Part shown: piece after piece, positions 1 to 64,000 of the stretch
Layout: the number at the start of each line of letters is the position of its first letter
How positions within the stretch are numbered: position 1 is the first letter of the stretch
Assembly: GCF_016904945.1 (NCBI RefSeq)
Contig: NZ_JADIKF010000038.1
Location: 540,241-604,240, forward strand
DNA from: Dyella mobilis
GTDB lineage: Bacteria > Pseudomonadota > Gammaproteobacteria > Xanthomonadales > Rhodanobacteraceae
Direction: 5' to 3'
Length of the DNA: 64,000 bases
Notes under the pieces: model-generated
What the model saw: only the letters and a program-made list of their open reading frames with translations
What the model was told of the DNA's origin: nothing
Database searches by the model: none
Made by a program: the position numbers and the translations under genes

Positions 1-1
1 A

Positions 2-1291
2 CAGGATGGCGACATCCAGATCGCGCTCAACGAAGGGCACCATCCCACCGCCGAATACGTGCGCAAATTGCGCGAGCTGCTGCCGCGCGAATACCCCGGC
101 GTCACCTTCTCGTTCCCGCCGGCGGACATCGTCAGCCAGATCCTCAACTTCGGTTCGCCCGCACCGATCGACCTGCAGATCCGCAGCCCGAACCTGCCGG
201 CCAACTTTGCCTACGCCAATCTTCTGCTCGGCAAGATCAAGCAGATCCCCGGTGTGGTCGACGCACGCATCCAGGAATCGCAGGCCAACCCCGGCTTCAA
301 CGTCAACGTGGATCGCACCCAGGCGCAGCTGCTCGGCATCACCGAGCGCGACGTCACCAACAGCCTGGTGGTGAACCTCGCCGGCTCCAGCCAGGTGGCG
401 CCCACGTTCTGGCTCAATCCGGCCAACGGCGTGTCGTATCCGATCGTGATGCAGACGCCGCAATACGATCTGGACAGCCTGGCGCAGCTGCGCAACCTCC
501 CGATCAACGGTGCCAACGGCCAGCCGCAGGTGCTGGGCGGCTTGGTAACGCTCCAGCGCACCAACACCAATGCCGTGGTCGACCAGTACGACATTCAATC
601 GGTAGTGCAGATCTACGCCGCCACGCAGGATCGCGATCTTGGTGCGGTAGCGGCGGATGTTCAGAAGGTGATCGATGACACCGCCAGCCAGCAACCGAAG
701 GGTTCGCACGTGGTGCTGCTCGGCCAGGTGCAGACCATGAACAGCGCCTTCTCCGGCCTGCTGTTCGGTTTGCTTGGTGCGGTGGTGCTGATCTATTTGC
801 TGATCGTGGTGAACTTCCAATCGTGGAGTGATCCGTTCGTGATCATCACCGCGCTGCCTGCCGCACTGGCCGGCATCGTGTGGATATTGTTTGCCACGCA
901 CACACCCTTGTCGGTGCCTGCGTTGACCGGCGCGATCATGTGCATGGGCGTGGCCACCGCCAACTCCATTCTGGTGGTGAGCTTCTGCCGCGAACGCCTG
1001 GCCGAACACGGCAACGCCACCCTCGCTGCCCTCGAAGCCGGCTTCACCCGCTTCCGTCCCGTGTGCATGACCGCACTCGCCATGATCATCGGCATGGCGC
1101 CGATGGCCCTGGGCCTGGGCGAGGGCGGCGAGCAGAACGCGCCGCTCGGCCGCGCGGTGATCGGCGGCCTCATCTTTGCCACCTGCGCGACGCTGCTGTT
1201 CGTGCCCGTGGTGTTCAGCATCATCCATGGTCGTCACAGCCATGCACCGAAAGAAGCGGACGCTTCCGGAGAACCCAGCTATGTCGTCTGA
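2..1291 (+). CDS. RND efflux transporter permease, C-terminal part (partial)
   Basis: This is the 3' part of an inner-membrane RND pump of the AcrB/hydrophobe-amphiphile type, which uses the proton gradient to export compounds through a tripartite complex. The frame is open from base 2, so the start lies outside the window; 429 codons are present. Roughly the first 240 residues are the second large periplasmic (porter/docking) loop. Five hydrophobic segments follow, consistent with TM8-TM12, including the stretch LTGAIMCMGVATANS and the usual late motif GEGGEQNAPLGRAVIGG. The tail is short and hydrophilic. The next gene starts 11 bases before this stop, so permease, fusion protein and outer-membrane factor are translationally coupled. 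The order permease-MFP-OMF differs from the commoner MFP-first order. The substrate cannot be inferred. Confidence 0.93.
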   Translation, partial: QDGDIQIALNEGHHPTAEYVRKLRELLPREYPGVTFSFPPADIVSQILNFGSPAPIDLQIRSPNLPANFAYANLLLGKIKQIPGVVDARIQESQANPGFNVNVDRTQAQLLGITERDVTNSLVVNLAGSSQVAPTFWLNPANGVSYPIVMQTPQYDLDSLAQLRNLPINGANGQPQVLGGLVTLQRTNTNAVVDQYDIQSVVQIYAATQDRDLGAVAADVQKVIDDTASQQPKGSHVVLLGQVQTMNSAFSGLLFGLLGAVVLIYLLIVVNFQSWSDPFVIITALPAALAGIVWILFATHTPLSVPALTGAIMCMGVATANSILVVSFCRERLAEHGNATLAALEAGFTRFRPVCMTALAMIIGMAPMALGLGEGGEQNAPLGRAVIGGLIFATCATLLFVPVVFSIIHGRHSHAPKEADASGEPSYVV

Positions 1292-2471
1292 AGCCATTAC
1301 TCATGCGCCCCAGAAACTCTCCAAGCGCGGTCTACGCCTGACCGGATTGATCGTGGCGGTGGTGTTGATCGCCATCGTGGTGATCGGCCTGATCACCCGC
1401 GCCTCCCAGGCCAGCAACATCAAGACCTGGACGCAGGAGCAGGCTGTACCCACGGTCAAGCTGGTCACGCCGATGCCCGGCGACAAAGGTCCGGTGCTGG
1501 ATCTTCCCGGCCGGCTGGAAGCGTACGTGCGCGCACCGATCTACGCGCAGGTCAGCGGTTATCTGAAAGACTGGAAAACCGACATCGGCGCACCGGTGAA
1601 AGCCGGCGAGCTGCTCGGCGAAATCTCCACGCCGGAAATCGACCAGCAGTTGCTGCAGGCACGTGCCGATCTCGCCAGCGCGAAAGCGAATGCGGATCTG
1701 GCTGGCATCACCGCCAAGCGCTGGCAGGCGATGCTCGGCAGCGATTCGGTGGCGCAACAGGATGTCGATCAGCGCACCGGCGATTACGCGGCAAAAGTCG
1801 CACAGATGAAAGCCGCGCAAGCCAATGTTGATCGTCTCGAAGCCACCAAGGCATTCGCGCGCCTGATCGCACCGTTCGATGGTGTAGTCACCGCTCGCGA
1901 CACCGACGTGGGCGCCCTGGTCAACACCGGTGGCGGTGCAGGCCAGGAACTGTTCGTGGTGTCGGACATCCACAAGCTGCGCGTATACGTGCAAGTGCCG
2001 CAGGCCTATGGCCCGTCGATCCGTCCCGGCAGCGATGCCGTGCTCGTGGTGCCGGAATATCCCGGCCGCGAATTCCACGCTCAGGTTGTCGCCACCTCCA
2101 ACGCCGTCAACGCCACCTCGGGCACCACGCTGGTGCAGCTGATGGTGGACAACGCCGACAGCAAACTGATGCCCGGCAGCTTCGCCCACGTGCATTTCAG
2201 TCTGCCGGCGGATACGGCGGCATTGCGCGTGCCGGCCAGCTCGTTGATCTTCGACAACGGCGGCCTGCGCGTAGCGACGGTCGACGGCGACAACAAAGTC
2301 GCGTTCAAGAAAGTCAGCATCCTGTTCGACTACGGCAAGTCGGTGGAAATCGGCTCGGGCCTGGAAGCCGGCGATCACGTCATCGACAGCCCGCCGGACG
2401 GCATCAAGAGCGGCGATCAGGTGAAGATCGCCACCGACAACGCAGCGGCCAAGCCCCATGAAAAAGCTTGA
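1281..2471 (+). CDS. RND efflux membrane-fusion (periplasmic adaptor) protein
   Basis: This 396-residue adaptor links the RND permease to the outer-membrane channel. The ATG at 1281 overlaps the permease stop by 11 bases and has GGAGA about 10 bases upstream; the longer open frame from 1176 is unlikely. One N-terminal membrane anchor (residues about 20-40, GLIVAVVLIAIVVIGLI) is followed by a biotinyl-lipoyl half (YAQVSGYLKDW, then GAPVKAGELLGEI), an alpha-hairpin rich in Ala/Gln/Asp, the second lipoyl half (APFDGVVTARDTDVGALV) and beta-barrel plus membrane-proximal domains. This is the complete domain order of the HlyD/AcrA family. The stop overlaps the next start by 14 bases. I see no sign of damage. 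Confidence 0.94.
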   Translation: MSSEAITHAPQKLSKRGLRLTGLIVAVVLIAIVVIGLITRASQASNIKTWTQEQAVPTVKLVTPMPGDKGPVLDLPGRLEAYVRAPIYAQVSGYLKDWKTDIGAPVKAGELLGEISTPEIDQQLLQARADLASAKANADLAGITAKRWQAMLGSDSVAQQDVDQRTGDYAAKVAQMKAAQANVDRLEATKAFARLIAPFDGVVTARDTDVGALVNTGGGAGQELFVVSDIHKLRVYVQVPQAYGPSIRPGSDAVLVVPEYPGREFHAQVVATSNAVNATSGTTLVQLMVDNADSKLMPGSFAHVHFSLPADTAALRVPASSLIFDNGGLRVATVDGDNKVAFKKVSILFDYGKSVEIGSGLEAGDHVIDSPPDGIKSGDQVKIATDNAAAKPHEKA

Positions 2472-3885
2472 GTGGATACTCTGCGCGGCCGTTGCCGCGG
2501 CGTTGAGCGGATGCTCGCTGGCACCGGCCTACAAAACACCGGCCACGCCGCAGGCCAGCGCGTATCGCGATGTCGGTCCGTGGATCTCTGCCGTACCTTC
2601 CGACCAGCTGCCGCGCGATAGTTGGTGGAAGCTTTACGACGACGACCAGCTTGATCAGCTGCAAGCCAGCTTGTTGGCCAACAACACCGATCTCGCCGCG
2701 GCGCTGGCGCATTACCAGCAGGCGCAGGCGTACAGCGCGCAAGCCCGTTCGGAACTGTTCCCGCAGATCGGCGCAGGCGCCGTCGGGCAGCGCCAGCGGC
2801 AGTCGGCCACCGCGCCGCCGTTGCGTAACCCCGCTGCGCCCTCCGACTACGATTCCTACACCGTCGGCGTGCAAGCAAGTTACGAAGTCGATCTGTGGGG
2901 CCAGGTGCGCAACACCGTCGAAGCCGGCCGCGACAATGCGCTGGCTGCGCAAGCCGATCTCGCCTCGGCGCAGCTGAGCCTGCAGGCTCAGCTGGTCGAC
3001 ACCTACGTGCAACTGCGCGGCTACGACCAGCAGATCGCCTTGCTGCAACAAACCATCGAGGCTTATGGGAAAGCCCTGAAGCTCACGCAAACCCTGCATG
3101 CCGGCGGCATCGTCTCCGGGCTGGATGTTTCGCGTGCGCAAACGCAGCTGTCCGATGCGCGCTCGCAATGGTCGCAAGCCTTGGCGCAACGCGCCTTGAT
3201 GCAAGACCAGATCGCCGTGCTGGTAGGCGAGAACGCTTCCACCTTCACGCTGCCGGCGCAAACCACCGCGATTCCCGTGCCGGTGGTACCGGTCGGCGTA
3301 CCGTCCGGCCTGTTGCAACGCCGCCCCGACGTTGCCGCAGCGGAACGCCGCGTAGCCGCCGCCAATGCCGGCATCGGCGTGGCACGCGCAGCATGGTTTC
3401 CATCGCTTACGCTCAACGCGCAAGGCGGTTTCCAAAGCACCGGCTGGGCGAACCTGTTCACCGCGCCCAACCGCATCTGGGCACTCGGCCCGCAGCTTGC
3501 CTACGACCTGTTCGACGGCGGCTACCGCAAGGCCAGCGTCAACGCAGCCAAAGCCAAGACCGACGAAGCCGGCGCCACCTACCGCGGCGTGGTGTTGACT
3601 GCATTCCAGCAAGTGCAGGACAACCTCGCCTTGCTCGATCACCTGGGCACCGCCGGCGTCAACCAGAAAGATGCTTCCGACGCCGCGCAGCACGCGCTGG
3701 ACCTGTCGATGACGCAATACAAACACGGCGCCGTCAGCTACCTCGACGTAGTGCAAGCGCAAACCGTGGCCTTGCAGGAACAACGCGGCCTGCTGCAACT
3801 GGATACCCAGCGCCTGCGCGCCAGCGTGCAGCTGATCCGCGCCCTCGGCGGCGGTTGGTCCACCGATCAGCTTGCGCGCCGATAG
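2458..3885 (+). CDS. NodT-family outer-membrane efflux lipoprotein
   Basis: This 475-residue outer-membrane factor (OprM/NodT type) completes the tripartite pump. A lipoprotein signal is visible: charged MKK, a hydrophobic core and a lipobox ending LSGCSLAP, so Cys19 or so is the acylated residue. It is followed by the family hallmark W(W)KLYDD and by two repeats of the long helical barrel (about residues 60-260 and 270-470), with the conserved RRPDVAAAERR motif opening the second repeat. The length is typical. It starts inside the end of the adaptor gene (14-base overlap) and is the last gene of the operon; a non-coding stretch follows. Confidence 0.94.
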   Translation: MKKLEWILCAAVAAALSGCSLAPAYKTPATPQASAYRDVGPWISAVPSDQLPRDSWWKLYDDDQLDQLQASLLANNTDLAAALAHYQQAQAYSAQARSELFPQIGAGAVGQRQRQSATAPPLRNPAAPSDYDSYTVGVQASYEVDLWGQVRNTVEAGRDNALAAQADLASAQLSLQAQLVDTYVQLRGYDQQIALLQQTIEAYGKALKLTQTLHAGGIVSGLDVSRAQTQLSDARSQWSQALAQRALMQDQIAVLVGENASTFTLPAQTTAIPVPVVPVGVPSGLLQRRPDVAAAERRVAAANAGIGVARAAWFPSLTLNAQGGFQSTGWANLFTAPNRIWALGPQLAYDLFDGGYRKASVNAAKAKTDEAGATYRGVVLTAFQQVQDNLALLDHLGTAGVNQKDASDAAQHALDLSMTQYKHGAVSYLDVVQAQTVALQEQRGLLQLDTQRLRASVQLIRALGGGWSTDQLARR

Positions 3886-3923
3886 GCTTCGTGCGGAAAT
3901 AGCGAAAATTTCGGACATCGCGC

Positions 3924-4106
3924 ATGAGCACCAAGCCCACCACGGACACCACCATCGACAAGGATGACGCCACCGGAGCTCCCAGCCATCCGGGTGGCAT
4001 GCACCGTCCGGGTCACTGCGCGTTGGATACCGAAGACACCGCTGCTCACGACGAAGTACTGCACGACGCCGCCCTGCGCGACTCCTGCCTGCGCGTACCG
4101 CGCTAA
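3924..4106 (+). CDS. Possible small acidic hypothetical protein
   Basis: An open frame of 60 residues starts 39 bases after the efflux operon. It is hydrophilic, rich in Thr, Asp and His (DEVLHDAALRDSC), with two Cys and no signal peptide or membrane segment. The ribosome-binding site is poor (a GGAC 11 bases before the ATG), and the region is GC-rich, where spurious frames are common. It may be a genuine small protein co-transcribed with the pump, but I recognise no family. Another open frame overlaps it (3964-4170) and is equally unproven. Confidence 0.3.
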   Translation: MSTKPTTDTTIDKDDATGAPSHPGGMHRPGHCALDTEDTAAHDEVLHDAALRDSCLRVPR

Positions 4107-4138
4107 CACCAAGCCAAGAACGAAGCCGCGCAAGCTTT

Positions 4139-4201
4139 TCCCCTCTCCCCTCCGGGCGACGCAAAGCTAGTCCCGTGGGAGAGAGGGCAGGGTGAGGGGC
4201 C
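4139..4201. repeat. CTCTCCC-type intergenic palindromic repeat
   Basis: A pyrimidine-rich CCCCTCTCCCCTCC stretch faces a purine-rich GGGAGAGAGGGCAGGGTGAGG stretch about 25 bases later, forming an imperfect inverted repeat. Similar CCCTCTCCC/GGGAGAGGG palindromes occur at 37455-37623 in this window, so this is a dispersed intergenic repeat and not a unique site. No gene is evident between 4107 and 4500 apart from this. Confidence 0.55.
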
Positions 4202-4500
4202 ACTCTTGCGCGACTCTTCCGAAGGAAAGCTTTTCCTTCCCGCTCTTCAGCGACCCCACATCAGCGCACGCCTCAGTGCCGCAAGCGAACCCCCATCCCT
4301 CCAGCGCAAGCACGCACAAAACCTGCCATCGATCCCCTACACGGGTCCCGCGCACTCATTTGATAAATTGGCACCGTCATCAACGCCATCTCTAACCAGG
4401 CAACGTCGATGACCCATGCAGCAATGTGTGGAAGGCGCGGACCGTGAGAGTTACGAGCTCCCACGATCCGCTAACCAAAACCAACTTTCAGGAGTTGATC

Positions 4501-4839
4501 ATGGCTACCCAAGATCATACGGCAGACGCACGCCCATCGGTTCGCAACGAACCCGTTTCAGAATCCTTCCCGTTCGCCAACTACCAGCTCTATCCACTGA
4601 GCCGCACGCAGCAAAAGCGGCTGACCAACAGCGCGCGCATCGCTGGCGTCATCCACGCCACCGGCACCATCGAAGCCTTGCTGGAATACAGCGAAGCCTA
4701 CAAACGCGCACGCATCGGTCGCACCCGCGACCCGATCAGCCCCTGGCCTTTGATCCCGTCAGAAGCCAGCGGCCTGCACGCCGCGCTCTACTACCTGCGC
4801 CAGTACGCCGGCACGCTCCCACCTGAGCCGGGTGGATAA
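4501..4839 (+). CDS. Hypothetical protein, 112 residues
   Basis: The ATG at 4501 is preceded by CAGGAG at a good distance, which favours it over the longer frame starting at 4426. The protein is soluble, with no signal peptide, and has an Arg/Lys-rich middle (LSRTQQKRLTNSARIAGVIHATGTI) predicted to be mostly helical, ending in a Pro/Gly-rich tail. I do not recognise a family. It is monocistronic: 3' of the efflux operon and followed by a long gap before the Rhs gene. Codon use matches the high-GC host, so it looks like a resident gene and not part of the downstream island. Confidence 0.6.
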   Translation: MATQDHTADARPSVRNEPVSESFPFANYQLYPLSRTQQKRLTNSARIAGVIHATGTIEALLEYSEAYKRARIGRTRDPISPWPLIPSEASGLHAALYYLRQYAGTLPPEPGG

Positions 4840-5394
4840 CCCGTACTGCCGCATGATCGTCACCGCGGCACGCCGCGTGAGGAAGGGCGTGCCGCATCTA
4901 AGCGGATAGGTAGGGCTCGCGTCGGCATGACGGCGCGCCGTACGCGTAGCACGCCATGAGACAGGTGTGCTCCACCGTGACAGACAACCAGCGTGACGCA
5001 GCATCGAGACGAGACAGGCTTCATGCTCATCAAGAAGGGTGGCATGGTTCTCTCGACGTGCGGTTTGCGATAGCGTAAAAAGTTATTGGCTAAGGGTGCG
5101 TGCCTTCAGTAAGGCCGTGTGGCTGCCCGTTGATCGGGTGGCACGCGCGAACAAGGATTTGTCAGGGAGCAGTGGGGGTGAGTATCCAAGGAACGCGTCG
5201 CGCTCTTGAGCGCCTTTTCCAAAAGGATGCGTGGCAAAAAGTGGTTGGCAGCGTTCTTGGCGTTCTTCCGTTCGATCAGCCTCAGTCGGTTACACATGGC
5301 GGCTGATCGTCGGGATATCCCGCTTTCTGCGCGCTTACGAGCCATGCCGAGCTTGCTAAGGAATTCCACTTTCAGGGAAAAGGTGAAGGTATCT
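4840..5394. other. Intergenic region before the Rhs gene, with one perfect hairpin
   Basis: No convincing gene is present in these 555 bases. A perfect 10-bp inverted repeat (GCGGCACGCC at 4865-4874 facing 4886-4895) could act as a terminator or a REP-like element for the gene ending at 4839. The frame of the Rhs gene stays open back to 5206, but the sequence there reads as non-protein-like (Arg/Leu-rich). The signal peptide and a ribosome-binding site place the Rhs start at 5395. Confidence 0.5.
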
Positions 5395-8300
5395 ATGCGT
5401 TTGGGTCATGGACGTTTTCCACATTGGATTTATGTTCTCTCGCTTTTTGCAGTCTGGGGCATGCTCGTGCCAACGCACGTGTATGCGCAGGCTTTGACGA
5501 CGACCTATTCACAAGCCTTGGCGGCGTGCCTCTACGTTCCAGATACGCCCGGCTATTCGCATACTTGCCAGTCAAAAACCGTCACGACGCTCTCTTCGTC
5601 GCAGTGCTGGGTGGAACTGTATTGGGACGGGCCGGGCGATCCTCACGTGCAATCACAGGCATGGCAGTATCAGTGCGGAACATCGCCTCTGAATGCCTCT
5701 GACGCCTTGTCAAAAAATTATGGCAACGGAAGCCGTTGCAGCTGCGTGATGGTGGGCGAGCCCATCAACGGGGCTACGGGCAACAGCTTTCATCGCGATG
5801 ATGACTTTGACAGTGGAGCATGGCTGCGATTCAGCCGTTTCTATAACAGCGCCGCCGGTCTGGTGACTACGCCTCTCGGTTCTAACTGGCGTCATACCTA
5901 CAGTCAGATGCTCTACGTATTCGGTAACCCGGCAGCGTCCATGGTGATGCTGCGACCCGACGGGAATCGAGAGGTGTTCAATAAGGTCGGCAACCAGTGG
6001 CAGGCCGAATCCGACAATGCGGACGTGCTTACCGAAACCGACAACGCGAATGGCGTTGCGACGAGTTACACCGTTTTTATCGCATCGCAAAGGACGTATG
6101 AGCTATACGGGGCAAACGGTCTCTTGCAGCAGATCACGGATGCGAGCGGGCAGAGCTTGCGGTTTGCGTACAGCACGCCATCGACGCCCTCATCCGTCGC
6201 GCCAGCGCAGGGGCTTCTGATTTCAGTGACTGATCCCGAAGGCCGGCAGCTTCATCTTGCTTATGACAACGCGTCGAACCTCGTTGCGCTGACCTTGCCC
6301 GATGGCGGGGTCATTAACTACGGTTACGATGCCAACGACAACCTCATCACGGTGGCGTACCCGGATAATTCGAAGAAGCAATATGTCTATAACGAGGCCT
6401 CATTGACGGGTGGTGCCAGTCTACCTGCTGCGATGACGGGAACCGTTGATGAGACGAATACACGTCTGGAAAGTACCTCTTACACGAGTGGTGGTCTCGC
6501 TACTTCTTCTGTATTGGCGGGAGGTGTGGATGCGGTCCAAATCACCTACGGAAGCAATGGCACATCGTCAATTCAGACGTCTTTGGGGCTGGTCGTCGAC
6601 TATGGATATTCGACGACACTAGGGGTCGCGAACATCGCATCGGTGAGTCAGGCTTGCGGCCCGCAATGTAACCAGCCGTGGAAAACGCGCACCTACGACA
6701 CCAACGGCAATCCGCAAACGGCGGTCGACTTCAACGGCAACACCACGGCCACCACCTACAACAGCAATAATCTGTTGACGCAGCAAGTCGATGCGCAAGG
6801 CACGCCCAACCAACGCACCACCACCTTCACCTGGAACACCGCACTACGCGTCCCGCTGACCCGCACCGTGCAGGACGCCAACGGCAACCTCGTCAGCAAT
6901 ACCCAATGGGTCTACACCGCCACCGGCCAAACCCTGGCCCGCTGCGCCATCGATCCGACCAACGCATCTGCGTCCGGCTATAGCTGCAGCGCCACCGGCA
7001 CCGTCCCCGCCGGCGTACGCCGCACCACCGACACCTACTGCACCGCCGTCGACACCGTGCAATGCCCCCTCGTCGGCCTGCTGCTGACGACGACCGGCCC
7101 CCGCACCGACCTCACCCAAACCACCGCCTACAGCTACTACATGGCGAGTAGCGCCGTGAATTGCGGCACCCCCGGCGCCGCCTGCTACCAACCCGGCGAC
7201 CTGCACACCGTCACCGATGCGCTGGGCCACGTCACCACCATCGCCTCCTACGATGCCGATGGCCGCATCACGCGCCTCACCGACGCCAACGGCACCAACA
7301 CCGATCTCACCTATTACCCCCGCGGCTGGCTCAAGACCCGCACCGTCGGCGGTGCCCAGACCAGCTTCACCTACACCGCCTACGGCGCCGTGCAAACCCT
7401 CACCGATCCCGATGGCGTCACCACCACCTACGGCTACGACGCGGCCCATCGGTTGACCAAGATCACCGATGCACTCGGCAACACCATCGCCTACACGCTG
7501 GATGCCGCCGGCGATAAAACCGGTGAGAGTGTCTACGACGCCAGCGGCACCCTGCACAAAAGCCTCACCCGCACCTTCAACCCCCTGGGCCAGCTCACCA
7601 GCGTGGTCGACGGCCTCAACCAGACCGTCTTCAACGCCACCGCCAGCACCAGCTACGACGCCAACGGCAACCTGGTGCAAAGCAGCGATGCCCTGGGCAT
7701 CCAGCGCCAACTCGGCTACGACGCCCTGAACCGCCTGGTGCAAACCCTGGACAACTACAACGGCACCGATACCGCCACCCAGAACACCAAGACCGCCTAC
7801 CAATACGACAGCCTGGACCGCCTCACCCAGGTCACCGACCCCAGCAGCCTCGCCACCATCTATAGCTACGATGGATTGAGCGATGCGACGGGCCAGCAAA
7901 GTCCGGATACCGGCACCACCAGCCGCACTTTCGATGCCGCCGGCAACGTGCTCACCCGCACCGATGCCAAAGGCATCGTGGCAACGAACACCTACGATGC
8001 GTTCGATCGCCTGACCAGCACCAGCTACCCCGACACCACCCAGAACATCACCTACACCTACGACGAGGCCAGCAGCGTCACCGGGTGCAGCAGCTCGAAC
8101 CCCGTCGGCCGCCTGACCCGCATCATCGAAAGCAGCGTGACCACAGCGTACTGCTACGACGCCTGGGGCCGCGTGATCCAGAAACAGATCATCACCGGCA
8201 CCACCACCCACACCGTGGGCTACAGCTACACCGCTGCCGGCCGGCTCAGCGGCATCGTCTCGCCGGACGGCTCACTGGTCAGCTACGCACGCGACGGCGA

Positions 8301-9795
8301 CGGCCGCATCCAAAGCCTCAGCACCACCCCGCCCAACGGCACCGCCACCACCGTCGTCAGCGGCGTCACCTACCAGCCCTTCGGACCGGTCAGCGGCTAC
8401 ACCCTGGGCAATGGCCAGGCCATCACGCGCACGGTCGACGCCAACTACCGCCTCACCGACCTCACCAGCCCGGCGTTTAGCTTGCACGTGGCACGCGATG
8501 CGATGGGCGACATCACTGCCATCGGCAACGCCGCCGGTGCCAATCCGGCGACGGAGACTTACAGCTACGACCCGCTGTACCGCCTCACCGCCGTCACCGA
8601 AGCCAACGGCAGCGTGCTGGAAAGCGTCACCTACAACCAAACGGGCGACCGGCTCAGCAAAACGGGCAGTGGTTTAGATACCGGTACCTACGGCTACACC
8701 CCGAACACGCACCAGCTGGTCACCATCGGCAACTCAACGTTGACGGTCGATGCCAACGGCAACACCACGGCCATGACGCAGGCCGGCAGCACGTATGGCT
8801 TTGGCTACAACGACCGCAATCGCATGGCGGTGGCACAGCTCGGTGGCAGCACCCTGGCGAACTACACCTACGATGCGCTGGGGCAGCGGATACAGAAGGT
8901 GGCGAACGGCCAGACGGAGAGCTACGTCTACAACGAGACGGGGCAGTTACTGGCCGAATACGGCGCGACGAATCGGGACTACCTCTGGATGGACGGTATT
9001 CCGGTGGCCAATATCGATACGTCCGGTGGCAGCAGCACGATGGCGTATGTGACGGCGGATCCGTTGGGGACGCCGAGGGCTATCGCTGATGCCAGCGGCA
9101 ATACGGTGTGGCAGCTGCCGTATCAGGGGAATCCGTGGGCGGAGGTGGCGCCGACGAGTAGTGGGTACACGTACAACTTGCGGTTTGCGGGGCAGTATTA
9201 CGACCTTGAAACAGGCTCGTCGGACAATGGTGCTCGCACCTATGACTCCGCTAGAGGCGGCTTTGATCAACCCGACCCAACCGGATTTGAGGGAGGCATC
9301 GCTCTCTATGCCTATGGAAATAACAGTCCGCTGAGTTTTATTGATCCGCTTGGGCTTTTCCCATTTCGCGCTTCCGCGCCGGCGATTGGGCCGACGAGTC
9401 CGGCTGCGCCGGGTGTCCTGCCGGAGCCGATCGTGCCGCCGAGATCCATTCCTAACCCGGGGCAAGTCGCGAAGGCGTTGATTGGGATATGTATCGAAAA
9501 TCCTGTTCTGTGTACAGCTGCAGCAACTGTAGGAGGGTGTCTGTATCCGACGGCTACAGCCGATTCGTGTGCTGACGAGCCGCATCCGCCGACTGAATGT
9601 CATTCAAATGAGGATCGTTGCGAACAAAATCTGAGGCGCGACATGGAGACGTGCAGTCAGCTTGGTAAGTCGCGTGGAAAGAATGCTTTTAAAATATGCG
9701 AGCAGCAGGCGATGCTGCGTTACGGAAACTGTCTAAGCGAGCGAGATGGAGATGATGGTATCAATGCACCTCTTCCGCCGTGGCGACTTCACTGA
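5395..9795 (+). CDS. Secreted Rhs/YD-repeat polymorphic toxin protein
   Basis: This 1466-residue protein has a signal peptide (about residues 1-31, ending VYAQA), a DUF6531-like opening with CVMVGEPINGATGNSF and GSNWRHTY, and then a long array of YD/RHS repeats of the type GYDANDNL, YDAANRL and TYDAFDRLTSTSYPD. These build the hollow beta-cocoon that encloses a C-terminal effector in this family. The core ends at YAYGNNSPLSFIDPLGL, the usual cleavage/variable junction, and a tip of about 115 residues follows, Cys-rich with the spacing CHSNEDRCEQNLRRDMETC. I cannot assign the tip to a toxin family. The start ATG at 5395 has GAAGG 6 bases upstream. Codon use becomes less GC-rich in the tip. Signal-peptide export argues for Sec-dependent secretion; no VgrG or T6SS gene is nearby. 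The 3' two-thirds of the core is repeated at 12956-14500. Confidence 0.93.
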   Translation: MRLGHGRFPHWIYVLSLFAVWGMLVPTHVYAQALTTTYSQALAACLYVPDTPGYSHTCQSKTVTTLSSSQCWVELYWDGPGDPHVQSQAWQYQCGTSPLNASDALSKNYGNGSRCSCVMVGEPINGATGNSFHRDDDFDSGAWLRFSRFYNSAAGLVTTPLGSNWRHTYSQMLYVFGNPAASMVMLRPDGNREVFNKVGNQWQAESDNADVLTETDNANGVATSYTVFIASQRTYELYGANGLLQQITDASGQSLRFAYSTPSTPSSVAPAQGLLISVTDPEGRQLHLAYDNASNLVALTLPDGGVINYGYDANDNLITVAYPDNSKKQYVYNEASLTGGASLPAAMTGTVDETNTRLESTSYTSGGLATSSVLAGGVDAVQITYGSNGTSSIQTSLGLVVDYGYSTTLGVANIASVSQACGPQCNQPWKTRTYDTNGNPQTAVDFNGNTTATTYNSNNLLTQQVDAQGTPNQRTTTFTWNTALRVPLTRTVQDANGNLVSNTQWVYTATGQTLARCAIDPTNASASGYSCSATGTVPAGVRRTTDTYCTAVDTVQCPLVGLLLTTTGPRTDLTQTTAYSYYMASSAVNCGTPGAACYQPGDLHTVTDALGHVTTIASYDADGRITRLTDANGTNTDLTYYPRGWLKTRTVGGAQTSFTYTAYGAVQTLTDPDGVTTTYGYDAAHRLTKITDALGNTIAYTLDAAGDKTGESVYDASGTLHKSLTRTFNPLGQLTSVVDGLNQTVFNATASTSYDANGNLVQSSDALGIQRQLGYDALNRLVQTLDNYNGTDTATQNTKTAYQYDSLDRLTQVTDPSSLATIYSYDGLSDATGQQSPDTGTTSRTFDAAGNVLTRTDAKGIVATNTYDAFDRLTSTSYPDTTQNITYTYDEASSVTGCSSSNPVGRLTRIIESSVTTAYCYDAWGRVIQKQIITGTTTHTVGYSYTAAGRLSGIVSPDGSLVSYARDGDGRIQSLSTTPPNGTATTVVSGVTYQPFGPVSGYTLGNGQAITRTVDANYRLTDLTSPAFSLHVARDAMGDITAIGNAAGANPATETYSYDPLYRLTAVTEANGSVLESVTYNQTGDRLSKTGSGLDTGTYGYTPNTHQLVTIGNSTLTVDANGNTTAMTQAGSTYGFGYNDRNRMAVAQLGGSTLANYTYDALGQRIQKVANGQTESYVYNETGQLLAEYGATNRDYLWMDGIPVANIDTSGGSSTMAYVTADPLGTPRAIADASGNTVWQLPYQGNPWAEVAPTSSGYTYNLRFAGQYYDLETGSSDNGARTYDSARGGFDQPDPTGFEGGIALYAYGNNSPLSFIDPLGLFPFRASAPAIGPTSPAAPGVLPEPIVPPRSIPNPGQVAKALIGICIENPVLCTAAATVGGCLYPTATADSCADEPHPPTECHSNEDRCEQNLRRDMETCSQLGKSRGKNAFKICEQQAMLRYGNCLSERDGDDGINAPLPPWRLH

Positions 9796-10057
9796 GTACA
9801 CAGTTATGACTAACAAAAAAACACGTCGTGCGGTCTTGGTATCTATTGAGCAAGAAGATGGTCGAATAAGGATTCGTCTCGATGACGTGGAAGGTGAGGA
9901 GGGGTCTAAGAACTGGGTGCGGAAAGAGCATGTGACAAACAAAACATATGATGAAAATGTTGTGCGAGAGATGGCCATTGATGAGGCGGAGTTCGCGGAC
10001 TTCGGTATGTATATTTTTGCGAGGCTCAGCGCATTTTTATCAATGGGGGAGTGTTGA
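9746..10057 (+). CDS. Candidate immunity protein for the Rhs tip
   Basis: This up to 103-residue protein overlaps the Rhs stop by 50 bases in another frame, the coupled arrangement usual for toxin and immunity genes. It has no signal peptide, a basic N-terminus, and an acidic body (EQEDGRIRIRLDDVEGEEG, then REMAIDEAEFADF) suited to binding a basic toxin domain. The true start is unclear: ATGs at 9746, 9752, 9764 and 9806 are in frame, and the one at 9764 has GGAG 12 bases upstream. Its low GC contrasts with the Rhs core. The immunity function is inferred from position only; I recognise no Pfam family. Confidence 0.6.
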   Translation: MEMMVSMHLFRRGDFTEYTVMTNKKTRRAVLVSIEQEDGRIRIRLDDVEGEEGSKNWVRKEHVTNKTYDENVVREMAIDEAEFADFGMYIFARLSAFLSMGEC

Positions 10058-10146
10058 AAGCCAAGATCCGTAAAAGGGGGCGGAATGGATGGTCCCGATT
10101 TCACGGACACCTAAAAGCGAGGACAATCCTCGCACGGAGGTGTTCG

Positions 10147-10440
10147 ATGGAAAAGCGCCAAAGGTTCAGTGCGGAATTCAAGCGTGAGGCGATCCGCTTG
10201 GTGCAGACAAGCGGTAAGCCGTCCGCCACGCTAGCTCGTGAATTGGGCGTGCCTCGCAATCGGCTCTACAAATGGGTACAGGATGCCGAGAAGAAGGGTG
10301 GCCAGGCGTTTCGTGGCAGTGGTCGTCCCAAGGCAAGTCAGGACGAACTGGCAGCGCTCAAGCGCGAACTGGCGCGCGTGAAAGAAGAGAACGAGATTTT
10401 AAAAAAAGCGGCGGCGTACTTTGCGCGGGAGCTGCCGTGA
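10147..10440 (+). CDS. IS3-family transposase OrfA (helix-turn-helix)
   Basis: This 97-residue protein has the HTH_Tnp_1 pattern: RFSAEFKREAIRLVQ, then ARELGVPRNRLYKWVQ, followed by a leucine-zipper-like helix (LAALKRELARVKEENEILKKA). It binds the IS ends and, in the family, forms the N-terminus of the OrfAB transposase after -1 frameshifting. The ATG at 10147 has GGAGG upstream. The stop overlaps the GTG start of orfB (GTGA at 10437-10440). Confidence 0.92.
   Translation: MEKRQRFSAEFKREAIRLVQTSGKPSATLARELGVPRNRLYKWVQDAEKKGGQAFRGSGRPKASQDELAALKRELARVKEENEILKKAAAYFARELP
10401..10408 (+). promoter_or_regulatory. Programmed -1 frameshift site (A7G)
   Basis: In the orfA frame the codons read TTA AAA AAA GCG, giving the canonical slippery heptamer A AAA AAA followed by G. 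A shift of -1 here joins orfA to orfB, which is in the -1 frame and stays open across this point. This is the known mechanism of OrfAB synthesis in IS3-family elements. Confidence 0.85.
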
Positions 10441-11300
10441 AGTACGCCTGGGTAGCGACCCAGCACGGTCATGCCGTACGCACCTTGTGTCGTGCGCTGC
10501 AGGTATCGCCCAGTGGCTACTACGCGTGGCGCAGCCGGCAACCTGGTGATCGAGCGTTGGAGAACCAGCGCCTGATTCAATGCATCCGGGAACTACATGT
10601 CGTCACGCGCGAAGCCTATGGGACGACACGGATATGGCAGGCCTTACGGCAAGAGGGTGAGACGTGCGGGCGTCACCGGGTGCGTCGCCTTCGTCAGCAG
10701 CACAGCATTCAAACGCGTCGGCGACGTCGTTACCTGCGCACGAGAGCCCCTTATCAGCGCGTGCCTGCCGCACCGAACCGGCTGACCTGGCCGTTCAGTA
10801 GCCCTGGACCGGACCGGATATGGGTGGCTGACATTACCTACGTGCCGACTCGACAGGGTTGGCTATATCTCGCTGCGGTGCTGGATGTTTATAGCCGTCG
10901 CATCGTGGGTTGGGCGATGTCTGATCGCCCCGAGCAAGCATTGGCGTGCAATGCGTTAACGATGGCCCTTGGGCAACGACACCCAGCGCCAGGCGCCATC
11001 CATCACAGTGATCAAGGCGCGCAGTACACAAGCAAGACCTATCGAAAACAGCTTGCTGATGCCGGATTGGTATCCAGCATGAGCCGCAAGGGTCTCCCCT
11101 ACGACAACGCGGTGATGGAAAGCTTCTTCAGCTCGCTGAAGCAGGAGCTGATACATCACGAACGTTTCAAGGATCGTGATGCGGCCAGGACGGCGATCTT
11201 CGAATACATCGAGAGCTTCTACAACCGACAACGGCTGCATAGCAGCTTGGGCTACCGCTCACCCGAAGCTTTCGAGAGAATGGCTGAGGTGACTAATTAA
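10437..11300 (+). CDS. IS3-family transposase OrfB (DDE integrase)
   Basis: The 287-residue catalytic subunit has an HTH_21 region near the N-terminus (REAYGTTRIWQALR) and an rve integrase core with the DDE triad: Asp in WVADITYV, Asp in HHSDQGAQYTS and Glu in NAVMESFFSSLKQE. The ending NRQRLHSSLGYRSPEAF is typical of the family. The frame is open well upstream of the GTG at 10437, consistent with expression as the OrfAB frameshift product. It appears complete, so the element may still be mobile. Confidence 0.92.
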   Translation: MKYAWVATQHGHAVRTLCRALQVSPSGYYAWRSRQPGDRALENQRLIQCIRELHVVTREAYGTTRIWQALRQEGETCGRHRVRRLRQQHSIQTRRRRRYLRTRAPYQRVPAAPNRLTWPFSSPGPDRIWVADITYVPTRQGWLYLAAVLDVYSRRIVGWAMSDRPEQALACNALTMALGQRHPAPGAIHHSDQGAQYTSKTYRKQLADAGLVSSMSRKGLPYDNAVMESFFSSLKQELIHHERFKDRDAARTAIFEYIESFYNRQRLHSSLGYRSPEAFERMAEVTN

Positions 11301-11327
11301 ACTGTCCGTGGAAACGGGACCCGTCCA

Positions 11328-11488
11328 AGCCGAATTCCAGCGTGCCGCAATACCCATTGCAAAGAAGTGAATGCAAGGCATATCGTAAATCGCTGCAGTG
11401 TGATTCTCAGTGCCCTGGCGCGCAAAGTGCAGTGATTAGAGATAAGAAACTATTGCAATACTACAAGTGTGAAGCTTGGGGGTGGTAA
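11328..11488 (+). pseudogene. Orphan Rhs-type C-terminal tail cut by the IS
   Basis: Starting directly at the IS right end, a frame of about 53 codons reads KPNSSVPQYPLQ, then SECKAYRKSLQCDSQC and ends KCEAWGW before a TAA at 11486. The Cys spacing resembles the Cys-rich tip of the complete Rhs protein. The next gene starts at the very next base after the TAA, the coupled arrangement of a toxin tip and its immunity gene. It has no start or Rhs core, so I read it as the remnant of a toxin tip whose upstream part was lost or displaced at IS insertion. The identity of the tip is unknown. Confidence 0.5.
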
Positions 11489-11788
11489 GTGAAAATTCTA
11501 GCTCTGATATTGCTCGCAATGTTTAGTGCTCAATGCATGGCAGACGTCGATGGGTGTAAAGAGATGTCAAAAAAAACGTCGGATGCTGCACTTCCGGAAA
11601 TTAGGAAGGCGTTTATGGAATCTCATAAATTTCCAGTGAACGAGGTAAGTGTGTCAAGCGGACGTGACTGTGGTGACAGCGTCTATTACGTATTTGAGGC
11701 TACCGGGAAATATGCAAATGTTGGATATCATTGGATTGTGACTAAGTATAAGTCTTCAGGAAAAATTGAGATTACAGACGGAATTTAG
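11489..11788 (+). CDS. Small secreted protein, putative immunity protein
   Basis: The GTG start follows the preceding TAA without a gap and has GGGGG about 6 bases upstream. The 99-residue product has a clear signal peptide (MKILALILLAMFSAQCMA) and a mature domain of about 80 residues with Cys24, Cys61 or so, a helical front (DAALPEIRKAFMES) and a beta-rich end (YHWIVTKYKSSGKIEITDG). GC is low relative to the host. Periplasmic location and position behind an Rhs tail suggest immunity to a periplasm-acting toxin. No family was recognised. Confidence 0.65.
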   Translation: MKILALILLAMFSAQCMADVDGCKEMSKKTSDAALPEIRKAFMESHKFPVNEVSVSSGRDCGDSVYYVFEATGKYANVGYHWIVTKYKSSGKIEITDGI

Positions 11789-11860
11789 TTAAAACGGAGC
11801 AGCAGTCGGGGAACAATCGGGGCCGCCCTGCGGCAATCGGGGCTGCGGCAATCGGGGCCG

Positions 11861-12617
11861 ACGAATCGGGACTACCTCTGGATGGACGGTATTCCGGTGG
11901 CCAATATCGATACGGCCAATGGCAGCAGCACGATCACGTATGTCACAGCGGATGAATTGGGAACGCCAAGAGCTATCGGAGACGCCAGCGGCTACACGCT
12001 CTGGCGGAACGCCTACCAGGGCAATCCATGGAATGAGCAGACACCTATCAGCAGTGGCTATGTGTATAACCTTGGTCTTCCCGGCCAGTATTACGACGAG
12101 GAGACAGGGTTGTATAACAACGTAAATCGTGACTACTGTCCTGCATGTGGGCGATACACCGAAAGCGATCCCAATGGACTGTTTGGAGATCAATTGAGCA
12201 CGTACGCCTACGCTGACAATGACCCATTAGGCGAAAGTGATCCGTTTGGCCTTGCTTCCGGGCAATGGCAGCAGGTTCCTGGAACCAATACGTGGGTGAG
12301 AATTGATGGTCCCCACGTGCCGGGTCAGCAAACCCATGCGCACATTCAAACAAAGGGGGGCGGAGGTGGCAATGAATTTAGATGGTACGCCTAGCCACGG
12401 ATCGGACCTATCTAAAATGACGCGTAGTAAAAAAGTGTTGCAATTTCTCGCGAAGAAAGGTTTTGCAGTTGAATGTCTTTCTACGGTGGGGGATGCATTT
12501 TTTATCCAAGACCTAGTGAAGAATGTCGAGGCGGAGGCATGTTCAAGAGGGGACGCGATTGCCTGTGGGGTATATCAATCAATGAGCGGGCAGCCTCCTG
12601 GACAGCCGATGTATTGA
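11861..12617 (+). pseudogene. Displaced Rhs cassette with frameshifted toxin tip
   Basis: From about 11861 the sequence matches the end of the Rhs core (NRDYLWMDGIPVANID) of the complete gene at 8970, without any N-terminus. The core ends YAYADNDPLGESDPFGL and the tip starts GQWQQVPGTNTWVRIDG. Frame 2 stops at 12394, but the frame shifted by one continues as MNLDGTPSHGSDLSKMTRS and LQFLAKKGF to 12617. Removing one G from the six-G run at 12355-12360 joins them as HIQTKG-AEVAMNLDG, a natural continuation. The tip is therefore about 115 residues with a probable homopolymer frameshift. The toxin type is not recognised. A silent donor cassette is likely; the immunity gene follows 34 bases later. 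Confidence 0.75.
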
Positions 12618-12651
12618 CCAAGTCAGTGTTCAATTCTAAGGGTGAAATAAT

Positions 12652-12885
12652 ATGAAACTGTATGGCTACACCGATACGGAACCTCATCAGCTGGCTGCAC
12701 TTAAAGAGGTGAGCTTTATCGCAGATCCGACGGAGCTTCGTAAGTTGGCTGCATTTTTAATTAATCAAGCGGACCTTTATGCGGGAGGTGGCGAACAGGA
12801 GCATGGCCACTTTTCTGATTTTGTCGGAGATAGGGAAATGGTTGGAGACGTGATCGTTTGTAATCCGAAGTACTTTCGTGAATGA
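12652..12885 (+). CDS. Putative immunity protein (77 residues)
   Basis: The ATG at 12652 has AGGGTGA about 8 bases upstream. The small soluble acidic protein starts MKLYGYTDTEP and has the pattern LKEVSFIADPTELRKLAAFL followed by a His/Glu-rich stretch (GGEQEHGHFSDF) and ends DVIVCNPKYF. I recall similar small proteins beside polymorphic toxins, but I cannot name the family securely. Its position right behind a displaced Rhs tip, its size and its low GC support the role of cognate immunity protein. Confidence 0.65.
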   Translation: MKLYGYTDTEPHQLAALKEVSFIADPTELRKLAAFLINQADLYAGGGEQEHGHFSDFVGDREMVGDVIVCNPKYFRE

Positions 12886-12955
12886 CGAAAAATTTTGAGC
12901 CTGGTTGAAAAAGTGCCGGTCTCCGAGCAGCTTACGAGCAACTTAAAGGGTCTGA

Positions 12956-14986
12956 CCCCAATGTTCGGACCGCCTCACCCAGGTCACCGATCCGAGCAGC
13001 CTCAATACCACCTATAGCTACGACGGCCTGAGCGATGCGACGGGGCAGGTGAGTCCCGATACCGGCACCACCAGTCGCTCCTTCGATGCCGCCGGCAACG
13101 TGTTGACCCGCACCGATGCCAAAGGCATCACGGCAACGAACACCTACGACGCACTCGATCGCTTGACCAGCACCAGCTTTCCCGACACCACCCAGAACAT
13201 CACCTACACCTACGACGAGGCCAACAGCGTCACCGGGTGCAGCAGTTCGAACCCCGTCGGCCGCCTGACCCGCATCATCGAAAGCAGCGTCACCACAGCG
13301 TACTGCTACGACGCCTGGGGCCGCGTGATCCAGAAACAGATCATCACCGGCACCACCACTCACACCGTGGGCTACAGCTACACCGCCGCCGGCCGGCTCA
13401 GCGGCCTCGTCTCGCCGGACGGCTCACTGGTCAGCTACGACCGCGACGGCGACGGCCGCATCCAAAGCCTCAGCACCACCCCGCCAAACGGCACCGCCAC
13501 CACCGTCGTCAGCGGCGTGACCTACCAGCCCTTCGGACCGGTCAGCGGCTACACCCTGGGCAATGGCCAGGCCATCACGCGCACGGTCGACGCCAACTAC
13601 CGTCTCACCGACCTCACCAGCCCCGCGTTTAGCTTGCACGTCGCCAGAGATGCGATGGGCGATATCACCGCCATCGGCAACGTCGCCGGTGCCAATCCAG
13701 CCACGGAGACTTACAGCTACGACCCGCTGTATCGCCTCACCGCCGTCACCGAAGCCAACGGCAGCGTGTTGGAAAGCGTCACCTACAATCAAACCGGCGA
13801 CCGGCTCAGCAAAGCGGGCAGTGGTCTAGACACCGGTACCTACGGCTATACCCCGAACACGCATCAGCTGGTCACCATCGGCAACGCGGCACTGACGGTC
13901 GATGCCAACGGCAACACCACGGCCATGACCCAGGCCGGCAGCACGTATGGCTTTGGCTACAACGACCGCAACCGCATGGTGGTCGCGCAGGTCGGTGGCA
14001 GCACCCTGGCGAACTACACCTACGATGCGCTGGGGCAGCGGATACAGAAGGTGGCGAACGGGCAGCCGGAGAGCTACGTCTACAACGAGGCCGGGCAGTT
14101 ACTGGCCGAATACGGCGCGACGAATCGGGATTACCTCTGGATGGATGGTATTCCGGTAGCCAATATCGATACGGCCAATGGCAGCAGCACGATGGCGTAT
14201 GTGACGGCGGATCAGTTGGGGACGCCGAGGGCTATCGCCGATGCCAGTGGCAATACGGTGTGGCAGCTGCCGTATCAGGGCAATCCGTGGGCGGAGGTGG
14301 CGCCGACGAGTAGTGGGTATACCTACAACCTGCGGTTTGCGGGGCAGTATGCGGATGCTGAGACGGGGTTTAGCTACAACGTTAATCGGGATTACGACCC
14401 AGGTACGGGCAGATATATTGAGAGTGATCCGTTAGGGGTGTTTGGCGGTCAGGCTAGTACCTATGCCTATGTGAGCGGGGATCCACTAGGCAATATCGAC
14501 CCTCTCGGCCTTGCTCCTGGCGACCGATATCATACGGTGCGGTGCGCGGGATGGAATGCAGTTACAGGCATTAATCCCGAATCAAAAATTCCAGGTTTCT
14601 TTCACCCCAATGGCCGGGAATATGGTGGATGGATATATCAAAACAGGGACGGAACATTTTCCTACACCGCTCCTGTTGCTGGGGGCTCTTCGGAAATGGA
14701 TCCCAATACATTTAACCCTATTCCATCAGACACTCAGAAGGCAGGTTAGTATCACACCCATGGTGGGTATGACCCTGGCGCAAATTACGACAATAATCCT
14801 GGCCCGGGGCAGGCTGGATATACTTGGGAATATGATGGAAATGAGGTTTGGTCCGAAGCTGATATCGGCTTCACAAACTCAAATCGTGTTCCTGGTTACC
14901 TCGATACGCCCGGCGACCATCCTCAGGAGCTTTATCCCTATGGGAAGTCGACGCTCTTGAGTCCTGGAAACTGCGGGTGCCAGTAA
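12956..14986 (+). pseudogene. Displaced Rhs cassette with DUF4329-type tip, amber-interrupted
   Basis: The frame is open from 12956, just after a TGA, and begins within the YD-repeat core (SDRLTQVTDPSSL). It closely repeats residues about 870-1330 of the complete Rhs protein and has no start or signal peptide; a GTG at 13049 is the only early candidate. The core ends YAYVSGDPLGNIDPLGL. The tip contains EYGGWIYQNRDGTFSYT and, after a TAG at 14747-14749, continues in the same frame as YHTHGGYDPGANYDNN to a TAA at 14984. The EYGGWIY...YHTHG...YDPG pattern is that of DUF4329, known from Rhs tips. The amber codon sits directly before the YHTHG motif. Without readthrough the product lacks the His-rich motif. 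Confidence 0.8.
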
Positions 14987-15007
14987 GGCGCGAATGAGGA
15001 GTTAGAT

Positions 15008-15328
15008 ATGAAAAAATTAGGTGCTGTGTTAATAGCACTGATGTTCTCAGGTGCGATATTCGGGCAGGCGACGAATGGGGTGCGACCGCACCCGGATTAC
15101 GTGCCCGATGAAAGAACTGCAGAGACCATTGCTCAAGCTGTTTTAATTGCTCGCTTTGGAGAGGATAGGGTAAAGCCACAACTTCCTCTTCACGCGGTTC
15201 GTAGTCCCAATGGAAATTATTGGATAGTTCAGGGCACAACTCCTGCAATGACCACAGCCGGTGGTTTAACGGTGGTGATCGACGAGCACTCAGGATGCAT
15301 CGAAGCAGTAATGACACATATGAAATAA
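15008..15328 (+). CDS. Secreted NTF2-fold immunity-like protein
   Basis: This 106-residue protein has a signal peptide (MKKLGAVLIALMFSGAIFG) and a mature part with HPDYVPDERTAETIAQAVL, YWIVQGTTP and a terminal VVIDEHSGCIEAV. This order (PDxxTA helix, W-V-G-T strand, final strand with D/S-G-x-I) is that of the NTF2-fold immunity family found beside polymorphic toxins. AGGAGT lies about 5 bases upstream of the ATG. It follows the DUF4329-type tip by 21 bases, so it is the probable cognate immunity protein, placed in the periplasm. Confidence 0.78.
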   Translation: MKKLGAVLIALMFSGAIFGQATNGVRPHPDYVPDERTAETIAQAVLIARFGEDRVKPQLPLHAVRSPNGNYWIVQGTTPAMTTAGGLTVVIDEHSGCIEAVMTHMK

Positions 15329-15370
15329 ACGAACCAAAGGTGTTCAAAATCGGAACCAAAGGGGTCGGAA

Positions 15371-15560
15371 TGGACGGGTCCCGTTTCCGTGGATGGGTCC
15401 TGATTTCACGGACACCTAAAAGCGAGGACAATCCTCGCACGGAGGTGTTCATGGAAACGCGTCAAAGGTTTAGCGTGGAGTTCAAGAGCCAAGGGGGCCG
15501 CATGATGAAAGTCAGCGAGAAACCTGCTGCTGTCGTGGCACGCGAGTTGCGCAAGTGGCG
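15371..15560 (+). mobile_element. Remnant of an IS3-family element
   Basis: About 160 bases from 15391 match the left end and leader of the intact IS at 10086, including the stretch CACCTAAAAGCGAGGACAAT and the orfA start (METRQRFSVEFK at 15451). OrfA then decays (frame disturbed after FKSQGG, degraded ARELRKW) and no orfB is present. Just before it, 15371-15393 resembles the IS right end in inverted orientation, so two IS ends abut. This is a scar of past transposition inside the Rhs island. Confidence 0.75.
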
Positions 15561-15639
15561 CCAGATTCACTTTTCCCAGCCGGGAAGCGAGCTCAATCAC
15601 CATTTCGGCCCTGTTTTGACCGCGGAGAGAATTTAGTCA

Positions 15640-16053
15640 ATGAAGAAGATGGCCGCGATGATAATTTCCCCTCTGGTGCTTCCCGTGCTGTTCTTCATCG
15701 CAAAAATGATTGTTTTCGACGAACGTAATGCCAACTATTTTAGGGGCGCGGTCTTCGAAACGTTTGCTGGCGTTTTGCCTTTCAGCTATTTATTTTTTCT
15801 AATTTTTGGTGTTCCAGTCATATTGATTCTGACAAAGGCAAAGCGACTGCAAGGTCGGTTTGTTGTGCCGCTAGGGGCGTTTTGTGGCCTTCTAACGGTG
15901 GTCCTTATATTGGCCTTCACAAAAAGCTTGCGCAGTATTTTTGAGAACGGGGTTCTGCTGCTCGTGACCGCTTTGGCAGGAGCCGTGGTCGCGGGAGCGT
16001 TTTGTATAATGGCCAAGGTACCGATGAGGCAAAATAGTGGGCTGGTTGAGTAA
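15640..16053 (+). CDS. Hypothetical four-helix membrane protein
   Basis: This 137-residue protein has four hydrophobic segments (about residues 5-23, 43-66, 76-94 and 103-124) with short basic loops, so it is an inner-membrane protein. GGAGAG lies about 12 bases upstream of the ATG. It sits between the IS remnant and other small island genes. Membrane immunity proteins are common behind pore-forming or membrane-acting toxins, and that role is possible here, but its toxin partner would have been lost. I recognise no family. Confidence 0.62.
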   Translation: MKKMAAMIISPLVLPVLFFIAKMIVFDERNANYFRGAVFETFAGVLPFSYLFFLIFGVPVILILTKAKRLQGRFVVPLGAFCGLLTVVLILAFTKSLRSIFENGVLLLVTALAGAVVAGAFCIMAKVPMRQNSGLVE

Positions 16054-16113
16054 GGGATAGTCAGTCCGATTTCAGCATCCGGATAAGCCAAGGACATTTG
16101 ACGAAAAAGGCAG

Positions 16114-16353
16114 ATGATGACGCCTCGAAAGAAAAAGTGGATGTTCATCGGGCTGGCGGTATTCACGCTCTTGTCTGCCTTGTATTGCGCGCTTGGTGTT
16201 GTCCAGGCCGCATGCCTTTTTTCTGGGGATCGAGCGGTGCGCAATGTTGAATTTTGGGGCACTTTGGCATGCATCGCCGCGGCTCTCTCGATCATCTTTG
16301 GTGTGTTCGCCATTCGAGCCATTGTTAAAGCTAAGCGCCACGTCGTTTCCTGA
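16114..16353 (+). CDS. Hypothetical two-helix membrane protein
   Basis: This 79-residue protein starts MMTPRKKKW with AAGGCAG upstream. Two hydrophobic segments (about residues 10-34 and 47-68) place it in the membrane with a short loop between them and a basic C-terminal tail. Like its upstream neighbour it is short, low in GC and located in the toxin/immunity island. Its function is unknown; a membrane immunity protein is the main guess. Confidence 0.55.
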   Translation: MMTPRKKKWMFIGLAVFTLLSALYCALGVVQAACLFSGDRAVRNVEFWGTLACIAAALSIIFGVFAIRAIVKAKRHVVS

Positions 16354-16428
16354 TTCAGCAGAAAAGCGATCTCTTATTCTGAGGGTCATCGCAGTAATTG
16401 ATTCGGTAGATGAAGGAAATACCCCTGC

Positions 16429-16770
16429 ATGTCGATAGAGCAACTCGATGTCGTAGACGTCACGAGCGTGGATTCCGAAGGCGTCGTCGTCCTTACCATC
16501 AGCGACCATCTTGCATGGGAAAATGTGGATGCTCCAAGGCATCTGTGGCTGCTTCAAGAAAAGATTAACAAGTACCTGGCATTTTTCGAGAGTGGCGAGA
16601 TTTACGAATCGTGCCCGCAGTATCGGGGCATGCCGGCAAAAATCAGTGTCGTGGGAAAGCACCCTTTGAGCGGCGATGCTCAGGCCTTCTACACGAAGGT
16701 ATCCAGCATTGTTGAGGGCGCTGGCTTTGGCTTCGAATTTAAGCACTTCGATGTTTCTTCATCCCGCTAG
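16429..16770 (+). CDS. DUF6572-like protein, putative immunity protein
   Basis: This 113-residue protein has DVVDVTSVDSEGVVVLTISD, HLWLLQEKINKYLAFFESG, EIYESCPQYRG and ISVVGKHPLSGDAQAF. The order TISDHLxW...LLQEKINxYLxFxESGEI is the signature of DUF6572, a soluble domain often encoded in polymorphic-toxin loci. No signal peptide is present, so it is cytoplasmic. It is the last small gene of the plus-strand island and faces the minus-strand DUF6795-like genes. An immunity function fits the context but is inference. Confidence 0.72.
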   Translation: MSIEQLDVVDVTSVDSEGVVVLTISDHLAWENVDAPRHLWLLQEKINKYLAFFESGEIYESCPQYRGMPAKISVVGKHPLSGDAQAFYTKVSSIVEGAGFGFEFKHFDVSSSR

Positions 16771-16959
16771 GCAGGGATAGTCTTTATAAGAGCGCCATAG
16801 TCAAAGGGGCCAGAACACATTTCTAGGCCTGTCATCATCATCGGGGCCACCCACCATTTAGCCCTTCACTGACAAGGTGTTGCGACAGCCGCGGATAACA
16901 CTTTCCTCGTTCCTGGCGCAAACTGGTGAATGTCCCTGGTCTGCCCCTCCGCTTGTTAC

Positions 16960-17472
16960 TCACACGAGTTTGCAGATTCCGTAGCGGCTACCGTCCTTAG
17001 TGGGTGGATTAGTCAATTCACAGAGCAGGTTGATGGGGCGACCATCTAGCTCGCCGTTAATGTCGTAGTTCAGTTTTCCGTACTTCCAGGCTACGTATTG
17101 AACGCCCTGGTAATTAATGAAAATTTCTTGCCATACAGTAGGCGCCGCGGTAATTATTCGGCGCAACCCGGCCGGGTGTTTTATGGCGGGTAACGAAAAT
17201 GCTCCATTTTCGTCGGTTACCGTGCGCTGAAGTGCTCTTTTGTTTCCCGACCATGCCGCCGTTTCTACGAGTTCGGCTCCTTGCACAGGCCTGCCATCTA
17301 TCAACACCGTGCCACGAACTTCAGAAAACAGAACCAATTGATCAAATGCACCCATCGAACATCCCCCTGTCAGGCCCGATGACAAAAACACCAGGCATCC
17401 TAATGCTGCAACACTAATCCAGCGCTGCGCCTTTCGTGACCGCTCAAACGGCCTCCCATTCCCGGAAGTCAA
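16960..17472 (-). CDS. DUF6795-like secreted/lipoprotein, copy 1
   Basis: The 170-residue product starts with TTG (17472) preceded by GAGGAGGG at good spacing. An N-terminal hydrophobic segment (WISVAALGCLVFLSSGLTG) ends in GGC, a lipobox-like site although the -3 residue is Thr and not Leu. The mature part has EVRGTVLIDGRPVQGAELVE, a TVTDENGAFSLP strand pair and ends LLCELTNPPTK...GICKLV. This layout (a carboxypeptidase-regulatory-like beta-sandwich with V-G-x-V, G-x-P-V-x-G and T-D-x-G-x-F-S-L-P) matches DUF6795 proteins seen in toxin/immunity regions. It is the last of three tandem paralogues. An envelope-located immunity role is possible but unproven. Confidence 0.75.
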   Translation of the reverse strand: MTSGNGRPFERSRKAQRWISVAALGCLVFLSSGLTGGCSMGAFDQLVLFSEVRGTVLIDGRPVQGAELVETAAWSGNKRALQRTVTDENGAFSLPAIKHPAGLRRIITAAPTVWQEIFINYQGVQYVAWKYGKLNYDINGELDGRPINLLCELTNPPTKDGSRYGICKLV

Positions 17473-17728
17473 GTTTCCCTCCTCGTAGTCTTCCCTGGCT
17501 TGGGTCTACGTCAATCGAAGCCCCATGCTCCTTCTTGCCGCGCAAGTATCGTGGCTGATTAGGATCAGAGGCGCTAGCAACCGGATCGGCTAGCAATCGG
17601 CGCCATCCACTATTAGTCCGTCACTGACAAGGTGTTGCGACAGCCACGGACAGCACTTTCTTCGTCTCTGGCGCAAAGTGGTGGGTGTCGCTGATCTGCC
17701 TTCGGTGCCCTCGATCTGCCCTTGCGAT

Positions 17729-18172
17729 TCACACGAGTTTGCAGATTCCGTAGAGGCTGCCGGCAATAGTGGGTGGATTAGTCAACTCACAGAGCAGGTT
17801 GATGGGGCGACCATCTAGCTCGCCATTTGCGTCGTAGCTAAACTTGGCGTACTGCCAGGCTACATATTGAACGCCCTGGTAATTAATCAAAATATCTTGC
17901 AACACAGTAGGCTGCGCGGTAATTAATCGACGCAACCCGGCCCGGTGTTTCATGGCGGGTAACGAAAATGCCCCATTTTCGTCGGTTACCGTGCGCTGAA
18001 GTGCTCTTTTGTTGCCCGACCATGCCGCCGTTTCTACGAGTTCGGCTCCTTGCACAGGCCTGCCATTTATCAACACCGTGCCATGAACTTCAGAAAAAAG
18101 AACCAATTGATCAAATGCATCCATTGCACATCCCGTTGTCAGGCCCGACGACAAAAAAACCAGGCATCCCAA
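17729..18172 (-). CDS. DUF6795-like secreted/lipoprotein, copy 2 (start damaged)
   Basis: This copy has the same body as copy 1 (EVHGTVLINGRPVQGAELVE, TVTDENGAFSLP, GICKLV). The block of about 11 bases that holds the TTG start of copy 1 is missing here, so the GGAGGG site leads into another frame. The first usable start in frame is the TTG at 18172, giving 147 residues and a shortened hydrophobic segment (GCLVFLSSGLTTGC). It may be poorly expressed or mis-targeted. I treat it as a gene with a damaged N-terminus; a pseudogene is equally possible. Confidence 0.6.
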   Translation of the reverse strand: MGCLVFLSSGLTTGCAMDAFDQLVLFSEVHGTVLINGRPVQGAELVETAAWSGNKRALQRTVTDENGAFSLPAMKHRAGLRRLITAQPTVLQDILINYQGVQYVAWQYAKFSYDANGELDGRPINLLCELTNPPTIAGSLYGICKLV

Positions 18173-18469
18173 TGCTGCAACACTGATCCAGCGCTGCGCC
18201 TTTCGTGATCGCTCAAACGGCCTCCCATTCGTTTCCCTCCTCCTAGTCTTCGCTGGCTTGGGTCCACGTCCATCGAAGCCTCATTCTCCTTCGCAAGCGC
18301 AATCTTCAAGCGCAATCAGGGCCAGCCATCAATTAATTCATTGCTGACAAAATGTCGCGACAGCCGCGGACAACACTCCCCTTGGCTCCGGCACAACGTG
18401 GCGTTCAAATAGCGGATGTCCCTGATCCGCTTCCCTTTGAAAAAGATGTGAAAACGCACCTCCGCTTGC

Positions 18470-19078
18470 TCACACGAGTTTGCAGATTCCGTAGAGGCTG
18501 CCGTCAGTAGTGGGTGGATTAGTCAATTCACAGAGCAGGTTGATGGGGCGACCATCTAGCTCGCCATTTGCCTCGTAGTTAAATTTTGGGTAATTCCAGG
18601 CTATATATTGAACGCCCTGGTAGTTAATCAAAATTTCTTGCGACACGTTAGGCTGCGCGGTAATTAATCGGCGCAAGCCGGCCCGGTGTTTCATGGCGGG
18701 TAACGAAAATGCTCCATTTTCGTCGGTTACCGTGCGCTGAGGTGCGCTTTTGTTTCCCGACCATACCGCTTTTTCTACGAGTACGGCCCCTTGCACAGGC
18801 ATGCCATTCATCAGCACCGTGCCATGAACTTCAGAAATCAGAACCAATCGATCAAATACACCCATCACACATCCCTCTGTCAGGCCCGATGATAAAAACA
18901 CCACGCAACCTAATGCTGCAACACTGATCCAGCGTTGGGTCAGAGTGCACTTTCTCGAAACCAGAAACAGGGGCGGGCTGAAGCTCGGGCCAAAGTGCAC
19001 GTTCCGATGAAGGGACGTGCGCTCTAATCCCTGTTTAGCCCTCCAATATGAGCGCCTAATTTCCCGGCGACTGGACAT
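18470..19078 (-). CDS. DUF6795-like secreted/lipoprotein, copy 3 (altered N-terminus)
   Basis: The conserved part starts at QRWISVAALGCVVFLSSGLTEGC and runs to GICKLV as in the other copies, but the sequence upstream of QRW is unrelated and Arg-rich (VHFGPSFSPPLFLVSRKCTLT). The open frame reaches an ATG at 19078 that lies inside the end of the upstream gene. With that start the hydrophobic segment would be internal (about residues 50-70). A start closer to QRW is not obvious. The junction suggests that recombination replaced the original start region. Confidence 0.65.
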   Translation of the reverse strand: MSSRREIRRSYWRAKQGLERTSLHRNVHFGPSFSPPLFLVSRKCTLTQRWISVAALGCVVFLSSGLTEGCVMGVFDRLVLISEVHGTVLMNGMPVQGAVLVEKAVWSGNKSAPQRTVTDENGAFSLPAMKHRAGLRRLITAQPNVSQEILINYQGVQYIAWNYPKFNYEANGELDGRPINLLCELTNPPTTDGSLYGICKLV

Positions 19079-19847
19079 TCTGCAGAGCGCCTACCGTCAC
19101 CTTGGACTGCCACAGGCTATCCATCGACCTGAAGTACAGCGACGGCTTCCAGCGTTCAGCGCTCCAATATTCCCCACAGCCTATCGTGACCCCGCCCTCA
19201 ATCGAACCTCCGCTGCAATTGGGCGGAGCCTCTCCCGCAACCAGATTTCCGCTATTCGTTCCCGATAAATATTGTTCGGGGGTGGCCGTTTGGGTATACG
19301 GCGAAAAGCCGAGCATTGATCCGGTCATGTGCAACGTTCCCTGCATCAGCTGCGCACTCATGCGGGGTTTTGCAACGGTATCTCCGTAGTTGGCGGCAAG
19401 CTTTTTTAAAAGTTCGTTGGCCTGTGCGAGCTGTTGTGGACTGAGCTGCCTTCCGATCTGGTCGCGGGTAGCCACAAACTTTGGATAGTTGCGCTCGGAA
19501 GCGAGGGCTACCCAGGCATAGGCCGCAACGGGATCTCTACGTACCCCCTGGCCATTGAGATACAACAAGCCTATGCAGAGCTGAGATACCTTGTCCGCAT
19601 AGCGCGCGCCGACCAAGAAGTATTGCATCGCTTCCGTATAGTCGCCTTTTTCGTAGCGAATCAACCCTTCAAACTGGCCATGCAAGTCTGGATGCCAATC
19701 GGTCGAATTTTCGCTCATTGCCTCCAGCACCTTCAGATCGTGCTTATCAGGCAAAGTAGGTGACGGATCACCGTTGGCAGCCCATGCGCTCGACGTAAAT
19801 ACGCAGCAGACCAGCAAGAAAATCAGGGCAGCGCGCAGAACTTTCAT
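19056..19847 (-). CDS. Secreted Sel1/TPR-like repeat protein
   Basis: The ATG at 19847 has GGAGG at optimal distance; an earlier in-frame start at 19865 lacks it. The 263-residue protein has a signal peptide (MKVLRAALIFLLVCCVFTSSAWA). It contains a Sel1-like repeat pair (YEKGDYTEAMQYFLVGARYAD, then GLLYLNGQGVRRDPVAAYAW), followed by an ARDQ/LSPQQLAQANELLKKL helix typical of Sel1 proteins. The last 100 residues are Gly/Ser-rich without a recognised domain. Sel1 proteins mediate protein contacts, and some in toxin loci act as immunity or adaptor proteins. It ends inside copy 3 of the DUF6795-like family (23-base overlap). Confidence 0.75.
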   Translation of the reverse strand: MKVLRAALIFLLVCCVFTSSAWAANGDPSPTLPDKHDLKVLEAMSENSTDWHPDLHGQFEGLIRYEKGDYTEAMQYFLVGARYADKVSQLCIGLLYLNGQGVRRDPVAAYAWVALASERNYPKFVATRDQIGRQLSPQQLAQANELLKKLAANYGDTVAKPRMSAQLMQGTLHMTGSMLGFSPYTQTATPEQYLSGTNSGNLVAGEAPPNCSGGSIEGGVTIGCGEYWSAERWKPSLYFRSMDSLWQSKVTVGALQNVQSPGN

Positions 19848-20177
19848 AAGGCCTCCATGTCGCAATATGAAGAAGAAATATCAGGGCCGCGTGCGATAGC
19901 GAGCATAATCCTTACCATTAAAGGGCGAAACCAGGTATGGCGCTCCCGCCAATGAATGCCGATTGGAAATACGGCTTTCACTCCAAATTGGCCGAGCCTC
20001 CACATTAAGCGCTTAAGGTCTTGAGCAAAAAAGGCGCAAACCCCTCCGACATCTCACGGCAATACCCCCTGTCATCAGATTGCCGCATAGCCCGCGTCAC
20101 ACTCTCTGTTGCATTGCACGAAGCGCGCCTTGCTTGTATGGGGTGCGCTTCCTGGCTGGGCAGGGCGGGAGGGCGAG
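19848..20177. other. Intergenic region with no recognised gene
   Basis: These 330 bases separate a minus-strand gene from the response-regulator fragment. I see no protein-like frame, RNA gene or strong hairpin. The promoter of the former two-component operon may lie just upstream of 20178. Confidence 0.4.
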
Positions 20178-20386
20178 ATGAAGATTCTGGTGGTGGAAGA
20201 CGACCATGAGACCGCGAAATATCTGAAGGCCAGCCTGTCCAGCGCCGGCCAGTTCGTCGATTGCGCCGCGGATGGGTCAACCGGTTGGCAGATGGCGATG
20301 CAAGGCGAATACGACCTGCTCGTGGTGGACCGCATGCTGCCTCACACCGACGGCATATCGCTGGTGGGCAACCTGCGCCAGCGCGT
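20178..20386 (+). pseudogene. Response regulator, N-terminal fragment
   Basis: An ATG at 20178 with GGGCGAG upstream opens an OmpR-type receiver domain: MKILVVEDDHETAKYL, phospho-acceptor Asp in LLVVDRMLPHTDG. Protein similarity stops after NLRQRVP at about residue 70, where the sequence switches to an unrelated gene in another frame. The 3' half of the receiver and the whole DNA-binding domain are missing. The frame runs on as non-protein-like sequence to 20687. This is a broken regulator left by a deletion. Confidence 0.8.
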
Positions 20387-20980
20387 GCCGAAAACTACCT
20401 TCTCGAATACGTCGAAGGCATGCCGATGCCGGAGGTGGCGTGGGGACGCATCACGCCCGCACAAGTGGGACAACTGCTCGCTCTGCACAGCATCTACAGC
20501 GACACCGTGTTGCGTACGCCGTTTATCGCGCGCGCCTATGCCGGTCCGCTGGCCGAGCACATTATGGCGACGCTGCAGCAGGCAGTCAGCGGCAAGCCGA
20601 CGGAGCAGGCCATCGGCGGCGTGCAGTCCAAATTGGTTTTTCTGGTCGGTCACGACACCAATATCGAGACACTGGCCGGCCTGCTAAACCTTCACTGGCT
20701 GCTCGACGAGCCGTCGGCCGATCCGACGTCCACCGGCGATGCGCTGGTTTTCGAATTGTACGGCGACGCACAGAACAGTCAATTCATGGTGCGCGCGTAT
20801 TACGTCAGCCAGAGCATGATGCAGATGCGCAACACGACCCCGCTGGATCTGGATCATCCGCCGGCGATGGCGCCGATCGCCATTCCGGGATGTAGCGACG
20901 GGAGCGATGCGAATGCCTGTCCGCTGGATCGATTCGCCTGCATCGTGCAGCGGAGCACGGCAGCGGAAGAGCATCCGTAA
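20387..20980 (+). pseudogene. Histidine acid phosphatase (AppA-like), C-terminal fragment
   Basis: From the codon GCC at 20387 a different frame encodes the last ~197 residues of a histidine-type acid phosphatase/phytase: ENYLLEYVEGMP, then SDTVLRTPFIARAYAGPLAEHI and the catalytic HD motif VGHDTNIETLAGLL. The N-terminal half with the RHG motif is absent, so no enzyme can be made. It abuts the response-regulator fragment inside the shared bases GTGCCGAA. The pair marks a deletion of at least the end of one gene and the start of another. Confidence 0.82.
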
Positions 20981-20989
20981 CCACGATCG

Positions 20990-21049
20990 ATGCGCCGCGC
21001 CGCCCCATTGCAGATCCATCTGCAGCAGGATTTCGCGTCCGTAGATGTT
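20990..21049 (-). pseudogene. 3'-end remnant of a TonB-dependent receptor
   Basis: On the minus strand this piece reads NIYGREILLQMDLQWGGAAH, nearly identical to the C-terminus of the receptor encoded at 23595-26744 (NIYGREIMLQMDLQWGSAAH). The stop codon has mutated (TGA to CGA) and upstream similarity ends at a CCAAAAGGGGCGGA motif. It is the scar of a second receptor gene that once faced the phosphatase gene. Confidence 0.75.
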
Positions 21050-21112
21050 GGCGACCAAAAGGGGCGGAATGGAGTTTCCTTCCCACCTCACTGCTCGCCA
21101 ATGGTTACGGCG

Positions 21113-21571
21113 TCAAAAGGGATCGTCAGTGTCTTCCACTTTCATGATCTTCCAGGTTCCGCCTTGCTGGCGCAGGAAGATGACGATGTTCGATTTTGTT
21201 GCGCCGGAGCCAAAGGTAGCCAGAATTACCGCGACGTTGTCCAACGTAATGGGCGGTCGAATCACGACGTGGCTGGCCCAATCTTTTTCGTCGAAGTCCT
21301 GCACCTTGGTGAAGTAGTCCGTATCCCCCGGCAACTTGTCGTGTTTGTAGTCATCGCGCAGGGCGTCGATCGTCTTCTTCTCGACGTAGGCATAGATGTG
21401 GTCGTCAATCAGCGGATTCTTTAGCTGAGCCGTGAGGGGGACATACCAGGCATAAAACGCCTTTACGTCAGCCTCGGGGGTGGGCGCGCCCATCGCTACC
21501 GAAAACCGCGGGCTGAGCGCGCAAATCAACAGCACTGCCGCCAACCCAAACACCCTAAATATCTTCAACAT
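21113..21571 (-). CDS. DUF3828-like periplasmic protein, putative immunity protein
   Basis: The ATG at 21571 has GAGAGGG 4-5 bases upstream. The 152-residue product has a signal peptide (about residues 1-26, LAAVLLICALSPRFSVAMG). The mature part has VKAFYAWYVPLTAQLKNPL, an IDALRDDYKHD helix and a final WKIMKVEDTDDPF. The FYxWY opening and the closing strand W-K-I resemble DUF3828, small periplasmic proteins of the NTF2/cystatin-like fold. It lies 8 bases downstream of the amidase-like gene, in the order effector then immunity. Inhibition of that enzyme in the periplasm is the likely role, inferred from context. Confidence 0.68.
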   Translation of the reverse strand: MLKIFRVFGLAAVLLICALSPRFSVAMGAPTPEADVKAFYAWYVPLTAQLKNPLIDDHIYAYVEKKTIDALRDDYKHDKLPGDTDYFTKVQDFDEKDWASHVVIRPPITLDNVAVILATFGSGATKSNIVIFLRQQGGTWKIMKVEDTDDPF

Positions 21572-21579
21572 ACGCCCTC

Positions 21580-21951
21580 TCAATTGTGGCGGTAAATCGT
21601 GTAGGACGGCTTGACCCTTCGATAATCGGGGCCAGGATAGAAACCCTCAGTGCCCGCCCTTTGCTTGAAGTCGGACACCCACTTTGAACCGTCGAACATC
21701 GCCATGTGACCATGAGAGTGGCCCGCGATTCCATCGATAACCACGACATCGCCTTTTTGAGGTGCGTCAGTGACTGCATAGAAACCAGCCGCCACCAAAT
21801 TGGGGCCATAGTCCTTTGCATTATTCGTAGGGGTAACGTAGACCCCTCCCCACTGGATAGCCCGGCGCACATATGCAGCGCAATTGTTGGTGCTGTGGGG
21901 CTGCGCATGACCGTCGATAAAATTGGCTGCGCCGGTGGCATTAAATGGCAT
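21580..21951 (-). CDS. Putative NlpC/CHAP-like peptidoglycan amidase effector
   Basis: The ATG at 21951 has GAGGGAG 7 bases upstream, giving 123 residues without a signal peptide. It has a papain-like hydrolase pattern: Cys in HSTNNCAAYVRRAIQWGG (start of a helix), then KGDVVVIDG and the His in HSHGHMAMFDGSKWVSDF, with the FYPGPDYRR region after it. This Cys...His order and small size match T6SS-type amidase effectors (Tae-like/BPSL0067-like) and CHAP domains. No signal peptide means export by a contact-dependent or T6SS route, or phage-type release. The paired periplasmic gene downstream supports an antibacterial effector. The exact family is not certain. Confidence 0.68.
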   Translation of the reverse strand: MPFNATGAANFIDGHAQPHSTNNCAAYVRRAIQWGGVYVTPTNNAKDYGPNLVAAGFYAVTDAPQKGDVVVIDGIAGHSHGHMAMFDGSKWVSDFKQRAGTEGFYPGPDYRRVKPSYTIYRHN

Positions 21952-22070
21952 TGCGACACTCCCTCGTCGTTTGGTCCCTCGCATTTAACCCGATTATTAG
22001 GGAAAGTTCTGTCAGGAAATCCCTACAAGCCAGAAACCCGTTGGGTCAAAGGGGCCCGAGTCAAAGCAGT

Positions 22071-22240
22071 CAAAGGGGTCAGAGCCTGAGGTATCCCCAC
22101 GTTTTTTCGCTCGTCATCCCAGCCTTCGCTGGGATGACGGCGAGACTCTTTGAAGGTCTAGATTGACTTGGACGTGGCGCAGATTTTTGGGGGAAATCTC
22201 AAGCAAAAACGTGGGGATGCCTCAGGTTCTGACCCCTTTG
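22071..22240. repeat. MITE/REPIN-like element with 36-bp inverted ends
   Basis: The arms at 22071-22106 (CAAAGGGGTCAGAGCCTGAG...) and 22205-22240 are inverted copies with about two mismatches. Between them is a perfect 11-bp hairpin (CGTCATCCCAG at 22112-22122 facing 22129-22139, loop CCTTCG). The element has no coding capacity. The GGGGTCAGA part of the arm also occurs at other breakpoints of the island. Confidence 0.8.
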
Positions 22241-22307
22241 TACATAGGTTCACTTTCTTAGTGAACCTGGCTTCACCTTGAAGAGACTTTTTATCGCCAG
22301 CTAATCT

Positions 22308-23498
22308 TCAAGAAGACGCCGGAGGTGATCGGTTGACCACGCCACTGGTTGCCCAACTCCCATTGAAGTAAGAAAGTTCATCTAAAGCCGTTATAGGTCC
22401 GCCGGGTACGGGAGGAGTTCCTGACGCATTGAGCACCATGCTGATATTGGAGCCTATGGCGCAGGATGAAGTGTTCCCGATCATCTTGAACTCGATTGGG
22501 CGGTAGTTTTGTGTGTTAGCAGCTAAGTGGGAACCGTATGAGTTTGTCCCCGCCATGCTATTTGAATAAGTCGCACACGAGATAAAAATCAGGCCATGAA
22601 TATCTTGGGAATCTGTTGGAAGGCCGGTGACCGTCGAGCTGTCAGTAAACAAATACCACCCTTCTCGCTGATTGTGTTCAGCGCCGCACGAGTTGAAGCT
22701 AACGCCGATGATGTTCGACAGCGCGTAGCCCCAAAGATTGTAATCGGACCCACAGGCGGTGAAAGATGAGTACGTCAGCCCATTCAAAGACCACCCAATT
22801 CCTGTGTTTTCACTGGCGTAGCTTCTAGTGGCATTTATAGACGTATGAAAGCCGTTGAAGAGATAGCCAGCACCTGCGCTCGTCGTCGCCCAGCAATCTG
22901 AGATCGTGCCCATAAAAGCATTTGTAAATACAAGGCCGCTTCCTCCGCTTTGCTGAACGCGAACGTTGCTGATCGCAAAGAGCAAGCAGAATGATCCTGT
23001 TGTATTGGTATCGTTTCCCATGCCAATCACGATGCCGTTGCCTGGCGCTTGGCTGATTTCTATGTCCTCGATACCAAAATGCGCACCAGCGTTGAACGTG
23101 ATTCCGTTGGTGCCAGAAGAGGCAGTGGAGAAATTGAGAGTCGTACACACCGGCCCATCACCTCTTACGATGATGTTGTGCAATGCGTTTCCAGACGCAC
23201 CGTCCGGGCTATAAGAGGTAAAGGCAAGCGTTGCACTGCATACATATTGGCCGGCCGGAAAATAAACTACACCTCCACGAGAAGTGGAGTCTTTCTCTAA
23301 AGAACTTATCGCCGCTTGTATCGCCAATGTGTCATCCGTCACCCCGTCGCCGGTAGCACCAAACGTCTTGACGTTTGTCCACATTGGCGGTGCCGGTGCC
23401 GGTGCCGGTGCACTTTGCGCGTTGGAGTTGGAAACTCCGACGGCTAGCGCGCCGCCTATTGATAACGGCAATGTTCCGATAAATTTCCTTCGCTCCAT
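22308..23498 (-). CDS. Tat-exported pectate-lyase-fold (right-handed beta-helix) protein
   Basis: This 396-residue protein starts MERRKFIGTLPLSIGGALA, a twin-arginine-type leader with RRKF, followed by a Pro/Ala linker. The Pectate_lyase_3/GH28-like signature NVKTFGATGDGVTDDTLAIQAAI appears at about residues 42-64, then VVYFPAGQY and a long beta-helix rich in Gly, Ser and Asn (GIEDIEISQAPGNGIVIG). Such proteins bind or cleave polysaccharides. The catalytic set of true pectinases is not recognised, so the activity is unknown. A GGTGAA site precedes the ATG. The gene stands alone between the MITE-like element and the TonB receptor gene. A phage tail-spike origin is possible but no phage genes are nearby. 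Confidence 0.78.
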   Translation of the reverse strand: MERRKFIGTLPLSIGGALAVGVSNSNAQSAPAPAPAPPMWTNVKTFGATGDGVTDDTLAIQAAISSLEKDSTSRGGVVYFPAGQYVCSATLAFTSYSPDGASGNALHNIIVRGDGPVCTTLNFSTASSGTNGITFNAGAHFGIEDIEISQAPGNGIVIGMGNDTNTTGSFCLLFAISNVRVQQSGGSGLVFTNAFMGTISDCWATTSAGAGYLFNGFHTSINATRSYASENTGIGWSLNGLTYSSFTACGSDYNLWGYALSNIIGVSFNSCGAEHNQREGWYLFTDSSTVTGLPTDSQDIHGLIFISCATYSNSMAGTNSYGSHLAANTQNYRPIEFKMIGNTSSCAIGSNISMVLNASGTPPVPGGPITALDELSYFNGSWATSGVVNRSPPASS

Positions 23499-23594
23499 GG
23501 CTTCACCTTGTCGAGTGGTTGAAAACGCATCTATTGCTTAGCGTTATCGCTAATTGGAGTCAGTTGGAAGTAGCGCCTCCACCTGCGGTTGGCC

Positions 23595-26500
23595 TCAGTG
23601 CGCCGCGCTGCCCCATTGCAGATCCATCTGCAACATGATCTCGCGTCCGTAGATGTTGTAGTTCTCGACGTTGAAATACGGGTACGCGGTGTCGGTGGGG
23701 TCGGCGGGCGGCATCTTGTTGGCGATGTTGTTCACCATCAGCGAAATCTCGACGTCGCGAGTCGGGTGATAGCTCACGCTGCCGTTGAAGGTGATCCACG
23801 GCGACAGGCTTCCCGCGCCGTCATAGCCGGCGCCGTCATTCTGCGCGGCGTAGTTGGGCGATGGGCCGTAGCGGTGGCCGTACAAGGTGCTGCTCCACCG
23901 GCCGCTGGTGCTGGTCCAGGTGACGCTGCCGCTGACGATGCTCTTGAACTCGCTGCTGTACAGCGGATCGGCCAGGCGGTTGATCGGTGCCTGGCCCGGT
24001 GCGATCTGGTATTCGTGCCCCAGCATGTCGTTGTAATCCAGTTGCACGACGAAGCTGCCCAGGTGCCAGGGCGAAAAACGGTAGCGTGCGCTGCCGGTGA
24101 TCGAGCGGGTGGTTTCGTTGCTGAGGTTGGCGTAGTACGTGGTGATCGCGGTGACCGGTCCCGTGCCGCCTGCGCGTTGTACCTGTCCGTCGACGGGGTT
24201 GAGGATGGCCTTGCATTGGGCCGAATCGGGATCGAGCTGCTTGAGCAGGCACTGCGCATCCATGTGCATCAGCAGGTTCACGTCTTGCAGCACCACCTCG
24301 TCGCGCACGGTGAGGTGCAGATAGTCCAGACTCAAGTTGAGTCCATCGATGGGCGACCACACCGAGCCCAGCGTCCAGCTTTGCGCCGAGGTCGGCTGCA
24401 AGGTCGGGTTGGCCAGCGACGTGCCGCGCACTTCATATTGCTGGTTGCTGCCGCATGGAGTCACGTGCTCGATCGCGCACTGGTAATAGTCGGTGATCGG
24501 CGTGTAGTAGCTGGTAGGGCCGAGAAAGATCGAAGCCAGGTCCGGCGCCTTGAACGCGGTGGTGTAGTTGCCGCGAAACAGCAGGCTGTCCAGCGGGCGG
24601 AACTCGATGCCGATCTTGTAGGTGAACTTGTGATTGTTGCTGCCCTTTTCCAGCGCGTAATGATCGTAACGGCCGGATGCATCCAGCGTCAGCGAATTCA
24701 GCAGCGGCAGGTTCCACTCGAACGCTGATGCCTCGTGCGTGCGCTGGCCGCCGCCGCCGGTGGCCGCGTGTTCGAAGATCGAGCCTTGCGTAAACAGTGG
24801 ATTGACCGGCTCGTACCAGGCTTCGTTGCCGCTTTCCACCAACGCCGCGAAGCCGGCATCGCCGCCCGGCAGGGTGAACAGGGACGCATTGGTGATCGTG
24901 ACGCGCGTGTCGTTGATCCAGGTATTGCTGGTTTCATTCACGCCCTGGGTAAAGCTGCCGTATTGGGCGGGCGTTACCGGTTGGAAGAACGCCGGATAGC
25001 GCGGGCTGTAAAGGTTTACGCCGGTGCCCGGGTCGACGCCGAGCTGCGGACCGAGTATCTGGTCGAAGAAAGCATCGATCGATGCCTTGATCGGCAGCGA
25101 CTCGACCACCTCCGTGCGATCGCCGGTGCGCAGGTAATAGATGTCCCAGTTCCAGCCCGAGTCGCCGAAGCGGCCATTGGCGCCGAGCGTGCCTTGATAA
25201 AGCAGATCGTCCTGGCGGGTCATCTGTTCCACCACGCCGCCGGGCATTTCCTCCGGTGCGAAGTACCTGAGCAGATACAGCATTTGGCGGCTGTTGGCGT
25301 CCTCGATCAAGCCCTGCGGATAGTCGTCGGAAAACCAGTCCGATACGCCCGGATACCATCGCTGCTGCTGCGAATCGAGCATCAGGCTGCCGTAGAGGCG
25401 CAGCGAATCGCTGACTTCGTAGTCGAGCTTCAGCATGCCGTCGTAGTTACGCAGTTGATTGCTATAGGTGACGTAACCCACTTGCCGGTCCGAGCCGCAG
25501 AACTGACCCGGCTGGCTGGCCTGGTGGCTGTTCATCAGCGTGGTGCTGCCGCCGAACAGGCGGGTGTCGCAACCGGCGGGTGGGTTGAGGTAACTCAACG
25601 GATAGCCGGTGAACTGGGGCAGCGTGCCGTAGTCGAAAATGGCCGCCTGCAGGTTGGATGCCGTGCTGCCGGAAGGGCCCGAATTGCTGCCGGTGGTCAG
25701 CGGGCGCTGGAAGCCCCAGATCGGCGAGGCATTGTCGAACTCGCCGGCCGCCAGCACTCTGAGTCGGCCGAAATCGTGGCCATAGGCGAAACTCAGGCGC
25801 TGGTTCGCGCCGCCGCCGTCCGAATAGCCGCCATCGCGTACGGAAATTTCGCCGCCTTGCAGGTGCGAGAGGGTCACGATGTTGATCACGCCGCCGATCG
25901 CCTGCGAACCGTAGATCGACGATGCGCCGCCAGGCATGAAGTCGATCCGCTCGATCATGGCGATGGGCAGGTTCGCCACGCTGGTGAAATTGGCCGTGCC
26001 GTCGTATAGCCGTCCAAAATCGGCCAGCGGCTTGCCGTCGATCAGGATCAGGGTGAACTGCGGATTGAGGCCGAACAGGCTGATCGGTTGGGCGCCCTGG
26101 GTAAAGGTACTGGCCGCTTGCGGCCCTTCCACCGAGCCGGTGGCCAGCACCGAGTTCTGCAGCACGTCGGCGAGGTTGTTGAAGCCGCGCGCCTTGATCT
26201 CCTCGGCGCTGATCGAATAGATCGGCGTGGCCGTCTGGATCGAGGCATTGCCGATCAGCGAGCCGCTGACGTTCACCGCGCTGAGCATCCGCGTCGACAT
26301 CGTTCCGATGTGCGTTTGCGTGGCGTCGGCGGCGCGCTGGAAAACCGGCGAGCGCTCCAGCACGAAGGTGGCATCGTTCAAGGTCTTCCAGGTCAGGCCC
26401 GTGCCGACCAGCAGCCGCCCCAGGGCATCGGCCGGGGCAAAGCTTCCGGACACGCCGCGGGTGGTCTTGCCTTCGGCCAGCTCCGGCGCATAGATCAGCT

Positions 26501-26744
26501 GCACCTTGCCCTGTTCGGCGAACGCATCCAGCGCATCACGCAGGCTGCCGGAGCCGATCGCGTAGGAGGGCAGCGACGAGGAGGTTTGCGCCGCGGCTTC
26601 TTGCGGGACGGCCAGCGACAGCGAGGCACCGCACAGCGCCAGCAGCAACAGGGATGCGTGGCGTACCCGGCCCGGCATGCTGGCGGCAGGCATGACGTCA
26701 TGCCGGAGAGCACGCGCAAACCTTCGCCGGATAATGCCCGCCAT
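23595..26744 (-). CDS. TonB-dependent receptor with STN domain
   Basis: This 1049-residue outer-membrane receptor has a signal region (hydrophobic ASLLLLALCGASLSLAVP after a basic N-terminus) and an STN domain (YAIGSGSLRDALDAFAEQG...VQLIYAPELAEG, to about residue 130). The plug domain includes NLADVLQNSVLATGS and PGGASSIYGSQAIGGVINIV, and a long beta-barrel ends in the aromatic strand NIYGREIMLQMDLQW. Large extracellular loops (LYSPRYPAFFQ, GVSDWFSDDYP) place it with the oligosaccharide/peptide-type receptors. STN domains normally pass a signal to a FecR anti-sigma factor, and a FecR/ECF sigma pair lies 3.2 kb upstream. The ligand is unknown. The start could be one of three nearby ATGs (26744, 26693, 26678). 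Confidence 0.9.
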   Translation of the reverse strand: MAGIIRRRFARALRHDVMPAASMPGRVRHASLLLLALCGASLSLAVPQEAAAQTSSSLPSYAIGSGSLRDALDAFAEQGKVQLIYAPELAEGKTTRGVSGSFAPADALGRLLVGTGLTWKTLNDATFVLERSPVFQRAADATQTHIGTMSTRMLSAVNVSGSLIGNASIQTATPIYSISAEEIKARGFNNLADVLQNSVLATGSVEGPQAASTFTQGAQPISLFGLNPQFTLILIDGKPLADFGRLYDGTANFTSVANLPIAMIERIDFMPGGASSIYGSQAIGGVINIVTLSHLQGGEISVRDGGYSDGGGANQRLSFAYGHDFGRLRVLAAGEFDNASPIWGFQRPLTTGSNSGPSGSTASNLQAAIFDYGTLPQFTGYPLSYLNPPAGCDTRLFGGSTTLMNSHQASQPGQFCGSDRQVGYVTYSNQLRNYDGMLKLDYEVSDSLRLYGSLMLDSQQQRWYPGVSDWFSDDYPQGLIEDANSRQMLYLLRYFAPEEMPGGVVEQMTRQDDLLYQGTLGANGRFGDSGWNWDIYYLRTGDRTEVVESLPIKASIDAFFDQILGPQLGVDPGTGVNLYSPRYPAFFQPVTPAQYGSFTQGVNETSNTWINDTRVTITNASLFTLPGGDAGFAALVESGNEAWYEPVNPLFTQGSIFEHAATGGGGQRTHEASAFEWNLPLLNSLTLDASGRYDHYALEKGSNNHKFTYKIGIEFRPLDSLLFRGNYTTAFKAPDLASIFLGPTSYYTPITDYYQCAIEHVTPCGSNQQYEVRGTSLANPTLQPTSAQSWTLGSVWSPIDGLNLSLDYLHLTVRDEVVLQDVNLLMHMDAQCLLKQLDPDSAQCKAILNPVDGQVQRAGGTGPVTAITTYYANLSNETTRSITGSARYRFSPWHLGSFVVQLDYNDMLGHEYQIAPGQAPINRLADPLYSSEFKSIVSGSVTWTSTSGRWSSTLYGHRYGPSPNYAAQNDGAGYDGAGSLSPWITFNGSVSYHPTRDVEISLMVNNIANKMPPADPTDTAYPYFNVENYNIYGREIMLQMDLQWGSAAH

Positions 26745-26852
26745 GCCTACTTCTCGCCTCCCACTTCTTTCCCCTGCGTGATGCCGTTCGCGTTGCCGGA
26801 CGGCTTGGGTCGATCATAGGGCATGGCGGCGCAATCGCGGCTTCGCCAACGG

Positions 26853-26881
26853 AAAAAGCCCGGCCTGTGACAGCCGGGCTT
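26853..26881 (-). terminator. Rho-independent terminator of the S53 peptidase gene
   Basis: On the minus strand a perfect 9-bp stem (AAGCCCGGC facing GCCGGGCTT, loop of 8) is followed by TTTTT. It lies 53 bases after the S53 peptidase stop and upstream of the TonB receptor start, so it separates the two transcripts. Confidence 0.88.
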
Positions 26882-26933
26882 GGTGATTTCCAGGCGCACT
26901 TCCGTGCGCGCCGGGCAACGCTTCAGAGACGGA

Positions 26934-29459
26934 TTAGAACGTCACGCTCCAGCTGTTGAGCGTGCCGTAATCGCCGTAATACTCCGGATCGTTGTCGATG
27001 ACCTTCAGCTTCCACGTACCGTTGGCCGTCACCGAGGAGGCATTCACCGTCCAGGTGGTGTTGATGTTGCCGTCATCGCCGTAGTCGGGGTTTTGCAGCA
27101 CGGCGTACGCACCGTTCGGCGCCACGATCTCAATGGTCAGGTCGCCCGACCAGTTGTGCGTGATGTTGGCGTGTATCTGCAGGTTGGTCGGTGCGTTGCC
27201 CGAGATGCCGGTCACCGCGATGCTGCTGGTGATGGTGGCATTGTCGTTGATCGCCACGGCCTTGTTGTTGCTGAACACGCCGCTGGTGCTGCCACCGCCG
27301 CCGGTGCTGCTGCTGGTCACGGTGACCGAGCCGGTCTTGGTGTTGGTCGCACCGGTGCTATCGGTGACCGTCAGCGTGACGGTGTAGGTGCCGGCAGCCG
27401 CATAGGTATGGCTAGGGCTGGCCGAGGTCGAGGTGCCGTTGTCGCCGAAGTTCCAGGCGTAGGTGCTGATGGTGCCGCCGGTATCGGTCGAGCTGTTGGT
27501 GAAGGTCGCCGTCAGGCCGCTCACCGTGTCGCTGAAGTTGGCGACCGGCTTGCCGGCCGGGGGAGGCGTGGTGCCGCCGCCGCCAGTGCTCGTGCCGCCC
27601 CAATACTTGGTGACGTAGGTGCTGAACTTGCTGATGTCCAGGCTGCCCCAGCCGGTGGTGGTGTCGTAGCCCGCGGCGGCGTTGTAGCCGTAGCCGCCGT
27701 AACCGTTGTTGCCCGAAGTCACGTCATGCAGCGGCGTGGCGTCCTTCGAGAAGTAGGTGTACATGTTCTGCGTCGGCAGGCCGAGCGAGTTGTTGTTGGC
27801 CGACTCGATACGTGCCCAGATGCCCACGAACAGCGGCGAAGCCAGGCTGGTGCCGCCCACCTGCTGGTTGGCCTGGCCGTTGATCACGATCAGTGCGCCG
27901 GTGCTCGATGCCGCATCGAACGCCACGTCCGGCAGTTCGCGCTTGGTGACCGTTGCGCCGAGCGCGCTGGTCTGCCAGGCCGGAGCCGCTTCGAACAGAC
28001 TCACGCCGCCGCCGGTCGCCCACAGGCGTTCGTTGTCGTCGGGCGTGCCGTTGTTGTTCTGGCCTTGCGGATCGATCTGCGCCAGGCCTTCGTTCCACAC
28101 CGTTTCACCGGACCAGGTGGTGGTGTTGGTGGTGCTCAGGGTGGTGCCGCCCACGGCAACGACGTCCGGCGAGCTGGCCGGTTCGCTCACGCCGTAGTGG
28201 CTGAGAGAGATCTCGGTGGTGCCGCTGGAGTTGGCGACATAACCCGGAGCGCCTTCGGTCGGATCGCTGGACCACTGGTACACGCCCGCGTCACCCGCGG
28301 CGACCGAGAAGATCTGGCCCTGCGCGACGGCCTGGGCAAACACCTTGTCGTCGGCAGCCTGCGTGCCGGAGTTGTTCGCAGCCGTTTCGTCTTCGCCCAG
28401 CGAGACGTTGATGACCTTGGCGACGTTGTCGGTCACCGCCTTGTTGTACGCGGCCGTGATAGTGGCGTCGGTCAGCTGGCTGTCGCTGCTGTCGCCGTTG
28501 ATTGCGGCGTAGAAGATCAGCTGCTTGACGCCGCCGGACACGCCGATGATGTCCTGGCTGTCCAGATCCCATTCGGACGGATCGCCGTCGCTGGCCAGCG
28601 TGCCGGTGCCGCCGGCGACCGTGGAGGTGTTCACCGTGGCCAGGTTGTTGTTGCTGGTGAAGGTGTTCAAGTCGGAAATGGTCTGGGTCATGTCACCCCA
28701 GGTGATGATGCCGACCACGGTGTTCGATGCGGTGGGCGTGCTGCCGGCATCGTAGATCGAGGCGAAATCGGTCGGGTTGTGGCCGACCTGCGTACCGGTC
28801 GTCGCCAGCTTGGCGGCGTCGGCGCTAATGCGGTGTGACATCACGTGCGGACGGGCAAAATCCTGCAGGCCCAGCACGCCGTCGACGATGCCGCCCAGCG
28901 ATTGCGGCACGGTCACGTCCGACGCATTGGCGAAGTGCTTCTTGCCCTTGTAGCTGAAGGTCTTCATGTTGGCGTTGAACGCCGCATTGGCAGCAGCAGA
29001 GGTACCATCCGCCGACACGAACAGATTGTTCGGTGCCACCTTGATGTTGGTGAAGCCGTAGGACTTCAGGTGCGACACCACCGTCTGCACTTGCGCTTCG
29101 GTCGGCGCGTACTGGGCCTTGAACTGTGCAGGCGTCAGGAACTGGTGATAGCTGGCGCTGCCAGGCTGGTTAACCGCATGCAGGAAGCTCTGCAGCGCAT
29201 CCACGTTGCGCAGATTCAGGCTCACTTCCACGTGCAGTTTCTTGCTCTGTTCCAGCGGCATGATCTGCGAGGCCTCGATCGAAGGATGGCCCGTCATCAT
29301 CAGCGTGGAAATTTTGCTGCCATTGTTCTGGATGCCCGCGTGCGTACGCGTCGATACCCAGTTGTTGCCGGCCTGCGCCGACATCGACACCAGTGCCAGC
29401 GACAGCGCCGCCGGCAACAACAGTTTGCGATTCCCCGTAAAACCAAAACGACTCGACAT
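26934..29459 (-). CDS. Secreted S53 peptidase (sedolisin) with PKD and P domains
   Basis: The start ATG at 29459 (MSSRFGFTGNRKLL) has GGGAG upstream and gives 841 residues. A signal peptide ends at MSAQA. The pro-domain (about residues 40-200; LHVEVSLNLRNVDALQ, YHQFLTPAQFKAQYAPT) is the Pro-kumamolisin type. The catalytic domain has the S53 triad: Glu and Asp in SEWDLDSQD, Ser in GGTSLASPLFVG, with the oxyanion region VSLGEDE. After a TPPPAGKP linker comes a PKD domain (VANFSDTVSGLTATF, YAWNFGDNGTSTS) and a proprotein-convertase P domain (NKAVAINDNATI, ITHNWSGDLTIEI). These acid peptidases are secreted and self-processed. It lies between the FecR pair and the TonB receptor and may supply peptides to the latter. 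Confidence 0.92.
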   Translation of the reverse strand: MSSRFGFTGNRKLLLPAALSLALVSMSAQAGNNWVSTRTHAGIQNNGSKISTLMMTGHPSIEASQIMPLEQSKKLHVEVSLNLRNVDALQSFLHAVNQPGSASYHQFLTPAQFKAQYAPTEAQVQTVVSHLKSYGFTNIKVAPNNLFVSADGTSAAANAAFNANMKTFSYKGKKHFANASDVTVPQSLGGIVDGVLGLQDFARPHVMSHRISADAAKLATTGTQVGHNPTDFASIYDAGSTPTASNTVVGIITWGDMTQTISDLNTFTSNNNLATVNTSTVAGGTGTLASDGDPSEWDLDSQDIIGVSGGVKQLIFYAAINGDSSDSQLTDATITAAYNKAVTDNVAKVINVSLGEDETAANNSGTQAADDKVFAQAVAQGQIFSVAAGDAGVYQWSSDPTEGAPGYVANSSGTTEISLSHYGVSEPASSPDVVAVGGTTLSTTNTTTWSGETVWNEGLAQIDPQGQNNNGTPDDNERLWATGGGVSLFEAAPAWQTSALGATVTKRELPDVAFDAASSTGALIVINGQANQQVGGTSLASPLFVGIWARIESANNNSLGLPTQNMYTYFSKDATPLHDVTSGNNGYGGYGYNAAAGYDTTTGWGSLDISKFSTYVTKYWGGTSTGGGGTTPPPAGKPVANFSDTVSGLTATFTNSSTDTGGTISTYAWNFGDNGTSTSASPSHTYAAAGTYTVTLTVTDSTGATNTKTGSVTVTSSSTGGGGSTSGVFSNNKAVAINDNATITSSIAVTGISGNAPTNLQIHANITHNWSGDLTIEIVAPNGAYAVLQNPDYGDDGNINTTWTVNASSVTANGTWKLKVIDNDPEYYGDYGTLNSWSVTF

Positions 29460-29961
29460 TGAGTGAACTCCCGAATTTTGGGACAAGCGAACCCGATGCG
29501 GCTCGCAAGCCCCATGAAGTAGTTGTTGCCGCGCGTGCGGCATCTCGAATCACTGCGTGTCTGGCGGCCCACGAAGGCTCTCAGAGGCCGACGTCCCCTA
29601 CGTTCCTTGTACGTCGGTGCTGCAGTTCCGCCGATGAATAAGACGCGTGCGTGAAAGGAATCCCCACCCGCGTGCGATGACGAAGATCAACTTTGTGGCG
29701 TGGTTCGCACGAATGTCGCTTTTGTCATTTTGTCGTAAGCGTGCGTTGCGCACTGACGAATGCGAGTGTCGAATGTAGATCGGGTTAGCGCAGCGTAACC
29801 CGACAATTGCGAAAGGTTAGGAGTAAGTGGAGAGAAGTGAGAAATAAGCAAAGCCACGGCATGGCTTCGCCTTTCTCTTAATTCTCGCTTCTCTCCACTC
29901 ACTCATCGGCTGTTGGGTTACGTTTCGCTAACCCAACCTACGCATTACGCGATGTGCGGTC
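29460..29961. repeat. Intergenic region with nested inverted repeats (REP doublet)
   Basis: No gene is present in these 502 bases. Two REP-like palindromes in inverted order, GGGTTAGCGCAGCGTAACCC (from 29783) and its variant around 29914-29934, flank an inner pair at 29827-29848 and 29877-29898 (GTGGAGAGAAGTGAGAA and its complement, about 20 of 22 matching). The whole 29778-29945 segment can fold into one long hairpin, as in REPIN doublets. A further copy of the outer palindrome is at 43189-43219. Confidence 0.72.
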
Positions 29962-30975
29962 TTACTGATTGCGCAGCAATTCGATCTGCGTAGCGCTGAT
30001 GCGCTTGGTGTGGATGGGCCAGCCCTGCTGCAGCATCATTAACATGGTCTGCTGATCGTGCGTGTTGAAAACACCGCTGACGCGGATGTCCTGCAGCGAT
30101 GCATCGCCAATCTGCAATTTGGTGTTGCTGTAGCGGTTCATTTCCGCGAGCAGGTCCGCCAGCCGCCAGTCGTGCACGAACAGCTTGCCCTGGGTCCACG
30201 CTTGCGCCTGCGGCACATCCACCGGATGCACGGGCGTGATGTGTCCGCCGTCGTCGTAGGCCAGGCCCTGGCCGGCTACCAATGCCGCTTCCTGCCTGGC
30301 TCCGTCGGGGGATGCCGCGGCAATGGCGAGTTTGCCCTGCAGCAGGGCGACTTCGGTGGCGTGCTCGTCGAGCCGCACCTGGAATCGCGTACCGACCGCG
30401 GTCACGGTGCCGCTGCCCGCATGCACCACGAACGGCCAGGCGTGATTGCCATGCACCGAAAACTGCGCCTGGCCGTGCATCAGATCCACGCGGCGCACGT
30501 GCGCGTCGTAGCGCACGGTCAGTTGCGTATCCGTATCGAGCAGGATCGAGGAGCCGTCGGACAGGGTGACGGTCTGCGCCTGGCCGGTGGTCGTGGCGTA
30601 GGCAACACCTTCAGATGCGGCCGGCGTTGCCAGCCAGCGAGGCAGCACTACGGCAGCCACCAGCAGGGCGAAGCCGGCGGCGAAAGCCGGAAACAGCCAG
30701 TGCCGCCGGAACCGTTCCGCCGGCTCCGGACGCAGTGCGCGGGCGGCTGCGGCCATCACGGCGGGATCTTTTACGGCGTCTTCGCTCTGCTTCCACAGCA
30801 GCTCGATTTCGCGATAAGCCGCCGCATTGGCCGGGTCGGCCGTGCGCCAGTGCTCGAATGCGGAGCGTTCGTTGGCAGGGCAGTTCGGTTCGAGCAGGCG
30901 CACGAACCAGTGCTCGGCTTCGTCGTACGAGCCCAGCGCCGCGCCCCTGTTTGTATTCCGCCTGTCCATGTCCAT
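29962..30975 (-). CDS. FecR-family anti-sigma/sensor protein
   Basis: This 337-residue single-pass inner-membrane protein has a cytoplasmic DUF4880 part (EAEHWFVRLL, FEHWRTADPANAAAYREIELLW, residues about 14-70). One transmembrane helix (WLFPAFAAGFALLVAAVVLP, about 112-131) is followed by a periplasmic FecR domain (TVTLSDGSSILLDTDTQL, GTRFQVRL) and a C-terminal STN-like secretin/TonB contact region (LADLLAEMNRYSNTKLQIGD). The ATG at 30975 overlaps the sigma gene stop (TAATG), so the two are coupled. It would hold or activate the ECF sigma factor in response to the STN domain of a TonB receptor. The receptor at 23595 is the obvious candidate, though an S53 peptidase gene intervenes. Confidence 0.92.
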   Translation of the reverse strand: MDMDRRNTNRGAALGSYDEAEHWFVRLLEPNCPANERSAFEHWRTADPANAAAYREIELLWKQSEDAVKDPAVMAAAARALRPEPAERFRRHWLFPAFAAGFALLVAAVVLPRWLATPAASEGVAYATTTGQAQTVTLSDGSSILLDTDTQLTVRYDAHVRRVDLMHGQAQFSVHGNHAWPFVVHAGSGTVTAVGTRFQVRLDEHATEVALLQGKLAIAAASPDGARQEAALVAGQGLAYDDGGHITPVHPVDVPQAQAWTQGKLFVHDWRLADLLAEMNRYSNTKLQIGDASLQDIRVSGVFNTHDQQTMLMMLQQGWPIHTKRISATQIELLRNQ

Positions 30976-31556
30976 TAAAACGTGTCCGATGAGGAATCGC
31001 CTACCTTGCGCCGCAATTGCGACAGGGCGGTGGCGAGGTGCTTTTCCACCATCTTGACGGAAATGCCGCAACGCTCGGCGATCTGCAGGTGGCTCAGGTC
31101 GTGCACCCGCTTGAGCAGGTAGACGCGCTGGCACTTCGGCGGCAGCTCCAGGATGGCCTTGGACAAGCGGGCCACCTGCTGGTCGTAAACCGCGCGTTGT
31201 TCCGGCGTGTGCTCGGTGGCGGCGATTTCCAGCCCCTCCAGTGCGACGTGTTCTTTGCGGTGATGGGTCAGTGCCACGCGGAACTGGTCGTGCGCGACAT
31301 TCACCGCGATACGGTAAAGCAGTTGCTTCCAGGCCGACGGCGGCTCCGACTCGCGATAGCGCAGCAGTCGGGTCAGGCTTTCCTGCGCGGCATCCTCGGC
31401 ATCCTGCTCGGACGCCGTTCGCCCGCGCAGAAACTGCACCAGTCCGCGGAACTGGCCGCGGATGAATGCGTCGAAATGCCGTGCATTGGCGCGTACGTCG
31501 ATGGCCGGGTTTTCCGGCAACGGAACGATCGACGCGCCTTCCCGCTTATTTTCCAT
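30975..31556 (-). CDS. ECF sigma factor, FecI-like
   Basis: The start chosen is the ATG at 31556 (MENKREGASIVPL); the frame is open further upstream but reads as non-protein-like. The 193-residue protein has sigma region 2 (FDAFIRGQFRGLVQFLRG, EQDAEDAAQESLTRLLRY) and region 4 (LSKAILELPPKCQRVYLLK, then the helix-turn-helix LSHLQIAERCGISVKMVEKHL). It is the FecI group and lies one base apart from its FecR partner. It probably drives transcription of a TonB-receptor gene. A TTG two codons upstream (31562) is an alternative start with a better-placed GGCGGG. Confidence 0.92.
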   Translation of the reverse strand: MENKREGASIVPLPENPAIDVRANARHFDAFIRGQFRGLVQFLRGRTASEQDAEDAAQESLTRLLRYRESEPPSAWKQLLYRIAVNVAHDQFRVALTHHRKEHVALEGLEIAATEHTPEQRAVYDQQVARLSKAILELPPKCQRVYLLKRVHDLSHLQIAERCGISVKMVEKHLATALSQLRRKVGDSSSDTF

Positions 31557-31769
31557 CCCCAACTGATCACCCGCCCAACACCGGCTCGAATGTGCAGCAA
31601 AAAGCGTCTGCGTGCAACGAATTTGCCACAAAGGATGCGCGCGGCGTTCACGCCGGCATTTTTCTTTGTCAGCTTGTCGCAAGCGAAAGACGGGTATTGC
31701 GCCGACTGCGGTGCGACGCGAGCGGGGTGGATGCGTTGCGATGGTGATGCAACGTCGAACGCCACCAGA

Positions 31770-31943
31770 TCATTTCGCTTCGATCGCCGTCCTCAGTTTC
31801 TGCGCCAAGGATTGAATGACGATCAGGTCGGTTGCTGCGTCTCCCAGGTCTTCTGCCTCCTGCGCGAGCAGGCTTTCCTGGTAGCGCTTCAATGAAAGAA
31901 GAAGGTAGGCCATTTCTTTAGGGGAAACTTCCAGGTGGATCAT
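31770..31943 (-). CDS. Small hypothetical protein, 57 residues
   Basis: This short gene reads MIHLEVSPKEMAYLLLSL at the N-terminus, continues with an amphipathic Glu/Ala-rich helix (KRYQESLLAQEAEDLGDA) and ends LAQKLRTAIEAK. GGAG lies 5 bases upstream of the ATG. It is soluble, helical and acidic, without Cys. It ends about 210 bases before the sigma factor start on the same strand, so it could share a promoter region or be a separate transcript. No family recognised. The good ribosome-binding site and the typical protein composition make it likely to be real. Confidence 0.65.
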   Translation of the reverse strand: MIHLEVSPKEMAYLLLSLKRYQESLLAQEAEDLGDAATDLIVIQSLAQKLRTAIEAK

Positions 31944-32151
31944 GGCGGCTCCGAATGGTTAAAAAAATGTAAATTCGATCGCCACCCGGTGAGCGGGCCA
32001 GGAATCGGCCTGATAAAGAGCTATTCCGAAGGCCTCCACGGCGGCCGCAAGGGGCTCGCCGCCCGCGGCGCCTCGCCCCTATGCAAATTCCAAAAATTAG
32101 TGCCATCTTATGCGTCTGCTACTTCACCAAAGCTAAGGACAAGGACACACC

Positions 32152-32766
32152 ATGCGTATCGATCGAACAATGATGGCTCTTGCGGCAGTGGCTCTGGCAG
32201 GTTTGCCGGGCGCCGCCGTGCACGCTCAGTCCAGCAGCGGCTCCTTGCCGAGCAACGGACCGGCAGTGGCCGGCATCTGCTATTTGTCCCGCGAGGCGGT
32301 TTTCGCCAACGCCAAGGTGGGCCAGGCGGCTTCCGCGCGCCTGAAGCAGTTGGCCGAGCAGGCACAGAGCCAGATCGATGCCGAGCGCAAGCCGATCGAA
32401 GCGGACGTCCAGGCGTATCGCGCCAAGGCCAGTTCGATGTCGGCCGATCAGCGCCAAGCGCAGGAACAGGCGCTGGGCCAGCGCATGCAGGGCGTGCAGA
32501 CCGACCAGCAGACCAAGGCCCGCCAGCTCGAAGCGACGCGCGCCAAGGCGATGGACCAGATCGCATCGTATGCGCAGCCGGTCATCGCCAGCGCCTACTC
32601 CAGCAAGGGCTGCGGCGTGTTGTTCGATCGCAACGTGGTGTTGAGCGGCAACATGGCCAACGACCTCACGCCTGCCGTGGTGCAGGGCTTGGACGCCAAG
32701 GTCACCACCATCTCCTTCAATCTGGAGCCGGCGCCGGTTGCCAACACGGGCAGCACCACGCGCTGA
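32152..32766 (+). CDS. OmpH/Skp-family periplasmic chaperone-like protein
   Basis: This 204-residue protein has a signal peptide (MRIDRTMMALAAVALAGLPGAAVHA) and an N-terminal strand (VAGICYLSREAVFANAKVG) followed by a long coiled-coil of about 90 residues (RLKQLAEQAQSQIDAERKPIE...RQLEATRAKAMDQI). A closing strand segment GCGVLFDRNVVLSG with ANDLTPAVVQGLDAKV ends it. This head-tentacle-head order is that of OmpH/Skp, which bind unfolded outer-membrane proteins. The usual genomic context (bamA, lpxD) is absent, so this is a second, stand-alone paralogue. A strong bidirectional terminator follows. Confidence 0.88.
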   Translation: MRIDRTMMALAAVALAGLPGAAVHAQSSSGSLPSNGPAVAGICYLSREAVFANAKVGQAASARLKQLAEQAQSQIDAERKPIEADVQAYRAKASSMSADQRQAQEQALGQRMQGVQTDQQTKARQLEATRAKAMDQIASYAQPVIASAYSSKGCGVLFDRNVVLSGNMANDLTPAVVQGLDAKVTTISFNLEPAPVANTGSTTR

Positions 32767-32789
32767 ACGGCTGTCGTTTCGACGAACGC

Positions 32790-32820
32790 AAAAAGGAGGG
32801 GCCATGCCCCTCCTTTTTTT
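32790..32820. terminator. Bidirectional rho-independent terminator
   Basis: A perfect stem AAGGAGGGGC/GCCCCTCCTT with a CAT loop (32793-32815) is followed by a run of T on the plus strand and preceded by a run of A. It can therefore stop both the OmpH-like gene (plus) and the isoamylase gene (minus), whose stops lie 24 and 11 bases away. Confidence 0.92.
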
Positions 32821-32830
32821 GTGCGGATCA

Positions 32831-35167
32831 TTATTTGGAAATCAGCAGCAACAGCGATTGCCCGCATTGGTTGTAGGTCGCACCACTGCCGCCGATCAGC
32901 GTTTCATTGCCCGGTGTGACCCAGGTGTTGGGGCCGTCGTTCCAGTTGCAGGTGTCGGTGACGCGGTACCAGTTGGTGCCGGTGGGCGGTGGCGGCAGGG
33001 TGAAGGTCACCTGGCCGGACCAACCGTTGTAGGCGATGTAGATGGAGTTGGCATCGCCGAACGACGAACCATTGATCGTGTACGCAATGGCGTAGTTGCT
33101 GGTATTGCTCCAATAGCTGCTGGTGGCCTGCACACCGCTCGGTTCCCACCATTCCACCTGGCTGCTGGTGTACCAGTTTGCCGGACGCAGGGCTGGGTGC
33201 GCGAGGCGGAAGGCGATGGCGCGTTGCGCGAAGTTGTAGAAATTGGATTGGTCGCTGGTCCACGAGTAAGTCAGCCAGTTGGCGGTGGAGTCGACGTTGT
33301 AGGGATTGTTGTTGCACTGGAGCGAGCGCAGGTATTCGTCGCCGCCGGCCATGATCGGCGTACCGGCCGAGAGCATGGTGAATGCCAGTCCGGTGCGTGC
33401 CGCGCGGCGTTGATCCAAGGCGGCGCCGCCCTGGTTCCAGCTGTAGTTGGTGCTGTTGCCGCCGGATGAGGGACCGTAAGGCCAGCCCTGGCTATTGTTC
33501 GGGTTGTCGCAGGAGTAGATGTCGAACAGCGTAAAGCCGTCGTGGATATCCATGTAGTTGGTGGAGTTCCACGGATAGCGGCCATTGCCTTGAAAGATAT
33601 TGGCCGAGCCGGTGAAGTCCTGTGCATCCTGGCCAATGGAGATGGTCATGTTGCCCAGTTCGTTCTGCGCCTGGCGAAGCGTGGCCTGGAACGCGCCGTT
33701 CCATTCCGACCAGCCGGCTGGGAATTGTCCCTGGTCGTTGCCGCCGCTGGCGCTCCACGGTTCGGCAAACAAATCCAGTCCCGTTCCGCCGCCAGCCGGA
33801 CGCACGGTGAAGTTGGCGAGAATCTGGTTGATAGCCACCTTGGAATCGGAGGCATCGAAATTGAAGCCGCCGTTCGGGCAGTTCGGTGCGGCTGCTTCGT
33901 ACGATTGGTTCAAACAGTTGTTGCCGAGAATCGGTCCCTCGTCGAAACGGAAACCGTCGACGCCCATCGTGTTGCTCCAGTAAGCGAGCGAATCGATGAT
34001 CATCTGCTGTGCGACGGGGTTGTAGGTGTTGAAGTTGGCGCCGATGCCAGTGTCGTCGTAGAAATACTGGTTGCCGGTGGTCAGTTCGTAGTACGTGGCG
34101 TTGTCCAGGCCGCGCCAGGAAATTTCGGTGGCGGTGGTCGGATCGGTGCTGGTCCAGGTGCCTCCTTCAGCGGTGTGGTTGTACACCACGTCCATGTACA
34201 CCTTGATGCCGGCGTTGTGGAATGCCTTCACCATGGCCTGGAATTCCGCGGTGGGACCGCCAGCGGCCTTGTTATAAGCGTAGCGACGATCGGGGGCGAA
34301 GAAGTCCTCCGTCATGTAGCCCCAGTAATTCTGGTCCTGGGTCGAATTGGGGATCACGTCGTTTTCGTCGTTCTGCGTTTCCTGCATCGGCAGAAACTCC
34401 ACCGCCGTCACGCCGAGGCTGGCCAGGTAGCTCGCTTTCAAGCCTGCGCCGTAATAGGTGCCTTGATACTGCGAAGGAATGCTCGAATCCTGCTTGGTCA
34501 GGCCGCGCACATTTACTTCGTAGATCACGTCGTCTTTCTGCGCGCGCGTGGGTTTGGTGCCGGTGCCTTGCGTGCTGGGTGGAAGCACGATGCCCTTGGG
34601 CGCGTACGTGCCGCTGTCGATCTGGCGATACGCAACGCCGAAGGTCGAGTCGACAGTAGCGCCGGTGGCGAAGATGTCGGCGTCCTGGTTTTGCGCGTTG
34701 AGCGGATCCTGGCTGATTTCCTGTGCATAGGGATCCAGCAGCAGCTTGTTGGGATTGAAGCGGTCGCCGTTGCTGTCCACATCGGAAACGAAGCCCGTCG
34801 AAGAGCCTTTGCTCCAACTGCTGCTGTAGGGCCAGTTCGGCCCCCACGCGCGGTAGCCGTAATACACCGAACCGGTGATGCCGGCATTCTGGATCGACGA
34901 AACCGGTACCACCACCTGCCACACCCCGCTGCCTACGTTGGTCAGCGCATACGTCGCGGATTCCTGCACGCCATAGCCGGCGCTGTACAAGTACAACACC
35001 ATGCGGGTGGCATTGGCGGAATACACGCGGAAGGTGATTTGCGTCTGTTGTGCGTTGTAGCTGGCGCCAAGGCTCATGCTGTCGATGGTGGCGCGGGCGG
35101 GCATTGGCGATAGCGCGGCCAGGCCTGCGCAAGCCAGCATGGCGACGAAAAATTTCGGACACTTCAT
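32831..35167 (-). CDS. Secreted isoamylase (GH13 glycogen debranching enzyme)
   Basis: The ATG at 35167 (MKCPKFFVAMLACAG) has GGAGG 9 bases upstream and gives 778 residues, the size of Pseudomonas isoamylase. A signal peptide (to about residue 26) precedes a CBM48 domain (SLGASYNAQQTQITFRVYS, to about 150). The catalytic barrel has GH13 region I DVVYNHT, region II GFRFDEGPI (nucleophile Asp), region III DLFAEPW (acid Glu) and region IV DIHDGFTLFD. A small beta-domain closes the protein (SIYIAYNGWSG). It hydrolyses alpha-1,6 branch points of glycogen or amylopectin outside the cytoplasm (EC 3.2.1.68). It is a single-gene transcript. Confidence 0.93.
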   Translation of the reverse strand: MKCPKFFVAMLACAGLAALSPMPARATIDSMSLGASYNAQQTQITFRVYSANATRMVLYLYSAGYGVQESATYALTNVGSGVWQVVVPVSSIQNAGITGSVYYGYRAWGPNWPYSSSWSKGSSTGFVSDVDSNGDRFNPNKLLLDPYAQEISQDPLNAQNQDADIFATGATVDSTFGVAYRQIDSGTYAPKGIVLPPSTQGTGTKPTRAQKDDVIYEVNVRGLTKQDSSIPSQYQGTYYGAGLKASYLASLGVTAVEFLPMQETQNDENDVIPNSTQDQNYWGYMTEDFFAPDRRYAYNKAAGGPTAEFQAMVKAFHNAGIKVYMDVVYNHTAEGGTWTSTDPTTATEISWRGLDNATYYELTTGNQYFYDDTGIGANFNTYNPVAQQMIIDSLAYWSNTMGVDGFRFDEGPILGNNCLNQSYEAAAPNCPNGGFNFDASDSKVAINQILANFTVRPAGGGTGLDLFAEPWSASGGNDQGQFPAGWSEWNGAFQATLRQAQNELGNMTISIGQDAQDFTGSANIFQGNGRYPWNSTNYMDIHDGFTLFDIYSCDNPNNSQGWPYGPSSGGNSTNYSWNQGGAALDQRRAARTGLAFTMLSAGTPIMAGGDEYLRSLQCNNNPYNVDSTANWLTYSWTSDQSNFYNFAQRAIAFRLAHPALRPANWYTSSQVEWWEPSGVQATSSYWSNTSNYAIAYTINGSSFGDANSIYIAYNGWSGQVTFTLPPPPTGTNWYRVTDTCNWNDGPNTWVTPGNETLIGGSGATYNQCGQSLLLLISK

Positions 35168-35527
35168 TAGGGCATGCCTCCATCCTGCTTCGTAAGTGAA
35201 GAGGTGCAATGGATGTGCTGTCTTGAGTTCCCTGAAGGCGCAAGCAGGCTTCTCAGCCCGCGTTGCCGCAGCTGTGTCGTAGGCGAATCGATCTCCCCAT
35301 CGATTTTGTGAAACTTGCGCTAGTGGCGAGAGCTGGTGCGAGGGATGTTAGGAAGCATCGCGGTGCAGCAACCAGCGGCTGCATACGTATTCATTGAAGA
35401 AAGATGGACGGCTTTCACGTGGAAAACACGAAAGTCGATCTGCCGCAAGAGCCAATGTGGCAACCACAAAAAACGCCGCGACGAGGCGCGGCGTTCTTTC
35501 GAATACGGTAGGGATGTTATTCGCGCA
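35168..35527. other. Intergenic region between isoamylase and DUF4142 genes
   Basis: No gene is evident in these 360 bases. The part near 35170-35300 would contain the isoamylase promoter; the part near 35467-35498 holds the terminator of the DUF4142 gene. I see no other structure. Confidence 0.45.
35467..35498 (-). terminator. Rho-independent terminator of the DUF4142 gene
   Basis: On the minus strand the stem AACGCCGCG/CGCGGCGTT (9 bp, loop of 6) is followed by TTTTTTG. It lies about 30 bases after the stop of the DUF4142 gene. Confidence 0.88.
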
Positions 35528-36157
35528 TCACCACGGTATCGCGACGATGGAGGAAAGCGACTCGCCCACGAACACCGGCGTCTTGTTCGCATGCGTGTCG
35601 GTGGAAGCCAGCGCCTGCGTGCGGGCGATAGGTGCCCAGTTCGCCGAACGCAACACGGTCAGCGCCGTCATCAGGTTGTTCTGCAATGCCGGTACCGCGT
35701 GATGCACCACGTTGCGCAGCGCCGGGTTGGATGCGGAAGCCTTGATGCACTCGTAGGCGGAAATGATCTGGTTGTGATCCCTTACCAGCAAGCCGGCAAA
35801 GGTGCGGTCGAACGTGTCGCCGTCGAGCGATTGCAGGGAAGCGATGCTGGCGTTGCCGTTCGTGGCCGGTGCAGCGGGCACTCTTGCGGTGAAGGGGCTG
35901 AGCTGCGCATTGAGTGCGTTACGTTCTTCGATGACGGCATTGGCCAAGGCGATCACCTTGGGGTTCTGCGATTTCTGCAGGGCCATCGTGGCCATTGCGA
36001 TCTGTGTGGCGTTGTCGGAGGTGGCGCGTGCGAGGAAGGCTTGTTCCTTTGGACTCAGCGTCTGATCGTCGCTGGCGCGGGCAAGCCCGGGTGCCAACGT
36101 CATCCACGCGAGAACCAGTGAAGCCGAAACCAGACCCAAGAAATCAGCCTTGCGCAT
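35528..36157 (-). CDS. DUF4142 secreted protein
   Basis: The start ATG at 36157 (MRKADFLGLVSASLVLAWM) gives 209 residues with a signal peptide ending at GLARA. The mature protein is a ferritin-like helical DUF4142 domain: LSPKEQAFLARATSDNATQIAMATMALQKSQNPKVIALANAVIEER is split over helices 1 and 2, and TFDRTFAGLLVRDHNQIISAYE with the DH motif is in helix 3. Family members are periplasmic or outer-membrane proteins of unknown function. Five more residues are possible upstream (36169). It has its own terminator. Confidence 0.88.
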   Translation of the reverse strand: MRKADFLGLVSASLVLAWMTLAPGLARASDDQTLSPKEQAFLARATSDNATQIAMATMALQKSQNPKVIALANAVIEERNALNAQLSPFTARVPAAPATNGNASIASLQSLDGDTFDRTFAGLLVRDHNQIISAYECIKASASNPALRNVVHHAVPALQNNLMTALTVLRSANWAPIARTQALASTDTHANKTPVFVGESLSSIVAIPW

Positions 36158-36319
36158 AACCCGTCCCAACCTATTGCATGAGCAGTAGTTGCTCCCCTGG
36201 GTACCAATGTGGACTGGGAGAAGTTCAAAGATTGTTTAGAAATTGTCAGGCTCTCATACGGCGCGGTGGCAACGTGCAAGCCGGGTATGCCCGCCGTCGA
36301 AATTTTGGCGCCTGGCGCT

Positions 36320-37444
36320 TCAACGTCGGCGAAGCGTCAGCAGCCTCCAGGCCGCAAATTCCACCATCATCACCGTCAGGCAAGCCATCGGCGGCCACCA
36401 AAAGTAGTGTGAACGCAGCAACACCACGCATACCGCCAACACCAGCAGCACGCTTGCCAGCAGCAACCAAAGTCCCCGCCCGATGCCGGGCAGGCCGTAC
36501 AGCAGCAGCGGCAGCGCCAGCATCGCCGCGGCAAGCAGGAACTGCGCAAGGAAATCGAACGGCGTAACCAGCCAGCCGCGTTCCAGCGATTCGAGCACGT
36601 TGGCCTGGTATTCCACGCCGGGCATCGGGGAATCAGGTGTCTGCAGGATGTCGCCGAGGCCTTCGGAGGTGGCGCCGATCAGTACCCAGCGGTTTTTCAG
36701 CAGCGCGGCGGGAACGTTGCCGTCGATCACGTCGCTGGCGGAAACACGCCCGAACGTGCCCGACGGGCCGGCGTAGCGCAGCAGCACGTAGTTGTTGCGC
36801 ATCCACAGATAAGGCGAGGCATCGTCGTTGGCCGGGTCGTGCAGTCCCGGCAGGTCGGTGATGGGCGAACCCCGCGCAAGCTGGATCAGCGCCAACGCCA
36901 GCGACGGCCAGTACGGACTGCCCAGGCCAGCTTTGAGGTAGGCGCCGCGTACACGTTCGTCCGCATCCTTGGCCACATCGACCTGGCCCAGCGCGGCCAC
37001 GCTGCTGGCAATGGCCGTCACCGGCAGGGCTTCCTGCAGCGGCCCACCGAGGTTGACGGCTTCGGCAAACACCGGCAGCACCACCTTGCCGTTGCGATGA
37101 ATGGCGGCCGCCACCAGCGTGTCGTTGTGCGGATCGTCGGAGGGCGTGGACATGGTTACGTCCATGCCGATGCCGCGCACGCCGTCGGCGGTGAGGCGAT
37201 CGATCAGTTGCGCGTACACCGAGCGCGGCCAGGGAAAGCGCCCGATCGCATCCAGGCTTTTCGGGTCGATCGCCACGATCACCACATCGTCCTTCGGCGT
37301 GTAGTGCCAGAAGCGCGCGTGCAGATCGTAAAGCCCGTTATCCAGCGGCGTGGTGATGCCGCTGACGATCAACAGCACCAACAAGCCCACGCCGGCCATC
37401 CAGACCATGCCGCGCACCAGCCAGGCGAAAGCGCCGGTAGGCAT
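36320..37444 (-). CDS. CHASE2-domain membrane protein without output domain
   Basis: This 374-residue protein has one N-terminal membrane helix (GVGLLVLLIVSGI) and an extracellular CHASE2 sensor domain (residues about 35-280: DNGLYDLHARFW, DVVIVAIDPKSLDAIGRFPWPRSVYAQLI, GIGMDVTMSTPS, VLIGATSEGLGD, PGVEYQANVLESL). Three more helices follow and it ends LLTLRRR. CHASE2 is normally fused to a histidine kinase, adenylate cyclase or diguanylate cyclase; here the protein stops right after the last helix. The next gene upstream on the same strand is a LysM-FecR protein, a frequent partner of CHASE2 proteins. It probably signals with a separate kinase, possibly the hybrid kinase at 39464. Confidence 0.88.
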   Translation of the reverse strand: MPTGAFAWLVRGMVWMAGVGLLVLLIVSGITTPLDNGLYDLHARFWHYTPKDDVVIVAIDPKSLDAIGRFPWPRSVYAQLIDRLTADGVRGIGMDVTMSTPSDDPHNDTLVAAAIHRNGKVVLPVFAEAVNLGGPLQEALPVTAIASSVAALGQVDVAKDADERVRGAYLKAGLGSPYWPSLALALIQLARGSPITDLPGLHDPANDDASPYLWMRNNYVLLRYAGPSGTFGRVSASDVIDGNVPAALLKNRWVLIGATSEGLGDILQTPDSPMPGVEYQANVLESLERGWLVTPFDFLAQFLLAAAMLALPLLLYGLPGIGRGLWLLLASVLLVLAVCVVLLRSHYFWWPPMACLTVMMVEFAAWRLLTLRRR

Positions 37445-37454
37445 CAGCGGCTGG

Positions 37455-37623
37455 TCCGCGTCTCCCTCTCGCCGAAAGGGAGAGGGATGAGGTGAAGAGT
37501 CGGGGTTGCCGAAAGCATCAATGATGACGAGGAAGGTGCCGGGTTGTGGGTCACGGACAGCAAGCAGGCTTTTCGCAAGCGTGTCCCCTCACCTCAACCC
37601 TCTCCCCGGCGGGGAGAGGGGAC
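37455..37623. repeat. CTCTCCC-type palindromic repeats between CHASE2 and FecR genes
   Basis: Two palindromes lie here: CTCCCTCTCGCCGAAAGGGAGAGGG (37463-37487) and CCCTCTCCCCGGCGGGGAGAGGG (37598-37620). Their stems are CCCTCTC/GAGAGGG. They are the same repeat type as at 4139-4201 and are likely REP-like elements; either may also act as a transcription-attenuating hairpin between the two genes. Confidence 0.65.
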
Positions 37624-37635
37624 GTGCGGTTTCTC

Positions 37636-39285
37636 TTATAGCAGCAACCACAACACCAGACCGCCGCCACCCGCCACGGCGGCGACGCGGCACCAGGTGC
37701 AACCCAGGCGAAGCTTCTGCGTTGCGCCCCAGGGGCCGGCGTAGCCGTCGGTGTCGATGGTCTGCACGCGCACATACCAGGTGCCGGAGCCGGGCTTTTT
37801 CATTTGCAGCACCGGCTGGTCCAGGGTCTGGTCGATCGTGGGATGCGCGAAGTCGGGCTTGCGGTCGAATTGAACGTGATAGTGCTGACCGGGCGCGCCA
37901 GCCTGCCAGCCGAAGCTCAACTGGTTGTGCGAGGACTTCGGCTTGCCCATGGACGGCGCGGGCGGTTGCGGCACCAGGTCGAACGGCATTGCATCGCTGT
38001 AGGGGCCGACCTTGTCGCTCTTGTCGCGGCTGGCAATGCGCCAGTAGTAGCGGCCAAAAGGCAGCGCGTTGGGTGCGCGCACGTTGTCGCCGGTGATTTT
38101 GGTTTCGCTTGCGAGCAGTTGCGTGAACTGCGCATCGCTGGCCAGCTGCCACACGTACGATTCCGCTTCCATGCTTTCGGTCCAGCGGAAACGCGGACGC
38201 GTGTCGTGCGCCTTGCCGCCGGGGATCGGTTCCATCACCAGCGGCGGTTGCGGATGACCGCTGATGTGCAGGGTGCACACGCTGTCCTCGCCTTCCAGCC
38301 GGTTGCCGTCGATGCCGTGGACGCGCACGGCGTAGTCGCCATCGGGTACGTCGGGCAGGCTGAGCTGCGGCGAATGGGTGACGTGATCGAGCAGCAGCAC
38401 TTCGAACCGGTCGTTGGGCGCCAGCTGCACGCGGTAGCTTTGCGCACCGTCCAATGCGGTCCAGGCGAATACGTAGGGAATCTGGCTGACCGCCTGGGTC
38501 GGGCAATGCAGGGCCGGTGCGGCAAGCAGGTTCACCGCCTTGGTCGGGCGGGTACCGTTCGCCACCGCCACGCCCTTGTCCTTGGGAACCAGCACGTGGG
38601 CGTGGTCGCCGGCCACGTCGACGCGGCCGGTCAGCACTTCGGTCTGGGTGTGGTTGTCATCGGCACCGACGCGGAAATGCGTGCCGCGCACGCTGGAAAT
38701 GGTGCCGGGCGTTTCCACGCTGAAGTGCGCACCCAGGCCGGTCATCGGCGTCACGGCATTGCTCACCCGGCCATGCTGCAGGCGCAGTCGTGTATCGACC
38801 ATGCCGGTGCGGCCGTAGGCGCTCATGCGGTCCAGGTCCAGCGCGGAGTTTTCCTGCATCAGCACGCGGGAGCCGTCGGCGAACTGCAAAGTGAGGCTGG
38901 CGTTGGCGTCGGTGGTCAAATGCGTGCCGTAGGCCAGCGTCATGCCGGGCGCCACGTTTTCCGCCTGGATCTGGCCGGGCAATTGCACGTGCGCACTGCC
39001 CATCACCGCCACCACTTCGGCCTTGGCCGGCTGCACGCGCAGCCAGGCGATCGGGATGTGCAGCATCATGCCGGGCGGAAGATGCAGCGGGTCGGCGACT
39101 TTGTTGTAGTCCTGCAGTTTCTGCCAGGGCACGTCGGGCCGCAGGTAGCGACCGGAAAGTTCCCAGATGTTGTCTTGCGGGCGCACGCGGTACACCCAGT
39201 CCGCCGCGGAAACCGTCGGCACGATCAACAACACGAGGAGCAGCGCGGCAAGCTGCTGAAGCAGCCTGGTCCGGGTGGGATACAT
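37636..39285 (-). CDS. LysM- and FecR-domain envelope protein
   Basis: The ATG at 39285 gives 549 residues with a signal peptide (LLLVLLIVPTVSAA). A LysM motif at about residues 30-80 (WVYRVRPQDNIWELSGRYL...LPPGMMLHIPI) would bind peptidoglycan. The FecR domain (about 100-230) has TLQFADGSRVLMQENSAL and SSVRGTHFRVG. Two or three fibronectin/Ig-like beta-repeats follow (YRVQLAPNDRF, YVWQLASDAQF, YHVQFDRKPDF) and a C-terminal hydrophobic stretch (VAAVAGGGGLVLWLLL) after CTWCR, possibly a membrane tail. LysM-FecR proteins are usually encoded beside CHASE2 sensors and are thought to present the envelope ligand. The CHASE2 gene is 191 bases downstream. Confidence 0.88.
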   Translation of the reverse strand: MYPTRTRLLQQLAALLLVLLIVPTVSAADWVYRVRPQDNIWELSGRYLRPDVPWQKLQDYNKVADPLHLPPGMMLHIPIAWLRVQPAKAEVVAVMGSAHVQLPGQIQAENVAPGMTLAYGTHLTTDANASLTLQFADGSRVLMQENSALDLDRMSAYGRTGMVDTRLRLQHGRVSNAVTPMTGLGAHFSVETPGTISSVRGTHFRVGADDNHTQTEVLTGRVDVAGDHAHVLVPKDKGVAVANGTRPTKAVNLLAAPALHCPTQAVSQIPYVFAWTALDGAQSYRVQLAPNDRFEVLLLDHVTHSPQLSLPDVPDGDYAVRVHGIDGNRLEGEDSVCTLHISGHPQPPLVMEPIPGGKAHDTRPRFRWTESMEAESYVWQLASDAQFTQLLASETKITGDNVRAPNALPFGRYYWRIASRDKSDKVGPYSDAMPFDLVPQPPAPSMGKPKSSHNQLSFGWQAGAPGQHYHVQFDRKPDFAHPTIDQTLDQPVLQMKKPGSGTWYVRVQTIDTDGYAGPWGATQKLRLGCTWCRVAAVAGGGGLVLWLLL

Positions 39286-39463
39286 CGTCGGAACCCCCAA
39301 AGACAACGGCGCGGCATGGGCTTGCCGCGTCAACGAAACGCCCCCGACGTTACGGATCGGCGCGGGCTGGTGACCTTGGTCCTGGGGACATCAGGCTGCG
39401 CCGAATATTCGAGAGCCATTGTGAGCCAGCAGGGGAGGGGCTGCCAAGGCGGCAACCATACAT

Positions 39464-42355
<2,892 letters not shown>

Positions 42356-42492
42356 GCCGCCCAGCGCTGCGCCAGCGGCAGCGCCATCATGCCTGTTTGC
42401 GGGGCAAGATCAATCCAAAGCGTTTGCTAGAATTCCACCCAACGGGCGGTCCGGTTCCTGCCGCCGGCTTTGGACTTTCACAAAGTTAGGCT

Positions 42493-43155
42493 ATGTCCCC
42501 AACTGGCGAGATAACCCGGATCGTCATCGCCGATGACCATCCCGTCGTGATGCTCGGCGTCCGCGCATTGCTCAAAGGACTCGGCAACGTCGAAGTAGTG
42601 GCCGAGGCCAACAGCGGCGGCGAGCTGCTGAGCGTGCTCGGCAGCGAGCCCTGCGATCTGCTGATCACCGATTTCTCGATGCCCTACGAAGACGGCTCGG
42701 GCGATGGCCTGTCCTTGCTCAAGCGCCTGCGCCGGGATCATCCCAAGCTGCCGATCATCGTGCTGACCATGGTGCACAACCCGGCGCTCACCCGCGGCAT
42801 GCTGGCCGCTGGCGTCAACGGCCTGGTCGGCAAGGTCGCGATGATGAAGGAACTGCTGCTGGCCATCGGTGCGGTGCTCAACGGCCGCACCTATATCTGC
42901 GAAGCCATGCGCGAGCACGTCGCCGACTGGTCCGCCGCGCCGCCGGAAAGCGGCACCGACCCGGCCGTGCTTTCCCAGCGCGAGGCCGAAGTGGTGCGGC
43001 TTTACGCGCAGGGGCTGACGGTGACGCAGATCGCCGAACACCTGCACCGCAGCGTGAAGACGGTCAGCCAGCAGAAGAACGACGCGATGCGCAAGCTGGG
43101 CGTCACGTCCAATACGCAGCTGTTCGAATACGCACGGGCATACGGCCTGCTCTGA
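42493..43155 (+). CDS. NarL/FixJ-family response regulator
   Basis: This 220-residue regulator has a receiver (IVIADDHPVVMLGVRALL, phospho-acceptor Asp in LLITDFSMP, Thr in VLTMVHNP, Lys in GLVGKVA) and a C-terminal LuxR-type helix-turn-helix (LSQREAEVVRLYAQGLTV...IAEHLHRSVKTVSQQK...KLGVTSNTQLFEY). The KTVSQQKNDAMRKL recognition region is that of the RcsB/EvgA subgroup, which receives phosphate from hybrid kinases. That fits the divergent hybrid kinase 137 bases away. The PYEDGSGDG insertion after the phospho-acceptor also occurs in the RcsB/EvgA group. Confidence 0.93.
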   Translation: MSPTGEITRIVIADDHPVVMLGVRALLKGLGNVEVVAEANSGGELLSVLGSEPCDLLITDFSMPYEDGSGDGLSLLKRLRRDHPKLPIIVLTMVHNPALTRGMLAAGVNGLVGKVAMMKELLLAIGAVLNGRTYICEAMREHVADWSAAPPESGTDPAVLSQREAEVVRLYAQGLTVTQIAEHLHRSVKTVSQQKNDAMRKLGVTSNTQLFEYARAYGLL

Positions 43156-43695
43156 CCGCCCGCAAGTTCCGATAGCGCGCCCCTGCGCAGGTCGGGTTAG
43201 CGAAGCGTAACCCGACGAATTCCGCCTCATCGCAAATCGTCCGCGAAGGCCCGCGTCATGGCGAATGCGGGGTGACGCGCTGGCTCCCCCGTCTGCGCGC
43301 TTGCCTGGGCAGAAGTTGAACGAGCGCGTGCTGCGCCGCGACTTTTAGGAATCGTCCGATACAGCCTTCCGCGCCCGGAAAGCATCCTGCACACCAAGAG
43401 GCAACGCATGGCCGCGACGACCGGCAGCTGCGTTCCAGCTTTCCCGCACGACTATGGAAAGGCGTGTGTCAGCGAGTTTACGTTGGCGGCAGGTATGCAC
43501 TACCCCCTGTGAGTTGTGCCTGTCGGGATTTCGTTGCAAGGAGCGGGGGTGGGAAACCCTTGGTCGCCACGCAGGGATCGCCGCCGTGCGAGGCAGGTGT
43601 TCCGCCGCGGCTGACAGCGCCACGGAAAATGTACTGTCCTGGCGCGGAGCCGGGACAGGCTGGCAGCAGGCGCCACGTGTGACGAGGTATCCACG
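43156..43695. other. Intergenic region before the diguanylate cyclase gene
   Basis: In these 540 bases I see one REP-like palindrome at 43189-43219 and no convincing gene. Short open frames at 43454-43711 and 43464-43682 look spurious. The cyclase promoter should lie close to 43696. Confidence 0.4.
43189..43219. repeat. REP-like palindrome, third copy
   Basis: GTCGGGTTAGCG-AAGCGTAACCCGAC forms a near-perfect palindrome with a short loop and is the same sequence type as the two arms of the 29778-29945 element. It lies 33 bases after the stop of the response regulator and could serve as its 3' hairpin. Confidence 0.72.
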
Positions 43696-45015
43696 ATGTT
43701 TCTGGATATGAATGGAGAAACGCTCGAACGCCTGCACGCGGTGATCCGCGCGCATCCCCAATGGCAGTGGGAAACCGATCGCAACTGGCGCTTCACCAAG
43801 GTGGCCGAGCCGCTGCTGCAGTTGCTGGGGCGCGAGCGCGAAAGCGTGCTGGGCCAACCCGTCTACGCCTTCATGCAGGCGGCGGAAGCCGTGCGTGCGG
43901 CGCGTTTTCTTCACGCCCGGCCGGGCGCACCCTTCGCCTGTGTGATTTCCCGCCACGTACACGCCGACGGCAGCACGCTGGCGCTGGAATCCGATGCCGT
44001 GCCGTTGCGCGACGAAGCCGGTCATTGGCAGGGATACCGCGGCATCTCGCAAGGCGTGGTGGACGTGGACTTGGCGCAGAGCGAAAGCGTGTTCCGCATG
44101 CTGGCGGTTTATGACAACGCGCCCAGCGCACTGTCGTTGATCGGCCGCGATGGTCGTTATCTCACCGCCAACGCCGCCTATGCTTCCTTGTACGGCGTTT
44201 CGCCCGAAGACCTGGTCGGGCGCAAGGTGGATGCCTTCATGCACGGCGCCGGCGAGCGACTGCGCCGCAACTTCAAGCAGCTGGATGCGGGCGAGCAGGT
44301 GCCGGCACGCGAAATCGCCCTCGGCGACAAGTTCTACCAGGTGCTGGCCAATCCGGTGCACAACCTGATGGGGCAGGTGGTGGCCATCACGACCGCGCTG
44401 ATGGACATCACCGACCGCAAGCAGGCCGAGCAGAAGCTCGAAGAGGCCAATCGCAAGCTGCAACACTACGCCAAGAACGACCACCTCACCGGCCTGCCCA
44501 ATCGTCGCGAGGTCGATGAAGTGCTGGCAGCCGAGGTACATCGCGCGATGCGCGCGGATCATCCGCTGTCGGTATTGATGATCGACGTGGACGTGTTCAA
44601 GAAATACAACGACAGCTACGGCCATTTGCGCGGCGACGAATGCGTGCGCGCGGTGGCGGCGGAGCTGAAAAAAACCGTGCACCGCCACGACGACCTGGTG
44701 GGGCGCTACGGTGGCGACGAATTCGTCGCCATCCTTCCCGGCACCGATGCGATCGGTGCGCTGAAAGTCGCCGGTGCGATCGTGCATGCCATCCGCGCAC
44801 TGAATATTCCGCACGCGCAGAGCCAGTACGGCAAGGTGACCCTGAGCATCGGCGCGGCAACGCTGGCATGCGTACCCTATGCGCAAGACGTCCAGGAGCA
44901 GTGCGATGCATTGCTGCAGACCGCTGACCGCGCGCTCTATGCGGCCAAGCTGTCCGGCCGCAATGCCGCACACGGGATGTCCGCCGCAGTGCCGCGGCGC
45001 GACCTGGTCAGTTGA
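43696..45015 (+). CDS. Diguanylate cyclase with two PAS domains
   Basis: This 439-residue soluble protein has a PAS-like region (residues about 10-125; WQWETDRNWRFTKV), a second PAS (about 135-255; APSALSLIGRDGRYLTANAAY) with a PAC end (ALMDITDRKQAE), and a GGDEF domain (about 270-425). The GGDEF domain has the intact active motif in VGRYGGDEFVAIL and an RxxD inhibitory site (RHDD) five residues before it, so it should synthesise c-di-GMP and be product-inhibited. The preceding DHLTGLPNRR is canonical. It is followed 42 bases later by a small Cys-containing gene. Confidence 0.93.
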   Translation: MFLDMNGETLERLHAVIRAHPQWQWETDRNWRFTKVAEPLLQLLGRERESVLGQPVYAFMQAAEAVRAARFLHARPGAPFACVISRHVHADGSTLALESDAVPLRDEAGHWQGYRGISQGVVDVDLAQSESVFRMLAVYDNAPSALSLIGRDGRYLTANAAYASLYGVSPEDLVGRKVDAFMHGAGERLRRNFKQLDAGEQVPAREIALGDKFYQVLANPVHNLMGQVVAITTALMDITDRKQAEQKLEEANRKLQHYAKNDHLTGLPNRREVDEVLAAEVHRAMRADHPLSVLMIDVDVFKKYNDSYGHLRGDECVRAVAAELKKTVHRHDDLVGRYGGDEFVAILPGTDAIGALKVAGAIVHAIRALNIPHAQSQYGKVTLSIGAATLACVPYAQDVQEQCDALLQTADRALYAAKLSGRNAAHGMSAAVPRRDLVS

Positions 45016-45057
45016 GGGCGCGGCCGTGCGGATATCGCTGCGTGGCGGAGAACGTAA

Positions 45058-45339
45058 GTGATGCAGCGTCAGGTCACCCACCCGGCCGGGTCATTCGCCG
45101 CCTGCACCAATTGCGGGAAAGAACCGCATCACTACCGCGCACACGGTAGCGCGCGCGACGAAGCCGCGGCCTTCGCGGTATTGGCCGAACGACATCAATT
45201 GGAATGCGCTTGCGAACAGCGTACCGGCTGGTGCGACAGCCTGGCCGAGGCGGTGCGCGCGTGGGAGGAATGGTGCCAAAGCCTGTCCGCTTCGTTCGCG
45301 CGCCTGGATAACGAGCACGAAGCCGCCAACGGCGGCTGA
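45058..45339 (+). CDS. Small Cys/His-rich hypothetical protein
   Basis: This 93-residue protein (GTG at 45058 or ATG at 45061, GGAGA about 10 bases upstream) has CTNCGKEPHHYRAH, CACEQ and a WCDSL motif, so a small metal-binding (zinc) fold is plausible. The rest is helical and rich in Ala, Glu and Trp (LAEAVRAWEEWCQSL). It lies just downstream of the diguanylate cyclase on the same strand and is probably co-transcribed. Function unknown. Confidence 0.6.
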   Translation: MMQRQVTHPAGSFAACTNCGKEPHHYRAHGSARDEAAAFAVLAERHQLECACEQRTGWCDSLAEAVRAWEEWCQSLSASFARLDNEHEAANGG

Positions 45340-45349
45340 GCCTGCGCCA

Positions 45350-47590
45350 TCACGACCCCGGGTGGTAAGTACGCTCCACGTGCCCCTGCAACTGCTCCGG
45401 CCAGAAATACACCTCGCGCAGGTTGCCGGTGGTGTAGCGCTCGGCTTCGTCGTTGAAATGCGCTGAACCGGGATGGCCGCTTTCGCCGCCCGCGGTGATC
45501 GCGCGGGCGCGTACCTTGTCGCCGAATTCCACCACGGCCACGAAGCTGTTGCCGCTGGTGCCGTAGTAGCGCCTGGTGCCGGGCCAGCGATGCGCGCCGA
45601 ACGACGCCAGCGATCCCCAGCGCGACGACGTGAAGGGCACCGGGATGCTGGGCTTGCCGTCATCGAAATGCGGTGCGATGTCGTCGTTGATGCGCTGGAA
45701 ACGATTCACCTCGCCCCACGGCACGCCCCAGCTGCCAAAGTCCTTTTGCAGCCGGTCGCAGGCATCGGCCAATGCCTGCAAGCGCGTTTGCGCGCCGGCG
45801 GTTTTCGCCATCCGTTCGTAGACGGACAGACCCTCGGCGTTGTCGGCCTTGTCCATCTTGTCCCACAGGATGTCGCCCCAGTACACCGCCAAGGTCGTCG
45901 GCATCGAAGCGATGCCCCAGCGATAGTCCCAGGTGCGCAGCAGGGCGATCGGGCCGGCCAGCTTTTGCTTGAGCGGATCGCTTGCCGGCAGCGCATCGTA
46001 GTCGCCGACCAGGATCGGTATCTGCCGCGCAAACTCCGGTAGATAAGAATCGAATGCCAGGGTGATCAGCGAGGTCAGCGTAAAGCCCTGCTTGCCGGTC
46101 AACAGCATGGTGGCGTGGATGCCGCGCGGATTCTCGCCCACCGTGTCCATGTAACGCGGAAAATCCTCGCGCCTGGGGCTGTAAGGACCGGCGGCGGAGT
46201 AAGGCCAGTCGTTGGTATTCATCACCCAGCCGTTCGGCGGATTCACCACGTGCGGCAGCTTGTCGAGCGGCAGCAAGCCGTGCCAGTCGGTCGCCGGATC
46301 GCTGCCGTCCACCGGCTTGGTGTAGTCGAAGCGATCGTCGCGCTTTGGAATGAACTGCGGATGCAAATAGGCGATCTCGCCCTTGTCGTCCGCAAACAGC
46401 GTGTTGTTGGACGAATTGGCCTGCAGTTCGGCCACCTTGAGGTAGCTGGCGTAATCGCTGGCCTTGGTGCGCAGCCAACTCTGCTCCAGTGCCTGCATCG
46501 GCCTGTTCATCAACGCCTCGGCGATCCACTTGCCGTCGAGTGCACGCACGATCGGGCCGTGATGGGTGGCATAGACCGTGAAACTGCGTTGGCCCATCGA
46601 GCCGTTCGGCTTGCGGTACGGCACCGTGATCTGTCGCGTCGTCACCGGACGCAGCGCATTGCCGTAGCGATAGAACAGCTTGCCGTTCTGATGCACGATG
46701 GTCTCGGCAAACTCGTCCACCGCATCGGCCGTGGTCGAGGTATGCATCCATCCGATGTGCCGGTTGAACCCCTGGTAGACGAAGAACTGGCCCCACGTCA
46801 CCGCGCCGTAGGCATCCAGGCCCTGATCGCTGCTCATCTGCAATTCGGAGCGGAAGTAGAACGAGGTGTGCGGATTGATCAGCAGCAGGGCATGTCCGTC
46901 CGCCGTCAGCCTGGGTGCGATCGCGATGCCGTTGGAACCGGAGGGCTCCACCCAGCTGGAAGGCGTATCGACCACGGCGACCGCCGGTTCGCCCTTGTCG
47001 TAGAACGCTTGCAGATCGTGCAGCGACACGCGCTCGACGTCGCCGCCGATGCTGCCTTCGCTGAAGCTGAGCGCCATCCACGGTTCGAAGTGGTTGATTA
47101 CGCGCGGATGCACGCCCGGGTGCGTGGCCAGATAGTCGTTGAGGCCGTCGGCCCAGGCGTTCATCAGCGCCTTCAACCAGGCCGGGCTGTCGGCATAGTC
47201 GCGTTGCAGGTCGGCAGGGTCGATAAACAGCTTCATGCGCAGGTCGCGCCAGATCTGCGATTCGCCTTCGGCTTCGGCCAGCCGCCCCATCGCATTGAGG
47301 TAATTGGTCTCCACGCGATTGAAGTCGTCTTCGGCTTGCGCGTAAGCCATGCCGAACACGGCATCGGCATCCGTCTTGCCGTGTACGTGCGCAATGCCCC
47401 AGTCGTCGCGCGTGATCGTGACGGCCTGTGCTTCGTGTTGCCAGCGCGTTTGCTCCGCCGTGGTGGCGGAAGCGCAGACGGCCATGCCGCAAGCGATCAA
47501 GCCGGCGCAGAGCGAGTGTCGCCTGCGCGGACGAAACGAGCCCCTGGCAGGAACGATGTGCCCGAAAAGTTCGTCGAGGAAAGTTGGCAT
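45350..47590 (-). CDS. Penicillin/acyl-homoserine-lactone acylase (S45, Ntn hydrolase)
   Basis: The 746-residue preprotein has a basic N-terminus and a signal segment (LCAGLIACGMAVCASATT), an alpha-chain opening TITRDDWGIAHVHGKTDADAVFGM, and the autoprocessing site before Ser in EPSGSNGIAIAP (about residue 213). That Ser becomes the N-terminal nucleophile of the beta chain. The beta chain has LLINPHTSFYFRSE, GWMHTSTTADAVDEF and WVMNTNDWPYSAAGP with the expected Asn, and ends GNLREVYFWPEQLQ. Enzymes of this group cleave penicillins, N-acyl-homoserine lactones or related amides in the periplasm. The substrate cannot be told from sequence. The GSN variant of the usual SN site is normal. Confidence 0.92.
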   Translation of the reverse strand: MPTFLDELFGHIVPARGSFRPRRRHSLCAGLIACGMAVCASATTAEQTRWQHEAQAVTITRDDWGIAHVHGKTDADAVFGMAYAQAEDDFNRVETNYLNAMGRLAEAEGESQIWRDLRMKLFIDPADLQRDYADSPAWLKALMNAWADGLNDYLATHPGVHPRVINHFEPWMALSFSEGSIGGDVERVSLHDLQAFYDKGEPAVAVVDTPSSWVEPSGSNGIAIAPRLTADGHALLLINPHTSFYFRSELQMSSDQGLDAYGAVTWGQFFVYQGFNRHIGWMHTSTTADAVDEFAETIVHQNGKLFYRYGNALRPVTTRQITVPYRKPNGSMGQRSFTVYATHHGPIVRALDGKWIAEALMNRPMQALEQSWLRTKASDYASYLKVAELQANSSNNTLFADDKGEIAYLHPQFIPKRDDRFDYTKPVDGSDPATDWHGLLPLDKLPHVVNPPNGWVMNTNDWPYSAAGPYSPRREDFPRYMDTVGENPRGIHATMLLTGKQGFTLTSLITLAFDSYLPEFARQIPILVGDYDALPASDPLKQKLAGPIALLRTWDYRWGIASMPTTLAVYWGDILWDKMDKADNAEGLSVYERMAKTAGAQTRLQALADACDRLQKDFGSWGVPWGEVNRFQRINDDIAPHFDDGKPSIPVPFTSSRWGSLASFGAHRWPGTRRYYGTSGNSFVAVVEFGDKVRARAITAGGESGHPGSAHFNDEAERYTTGNLREVYFWPEQLQGHVERTYHPGS

Positions 47591-47650
47591 CGCCCCGTGG
47601 CCTGCTCGTTAGACGTCGGGCCATGGTAGCGAATGGCTGCTTGCAGCGAA

Positions 47651-47676
47651 CAGGCCCGGGCATGAGCCCGGGCCTG
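47651..47676 (-). terminator. Strong hairpin, probable terminator of the second S53 gene
   Basis: A perfect 10-bp stem CAGGCCCGGG/CCCGGGCCTG with a 6-base loop lies 30 bases after the S53 peptidase stop and before the acylase start. The minus-strand side has no T tract, while the plus side has CTTTCTT, so termination efficiency in the required direction is uncertain. Confidence 0.5.
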
Positions 47677-47705
47677 CTTTCTTACGCTAACGACTTCGGC
47701 CGCGA

Positions 47706-49436
47706 TTACGGCACCAGGTTGTTGATCAGCGCAGCCTGCGGGCTGCCCCAACCGGTGACCAGGTCGTAACCCTTCTCGGTGGAATACTTCAGGTTCTTGC
47801 CGCTGGTGATGTCGTGGAACGTGCTGGTGTAGGTCGAGCCACCCGGCGCGTTGTTGGCATAGATCGTCGGGTTGAAGAAGCCGACATACGACTTGCCCAG
47901 GCTGGCGGCCTGCTGGTTGGCCAGCGCGATAAACGCTGCCCACATCGGTGCCGCGAAGCTGGTGCCGCCGTATTCGTTGGCTTGGCAGCTGCCCATGGCG
48001 CAGGTGTAGAAGGTGAAGTTCGCATTGGCCGCTACGTCCGGACCGTTGCGATACGTCTTCGAACCCTTGTTGGTGGTGGTGATCACGCCGGAGATCTGCT
48101 GCCAGGTGGGAATGGCGATGTCGTTCGGCGAGATGCCGCCCGACGAATCGCTCCACGCGGTTTCCGATTTCCATGCGCCGCCGGCACTGGCCGTGGTCAG
48201 GTCGGTGCCGCCCACGCCGATGATGTGGGCATCGTCAGCCGGCCACGATTCCGCATTGCCGGTCTTGGTCCACTCGCCCGAGTCGCCGGAAGCGACGAAG
48301 AAGCTCTGGCCCTGCGCGGCCATCTTTTCGAAATACGGATCGAGCGTGGTCGCGTCCTCCGGCGTCCAGCCCCACGAGCAGCCGATGGTCTGCGGCAGCA
48401 CGCCGTTGGAATCGGTTGTCGTGGTCATCGCGCTGATGATCGCGGTGTCGGTGGAGCCGACATACATGATCACGTGAGCCAGCCCCGGCGCCATGCCTTG
48501 CGCCTGGGTCACGTCCAAAGCCTGCTCGCCGTCGGTGCAGCTGCCGCTGCAATTGGTCGCCGTGCCGTCAGTGGAGACGACGGTGAGGTTGTTCGGATTG
48601 GTTTCTTTGGCGTTGGTGTAATACAGCGAAATGTCGGAAGTGTTGATACCTTCATATTCGAACAGGCCCAACGTTTGCCCCGAGCCGTTCAGCGAACCGT
48701 TGCCGTAATACGCCGCGCGCATGTCGCTGCCCAGGAACGAGGCAGACGGGCCCGAGCCGGTCGTGGCGTGCGAGACCACCGCTTCCGGCGAGATGCCGTG
48801 CGCGGCGGCGTAGTCGCTCTTCTTCACGAACTGCGGATGCGGGATCGAGAAATTGTCCAGTCCCGATACGTGCCACAGCGAAATCGCCAGCCCCGTGGTC
48901 GGCTCGCGATCCGGCGCGTAGAACGTGCGATTCTCGGTGGGATGCTGATAGGTGTGCATCTTCACGTTGAAGGCCGCCTCCACCGAGGAGACCGGACCCA
49001 CCACGTGCACATCCATGCTGTCGCGGCTGCCGCCGGTAACGGTGAAGCCGTACTGCTTCAGATAGCGGACTACCGTGTCGTAGTCCTGCTGCGTCGGGCC
49101 GAAGCGGGCCGTGAACTCCTGCGGCGTCACGTATTGGCGATACTGCAGGCTCATCGGATTGGTGACGTTCGCCACGAACTGGTCGAGGCTGGCCTGGTCG
49201 CGCACCGGCAAGACCACGTCGATGGCCATCAACTTGCTGGCAGGCAGGCTCCCGACCTGCTTCGCCGTCGCCTGACTCACCGCATCCCGCACGTGATGGG
49301 TCATGAACTGCGCCGCGTTCGCCGCGCCGGCCATGCCGAACGCCATCACGATGGCAAATGAAAGGCCGCAAGTCTTGCGGCCCAGGCTGGAAATTCCTTT
49401 TGTCTGAAGCTGTCCCTTCGAATCTGATCTATTCAT
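47706..49436 (-). CDS. Secreted S53 peptidase (sedolisin/kumamolisin type)
   Basis: This 576-residue preproenzyme has a signal segment (CGLSFAIVMAFGMAGAANA, about residues 23-41) and a Pro-kumamolisin domain (DVVLPVRDQASLDQFVANVTNP...YVTPQEFTARFGPTQQDY, to about 210). The catalytic domain has the triad Glu/Asp in DGEQALDVTQ, the oxyanion Asp in VASGDSGEW and Ser in YGGTSFAAPMW. The Ca-binding end DITSGKN...GYDLVTGWGSP is complete. Unlike the peptidase at 26934 it has no C-terminal PKD or P domains. It is a secreted acid-active endopeptidase. It stands as its own transcript. Confidence 0.93.
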   Translation of the reverse strand: MNRSDSKGQLQTKGISSLGRKTCGLSFAIVMAFGMAGAANAAQFMTHHVRDAVSQATAKQVGSLPASKLMAIDVVLPVRDQASLDQFVANVTNPMSLQYRQYVTPQEFTARFGPTQQDYDTVVRYLKQYGFTVTGGSRDSMDVHVVGPVSSVEAAFNVKMHTYQHPTENRTFYAPDREPTTGLAISLWHVSGLDNFSIPHPQFVKKSDYAAAHGISPEAVVSHATTGSGPSASFLGSDMRAAYYGNGSLNGSGQTLGLFEYEGINTSDISLYYTNAKETNPNNLTVVSTDGTATNCSGSCTDGEQALDVTQAQGMAPGLAHVIMYVGSTDTAIISAMTTTTDSNGVLPQTIGCSWGWTPEDATTLDPYFEKMAAQGQSFFVASGDSGEWTKTGNAESWPADDAHIIGVGGTDLTTASAGGAWKSETAWSDSSGGISPNDIAIPTWQQISGVITTTNKGSKTYRNGPDVAANANFTFYTCAMGSCQANEYGGTSFAAPMWAAFIALANQQAASLGKSYVGFFNPTIYANNAPGGSTYTSTFHDITSGKNLKYSTEKGYDLVTGWGSPQAALINNLVP

Positions 49437-49809
49437 CGGTTGCTACTCCCAAGGTAGTCAATGAAAACGGAGAAGAGATTGCGAGGAAACGAAAGTAGTG
49501 CCCCCTCCCCAGGGGTGCCGGGGATGCGCTGATCCAACGGCCGCGGGAGCGTAGGATGAAGTTTGTGCTTGGCGAGTGAAGAGGTGCGTCAACTAACGGG
49601 GGGTAAAAAGGACACGTTGCGCATTCTTCGACGCACGTCGCCAATGCGCTTGGCCAGGACGGCTTCGCGCGAATTTTCTTGCGACGCGCGCGCGGGTTTT
49701 TCGTGCCGTCCCGAACGCCCGATTACCTCACATTCACCTGTAGGACATCCGGCAGCGACGACACTGTGCGGTCGCAAGTCGTCAAGCCGCCCCGGGCCCA
49801 GGAGCCGTA
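49437..49809. other. Intergenic region between divergent genes, nothing recognised
   Basis: These 373 bases separate the S53 peptidase gene (minus) from the periplasmic protein gene (plus) and must contain both promoters. I see no gene, repeat or strong hairpin. Confidence 0.4.
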
Positions 49810-50979
49810 GTGCCACACCGTTACACCGATCAGCCGGATCTCCGGCGCAAGTCCTTCCGTCGTGGCGCCCTGTGTGGAGTTTTGCTGCTTACCTGCCTGG
49901 GCGCGATGCACGTTGCCCGCGCCGCTTCCACGCACAAGGAAGCGGTCCGCGATTCGAACACCAGCTCGTTCGCGATCCAGGTCAACAACGACCGCCTTAC
50001 CCTCACGGTCGCCAAGGCGCCGCAGGTGTATCTGTCCGGCGTGATCGACGCCGACGCCGCGCAGCGATTCGAATCGATGATGCGCACCGGCAAGATCGCC
50101 AACGGTTCGGACATCTATTTGAATGCGTCGGGTGCCGACACCGGCGCCGGCATCGCACTGGGCCGCCTGTTTCGGGAAGGTTCGATGGTGACGCACCTGG
50201 GCACGGCGCGCCTGCCGCATCACACCGGCTCGGTGGGCAAGCCCGCGCAGTGCACGGATGCCTGCACTTACGCGTATCTGGGCGGTCTTTACCGCTGGGC
50301 ACCGACGGGCGCCGACCGCATCGGTTTCAGCGCGCGTCCCGCTGGCGATCCGCCCGCGACCGCGAGCGATCCCGTGCCGAAAGCCGGCGATGAGCTAGCG
50401 AATTACCTCAAAGAGATGGACATCGACCCCGGCGCGCTGACGGCGCCGTCGTCCGCATCCAGCAACGGCATCACCTGGCTCAATGCCGACCAGATGATTG
50501 CCTCGCGCCTGGCCAACAACGGCCGCCTGCCGCTGATCGCCACCTACAAGCTGCAGGACGGCGCGCCTTACCTGGAACTCAACGAAGTGAAGCGCGGCGG
50601 TGCGCATCGCATGACCCTGCAATGCAAGCACGGGGGCGTAACGCTTACCGCCTACGACACGGTGGGCGCCGATCACGCGGGCAAGATCGTGGCGCGCAGC
50701 GCGCGTTCGTTCTTCGAAATCAATCGTGCCGAAATTCAGCCGCAGCAACCTGACAACGCCACGGTCGACGATCAGTCCGTGATGATCACCCGCTCCTATC
50801 CCTCCAGCCAGCTCGGCTATCTGACCAGCGCGCACACCATCGGTGCATGGGTACGAGACAAGAGCAGCACCCTCCGCTACGGTTTCGAGTTCCAACTGGA
50901 CGGCTTGAACAACATCCTCAACAAGTATTACCAGAGCTGCTGGGAATACGCGCCGTGGCAGGCGGCTAAAAAGAGCTGA
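49810..50979 (+). CDS. Periplasmic COG3904-like (ClpP/crotonase-fold) protein
   Basis: The GTG start has GGAG 6 bases upstream; the 389-residue product has a signal segment (RGALCGVLLLTCLGAMHVARA). The first domain (about residues 55-185) has VYLSGVIDADAAQRFESMM, IYLNASGADTGAGIALGRLFREG and CTDACTYAYLGGLYRWAP, the pattern of COG3904 proteins related to SppA/ClpP. In the family the motif is usually C-x-S-AC with Ser as possible nucleophile; here Asp replaces Ser (CTDAC), so the protein may be inactive or act only in binding. The C-terminal ~170 residues are beta-rich without recognised motifs. It converges with rtcR (28-base gap). Confidence 0.68.
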   Translation: MPHRYTDQPDLRRKSFRRGALCGVLLLTCLGAMHVARAASTHKEAVRDSNTSSFAIQVNNDRLTLTVAKAPQVYLSGVIDADAAQRFESMMRTGKIANGSDIYLNASGADTGAGIALGRLFREGSMVTHLGTARLPHHTGSVGKPAQCTDACTYAYLGGLYRWAPTGADRIGFSARPAGDPPATASDPVPKAGDELANYLKEMDIDPGALTAPSSASSNGITWLNADQMIASRLANNGRLPLIATYKLQDGAPYLELNEVKRGGAHRMTLQCKHGGVTLTAYDTVGADHAGKIVARSARSFFEINRAEIQPQQPDNATVDDQSVMITRSYPSSQLGYLTSAHTIGAWVRDKSSTLRYGFEFQLDGLNNILNKYYQSCWEYAPWQAAKKS

Positions 50980-51006
50980 TGGGGAGCTTGCAGCAGGCGC
51001 CTTGGC

Positions 51007-52602
51007 TCATTCCGCCTGCTTGATCCGTTCCCAGGTAAGTTCAAAGCGCGCCAGGTATTTGCGCAGGCGGTCCGCATCATTGGTGGACGCGCGGCGTTGG
51101 CGAGATGCAGCGAACAAGGTGCGGCCGGCTTCCGACAGCGAACGTGCCCTTCGGCAAATGGCGATCACGTCGCGCAACTGGGCGTGATCGAAGCGATCGA
51201 TCTCCTGCAGCCGGTCGCCCAGCAGTTCCCGCAATGGCGCGTCTTCCTGCTTTCCGGGGGCGCCCCACAGGCGTTGCAGTCGCCGGATTTCCTCCTCGAC
51301 GGTTTCCACGCGGATGCGCCCGGAGGCGGACAAGGTGGCCATGCGGGTCACCGATGCGCCAAGGTCGCGGAAGTTGCCTTTCCAGCTCGCCTCCACTGAA
51401 GTCGCGAAGGCCAGAAAGCGATCGCGCGCCTCGCGATTGAATGTCACCCGGCGCTGACTGGCCTTGGCAAATTTGTCCAGTTCGAAATCGAGGTTGGGTT
51501 CGATATCTTCGTGGCGATCGGCCAGGCCCGGCAGCTCGAAGGTCCACAGATTGAGGCGTGCATAGAGGTCGTCCCGAAATCCGCCGTCTTCCACGCGCCG
51601 CCCCAGATCGCGGTTGGTGCCGGCGATGAGTTGGAAATCGCTCTGCACTTCTTTGTCGCTCCCCACCGGAAGAAACCGCCTTTCTTCCAGTGCCCGCAGC
51701 AGCATCGCCTGCTCGTCGGCACCGAGTTCGCCGATTTCATCGAGGAACAGCAATCCTTTGTTGGCCGAGCGCAGCAAGCCGGCGCGTTCATTCGCCGCAC
51801 CCGTGTAGGCTCCTTTGACGTGCCCGAACAGTGCGCTCATGGCGCCGTCGCCGCGCAAGGTGGCGCAGTTCACCTCGACAAAATTGCCGGGCAGCTGGTG
51901 GCGCAATTTCTTCAATTCGAAGATTCGCCTGGCGAGCTGGCTTTTGCCTGCGCCGGTAGGCCCCATCAGCAGCATGGGTGCGGCCGAGCGGATGGCCACC
52001 GTTTCGATCTGCTCGATCATCCCGTTGAATGCCGCGTTGCGCGTGGCAATGCCGCTTTTGAGGTAAGCGCGGTCTTCCTGTTGCTCGCGCTCGAATCGTT
52101 CGGCGATCCGGTCGTATTTGGATAGATCCAGGTCGATGATATTGAAGCTGCCGCTGACGCCTTCGCGCTGTTTGCGTGGCGGCGAGGTCTGCAGCAGGCG
52201 GGCAGGGAAATAGTGGCTTTCCGTGAGCAGGAACAGACAGATCTGCGTCACGTGCGTACCGGTGGTGATGTGGATGTAGTAATCCTCGGCCTCGGTATCG
52301 AACGGATAGCTGCGGCTGAATTCATGCAGCACCGAATACACCGATTCGAAATCCCACGGGTCTCCGATATAGGTGTCGCGCAACTCCACCTGAGTTTCCG
52401 GTGACACCTGCGCGATATCGGCTTGCACCTGGCGGGCCAGGTCGCCGTAGCGCCGGCAGTCCGCCAGCAGTTCGAGGCGACTTATCAGAAAGTCCTCGTG
52501 CATGCCCAGCGCGACGGAGGGCCGCCATTTCTCCCACCGTCCGGCGCTGTGGCCGGCATCCAGCTGGGTGCCGAGGAATCCGATCACGACTTTGGGTTTC
52601 AT
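51007..52602 (-). CDS. rtcR: RtcR, CARF-domain sigma-54 activator of the RNA repair operon
   Basis: The ATG at 52602 (MKPKVVIGFLGTQLD) gives 531 residues, the size of E. coli RtcR; the frame is open far upstream but that part is antisense to rsr. The N-terminal ~180 residues form the RtcR/CARF sensor (YYIHITTGTHVTQICLFLL) that in known homologues binds RNA-derived ligands. The AAA+ domain has Walker A GPTGAGKSQ, a GAYTGA loop (variant of GAFTGA that contacts sigma-54), Walker B LLFLDEIGEL and the Arg finger region DDLYARLNLW. A C-terminal helix-turn-helix region ends the protein. It is divergent from rsr-RNA-rtcBA, 171 bases away, and should activate the sigma-54 promoter at 52729. Confidence 0.95.
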   Translation of the reverse strand: MKPKVVIGFLGTQLDAGHSAGRWEKWRPSVALGMHEDFLISRLELLADCRRYGDLARQVQADIAQVSPETQVELRDTYIGDPWDFESVYSVLHEFSRSYPFDTEAEDYYIHITTGTHVTQICLFLLTESHYFPARLLQTSPPRKQREGVSGSFNIIDLDLSKYDRIAERFEREQQEDRAYLKSGIATRNAAFNGMIEQIETVAIRSAAPMLLMGPTGAGKSQLARRIFELKKLRHQLPGNFVEVNCATLRGDGAMSALFGHVKGAYTGAANERAGLLRSANKGLLFLDEIGELGADEQAMLLRALEERRFLPVGSDKEVQSDFQLIAGTNRDLGRRVEDGGFRDDLYARLNLWTFELPGLADRHEDIEPNLDFELDKFAKASQRRVTFNREARDRFLAFATSVEASWKGNFRDLGASVTRMATLSASGRIRVETVEEEIRRLQRLWGAPGKQEDAPLRELLGDRLQEIDRFDHAQLRDVIAICRRARSLSEAGRTLFAASRQRRASTNDADRLRKYLARFELTWERIKQAE

Positions 52603-52728
52603 GACGATAAAATAAGATAAATAGATATCCATTTCTATCGAAATATAGAAGGCTAGCCGATCAAGCAATAGCTTCGTAAAGGAAATAACTGTATATAAAT
52701 CAGCCAATTGAATTGGTGCTTCCGGTGT

Positions 52729-52744
52729 TGGCACGACAACTGCA
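52729..52744 (+). promoter_or_regulatory. Sigma-54 (-24/-12) promoter of rsr-rtcBA
   Basis: TGGCACGACAACTGCA matches the sigma-54 consensus TGGCACGNNNNTTGCA at all fixed positions except one (C for T just before TGC). GG is at 52730-52731 and GC at 52742-52743 with the required spacing. It lies 30 bases before the rsr start, so transcription would start about 18 bases upstream of the ATG. RtcR binding sites should lie in the AT-rich 52603-52720 segment. Confidence 0.9.
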
Positions 52745-52773
52745 ATCGATAGGGCAAAGCAAGGAGATGCCCC

Positions 52774-54327
52774 ATGGTCAACACCCAACTTTTCGCCAGT
52801 TCGCGCGGCCGGATGGTTCCGGCGGCAGAGGTCCGCAACGAAGCGGGCGGCGCGGCCTACCAGCGTTCCGCCGAGGCGGAGCTGGCGTTGTGCGCGGCAA
52901 CCGGATGTTTCAACGGCATCTTCTATAGCGATGCCGCAACGCAGTTGTCGCAGGTCCTCGCCGCTTGCCGGAGGGTGTCGCCCGCTTACGTGGCCCGCAC
53001 GGCGCTGTATGCGCGCCGCACGGCCTACATGAAAGACATGCCGGCTCTTTTGCTGGCATACCTCGCCGGGTGCGACGGGGAGCTGCTGGAAAAGGTGTTC
53101 GACCGGGTCATCGACAACGGACGCATGCTTCGCAACTTCGTGCAGATCCTGCGTAGCGGCGTGACAGGACGCAAATCGCTCGGTACGCGGCCCAAGCGTC
53201 TGGTTCAGCGCTGGCTGGAAAACGCATCGGTTGATGCGGTGTTGAGTGCGGCGATCGGCGAAAAGCCGTCCCTGGCCGATGTGATTCGCATGGTGCATCC
53301 CAAGCCCGCCGATGCAGAACGCGCAGCGTTGTATGCGTGGCTGATCGGCAGGCCTTGCGACGCGGCGAAGTTGCCGGCGAAGGTGCGCGAGCTGGAAGCG
53401 TTCAAGCAACAGCCGGGCGAGGCGGTGCCGGATCTGCCGTTCCAGTACCTGACCGCGCTGCCGTTGCAGGCGTCGCATTGGAAGGCTATCGCTTTGCGTG
53501 CTTCGTGGCAGACCACGCGCATGAATTTGAATGCGTTCGGGCGCCACGGCGTGTTCGAGGATGCAGCGCTTACGCAGAGCATCGTCGAACGCCTGCGCGA
53601 TGCGGAAGCGATCCGGCGTGCGCGTGTCTTTCCGTATCAGCTGATGGCGGCTTTCCGGTCGGTTTCCAGAGATATGCCGCCGGCTATCGCGGAAGCGTTG
53701 CAGGACGCCATGGAGGTGGCTACCCGCAACGTGCCCAAGGTAGACGGCAACGTGGTGGTGGCGGTGGACGTGTCCGGTTCGATGGGTTCTGCGCTGACCG
53801 GATTCCGGCGCGGGGCCACCTCGGCGGTGCGCTGTGTCGACGTGGCGGCGCTGTTGGCTGCCTGCCTGAAGCGGGTCAATCCGCAGACGCGGATCATTCC
53901 GTTCGCCGAAGCCGTGCGCGATTGCCGCGTGAATCCGCGTGACAGCGTGATGACGCAGGCGGCGCAGCTGGCCGGTCTGCTCGGTGGCGGTACCGCGGTA
54001 AGCGCAGCGTTGACCGAATTGAACCGGCAGCGCAGCGAAGTGGATCTGCTGGTGCTGGTGTCGGACAACCAGAGTTGGGTGGACACGCGTACCAGCGGTG
54101 GCAGCGAAAGCATGCGGCAGTGGGCGGTATTGAAGTCGCGTTGTCCGCAGGCGCGCATGGTCTGCATCGACCTGCAGCCATACGCAACCAGCCAGACCGT
54201 GCAGACGCAGGATGTGTTGCACGTCGGCGGCTTTAGCGACGCGGTGTTCGATTTATTGGCTGGCGTGGCAACCGAAGGAACGGAAACCCGCAGCTGGGTG
54301 GAGCGCATCGAGGCGATGGCGCTCTGA
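52774..54327 (+). CDS. rsr: Rsr, bacterial Ro60 (TROVE domain) Y RNA-binding protein
   Basis: This 517-residue protein starts MVNTQLFASSRGRMVPA with AAGGAGA upstream. The first ~330 residues are the TROVE HEAT-repeat ring (YMKDMPALLLAYLAGCDGELLEKVF, RMLRNFVQILRSGVTGRKSLG, KRLVQRWL, FPYQLMAAF) that in Ro60 encloses the ends of misfolded RNAs and binds Y RNA outside. The last ~180 residues are a vWA domain with an intact MIDAS motif (VDVSGSMGS), the Thr site GGGTAVSAAL and the Asp site VLVSDNQSW. In Deinococcus and Salmonella, Rsr with Y RNA guides RNA quality control with PNPase. Here it is the first gene of the sigma-54 operon with three Y-like RNAs and rtcBA. Confidence 0.95.
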   Translation: MVNTQLFASSRGRMVPAAEVRNEAGGAAYQRSAEAELALCAATGCFNGIFYSDAATQLSQVLAACRRVSPAYVARTALYARRTAYMKDMPALLLAYLAGCDGELLEKVFDRVIDNGRMLRNFVQILRSGVTGRKSLGTRPKRLVQRWLENASVDAVLSAAIGEKPSLADVIRMVHPKPADAERAALYAWLIGRPCDAAKLPAKVRELEAFKQQPGEAVPDLPFQYLTALPLQASHWKAIALRASWQTTRMNLNAFGRHGVFEDAALTQSIVERLRDAEAIRRARVFPYQLMAAFRSVSRDMPPAIAEALQDAMEVATRNVPKVDGNVVVAVDVSGSMGSALTGFRRGATSAVRCVDVAALLAACLKRVNPQTRIIPFAEAVRDCRVNPRDSVMTQAAQLAGLLGGGTAVSAALTELNRQRSEVDLLVLVSDNQSWVDTRTSGGSESMRQWAVLKSRCPQARMVCIDLQPYATSQTVQTQDVLHVGGFSDAVFDLLAGVATEGTETRSWVERIEAMAL

Positions 54328-54336
54328 AACGTCCTT

Positions 54337-54360
54337 CCCCGGCAGGAGTGCCTGCCGGGG
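54337..54360 (+). other. Perfect 10-bp GC hairpin after rsr
   Basis: CCCCGGCAGG (54337-54346) pairs fully with CCTGCCGGGG (54351-54360) around an AGTG loop, 10 bases after the rsr stop. No T run follows, so it is not a standard terminator. It may protect or separate the rsr mRNA from the structured RNAs, or attenuate transcription. Confidence 0.7.
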
Positions 54361-54367
54361 TTGGGCC

Positions 54368-54453
54368 AGCGGAGTAAGGCGAATGCGCGAGGGACTACCT
54401 GGATCTCGCCGGTTCGAACCCGGCATCTCTCGCAAGGTTGTCGCCTTGCCGCT
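54368..54453 (+). ncRNA. Y-like RNA 1 with tRNA-like T-arm module
   Basis: The ends form a helix with a bulge: AGCGG-(AGT)-AAGGCGA (54368-54382) pairs with TCGCCTT-(G)-CCGCT (54441-54453), like the bulged end-helix of Y RNAs to which Ro binds. Inside, GCGAGGGA (54387-54394) pairs with TCTCTCGC (54426-54433) as an acceptor-like stem. Next to it is a perfect T-arm: GCCGG, loop TTCGAAC, CCGGC (54408-54424). The 13 bases between them (CTACCTGGATCTC) contain a GG as in a D-loop. An anticodon arm is missing. Boundaries are those of the helix; the transcript may be longer. Function inferred from location between rsr and rtcB. Confidence 0.72.
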
Positions 54454-54476
54454 ACCGGAATGGCACAGGTTTGTTT

Positions 54477-54567
54477 TGCAGCGAATGCAGATGGAGTTAC
54501 TTGGTAAGCCTTCGGGCGAACGGGTTCGAGTCCCGCTTGCAAGACGACACGCTCGAATGTCGTTGCG
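54477..54567 (+). ncRNA. Y-like RNA 2 with tRNA-like module
   Basis: The T-arm CGGG-TTCGAGT-CCCG (54521-54535) is followed by CTTGCA, which can pair with TGCAG at 54486-54490 as a short acceptor-like stem. Between them, TTACTTGGTAAG resembles a D-arm with GG, and GCC-TTCG-GGC is a small extra hairpin. The outer ends TGCAGCGA (54477-54484) and TCGTTGCG (54560-54567) pair over 8 positions including wobbles. A competing hairpin ACGACA/TGTCGT (54544-54563) exists. The order (acceptor 5', D-like, T-arm, acceptor 3') is the same as in RNA 1. The fold is less certain than for its neighbours. Confidence 0.55.
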
Positions 54568-54627
54568 CAGGATGCTTCATCATTCTCGTCGCTGCATCTA
54601 TCGTGGGTTGGAAAAGTTTTTTGCGTC

Positions 54628-54762
54628 GTGGCGAATGCCAGTGGAACTACATGACTTCAGACGTCCCGTGTCGCGGGTTCGACTCCCGTCGATGCGATAG
54701 CTATCGCATCGTAGCTCAGTGGTAGAGCAGGGGTTTCACTAAAACCTAGTCGCCGCACTTTT
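54628..54762 (+). ncRNA. yrlA: YrlA-type Y RNA with circularly permuted tRNA-like module
   Basis: From 5' to 3' the RNA has an end helix GTG-GCGA (54628-54634) pairing with TCGC-(CG)-CAC (54750-54758) and a second helix AGTGGAAC (54640-54647) with GTTTCACT (54733-54740). The module between them holds a T-arm GCGGG-TTCGACT-CCCGT (54673-54689), a loop-capped 9-bp acceptor stem CGATGCGAT-AGCT-ATCGCATCG (54690-54711), a TA spacer and a canonical D-arm GCTC-AGTGGTA-GAGC (54714-54728). T-arm, closed acceptor and D-arm in this order are a circular permutation of tRNA, the described hallmark of bacterial YrlA RNAs that mimic tRNA. It ends in TTTT, 58 bases before the rtcB start. RtcB start and RBS lie outside it. 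Confidence 0.85.
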
Positions 54763-54820
54763 ATGATGGAAATGGACGGTCCCCGCGGTCGGGCACTGTC
54801 TCAGGGCAAGGAGAAGGACC

Positions 54821-56038
54821 GTGAGCAAGAGTTATCAGGTGATCAACGAGCCGGGCGCCGTGCCGATCAAGGCGTGGACCCATGGCGTGCCGCTCGAGGA
54901 CGCCGCGCGCGAACAGCTGATCAATATCGCCAAGCTGCCGTTCATCCATCGCTGGGTGGCGGTCATGCCCGACGTGCATTTGGGGAAGGGTGCGACGGTG
55001 GGTTCGGTCGTGCCGACGGTGGGCGCGATCGTGCCGGCGGCCGTGGGTGTGGACATCGGCTGCGGCATGATCGCCACGCGCACCACGCTGACCGGCGCGG
55101 ACCTCCCGGACAACCTCGCTGGCATCCGCTCGGCGATCGAGCGCGCGGTTCCGCATGGGCGCACCGTCGGCAAACGCGACAAGGGGGCCTGGGATACGCC
55201 GCCTGGTGCGGCGATCGATGGGTGGTCCGCGCTGGAAGAGGATTTTCGCCGCATCACGGCGAAGTATCCCAAGCTGGCGCGTACCAATAACCTGCATCAC
55301 CTGGGAACGCTTGGTACGGGCAATCACTTCGTGGAGGTTTGTCTGGACGAAGAGGATCGCGTGTGGTTCATGCTGCACTCCGGTTCGCGCGGTGTCGGCA
55401 ATGCGATCGGCAACCACTTCATCGAGCTGGCCAAGCAGGACATGCGCCGCTGGATGATCAATCTGCCGGATCAGGACCTTGCGTATCTGCCGGAAGGAAG
55501 CGAGCACTTCGACGACTATGTATTTGCGGTGGAGTGGGCGCAGCGGTTTGCCCGCACCAATCGCGCCATCATGATGCAGCACGTCGTCGATGCCGTGCGG
55601 CGCGTGATCACTAAGCCGTTCGAGGCCTGGGCCGAAGCGGTGAACTGCCATCACAACTACGTGAGCCGCGAGCATCACTACGGCAAGAATGTGCTGGTAA
55701 CCCGTAAGGGCGCGGTAAGCGCGAAGGCCGGCGAGCTGGGCATCATTCCCGGCAGCATGGGAGCGAAGAGCTTTATCGTGCGCGGCCTCGGCAACGAGGA
55801 AAGCTTCCACAGCTGCAGCCACGGTGCGGGGCGCGTGATGAGTCGTACGGAAGCGCGCAAGCGCATCACCCTCGACCAACACAAGCAGGCGACCGCACAC
55901 GTGGAATGCCGCAAGGACGCGGAGGTTATCGACGAATCGCCGGCGGCGTACAAGTCGATTGACGCGGTGATGGCGGCTCAGCAGGATCTGGTCGAGATCG
56001 TTCACACGCTGCGCCAGGTGGTCTGCGTAAAGGGATGA
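54821..56038 (+). CDS. rtcB: RtcB, GTP-dependent RNA ligase
   Basis: The GTG at 54821 has AAGGAGAAGGA upstream and yields 405 residues, as in E. coli RtcB. It joins 3'-phosphate or 2',3'-cyclic phosphate ends to 5'-OH ends with GTP and Mn2+. Metal and catalytic motifs are present: MPDVHLGKGATVGSV, VDIGCGM (metal Cys), LGTGNHFVEV, HSGSRGVGN, CHHNYV, and CSHGAGR, whose His is guanylylated. The protein is complete with no odd residues seen. It follows the three Y-like RNAs, and its likely substrates are tRNAs or other RNAs cut by toxins, possibly including the neighbouring RNAs. Confidence 0.95.
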   Translation: MSKSYQVINEPGAVPIKAWTHGVPLEDAAREQLINIAKLPFIHRWVAVMPDVHLGKGATVGSVVPTVGAIVPAAVGVDIGCGMIATRTTLTGADLPDNLAGIRSAIERAVPHGRTVGKRDKGAWDTPPGAAIDGWSALEEDFRRITAKYPKLARTNNLHHLGTLGTGNHFVEVCLDEEDRVWFMLHSGSRGVGNAIGNHFIELAKQDMRRWMINLPDQDLAYLPEGSEHFDDYVFAVEWAQRFARTNRAIMMQHVVDAVRRVITKPFEAWAEAVNCHHNYVSREHHYGKNVLVTRKGAVSAKAGELGIIPGSMGAKSFIVRGLGNEESFHSCSHGAGRVMSRTEARKRITLDQHKQATAHVECRKDAEVIDESPAAYKSIDAVMAAQQDLVEIVHTLRQVVCVKG

Positions 56039-56091
56039 GGCATGCAGGCGATGGCCTGCATGCCCGTTGGAACAGAGGAAAGGGGAAACAC

Positions 56092-57105
56092 GTGATCGAG
56101 ATCGATGGCGCGCAAGGCGGCGGTCAGCTGCTGCGCACCGCTTTGACATTGAGCATGGTGACGGGGGAGCCCTTCACCATGACGGGCATTCGCGCCGGAC
56201 GCAGTCGTCCGGGGCTGATGCGACAGCACCTGACGGCGGTCGACGCCGCGCGGCAGGTGAGCCATGCGAGTGTCGCCGGAGCCGAGCCTGGTTCGCGGCA
56301 ACTGGTCTTTACGCCGGGTGGTGTGCGTGCGGGAGATTTCCAGTTTGCGATCGGTACGGCCGGTTCGACCACCCTGGTTCTGCAGACGATCCTGCCTGCG
56401 CTGTGCCTTGCGGATGGCCCGTCAACCATCCGCCTGGAAGGCGGTACGCACAACCCGCTGGCGCCGCCCGCGAACTTCCTGACCGATACGTTCGCACCGC
56501 TGCTGGCGAAGATGGGCACAAGTACGGACATTCGCCTGGAGCGTCACGGTTTCTATCCGGCCGGCGGCGGCGTGTTGCAGGTAAAGGTCGTGCCCGTATC
56601 CGCATTGCAGCCGTTGCATCTGGAGGAACGTGGCGCATTGCAGGCGGTATCGGCGCGCGCGCTGATTTCCGGCATTCACGACAGTGTTGCCCAGCGCGAG
56701 TTGAATGTCGTTGCGCGCAGGCTGCAGTTGCCGCCGGACGCGTTGGAATTGCGCGCCATCAGCCAGCCGCTCGGCCCGGGCAACGCATTGAGCGTGCGGG
56801 TGGCTTGCGAACACCTGGTCGAAACATTCACCGCATTCGGCGAACGTGGTGTGAGTGCCGAGCAGGTCGCCGAGCGCGTGTGCGACGAAGCGCAGGCCTA
56901 TCTCAAGGCGGATGTGGCGACGGGGGTGCATTTGGCCGATCAGCTGCTGTTGCCGATGGCGCTGGCCGGGGGCGGATCGTTTACCACGATGGCACCCTCC
57001 GATCATTCCTACAGCAATGCGGCGCTCATCCAGAAATTCGTGGCGGTCGATATCGACTACGAGGAACTGGGAGCAAACCGCTGGCGCTGCGTCATACGGA
57101 AATAG
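56092..57105 (+). CDS. rtcA: RtcA, RNA 3'-terminal phosphate cyclase
   Basis: I chose the GTG at 56092 (VIEIDGAQGGGQLL) because AGGAAAGGGG lies just upstream and the length (337) matches E. coli RtcA; the frame is open from 56035. The enzyme converts RNA 3'-phosphates to 2',3'-cyclic phosphates with ATP. Conserved motifs are GIRAGRSRPGLMRQHL, GTAGSTTLVLQTILPAL, GGTHNPLAPPANF, RHGFYPAGGG and HLADQLLLPMAL, which contains the His that becomes adenylylated. The N-terminal motif reads DGAQGGGQ, whereas E. coli has DGAQGEGGGQ: the two residues Glu-Gly are missing. This may alter activity. It ends 6 bases before the convergent lysR gene. Confidence 0.94.
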   Translation: MIEIDGAQGGGQLLRTALTLSMVTGEPFTMTGIRAGRSRPGLMRQHLTAVDAARQVSHASVAGAEPGSRQLVFTPGGVRAGDFQFAIGTAGSTTLVLQTILPALCLADGPSTIRLEGGTHNPLAPPANFLTDTFAPLLAKMGTSTDIRLERHGFYPAGGGVLQVKVVPVSALQPLHLEERGALQAVSARALISGIHDSVAQRELNVVARRLQLPPDALELRAISQPLGPGNALSVRVACEHLVETFTAFGERGVSAEQVAERVCDEAQAYLKADVATGVHLADQLLLPMALAGGGSFTTMAPSDHSYSNAALIQKFVAVDIDYEELGANRWRCVIRK

Positions 57106-57111
57106 AGTGCT

Positions 57112-57990
57112 TCAGGTGGAGGAGCCCACGCGCTCCTCCACCGCCTTGGGCGAGGCGGCGCGCAGGCCTTCGCGGATGCGCTCCATCACGCCTTTGTCTG
57201 CCTTGGCTGAATGGACGGCGTAGGCGGAATAGGAAAACTCCGGGCTGTCCGGCACCAGTGCGAGGCGGCCGTCTTCCAGATGGCGGCGCACGAAGCCTTT
57301 GCGGAAATAGCCGCTGCCGCCCACGGCGAGGATGTAATCGAGTGCGAGCGGTCCGTAGCTGGTCGACACCACTGGGTTGGGCTGCTCCGGAAAGGCGGCC
57401 TGATAGCTGACGGCGAACGCATCGCCCCAGTCGATGCGCACGTGGTCTTCCGGTTGCAGCGGATGCTTCAGCTGGGTCGAGGTGGTGCTCACCATCACCA
57501 GCTTCTCCTGGAACAGGAGTTCGGCGACGACACCCGGGCGTTGCGGCGCGGCGTAGACGATGGCCACATCCAGCAAGCCGGCCTGCACGCGATCGACCAG
57601 GCGTTCGGCATCGTCGATCTGCGCGTTCACCGCGTACTCGGGACAGGCGTGGCGCATCCACACCATCCATTCGCGCAAAAAGGGATCCCACAAGCTGAGC
57701 TCGGCGCCGATGGTCACGACCATCTGGCGCCCCGGCGGCAACGCCACCGCTTTGCGCGCGCGCTCCCACGCCAGCACCATGGTGGTGGCAAAGCGCAGGA
57801 ACTGCTCGCCGGCGGCGGTCAGCCGTGCGCCGGCCTTGTTGCGCACGAACAGCGGGCGGTCCAGCTGTTCCTCCAGCACGCGGATGCGCGCGCTGACCGC
57901 GGTCTGGGTCAAATTGAGGTTGGCGGCAGCGCTGACGAAGCTGCCGGTCTTGACGATTTCCAGGAAGGTGCGCGCCGCGCTGATGTCCAT
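57112..57990 (-). CDS. LysR-family transcriptional regulator
   Basis: This 292-residue regulator has an N-terminal winged helix-turn-helix (MDISAARTFLEIVKTGSF, LNLTQTAVSARIRVLEEQLD, LFVRNKAGARLTAAGEQF) and a periplasmic-binding-protein-like effector domain (about residues 92-290). Its gene is divergent from the FUSC efflux operon with about 275 bases between the starts, so it most likely controls that operon in response to an aromatic acid or similar inducer, as AaeR does in E. coli. The AT-rich 57991-58045 segment is the likely operator. It converges on rtcA with no terminator visible. Confidence 0.92.
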   Translation of the reverse strand: MDISAARTFLEIVKTGSFVSAAANLNLTQTAVSARIRVLEEQLDRPLFVRNKAGARLTAAGEQFLRFATTMVLAWERARKAVALPPGRQMVVTIGAELSLWDPFLREWMVWMRHACPEYAVNAQIDDAERLVDRVQAGLLDVAIVYAAPQRPGVVAELLFQEKLVMVSTTSTQLKHPLQPEDHVRIDWGDAFAVSYQAAFPEQPNPVVSTSYGPLALDYILAVGGSGYFRKGFVRRHLEDGRLALVPDSPEFSYSAYAVHSAKADKGVMERIREGLRAASPKAVEERVGSST

Positions 57991-58091
57991 CTATCAAAGA
58001 TTTGGTTTTTAATGGCCTGATAATTCTAATATTTTTCTGGATGAGCCGTGAGCCCTCCGCCTGTGCGGGTGAGGTCATGACCGCGGCATCG

Positions 58092-58118
58092 AAGCGGGAT
58101 TCTGCTCGCATCCCGCTT
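58092..58118. promoter_or_regulatory. Inverted repeat in the lysR/efflux intergenic region
   Basis: AAGCGGGAT (58092-58100) and ATCCCGCTT (58110-58118) form a perfect 9-bp inverted repeat with 9 bases between. It lies in the 274-base divergent region between the lysR start and the FUSC start. It could be an operator or a hairpin in the efflux mRNA leader; no further evidence is visible. Confidence 0.4.
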
Positions 58119-58264
58119 TAAGCGCACTTTTATTGTTGGCATCCAGCAATATTTTGATCTGAGCCCGGTGCGGCTTATCGGGCAAAATGCGTGCGCTCCT
58201 GCGGCCCCCTGGCATCCGCCCCCGGCCGTACCGGCACCTACCCGCACCTCGTTCCTTCGCCCAC

Positions 58265-60337
58265 ATGCCTGCTACCGCCCGGACGGCGCCCTCGCCGTGG
58301 TCCCTGTTTCTGCTCGACCCGCAGAAGCTCCTGTTTTCGCTGAGCAGCTTCATTGCCGCGGCGATCACCCTGGGCGTTGCCTTCGAAGCCAGCCTGCCGC
58401 GCCCCTGGTGGGCGTTGCTGACGGTGTATGTCACCGCACAGCCGATGGCCGGTGCGTTCCGGCCCAAGGTGCTGTATCGCCTGGGCGGCATTCTTACCGG
58501 TGCGGCGATGACCATCCTGCTGGTGCCCAACCTGCAGCATGCGCCGGAACTGCTGGTGCTGTGCCTGGCGGCGTGGACCGGCTTCTGCATCTATCTGGCC
58601 GTGCTGGACCGCACGCCGCGCGCGTTCCTGTTCCAGATGGCGGCCTTCAGCTCGGCGGTGATCAGCTTCCCGTACCTGGACGACCCGGCCGACATCTTCA
58701 CCACCACCATCTCACGCGTGGAGGAAATGGCCGTGGCGATTGTCAGCGTGAGCGTGGTGCACGGCATCCTGCAGCCGTGGAGCGCCACGCCGGTGATCCG
58801 CGATCGCGCACACGCTTTTCTTGTCCACGCCGCGCGCTGGACACGCGAAGCGCTGGGCCGTCGCCACACGCGGCTGGAGTACGAGCATCGCCGCATGCTG
58901 GCGGCAGATGTCACCGAGCTGGGCATGATGGCCATCCATCTGCCGTTCGACCAACGCCCGGCCAGCGTCGGTCGCCTGGTGGTGCTGGGTATGCAAAAGC
59001 AGCTGGCCACGATCCTGCCGCTGGCATCGGCGGCGGCCAACCGGCTGGACATGCTCAGCGCGCTGGCACCGCTGGAACCGGCTTTGGCGCAGCTCGTCGA
59101 CGATGTCCGCGCGTGGCTGGCCGAACCGGTCGCCGAGCAATGCGCCAGTGGCGGCGAACTGGCCGCGCGTTGCCGCCGGCACGCGGCGCAGAGTGAGCAG
59201 CCGGCAACGTGGAAAGGTTTGTTGCGCGCCAGCTTGTGCGCGCGCATGGCCGAATTCATCGAGGCGCAGGTGGAAGGATGCCGGCTGGCGCACCAGGTGG
59301 AAAAACCCTCCGCGCCGGTGCAGGTGGATGTTGCCAAAAACCGCCGCGAGAAATCCTTTCCGCTGGCGCGCGATCACGGCCTGGCAATGCTGGCCGGCAT
59401 GGCCACCGCCGCGGCGCTCATCTTGTATTGCACGGTGTGGATCCTGCTCGCCTGGCCCAGCGGCTCGGCTACGGCAGCGTTTGCCGCATTGATCACCTGT
59501 TCTTTTGCCGCGCAGGACGATCCGGCGCCGGTGCTCGGCCGCTATCTGGGCGCGACCTTGTTGACCTTTCCGCTGGCGGCGTTCTATCTGTTTGCGGTGC
59601 TGCCGCGCGTGGACGGCTACGGCATGCTGGTGGTGACATTGGCCCCCGCGTTGCTGGCCATCGGTTACGTGCAGGCGATGCCGGCATGGTCGGCGCGCGC
59701 GCTGCCGATGTTTTCCTGCCTGATCGTTGCGTTGGGTTTTCTCGATCGCTTCATTGCCGACTTCGCCACCTTCATCAATGTCGGCATGGCGCAGGTGGGC
59801 GGCATCATTGCGACCATCGTCATCGCCAAGCTGTTCCGTTCGGTCAATGTGCGTTGGACGGCGGGACGCATGGTGCGCGGCCATTGGTCGGAAATCGGAC
59901 AGATGGCTTCGCTCGCACGTCCGTTCCGGCCTGCGCAGTGGACCGGCAAGGCGGTCGATCGCCTCGGGCAGATCGCTGCGCGCATGGCGGTGGCCGAAGG
60001 CAGCGATACCTTGCATGCGGCCGACGGCCTGGCCGACCTGCGCATTGGCCGCAACGTGATCGCCATCCGGCGCGCCGCGCTGAGGTTGCCCGCACCGATG
60101 TACGAGGCCGTGCGCGAGGTGCTGGAAGGCATCTCCACGTTGTTCCAGGCGCGTGCGCGAAAGGGCGAACTGCTGCCGCCGCCGGCGTCGTTGCTGGCGA
60201 GCATCGACAAAGCCATCGCCGCGGGAAGCCGCGTCATCTTGCCGGAGCCTGCACACGTCGCGCTGCTCGCCCTGGTCGGCATGCGCTGCAACCTGTTTCC
60301 CCACGCGCCGGCGCCGAGGATGGTCAGCGATGTTTGA
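58265..60337 (+). CDS. FUSC/AaeB-family aromatic acid efflux transporter
   Basis: This 690-residue inner-membrane protein has two halves, each with a hydrophobic block (residues about 25-160 and 375-535) and a cytoplasmic helical part. The opening LLDPQKLLFSLSSFIAAAITLGVAF...PWWALLTVYVTAQPMAGA is the FUSC signature, and the second half repeats it (ALILYCTVWILLAWPSGSATAAFAAL). The start is uncertain: the frame extends to an ATG at 58187, but the extra 26 residues (Arg/Pro-rich) are atypical; neither start has a good ribosome-binding site. With the DUF1656, HlyD and NodT genes it forms an AaeXAB-like pump for hydroxylated aromatic acids; the substrate is inferred from family. Confidence 0.9.
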   Translation: MPATARTAPSPWSLFLLDPQKLLFSLSSFIAAAITLGVAFEASLPRPWWALLTVYVTAQPMAGAFRPKVLYRLGGILTGAAMTILLVPNLQHAPELLVLCLAAWTGFCIYLAVLDRTPRAFLFQMAAFSSAVISFPYLDDPADIFTTTISRVEEMAVAIVSVSVVHGILQPWSATPVIRDRAHAFLVHAARWTREALGRRHTRLEYEHRRMLAADVTELGMMAIHLPFDQRPASVGRLVVLGMQKQLATILPLASAAANRLDMLSALAPLEPALAQLVDDVRAWLAEPVAEQCASGGELAARCRRHAAQSEQPATWKGLLRASLCARMAEFIEAQVEGCRLAHQVEKPSAPVQVDVAKNRREKSFPLARDHGLAMLAGMATAAALILYCTVWILLAWPSGSATAAFAALITCSFAAQDDPAPVLGRYLGATLLTFPLAAFYLFAVLPRVDGYGMLVVTLAPALLAIGYVQAMPAWSARALPMFSCLIVALGFLDRFIADFATFINVGMAQVGGIIATIVIAKLFRSVNVRWTAGRMVRGHWSEIGQMASLARPFRPAQWTGKAVDRLGQIAARMAVAEGSDTLHAADGLADLRIGRNVIAIRRAALRLPAPMYEAVREVLEGISTLFQARARKGELLPPPASLLASIDKAIAAGSRVILPEPAHVALLALVGMRCNLFPHAPAPRMVSDV

Positions 60338-60545
60338 AGAACTGCACGTGTTCGGCGTCTATCTGCCTGCCGCGCTGGTCTGGGCCGTACTGGCCGGGAT
60401 CACGGCGCACCTGCTGCGCGGGTTGCTGCAACGTTTTTCGTGGTCTGCCGTGTTCGGCCATCCGGGCGTGCTGGAACTGGCGCTGTTCGCACTGTTGTGG
60501 TGGGGCCTGACCGTGGGCGCCGATACTTTCTTTTACCGTGGATAA
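60330..60545 (+). CDS. DUF1656 small membrane protein (AaeX-like)
   Basis: This 71-residue protein (MFEELHVFGVYLPAALVWAV) has two membrane helices (about residues 10-28 and 45-63) and the family pattern E-x-x-x-x-G-V-Y-x-P near the start and LFALLWWGLTVGADTF near the end. Its ATG overlaps the stop of the FUSC gene by 8 bases and its stop overlaps the HlyD start. Small DUF1656 proteins always accompany FUSC pumps of this type; their role is not known. Confidence 0.9.
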   Translation: MFEELHVFGVYLPAALVWAVLAGITAHLLRGLLQRFSWSAVFGHPGVLELALFALLWWGLTVGADTFFYRG

Positions 60546-61446
60546 TGCCTTGATCAACGCTTGGCTCTTGAAGATCGTACGTCTGCTTTTCACGCTGCTG
60601 GCGATCGCCGCGCTGCTGATCGCGGTGCGCGCGCTGTGGATACGCAACCAGGTTGCGCCGGTGACGCGCGACGGCAAAGTGGTGGCCGACATCGTGCCGG
60701 TGGCGACCGACGTGGCCGGGCTGATCACCGACGTGCGCGTGCACGACAATCAAACCGTGCAGCAAGGCCAGGTGTTGCTGGTGATCGATCCGTCGCGCTA
60801 CGCCATCGCGTTGCAGCAGGCGCAGGCCAATCTCGGCAATCAGCGCGCGGCGCTGGCGGAAGCTGCGCGCGAAGACCGCCGCAACCGCTCGATGTCCAAC
60901 GTCGTGGCGAGCGAAGTGATCGAGCAGGGGCAGACCAAGGTGGAGCAACTGCGCATGGCCGTTGCCCAGGCTTCCGCCGCGCGCGATCTTGCCCAGCTCA
61001 ACCTGGACCGCACCGTGATCAAGGCACCGGTAAGCGGCGAGGTGACCAATGTGACGCTGCAACCGGGCATCTATCTCACTGTCGGCAAGCCGGCGCTGGC
61101 GCTGGTGGATATGCCGTCCTTGCGCGTGGAAGGCTATTTCGAAGAAACCAAGTTGCAGCACATCCACATCGGCGATCGCGCCAGCATTCACCTGATGGGC
61201 GTGCCCGGCGAGATCCGCGGTCACGTCCAAAGCATTGCCGGCGCCATCGAAGATCGCGAGCGCAGCGGCGACATCGCCAAGCTGGCCAACGTCAATCCCG
61301 CGTTCACCTGGGTGCGCCTGGCGCAGCGCATTCCGGTGCGCATCGCGATCGACCACGTGCCCGCGGGCATCCGCCTGGTGCCTGGCCAGACCGCCACCGT
61401 CGACGTGCAATCGGCCGATGCGCCGCGGAGGCTGCTGCCGTGGTAA
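60538..61446 (+). CDS. HlyD/AaeA-family membrane-fusion protein
   Basis: The GTG at 60538 overlaps the DUF1656 stop by 8 bases. The 302-residue adaptor has an N-terminal anchor (LLFTLLAIAALLIAVRALWI), a biotinyl-lipoyl domain in two halves (VATDVAGLITDVRVHDNQTVQQGQ and IKAPVSGEVTNVTLQPGIYL) around a short alpha-hairpin, and a beta-barrel (RVEGYFEETKLQHIHIGDRA). The short length and RLAQRIPVRIAID pattern are those of AaeA/EmrA-type adaptors. It connects the FUSC pump to the outer-membrane factor encoded next. Confidence 0.92.
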   Translation: MDNALINAWLLKIVRLLFTLLAIAALLIAVRALWIRNQVAPVTRDGKVVADIVPVATDVAGLITDVRVHDNQTVQQGQVLLVIDPSRYAIALQQAQANLGNQRAALAEAAREDRRNRSMSNVVASEVIEQGQTKVEQLRMAVAQASAARDLAQLNLDRTVIKAPVSGEVTNVTLQPGIYLTVGKPALALVDMPSLRVEGYFEETKLQHIHIGDRASIHLMGVPGEIRGHVQSIAGAIEDRERSGDIAKLANVNPAFTWVRLAQRIPVRIAIDHVPAGIRLVPGQTATVDVQSADAPRRLLPW

Positions 61447-62852
61447 CGCTTCGTTCAACGCTTGCGACGCTGGCATGCGTCGCGGTTGCCGGTTGTGCGA
61501 CGGTGGGGCCGGATTATCGCGTCCCGGCCAAGGCCGTGGTGAACGCATCGTCGGCACAGGGCGGTTTCGTTTCCGCATCCGCAGCGACCAGCGCCGCGCC
61601 GCTGCCGGATCACTGGTGGAAGCTCTACGACGATCCCGTGCTCGATCGTCTGATCGAGCAATCACTCGCCGCCAACACGCAGCTGCGTTTTGCCGAAGCC
61701 AATCTGCAGCACAGCGATGGCTTGCTGGCCGCTGCGCAGGCGCAGCGCTTCTCAGCCACGGTGGATGCGGCCACGGCGTGGAATCATCCTTCCGAAGAAG
61801 CCGTGCTCAAGCGCGTGGGCGTTACGCCCTATCAGAATTACAACGGCGGCATTGCCGTCAGCTACGACCTGGATCTGTTCGGCGCGATTCGCCGTGGTGT
61901 GGAAGCCGCCGGTGCGGACAACGAAGCGGCTGCGGCGGCGCGCGACCTGGTGCGCGTCAACGTGGCGGCGCAAACCGTGCAGGCGTATGCCGACATCTGC
62001 AATGCCGGGCATGAAATCACGCTCATGCAGAAGCGCATCGCGATCGAGCAGGACAATGCGCGCATGACGCAGGAGCTGGTATCGCACGGGCGCGCCTCGC
62101 CGCTGGATTTCACCCGGCAGCGCAACGCGGTAGCCACCACCCAGGCGCAATTGCCGCAACTGCAAGCGGTACAGCGCAATGCGGCGTTTCGTCTGGCTAC
62201 GCTGGCCGGCCGGCCGCCGGCGGATTTCGATCGCGCCTTGCTCACCTGCAACGAGCCCCTGCACGTCGATCGGCCGCTGCCCGTCGGCAACGGGCAGGCC
62301 ATGCTCAAGCGGCGCCCCGATGTGCGCGCGGCAGAGCGGCATCTGGCCGCCGCGACCGCTCGCATCGGCGTAGCCACCGCCGCGCTTTATCCGGATATCC
62401 GCTTCGGCGTCTCGGTGGGCTCGACCGGCAAGGCGGTGGATGCCCTGACCGGCTACACCAATCGCTACGCCATCGGTCCTTCGATCAGCTGGAACCTCAA
62501 TCGCAATGCGGTGCGCGCACGCATCGAGCAGGCCAACGCGCAAAGCCAGGCCAGCCTCGCGGCTTTTGACGGCACCGTGTTGAATGCCTTGCGTGAAGTG
62601 GAAACCTCGCTGGACAACTACACGGCCGATCTCGACCGCCAGGATCAGCTGCAGGCAGCGCGCGACAGCGCTGCCAGCCGCGCAGCGCAAATGGAAGAAC
62701 TGCAAAAGGGCGGCAGAGTCGACAGCCTCACCCTGCTGGCGGCGGAACGCGATCGCTGGACGGCCGAACAGGCGCTTGCGGCTAACGAGGCGGCGCTCAA
62801 CCGCGATCAGATCGGGGTTTTTCTGGCCTTGGGCGGCGGCTGGCAGCGCTAG
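61440..62852 (+). CDS. NodT-family outer-membrane efflux lipoprotein
   Basis: The GTG at 61440 overlaps the adaptor stop by 7 bases and gives 470 residues. The lipobox VAVAGCATVGPDY places the acylated Cys at about residue 19. WWKLYDDPVLDRLIEQSL, a first outer-membrane-factor repeat, RRPDVRAAERHLAAATARIGVA opening the second repeat, and GRVDSLTLLAAERD are all typical. It completes the FUSC efflux operon. Its TAG stop is part of the inverted repeat of the element that follows. Confidence 0.93.
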   Translation: MVTLRSTLATLACVAVAGCATVGPDYRVPAKAVVNASSAQGGFVSASAATSAAPLPDHWWKLYDDPVLDRLIEQSLAANTQLRFAEANLQHSDGLLAAAQAQRFSATVDAATAWNHPSEEAVLKRVGVTPYQNYNGGIAVSYDLDLFGAIRRGVEAAGADNEAAAAARDLVRVNVAAQTVQAYADICNAGHEITLMQKRIAIEQDNARMTQELVSHGRASPLDFTRQRNAVATTQAQLPQLQAVQRNAAFRLATLAGRPPADFDRALLTCNEPLHVDRPLPVGNGQAMLKRRPDVRAAERHLAAATARIGVATAALYPDIRFGVSVGSTGKAVDALTGYTNRYAIGPSISWNLNRNAVRARIEQANAQSQASLAAFDGTVLNALREVETSLDNYTADLDRQDQLQAARDSAASRAAQMEELQKGGRVDSLTLLAAERDRWTAEQALAANEAALNRDQIGVFLALGGGWQR

Positions 62853-63117
62853 GGCCTGTTAGCACTATTTTCGTGGCCCGCGCCGGGAGCTGTTTGCGCG
62901 CTAGCCAAGGAAGAGTGAGGGAGTCGTCCGTACACGACCGAGCGATGACGCGGGATGGCGGGCAAACAGACCCGGCCCGTAGGGTTGCCGTTGAGTGGCC
63001 GCCATGCGGCAGCACGCGGCACCGGCTTGGCAGCCAGCCAAGTCAGTGCCACGCACTACCACCTGACGACCACTCAACGACAACGCGGGCTACGAAAATA
63101 GTGCTAACAGGCCCTAG
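62849..63117. repeat. 269-bp MITE-like element with 34-bp inverted ends
   Basis: Left arm 62849-62882 (CTAGGGCCTGTTAGCACTAT...) and right arm 63084-63117 are inverted copies with a single mismatch. A second, inner inverted pair (GTTGCCGTTGAGTGG around 62984-62998 and CCACTCAACGACAAC around 63070-63084) differs at one base. There is no protein-like frame inside. The left arm begins on the last bases of the NodT-type gene and includes its stop codon. The outer CTAG at each end could be a target duplication or part of the ends. Confidence 0.85.
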
Positions 63118-63242
63118 TGTTGCGACTAGGCCGATAGGCACTCCCTCTTCGCGCCGATTTCCGACATAACCAGGATCGGCCCCGCCACTGCCATGGCGCG
63201 GGAGGGCGCGATCGGCGCCGATGACGAACCGGGGAGGTCGGC

Positions 63243-64000
63243 ATGGCGGCGATCGAAAAGCCGTGGTCAAGAATCGGCATTTATCTTTTGCTGGTGCTTG
63301 CGCTGAGCACGGTGTTCTACGCGTTGATCATTGGATGCGGCCATCTGGCCGGCGGCCACGGCACCTATGTGCTCGCGCTCATGTGGTGTCCCGCCACGGC
63401 TGCGCTGTTGACCTGCCGCATCACCGGCAAATCGTATGCGGAACTGGGTTTCACCTGGCCGCGCACGCGCTGGGTACTTACCGCTTATTTCTTGCCGGTG
63501 ATTTACGCGGGCTCGGCATACATCGTCGTGTGGCTGGCCGGCTGGGGTCGTTTCGGCAACCCACAGTTCCTGGCGGAAACGGCCAAGGCCTTCGGCTGGA
63601 CGAGCGCGCCGGCGTGGCTGATCGGTGCGGGATCGCTGTTGATGTTCGGCGTGGTGGACATCGTCCGCGGCGTTGCATCCGGCCTTGGCGAAGAAATCGG
63701 CTGGCGCGGATTTCTTGCACCGGAGATCACCCGCGCCTGCGGCTTTACCGGCGGCACGCTGATCACCGGGGTGATCTGGGCGAGCTGGCACATGCCTATT
63801 CTCTTGTTCGCCGACTACAACGCCGGCACGCCGTGGTGGTTCGCCATGCCGTGCTTCGCGGTGATGGTGATCAGCACGAGCTTTGCGTTTGCATGGTTGC
63901 GATTGCGCTCGGGCAGCGTGTGGCCGGCGGCGATCCTGCATGGCAGCCACAACGTCTTCATCCAGTTGTGGCTTACGCCGATGACCGGCGCGCAAGGCCA
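63243..64000 (+). CDS. CPBP-family intramembrane metalloprotease (partial)
   Basis: The ATG at 63243 has GGGGAGG about 7 bases upstream. The frame remains open to the window end (252 codons). It has about seven hydrophobic segments. The CPBP/CAAX-protease-like motifs are present: EExxxR in LGEEIGWRGFL, the first His in WASWHMPIL, and the second His region in LHGSHNVF. Such proteins are abundant in bacteria; some process membrane substrates or confer bacteriocin self-immunity. Context gives no function here. The C-terminus lies outside the window. Confidence 0.9.
   Translation, partial: MAAIEKPWSRIGIYLLLVLALSTVFYALIIGCGHLAGGHGTYVLALMWCPATAALLTCRITGKSYAELGFTWPRTRWVLTAYFLPVIYAGSAYIVVWLAGWGRFGNPQFLAETAKAFGWTSAPAWLIGAGSLLMFGVVDIVRGVASGLGEEIGWRGFLAPEITRACGFTGGTLITGVIWASWHMPILLFADYNAGTPWWFAMPCFAVMVISTSFAFAWLRLRSGSVWPAAILHGSHNVFIQLWLTPMTGAQG

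Follow-up and report, generated by a model that had tools for sequence, protein, structure and literature searches.

The window, by which we mean the whole stretch of 64,000 nucleotides of Dyella mobilis DNA that was analysed, contains the genes rtcR, rsr, rtcB and rtcA, and the gap of 493 nt between rsr (ending at 54327) and rtcB (starting at 54821) holds three tandem Y RNA-like units, each of them closed by a Y stem CGAATG...TCG. The genes and features are as follows.

51007 to 52602, minus strand: rtcR, CARF-type sigma54 activator (NCBIfam NF038308 818.5 bits, cut-off 650; Pfam RtcR PF06956)
52729 to 52744, plus strand: sigma54 -24/-12-like box TGGCACGACAACTGCA, one mismatch, about 30 nt before rsr
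52774 to 54327, plus strand: rsr, Ro60-related protein (Pfam vWA_Ro60 and TROVE, both over cut-off)
54337 to 54360, plus strand: hairpin of 10 bp directly 3' of the rsr stop, with no terminator-like T run
54374 to 54449, plus strand: unit 1, with Y stem and a T-arm (54408-54424) adjoining the upper Y stem, without D-arm or separate acceptor hairpin
54477 to 54596, plus strand: unit 2, with GG (54503-54504), UUCG-capped hairpin (54508-54517), T-arm (54520-54536) and an acceptor-like hairpin of 5 bp, without D-arm
54628 to 54756, plus strand: unit 3, YrlA with what is almost certainly a complete permuted tRNA
54821 to 56038, plus strand: rtcB, RNA ligase (Pfam RtcB 1.7e-130; GTG start)
56035 to 57105, plus strand: rtcA, RNA 3'-phosphate cyclase (NCBIfam over cut-off; Pfam RTC)

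The rtcR gene is divergent from rsr-rtcB-rtcA and its product is the predicted activator of the RNA-repair operon. In a scan of the 64-kb window alone the sigma54-type pattern is not above chance; among relatives, 47 of 88 loci have a similar box in the 180 nt that precede rsr, versus 0 of 88 control stretches inside rsr, and in this comparison L010, L016, L017, L022 and L025 (opposite strand) were entered as misses. With its divergent rtcR, putative sigma54-type promoter, rtcB and rtcA, the setting is recognizable as the known RtcR/sigma54 RNA-repair operon. The NCBIfam Rsr model gives the rsr product 76.9 bits, far under its cut-off of 900. The sequence-only reading had found no protein gene in the gap; in the list of mechanical open reading frames some cross the gap, and none in that list had support as a gene. 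Scanning the gap for intrinsic terminators and sigma70 promoters likewise gave none.

The Salmonella rsr-yrlBA-rtcBA operon is similar in having rsr, Y RNAs and rtcBA together with a divergent rtcR and a sigma54 promoter (passages of PMC7790460 and PMC9879122), but the window has three Y RNAs in place of two and the last of these carries an anticodon arm. Tandem Y RNAs at rsr and the tRNA mimicry of YrlA are already known, and the array alone is ordinary.

As a separate observation, 14 of the 18 loci listed, window included, have a hairpin of at least 10 bp in the first 110 nt past rsr as a raw count, and its sequence changes between loci; perhaps it guards the mRNA 3' end or marks a processing site that separates rsr from the Y RNAs.

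Detection of the three units

The three T-arms first noticed from the letters of the sequence, with T-loops at 54413, 54525 and 54678, are present, two of them being perfect (unit 1 with 5/5 pairs, unit 3 with 5/5 including one G-U) and the middle one, that of unit 2, having 4/5 pairs with one A-C mismatch. The larger units with paired ends that had been proposed around them are borne out by the Y stem that closes all three. Perfect T-arms are rare: the two strands of the 64 kb together have 4, of which 2 fall inside the rsr-rtcB gap, and 20 first-order Markov windows contain a mean of 0.9 and a maximum of 2.

Against the Rfam YrlA model RF02553 (cmscan), units 1, 2 and 3 score 32.5, 26.8 and 68.9 bits, and none thus reaches the gathering score of 69, unit 3 falling short by 0.1 bit. 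All three units resemble YrlA, then, with none over the cut-off. The Rfam tRNA model RF00005 matches the genome at 46 places (E<=0.001), none of them at unit 3. The Rfam model expects a D-arm, which units 1 and 2 do not have, and these two are named Y RNA-like and not YrlA. In a scan of the whole genome the 26.8 bits of unit 2 are barely above matches at ordinary tRNA genes (25.6 and 25.1 bits), and weak YrlA matches occur in 13 of 14 control genomes, so Rfam alone is no proof of unit 2. Further YrlA copies elsewhere in the genome were considered and rejected, as the four weak Rfam matches concerned (23.4-25.6 bits) overlap ordinary tRNA genes.

A covariance model built from relatives, R1, whose training set includes unit 3 and excludes units 1 and 2, is a more sensitive model for such units and gives 29.4 bits (E 5e-6) for unit 1, 45.2 bits (E 2e-10) for unit 2 and 112.3 bits (E 6e-29) for unit 3, the next-best match in the window having 11 bits. 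Single-sequence folding energies are unremarkable (z of -0.8, -1.7 and -1.4), and the evidence pointing to the units is comparative and does not come from single-sequence folding. The Y stem covaries in relatives, both among units like unit 3 and among those like unit 1, and the paired segments are conserved and covary in relatives. The central proposal of the sequence-only reading, that the rsr-rtcB interval of an RtcR operon holds three Y RNA-like RNAs with tRNA-mimicking modules, is upheld by the YrlA and R1 scores and by the covariation in relatives. Its account of the architectures needs revision: the units do differ from one another, but unit 3 is not an ordinary permuted YrlA, since it has a complete anticodon arm, and the description of units 1 and 2 as unpermuted and lacking an anticodon arm misses that they have no D-arm and instead a GG after CUAC, and that unit 2 has a UUCG-capped hairpin.

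Unit 3 as a permuted cloverleaf

Unit 3 alone has a T-arm, a closed acceptor and a D-arm in permuted order. Its parts are given below in tRNA position numbering.

54653 to 54667, plus strand: anticodon hairpin, GAC (29-31), loop TTCAGAC (32-38, anticodon CAG), GTC (39-41) and CC (42-43)
54673 to 54689, plus strand: T-arm, preceded by a 5-nt variable loop GTGTC
54690 to 54711, plus strand: acceptor stem closed by a loop, CGATGCG ... CGCATCG, 7/7 pairs
54714 to 54731, plus strand: D-arm (54714-54728), position 26 (54729) and GG of positions 27-28 (54730-54731)

The GG at 54730-54731 pairs with the CC at 54666-54667, and unit 3 thereby holds every arm of a tRNA, namely a 7-bp acceptor, a D-arm, an anticodon arm with 5 bp and a 7-nt loop, and a T-arm, the chain being opened between positions 28 and 29 relative to tRNA and the Y stem inserted there. 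We regard this anatomy, a permuted cloverleaf with an anticodon arm, as very nearly certain from the pairing.

YrlA as modelled in Rfam and unit 3 have in common the Y stem, the CUAC, the T-arm, the closed acceptor hairpin, the D-arm, the adjacency to rsr and the permutation, but in the Rfam consensus CUAC and the T-arm are 7 nt apart and an anticodon arm is absent, whereas unit 3 has an arm of 5 bp and 7 nt made from two strands. In passages of a review, the mimicry of YrlA is described as comprising the D, T and acceptor arms only (PMC8394870), and the crystal structure of Salmonella YrlA is reported to superpose on tRNA with a circular permutation (ARTEMIS, passages of PMC11472068). An anticodon arm of YrlA is not mentioned in the passages of the literature covered, nor in the titles and first lines of abstracts that were screened, a selection outside which the primary YrlA papers lie (Chen et al. 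2014, Wang et al. 2018). A tRNA fold within a non-tRNA is likewise seen in tmRNA and in the 3' tRNA-like structures of plant viruses (passages of PMC11472068), but unlike these mimics unit 3 is permuted, has a closed acceptor and carries an anticodon loop of ordinary appearance.

Anticodon arms, break points and loops in relatives

The relatives comprise 89 loci in all, and of 458 confirmed genome-contig stretches the best 80 were covered. Modules were collected by Y core, T-arm, acceptor hairpin and D-arm with the anticodon region left unused, which yielded 118 modules in 74 of the 89 loci; L010, L016, L017, L022 and L025, read here on the opposite strand, contributed none. CUAC is separated from the T-arm by 6-8 nt in 15 modules, by 14-17 nt in 17 and, in the 86 with an insert, by at least 18 nt. 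A perfect anticodon arm of 5 bp and 7 nt is formed by 75 of the 86 insert-bearing modules, by 2 of the 17 intermediate ones and by none of the 15 with short spacing, counting the best of variable loops of 4-6 nt and of breaks at 28|29 or 29|30, while decoy offsets given the same freedom reach 0-7 of 86. With the variable loop fixed at 5 nt all five pairs form in 62 of 118 modules, against 0-5 for 17 other settings. The inner 3 bp are formed in 63 modules, and both outer pairs, which require the distant strand, in 62 of these 63, whereas shuffling the distant strand among modules 5000 times gives a mean of 27.7 and a maximum of 41. The outer pairs are GG/CC in 29 cases and CG/CG in 28, with one each of GC/GC, CC/GG, CT/AG, CA/TG and CG/TG, and of the 75 perfect arms 72 have U33 and 69 have a purine at position 37. 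All of these counts come from module sequences that are related by descent and are not independent events, and from tests that are not tree-aware. In addition, the alignment A1 of 52 sequences was drawn from units already forming the anticodon stem, so counts for the two anticodon helices in it are circular; it omits 2 of 54 such units, one of L034 and one of L035, of 162 nt each. A break at 30|31 was tried as a further class (5 modules), and was judged to be chance with U33 in 0 of 5.

The arm recurs in other collections. In 16 further genome loci, 5 of them strand-turned, there are 21 modules in 12 loci, 14 with an insert, and 12 of these 14 have a perfect arm (decoys 0-1), with U33 in 10 of the 12. 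In nine plasmid and phage records the arm is perfect in 5 of 5 cases, decoys giving 0-1; in 31 viral contigs, which have 8 modules in 7 contigs, it is perfect in 5 of 6 cases, decoys giving 0. Both sets overlap in part with earlier collections. The arm is missing or imperfect in others, with 11 of the 86 insert modules lacking a perfect stem and 15 of the 118 modules lacking the insert, and it is therefore dispensable for being a YrlA.

Bases 15 and 48 of tRNA form the Levitt pair. In the 118 modules these positions are G15-C48 in 104, A15-U48 in 10, A-C in 2, and A-A and U-A in 1 each, so that 114 of 118 are G-C or A-U versus a maximum of 103 in 20,000 shuffles, and in the further loci 19 of 21 are G-C, 1 is A-U and 1 is U-A. 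Furthermore, U8 and A14 are invariant in the 118 modules. The conserved 15-48 pairing favours a tRNA-like three-dimensional core.

Six modules (L057, L061, L074, L077, L091 and L139) are permuted in another way, the chain being opened in the D-loop so that the halves of the D-stem lie at opposite ends (GCTC/GAGC, ACTC/GAGT, GCGC/GCGC; displaced controls 0-1), and in 4 of the 6 the anticodon arm is capped by 4 nt (GAAA, TCCG, GCAA, ATTT). The modules add to the natural circular permutations of the tRNA fold, which here are opened at two or more different sites.

By pattern the 89 loci contain 86 units with a D-arm (61 loci), 46 with a T-arm only (40 loci), 47 without a T-arm (39 loci) and 3 unclassed, where the T-arm-only class, being made by pattern, includes the misfiled L066 5757, which has a D-arm, as well as L065 and L091, which are D-loop-break or similar forms. 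A GG within 9 nt after CUAC is found in 44 of the 46 T-arm-only units (25.4 expected from shuffles), in 15 of the 86 D-arm units (36.0 expected) and in 14 of the 47 without a T-arm (12.8 expected), and we infer that this GG replaces the G18-G19 of the D-loop that docks on the T-loop. Where the gap from GG to the T-arm is at least 11 nt, it contains a hairpin in 20 of 20 cases (shuffled mean 8.8, maximum 14), and a closed stem of at least 5 bp directly follows the T-arm in 27 of 42 (shuffled mean 8.1, maximum 14). The short hairpin of unit 2, GCC-UUCG-GGC, stands at the place of an anticodon or variable arm, and unit 2 may be a reduced form of the D-loop-break permutation. For unit 1 an alignment of 6 sequences, itself and five relatives, has two-sided changes in all three helices, the upper stem being paired in only 73.8% of cells.

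Genomes with Rsr number 19 of 233 in the family, 10 of 398 drawn from the phylum and 5 of 369 drawn from the class, the genome of the window being included in each count. At least one unit lies 3' of rsr in 71 of the 89 loci, at least two in 57 and at least three in 31, the maximum being five, and several Betaproteobacteria have the order short unit, T-arm-only unit, full unit, which resembles the window. Between units 2 and 3 an extra Y stretch is present in L010 (same genus), L027 (Dyella) and L028 (Rhodanobacter), and the window seems to have lost it at 54597-54627; in the first two of these relatives it is a YrlA module, while in L028 it is degraded or divergent. L010 has a unit of the unit 2 type, a T-arm at the place of unit 1 and two YrlA modules, one with the anticodon GTC and the other pairing only with the 29|30 break and without U33. 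More tRNA-like YrlA RNAs are reportedly described for mycobacteria in the 2018 YrlA structure paper.

Perfect anticodon arms are likewise found beside Rsr genes in the viral contigs L113, L119, L126, L131 and L133, which are IMG/VR predictions and may include host contamination, and on plasmids of Rhizobium, Xanthomonas, Methylosinus and Shinella with the order rtcR-rsr-rtcB. As a side observation, the Myxococcus phage Mx1 (L138) has a TROVE/Rsr-like gene near an annotated tRNA-Gly and a peptidyl-tRNA hydrolase gene, and the module pattern search found no YrlA module in this record. For jumbo phages, the literature discusses TROVE proteins as platforms of RNA repair that have a partner resembling tRNA (passages of PMC7824862).

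In four close relatives, window included, the stem GG-GAC/GTC-CC of the unit 3 orthologues is unchanged, and the loops are TTCAGAC (window), CTGTCAC (L010), CTCATAA (L027) and ATCATAA (L028), with only U33 and A37 constant. The loop of unit 3 differs from that of the native tRNA-Leu(CAG), TTCAGGT, at 2 of 7 positions, and mimicry of this one tRNA is therefore imperfect. In a set of 86 loops from genomes, viral contigs and plasmids, 54 of them distinct, 35 equal one of the 43 distinct tRNA anticodon loops of the Dyella mobilis genome and 51 match none of them; counted as distinct loops, 11 of 54 equal a native loop versus a mean of 5.4 after column shuffling, with 12 of 5000 shuffles as high. 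Of 12 pairs of units within one array none shares an anticodon, although by chance alone no more than 0.7 would be expected to. The commonest anticodons among the 86 loops are CUU (11), GUU (8), GUC (7), UCU and AUG (6 each), and CAU, AUU and ACG (5 each). The tRNAs for Lys, Asn, Asp and Arg are classic targets of anticodon nucleases (PrrC, colicins E5 and D), and the overlap of the anticodons with these targets was noticed after the fact.

Two features of base composition may also be mentioned. U35 is present in 49 of the 86 loops and in 28 of the 54 distinct ones, a bias that was seen post hoc in sequences that share descent. A34, which is rare in bacterial tRNAs, is present in 24 of the 86, and the anticodons AUG, AUU and AUC resemble G34-to-A versions of the His, Asn and Asp anticodons.

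Possible roles of the tRNA-like heads

The putatively RtcR/sigma54-controlled operon rsr - Y1 - Y2 - Y3 - rtcB - rtcA would make three Y RNAs, corresponding to the three units, which would be expected to bind Rsr through their Y stems. Their heads copy a rising share of tRNA, Y1 the elbow only, Y2 the elbow with a mini-arm and a closed acceptor, and Y3 the complete cloverleaf, in which the anticodon stem is rebuilt from two separate strands and displays a 7-nt anticodon loop. Y3 should not be chargeable, because a loop connects its two acceptor ends. Upon tRNA cleavage and activation of RtcR, such Rsr-tethered, non-chargeable stand-ins for tRNA might then engage tRNA-binding enzymes, and the anticodon loop of Y3 could serve as a competitor or sacrificial substrate for anticodon-loop nucleases, beside repair by RtcB and RtcA. 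We give this reading of the heads as decoys or adaptors an about even chance overall; gene order, the three units, the permuted cloverleaf with its conservation, the covariation and the variability of the loops are evident from the sequences, and expression, Rsr binding and the decoy role are what we infer.

According to Hughes et al., RtcR has as ligands 5' tRNA fragments bearing a 2',3'-cyclic phosphate, and they propose that YrlA may be a competitive inhibitor of the anticodon nuclease (passages of PMC7790460); a YrlA with a real anticodon loop fits this decoy idea better than one without. In the same passages YrlA fragments were not detected in Salmonella, so YrlA is not necessarily cut, which speaks against the decoy reading. 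Against it count likewise the imperfect mimicry of tRNA-Leu(CAG), the 51 of 86 loops that match no native loop, the modules that do without a perfect arm, the lower share of U33 in the further loci (10 of 12) and the A34 of 24 of 86 loops. If most YrlA relatives near Rsr carry the anticodon arm, they would carry a copy of the very part of tRNA that anticodon nucleases cut; cuts in the anticodon region are also what RtcB is thought to repair, and if this is true the Ro60/Y RNA half of the operon would be linked to the ligase half. On a wider and tentative view, which we consider possible but doubtful, Rsr-linked Y RNA arrays in general would be tethered, non-chargeable tRNA surrogates, in which tRNA has been re-cut at 28|29, at 29|30 or in the D-loop with the fold and often a fast-changing loop kept, each copy presenting a chosen anticodon to nucleases of rivals, of phages or of the cell itself, and the phage copies acting in counter-defence.

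A different function, for which our estimate is equally tentative and below even, would make the heads RYPER-like effector handles that either gate the Rsr ring or hold PNPase, or some other ribonuclease, on Rsr; the anticodon arm would then do no more than stabilize the fold by continuous stacking, and its loop would have no target. Associations of Rsr and YrlA with PNPase in Salmonella and of Rsr and Y RNA with PNPase in Deinococcus have been reported (passages of PMC4987338 and PMC8394870), and the 15 of 118 modules without insert and the 4-nt caps in 4 of 6 D-loop-break relatives are in agreement with a handle; a structural arm, however, need not keep a 7-nt loop, U33 (72/75) and purine 37 (69/75), nor need its loops equal native tRNA loops more often than column shuffles do. 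That the Y RNAs are instead sentinels or substrates, Y3 being cut in its loop by an anticodon nuclease so that the 2',3'-cyclic phosphate end helps to activate RtcR and RtcB reseals the RNA, is suggested by their position in the operon and by the ligand chemistry of RtcR (passages of PMC7790460), but we find it improbable, since cutting Y3 would leave a 5' piece that consists largely of Y stem and is no tRNA 5' half, and since the Salmonella result on YrlA fragments, from the same source, counts against it as well.

A tRNA ancestry is plausible and the two kinds of break point might reflect insertion of tRNA pieces into Y RNA genes, but that the heads are functionless remnants of such events is very improbable in view of the anticodon-stem pairing and its pair changes across phyla and of the conserved 15-48 pair. 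There is hardly any chance that unit 3 is a real tRNA gene for tRNA-Leu CAG, as called by ARAGORN at 54621-54698: half of the acceptor hairpin and the whole D-arm (54714-54728) fall outside the called span, RF00005 has no match there, a native tRNA-Leu(CAG) is present elsewhere in the genome, and the acceptor strands are joined by a loop and leave no free acceptor end. The call was accordingly rejected, and the structure of unit 3 explains how it arose. ARAGORN was also run on computationally un-permuted modules, an earlier collection of 84 that missed short acceptors, and was set aside as a criterion, for it called 77 of the 84 a tRNA yet still 68 of 84 with the hairpin bases shuffled. False tRNAs like the call at 54621-54698 may sit in genome annotations.
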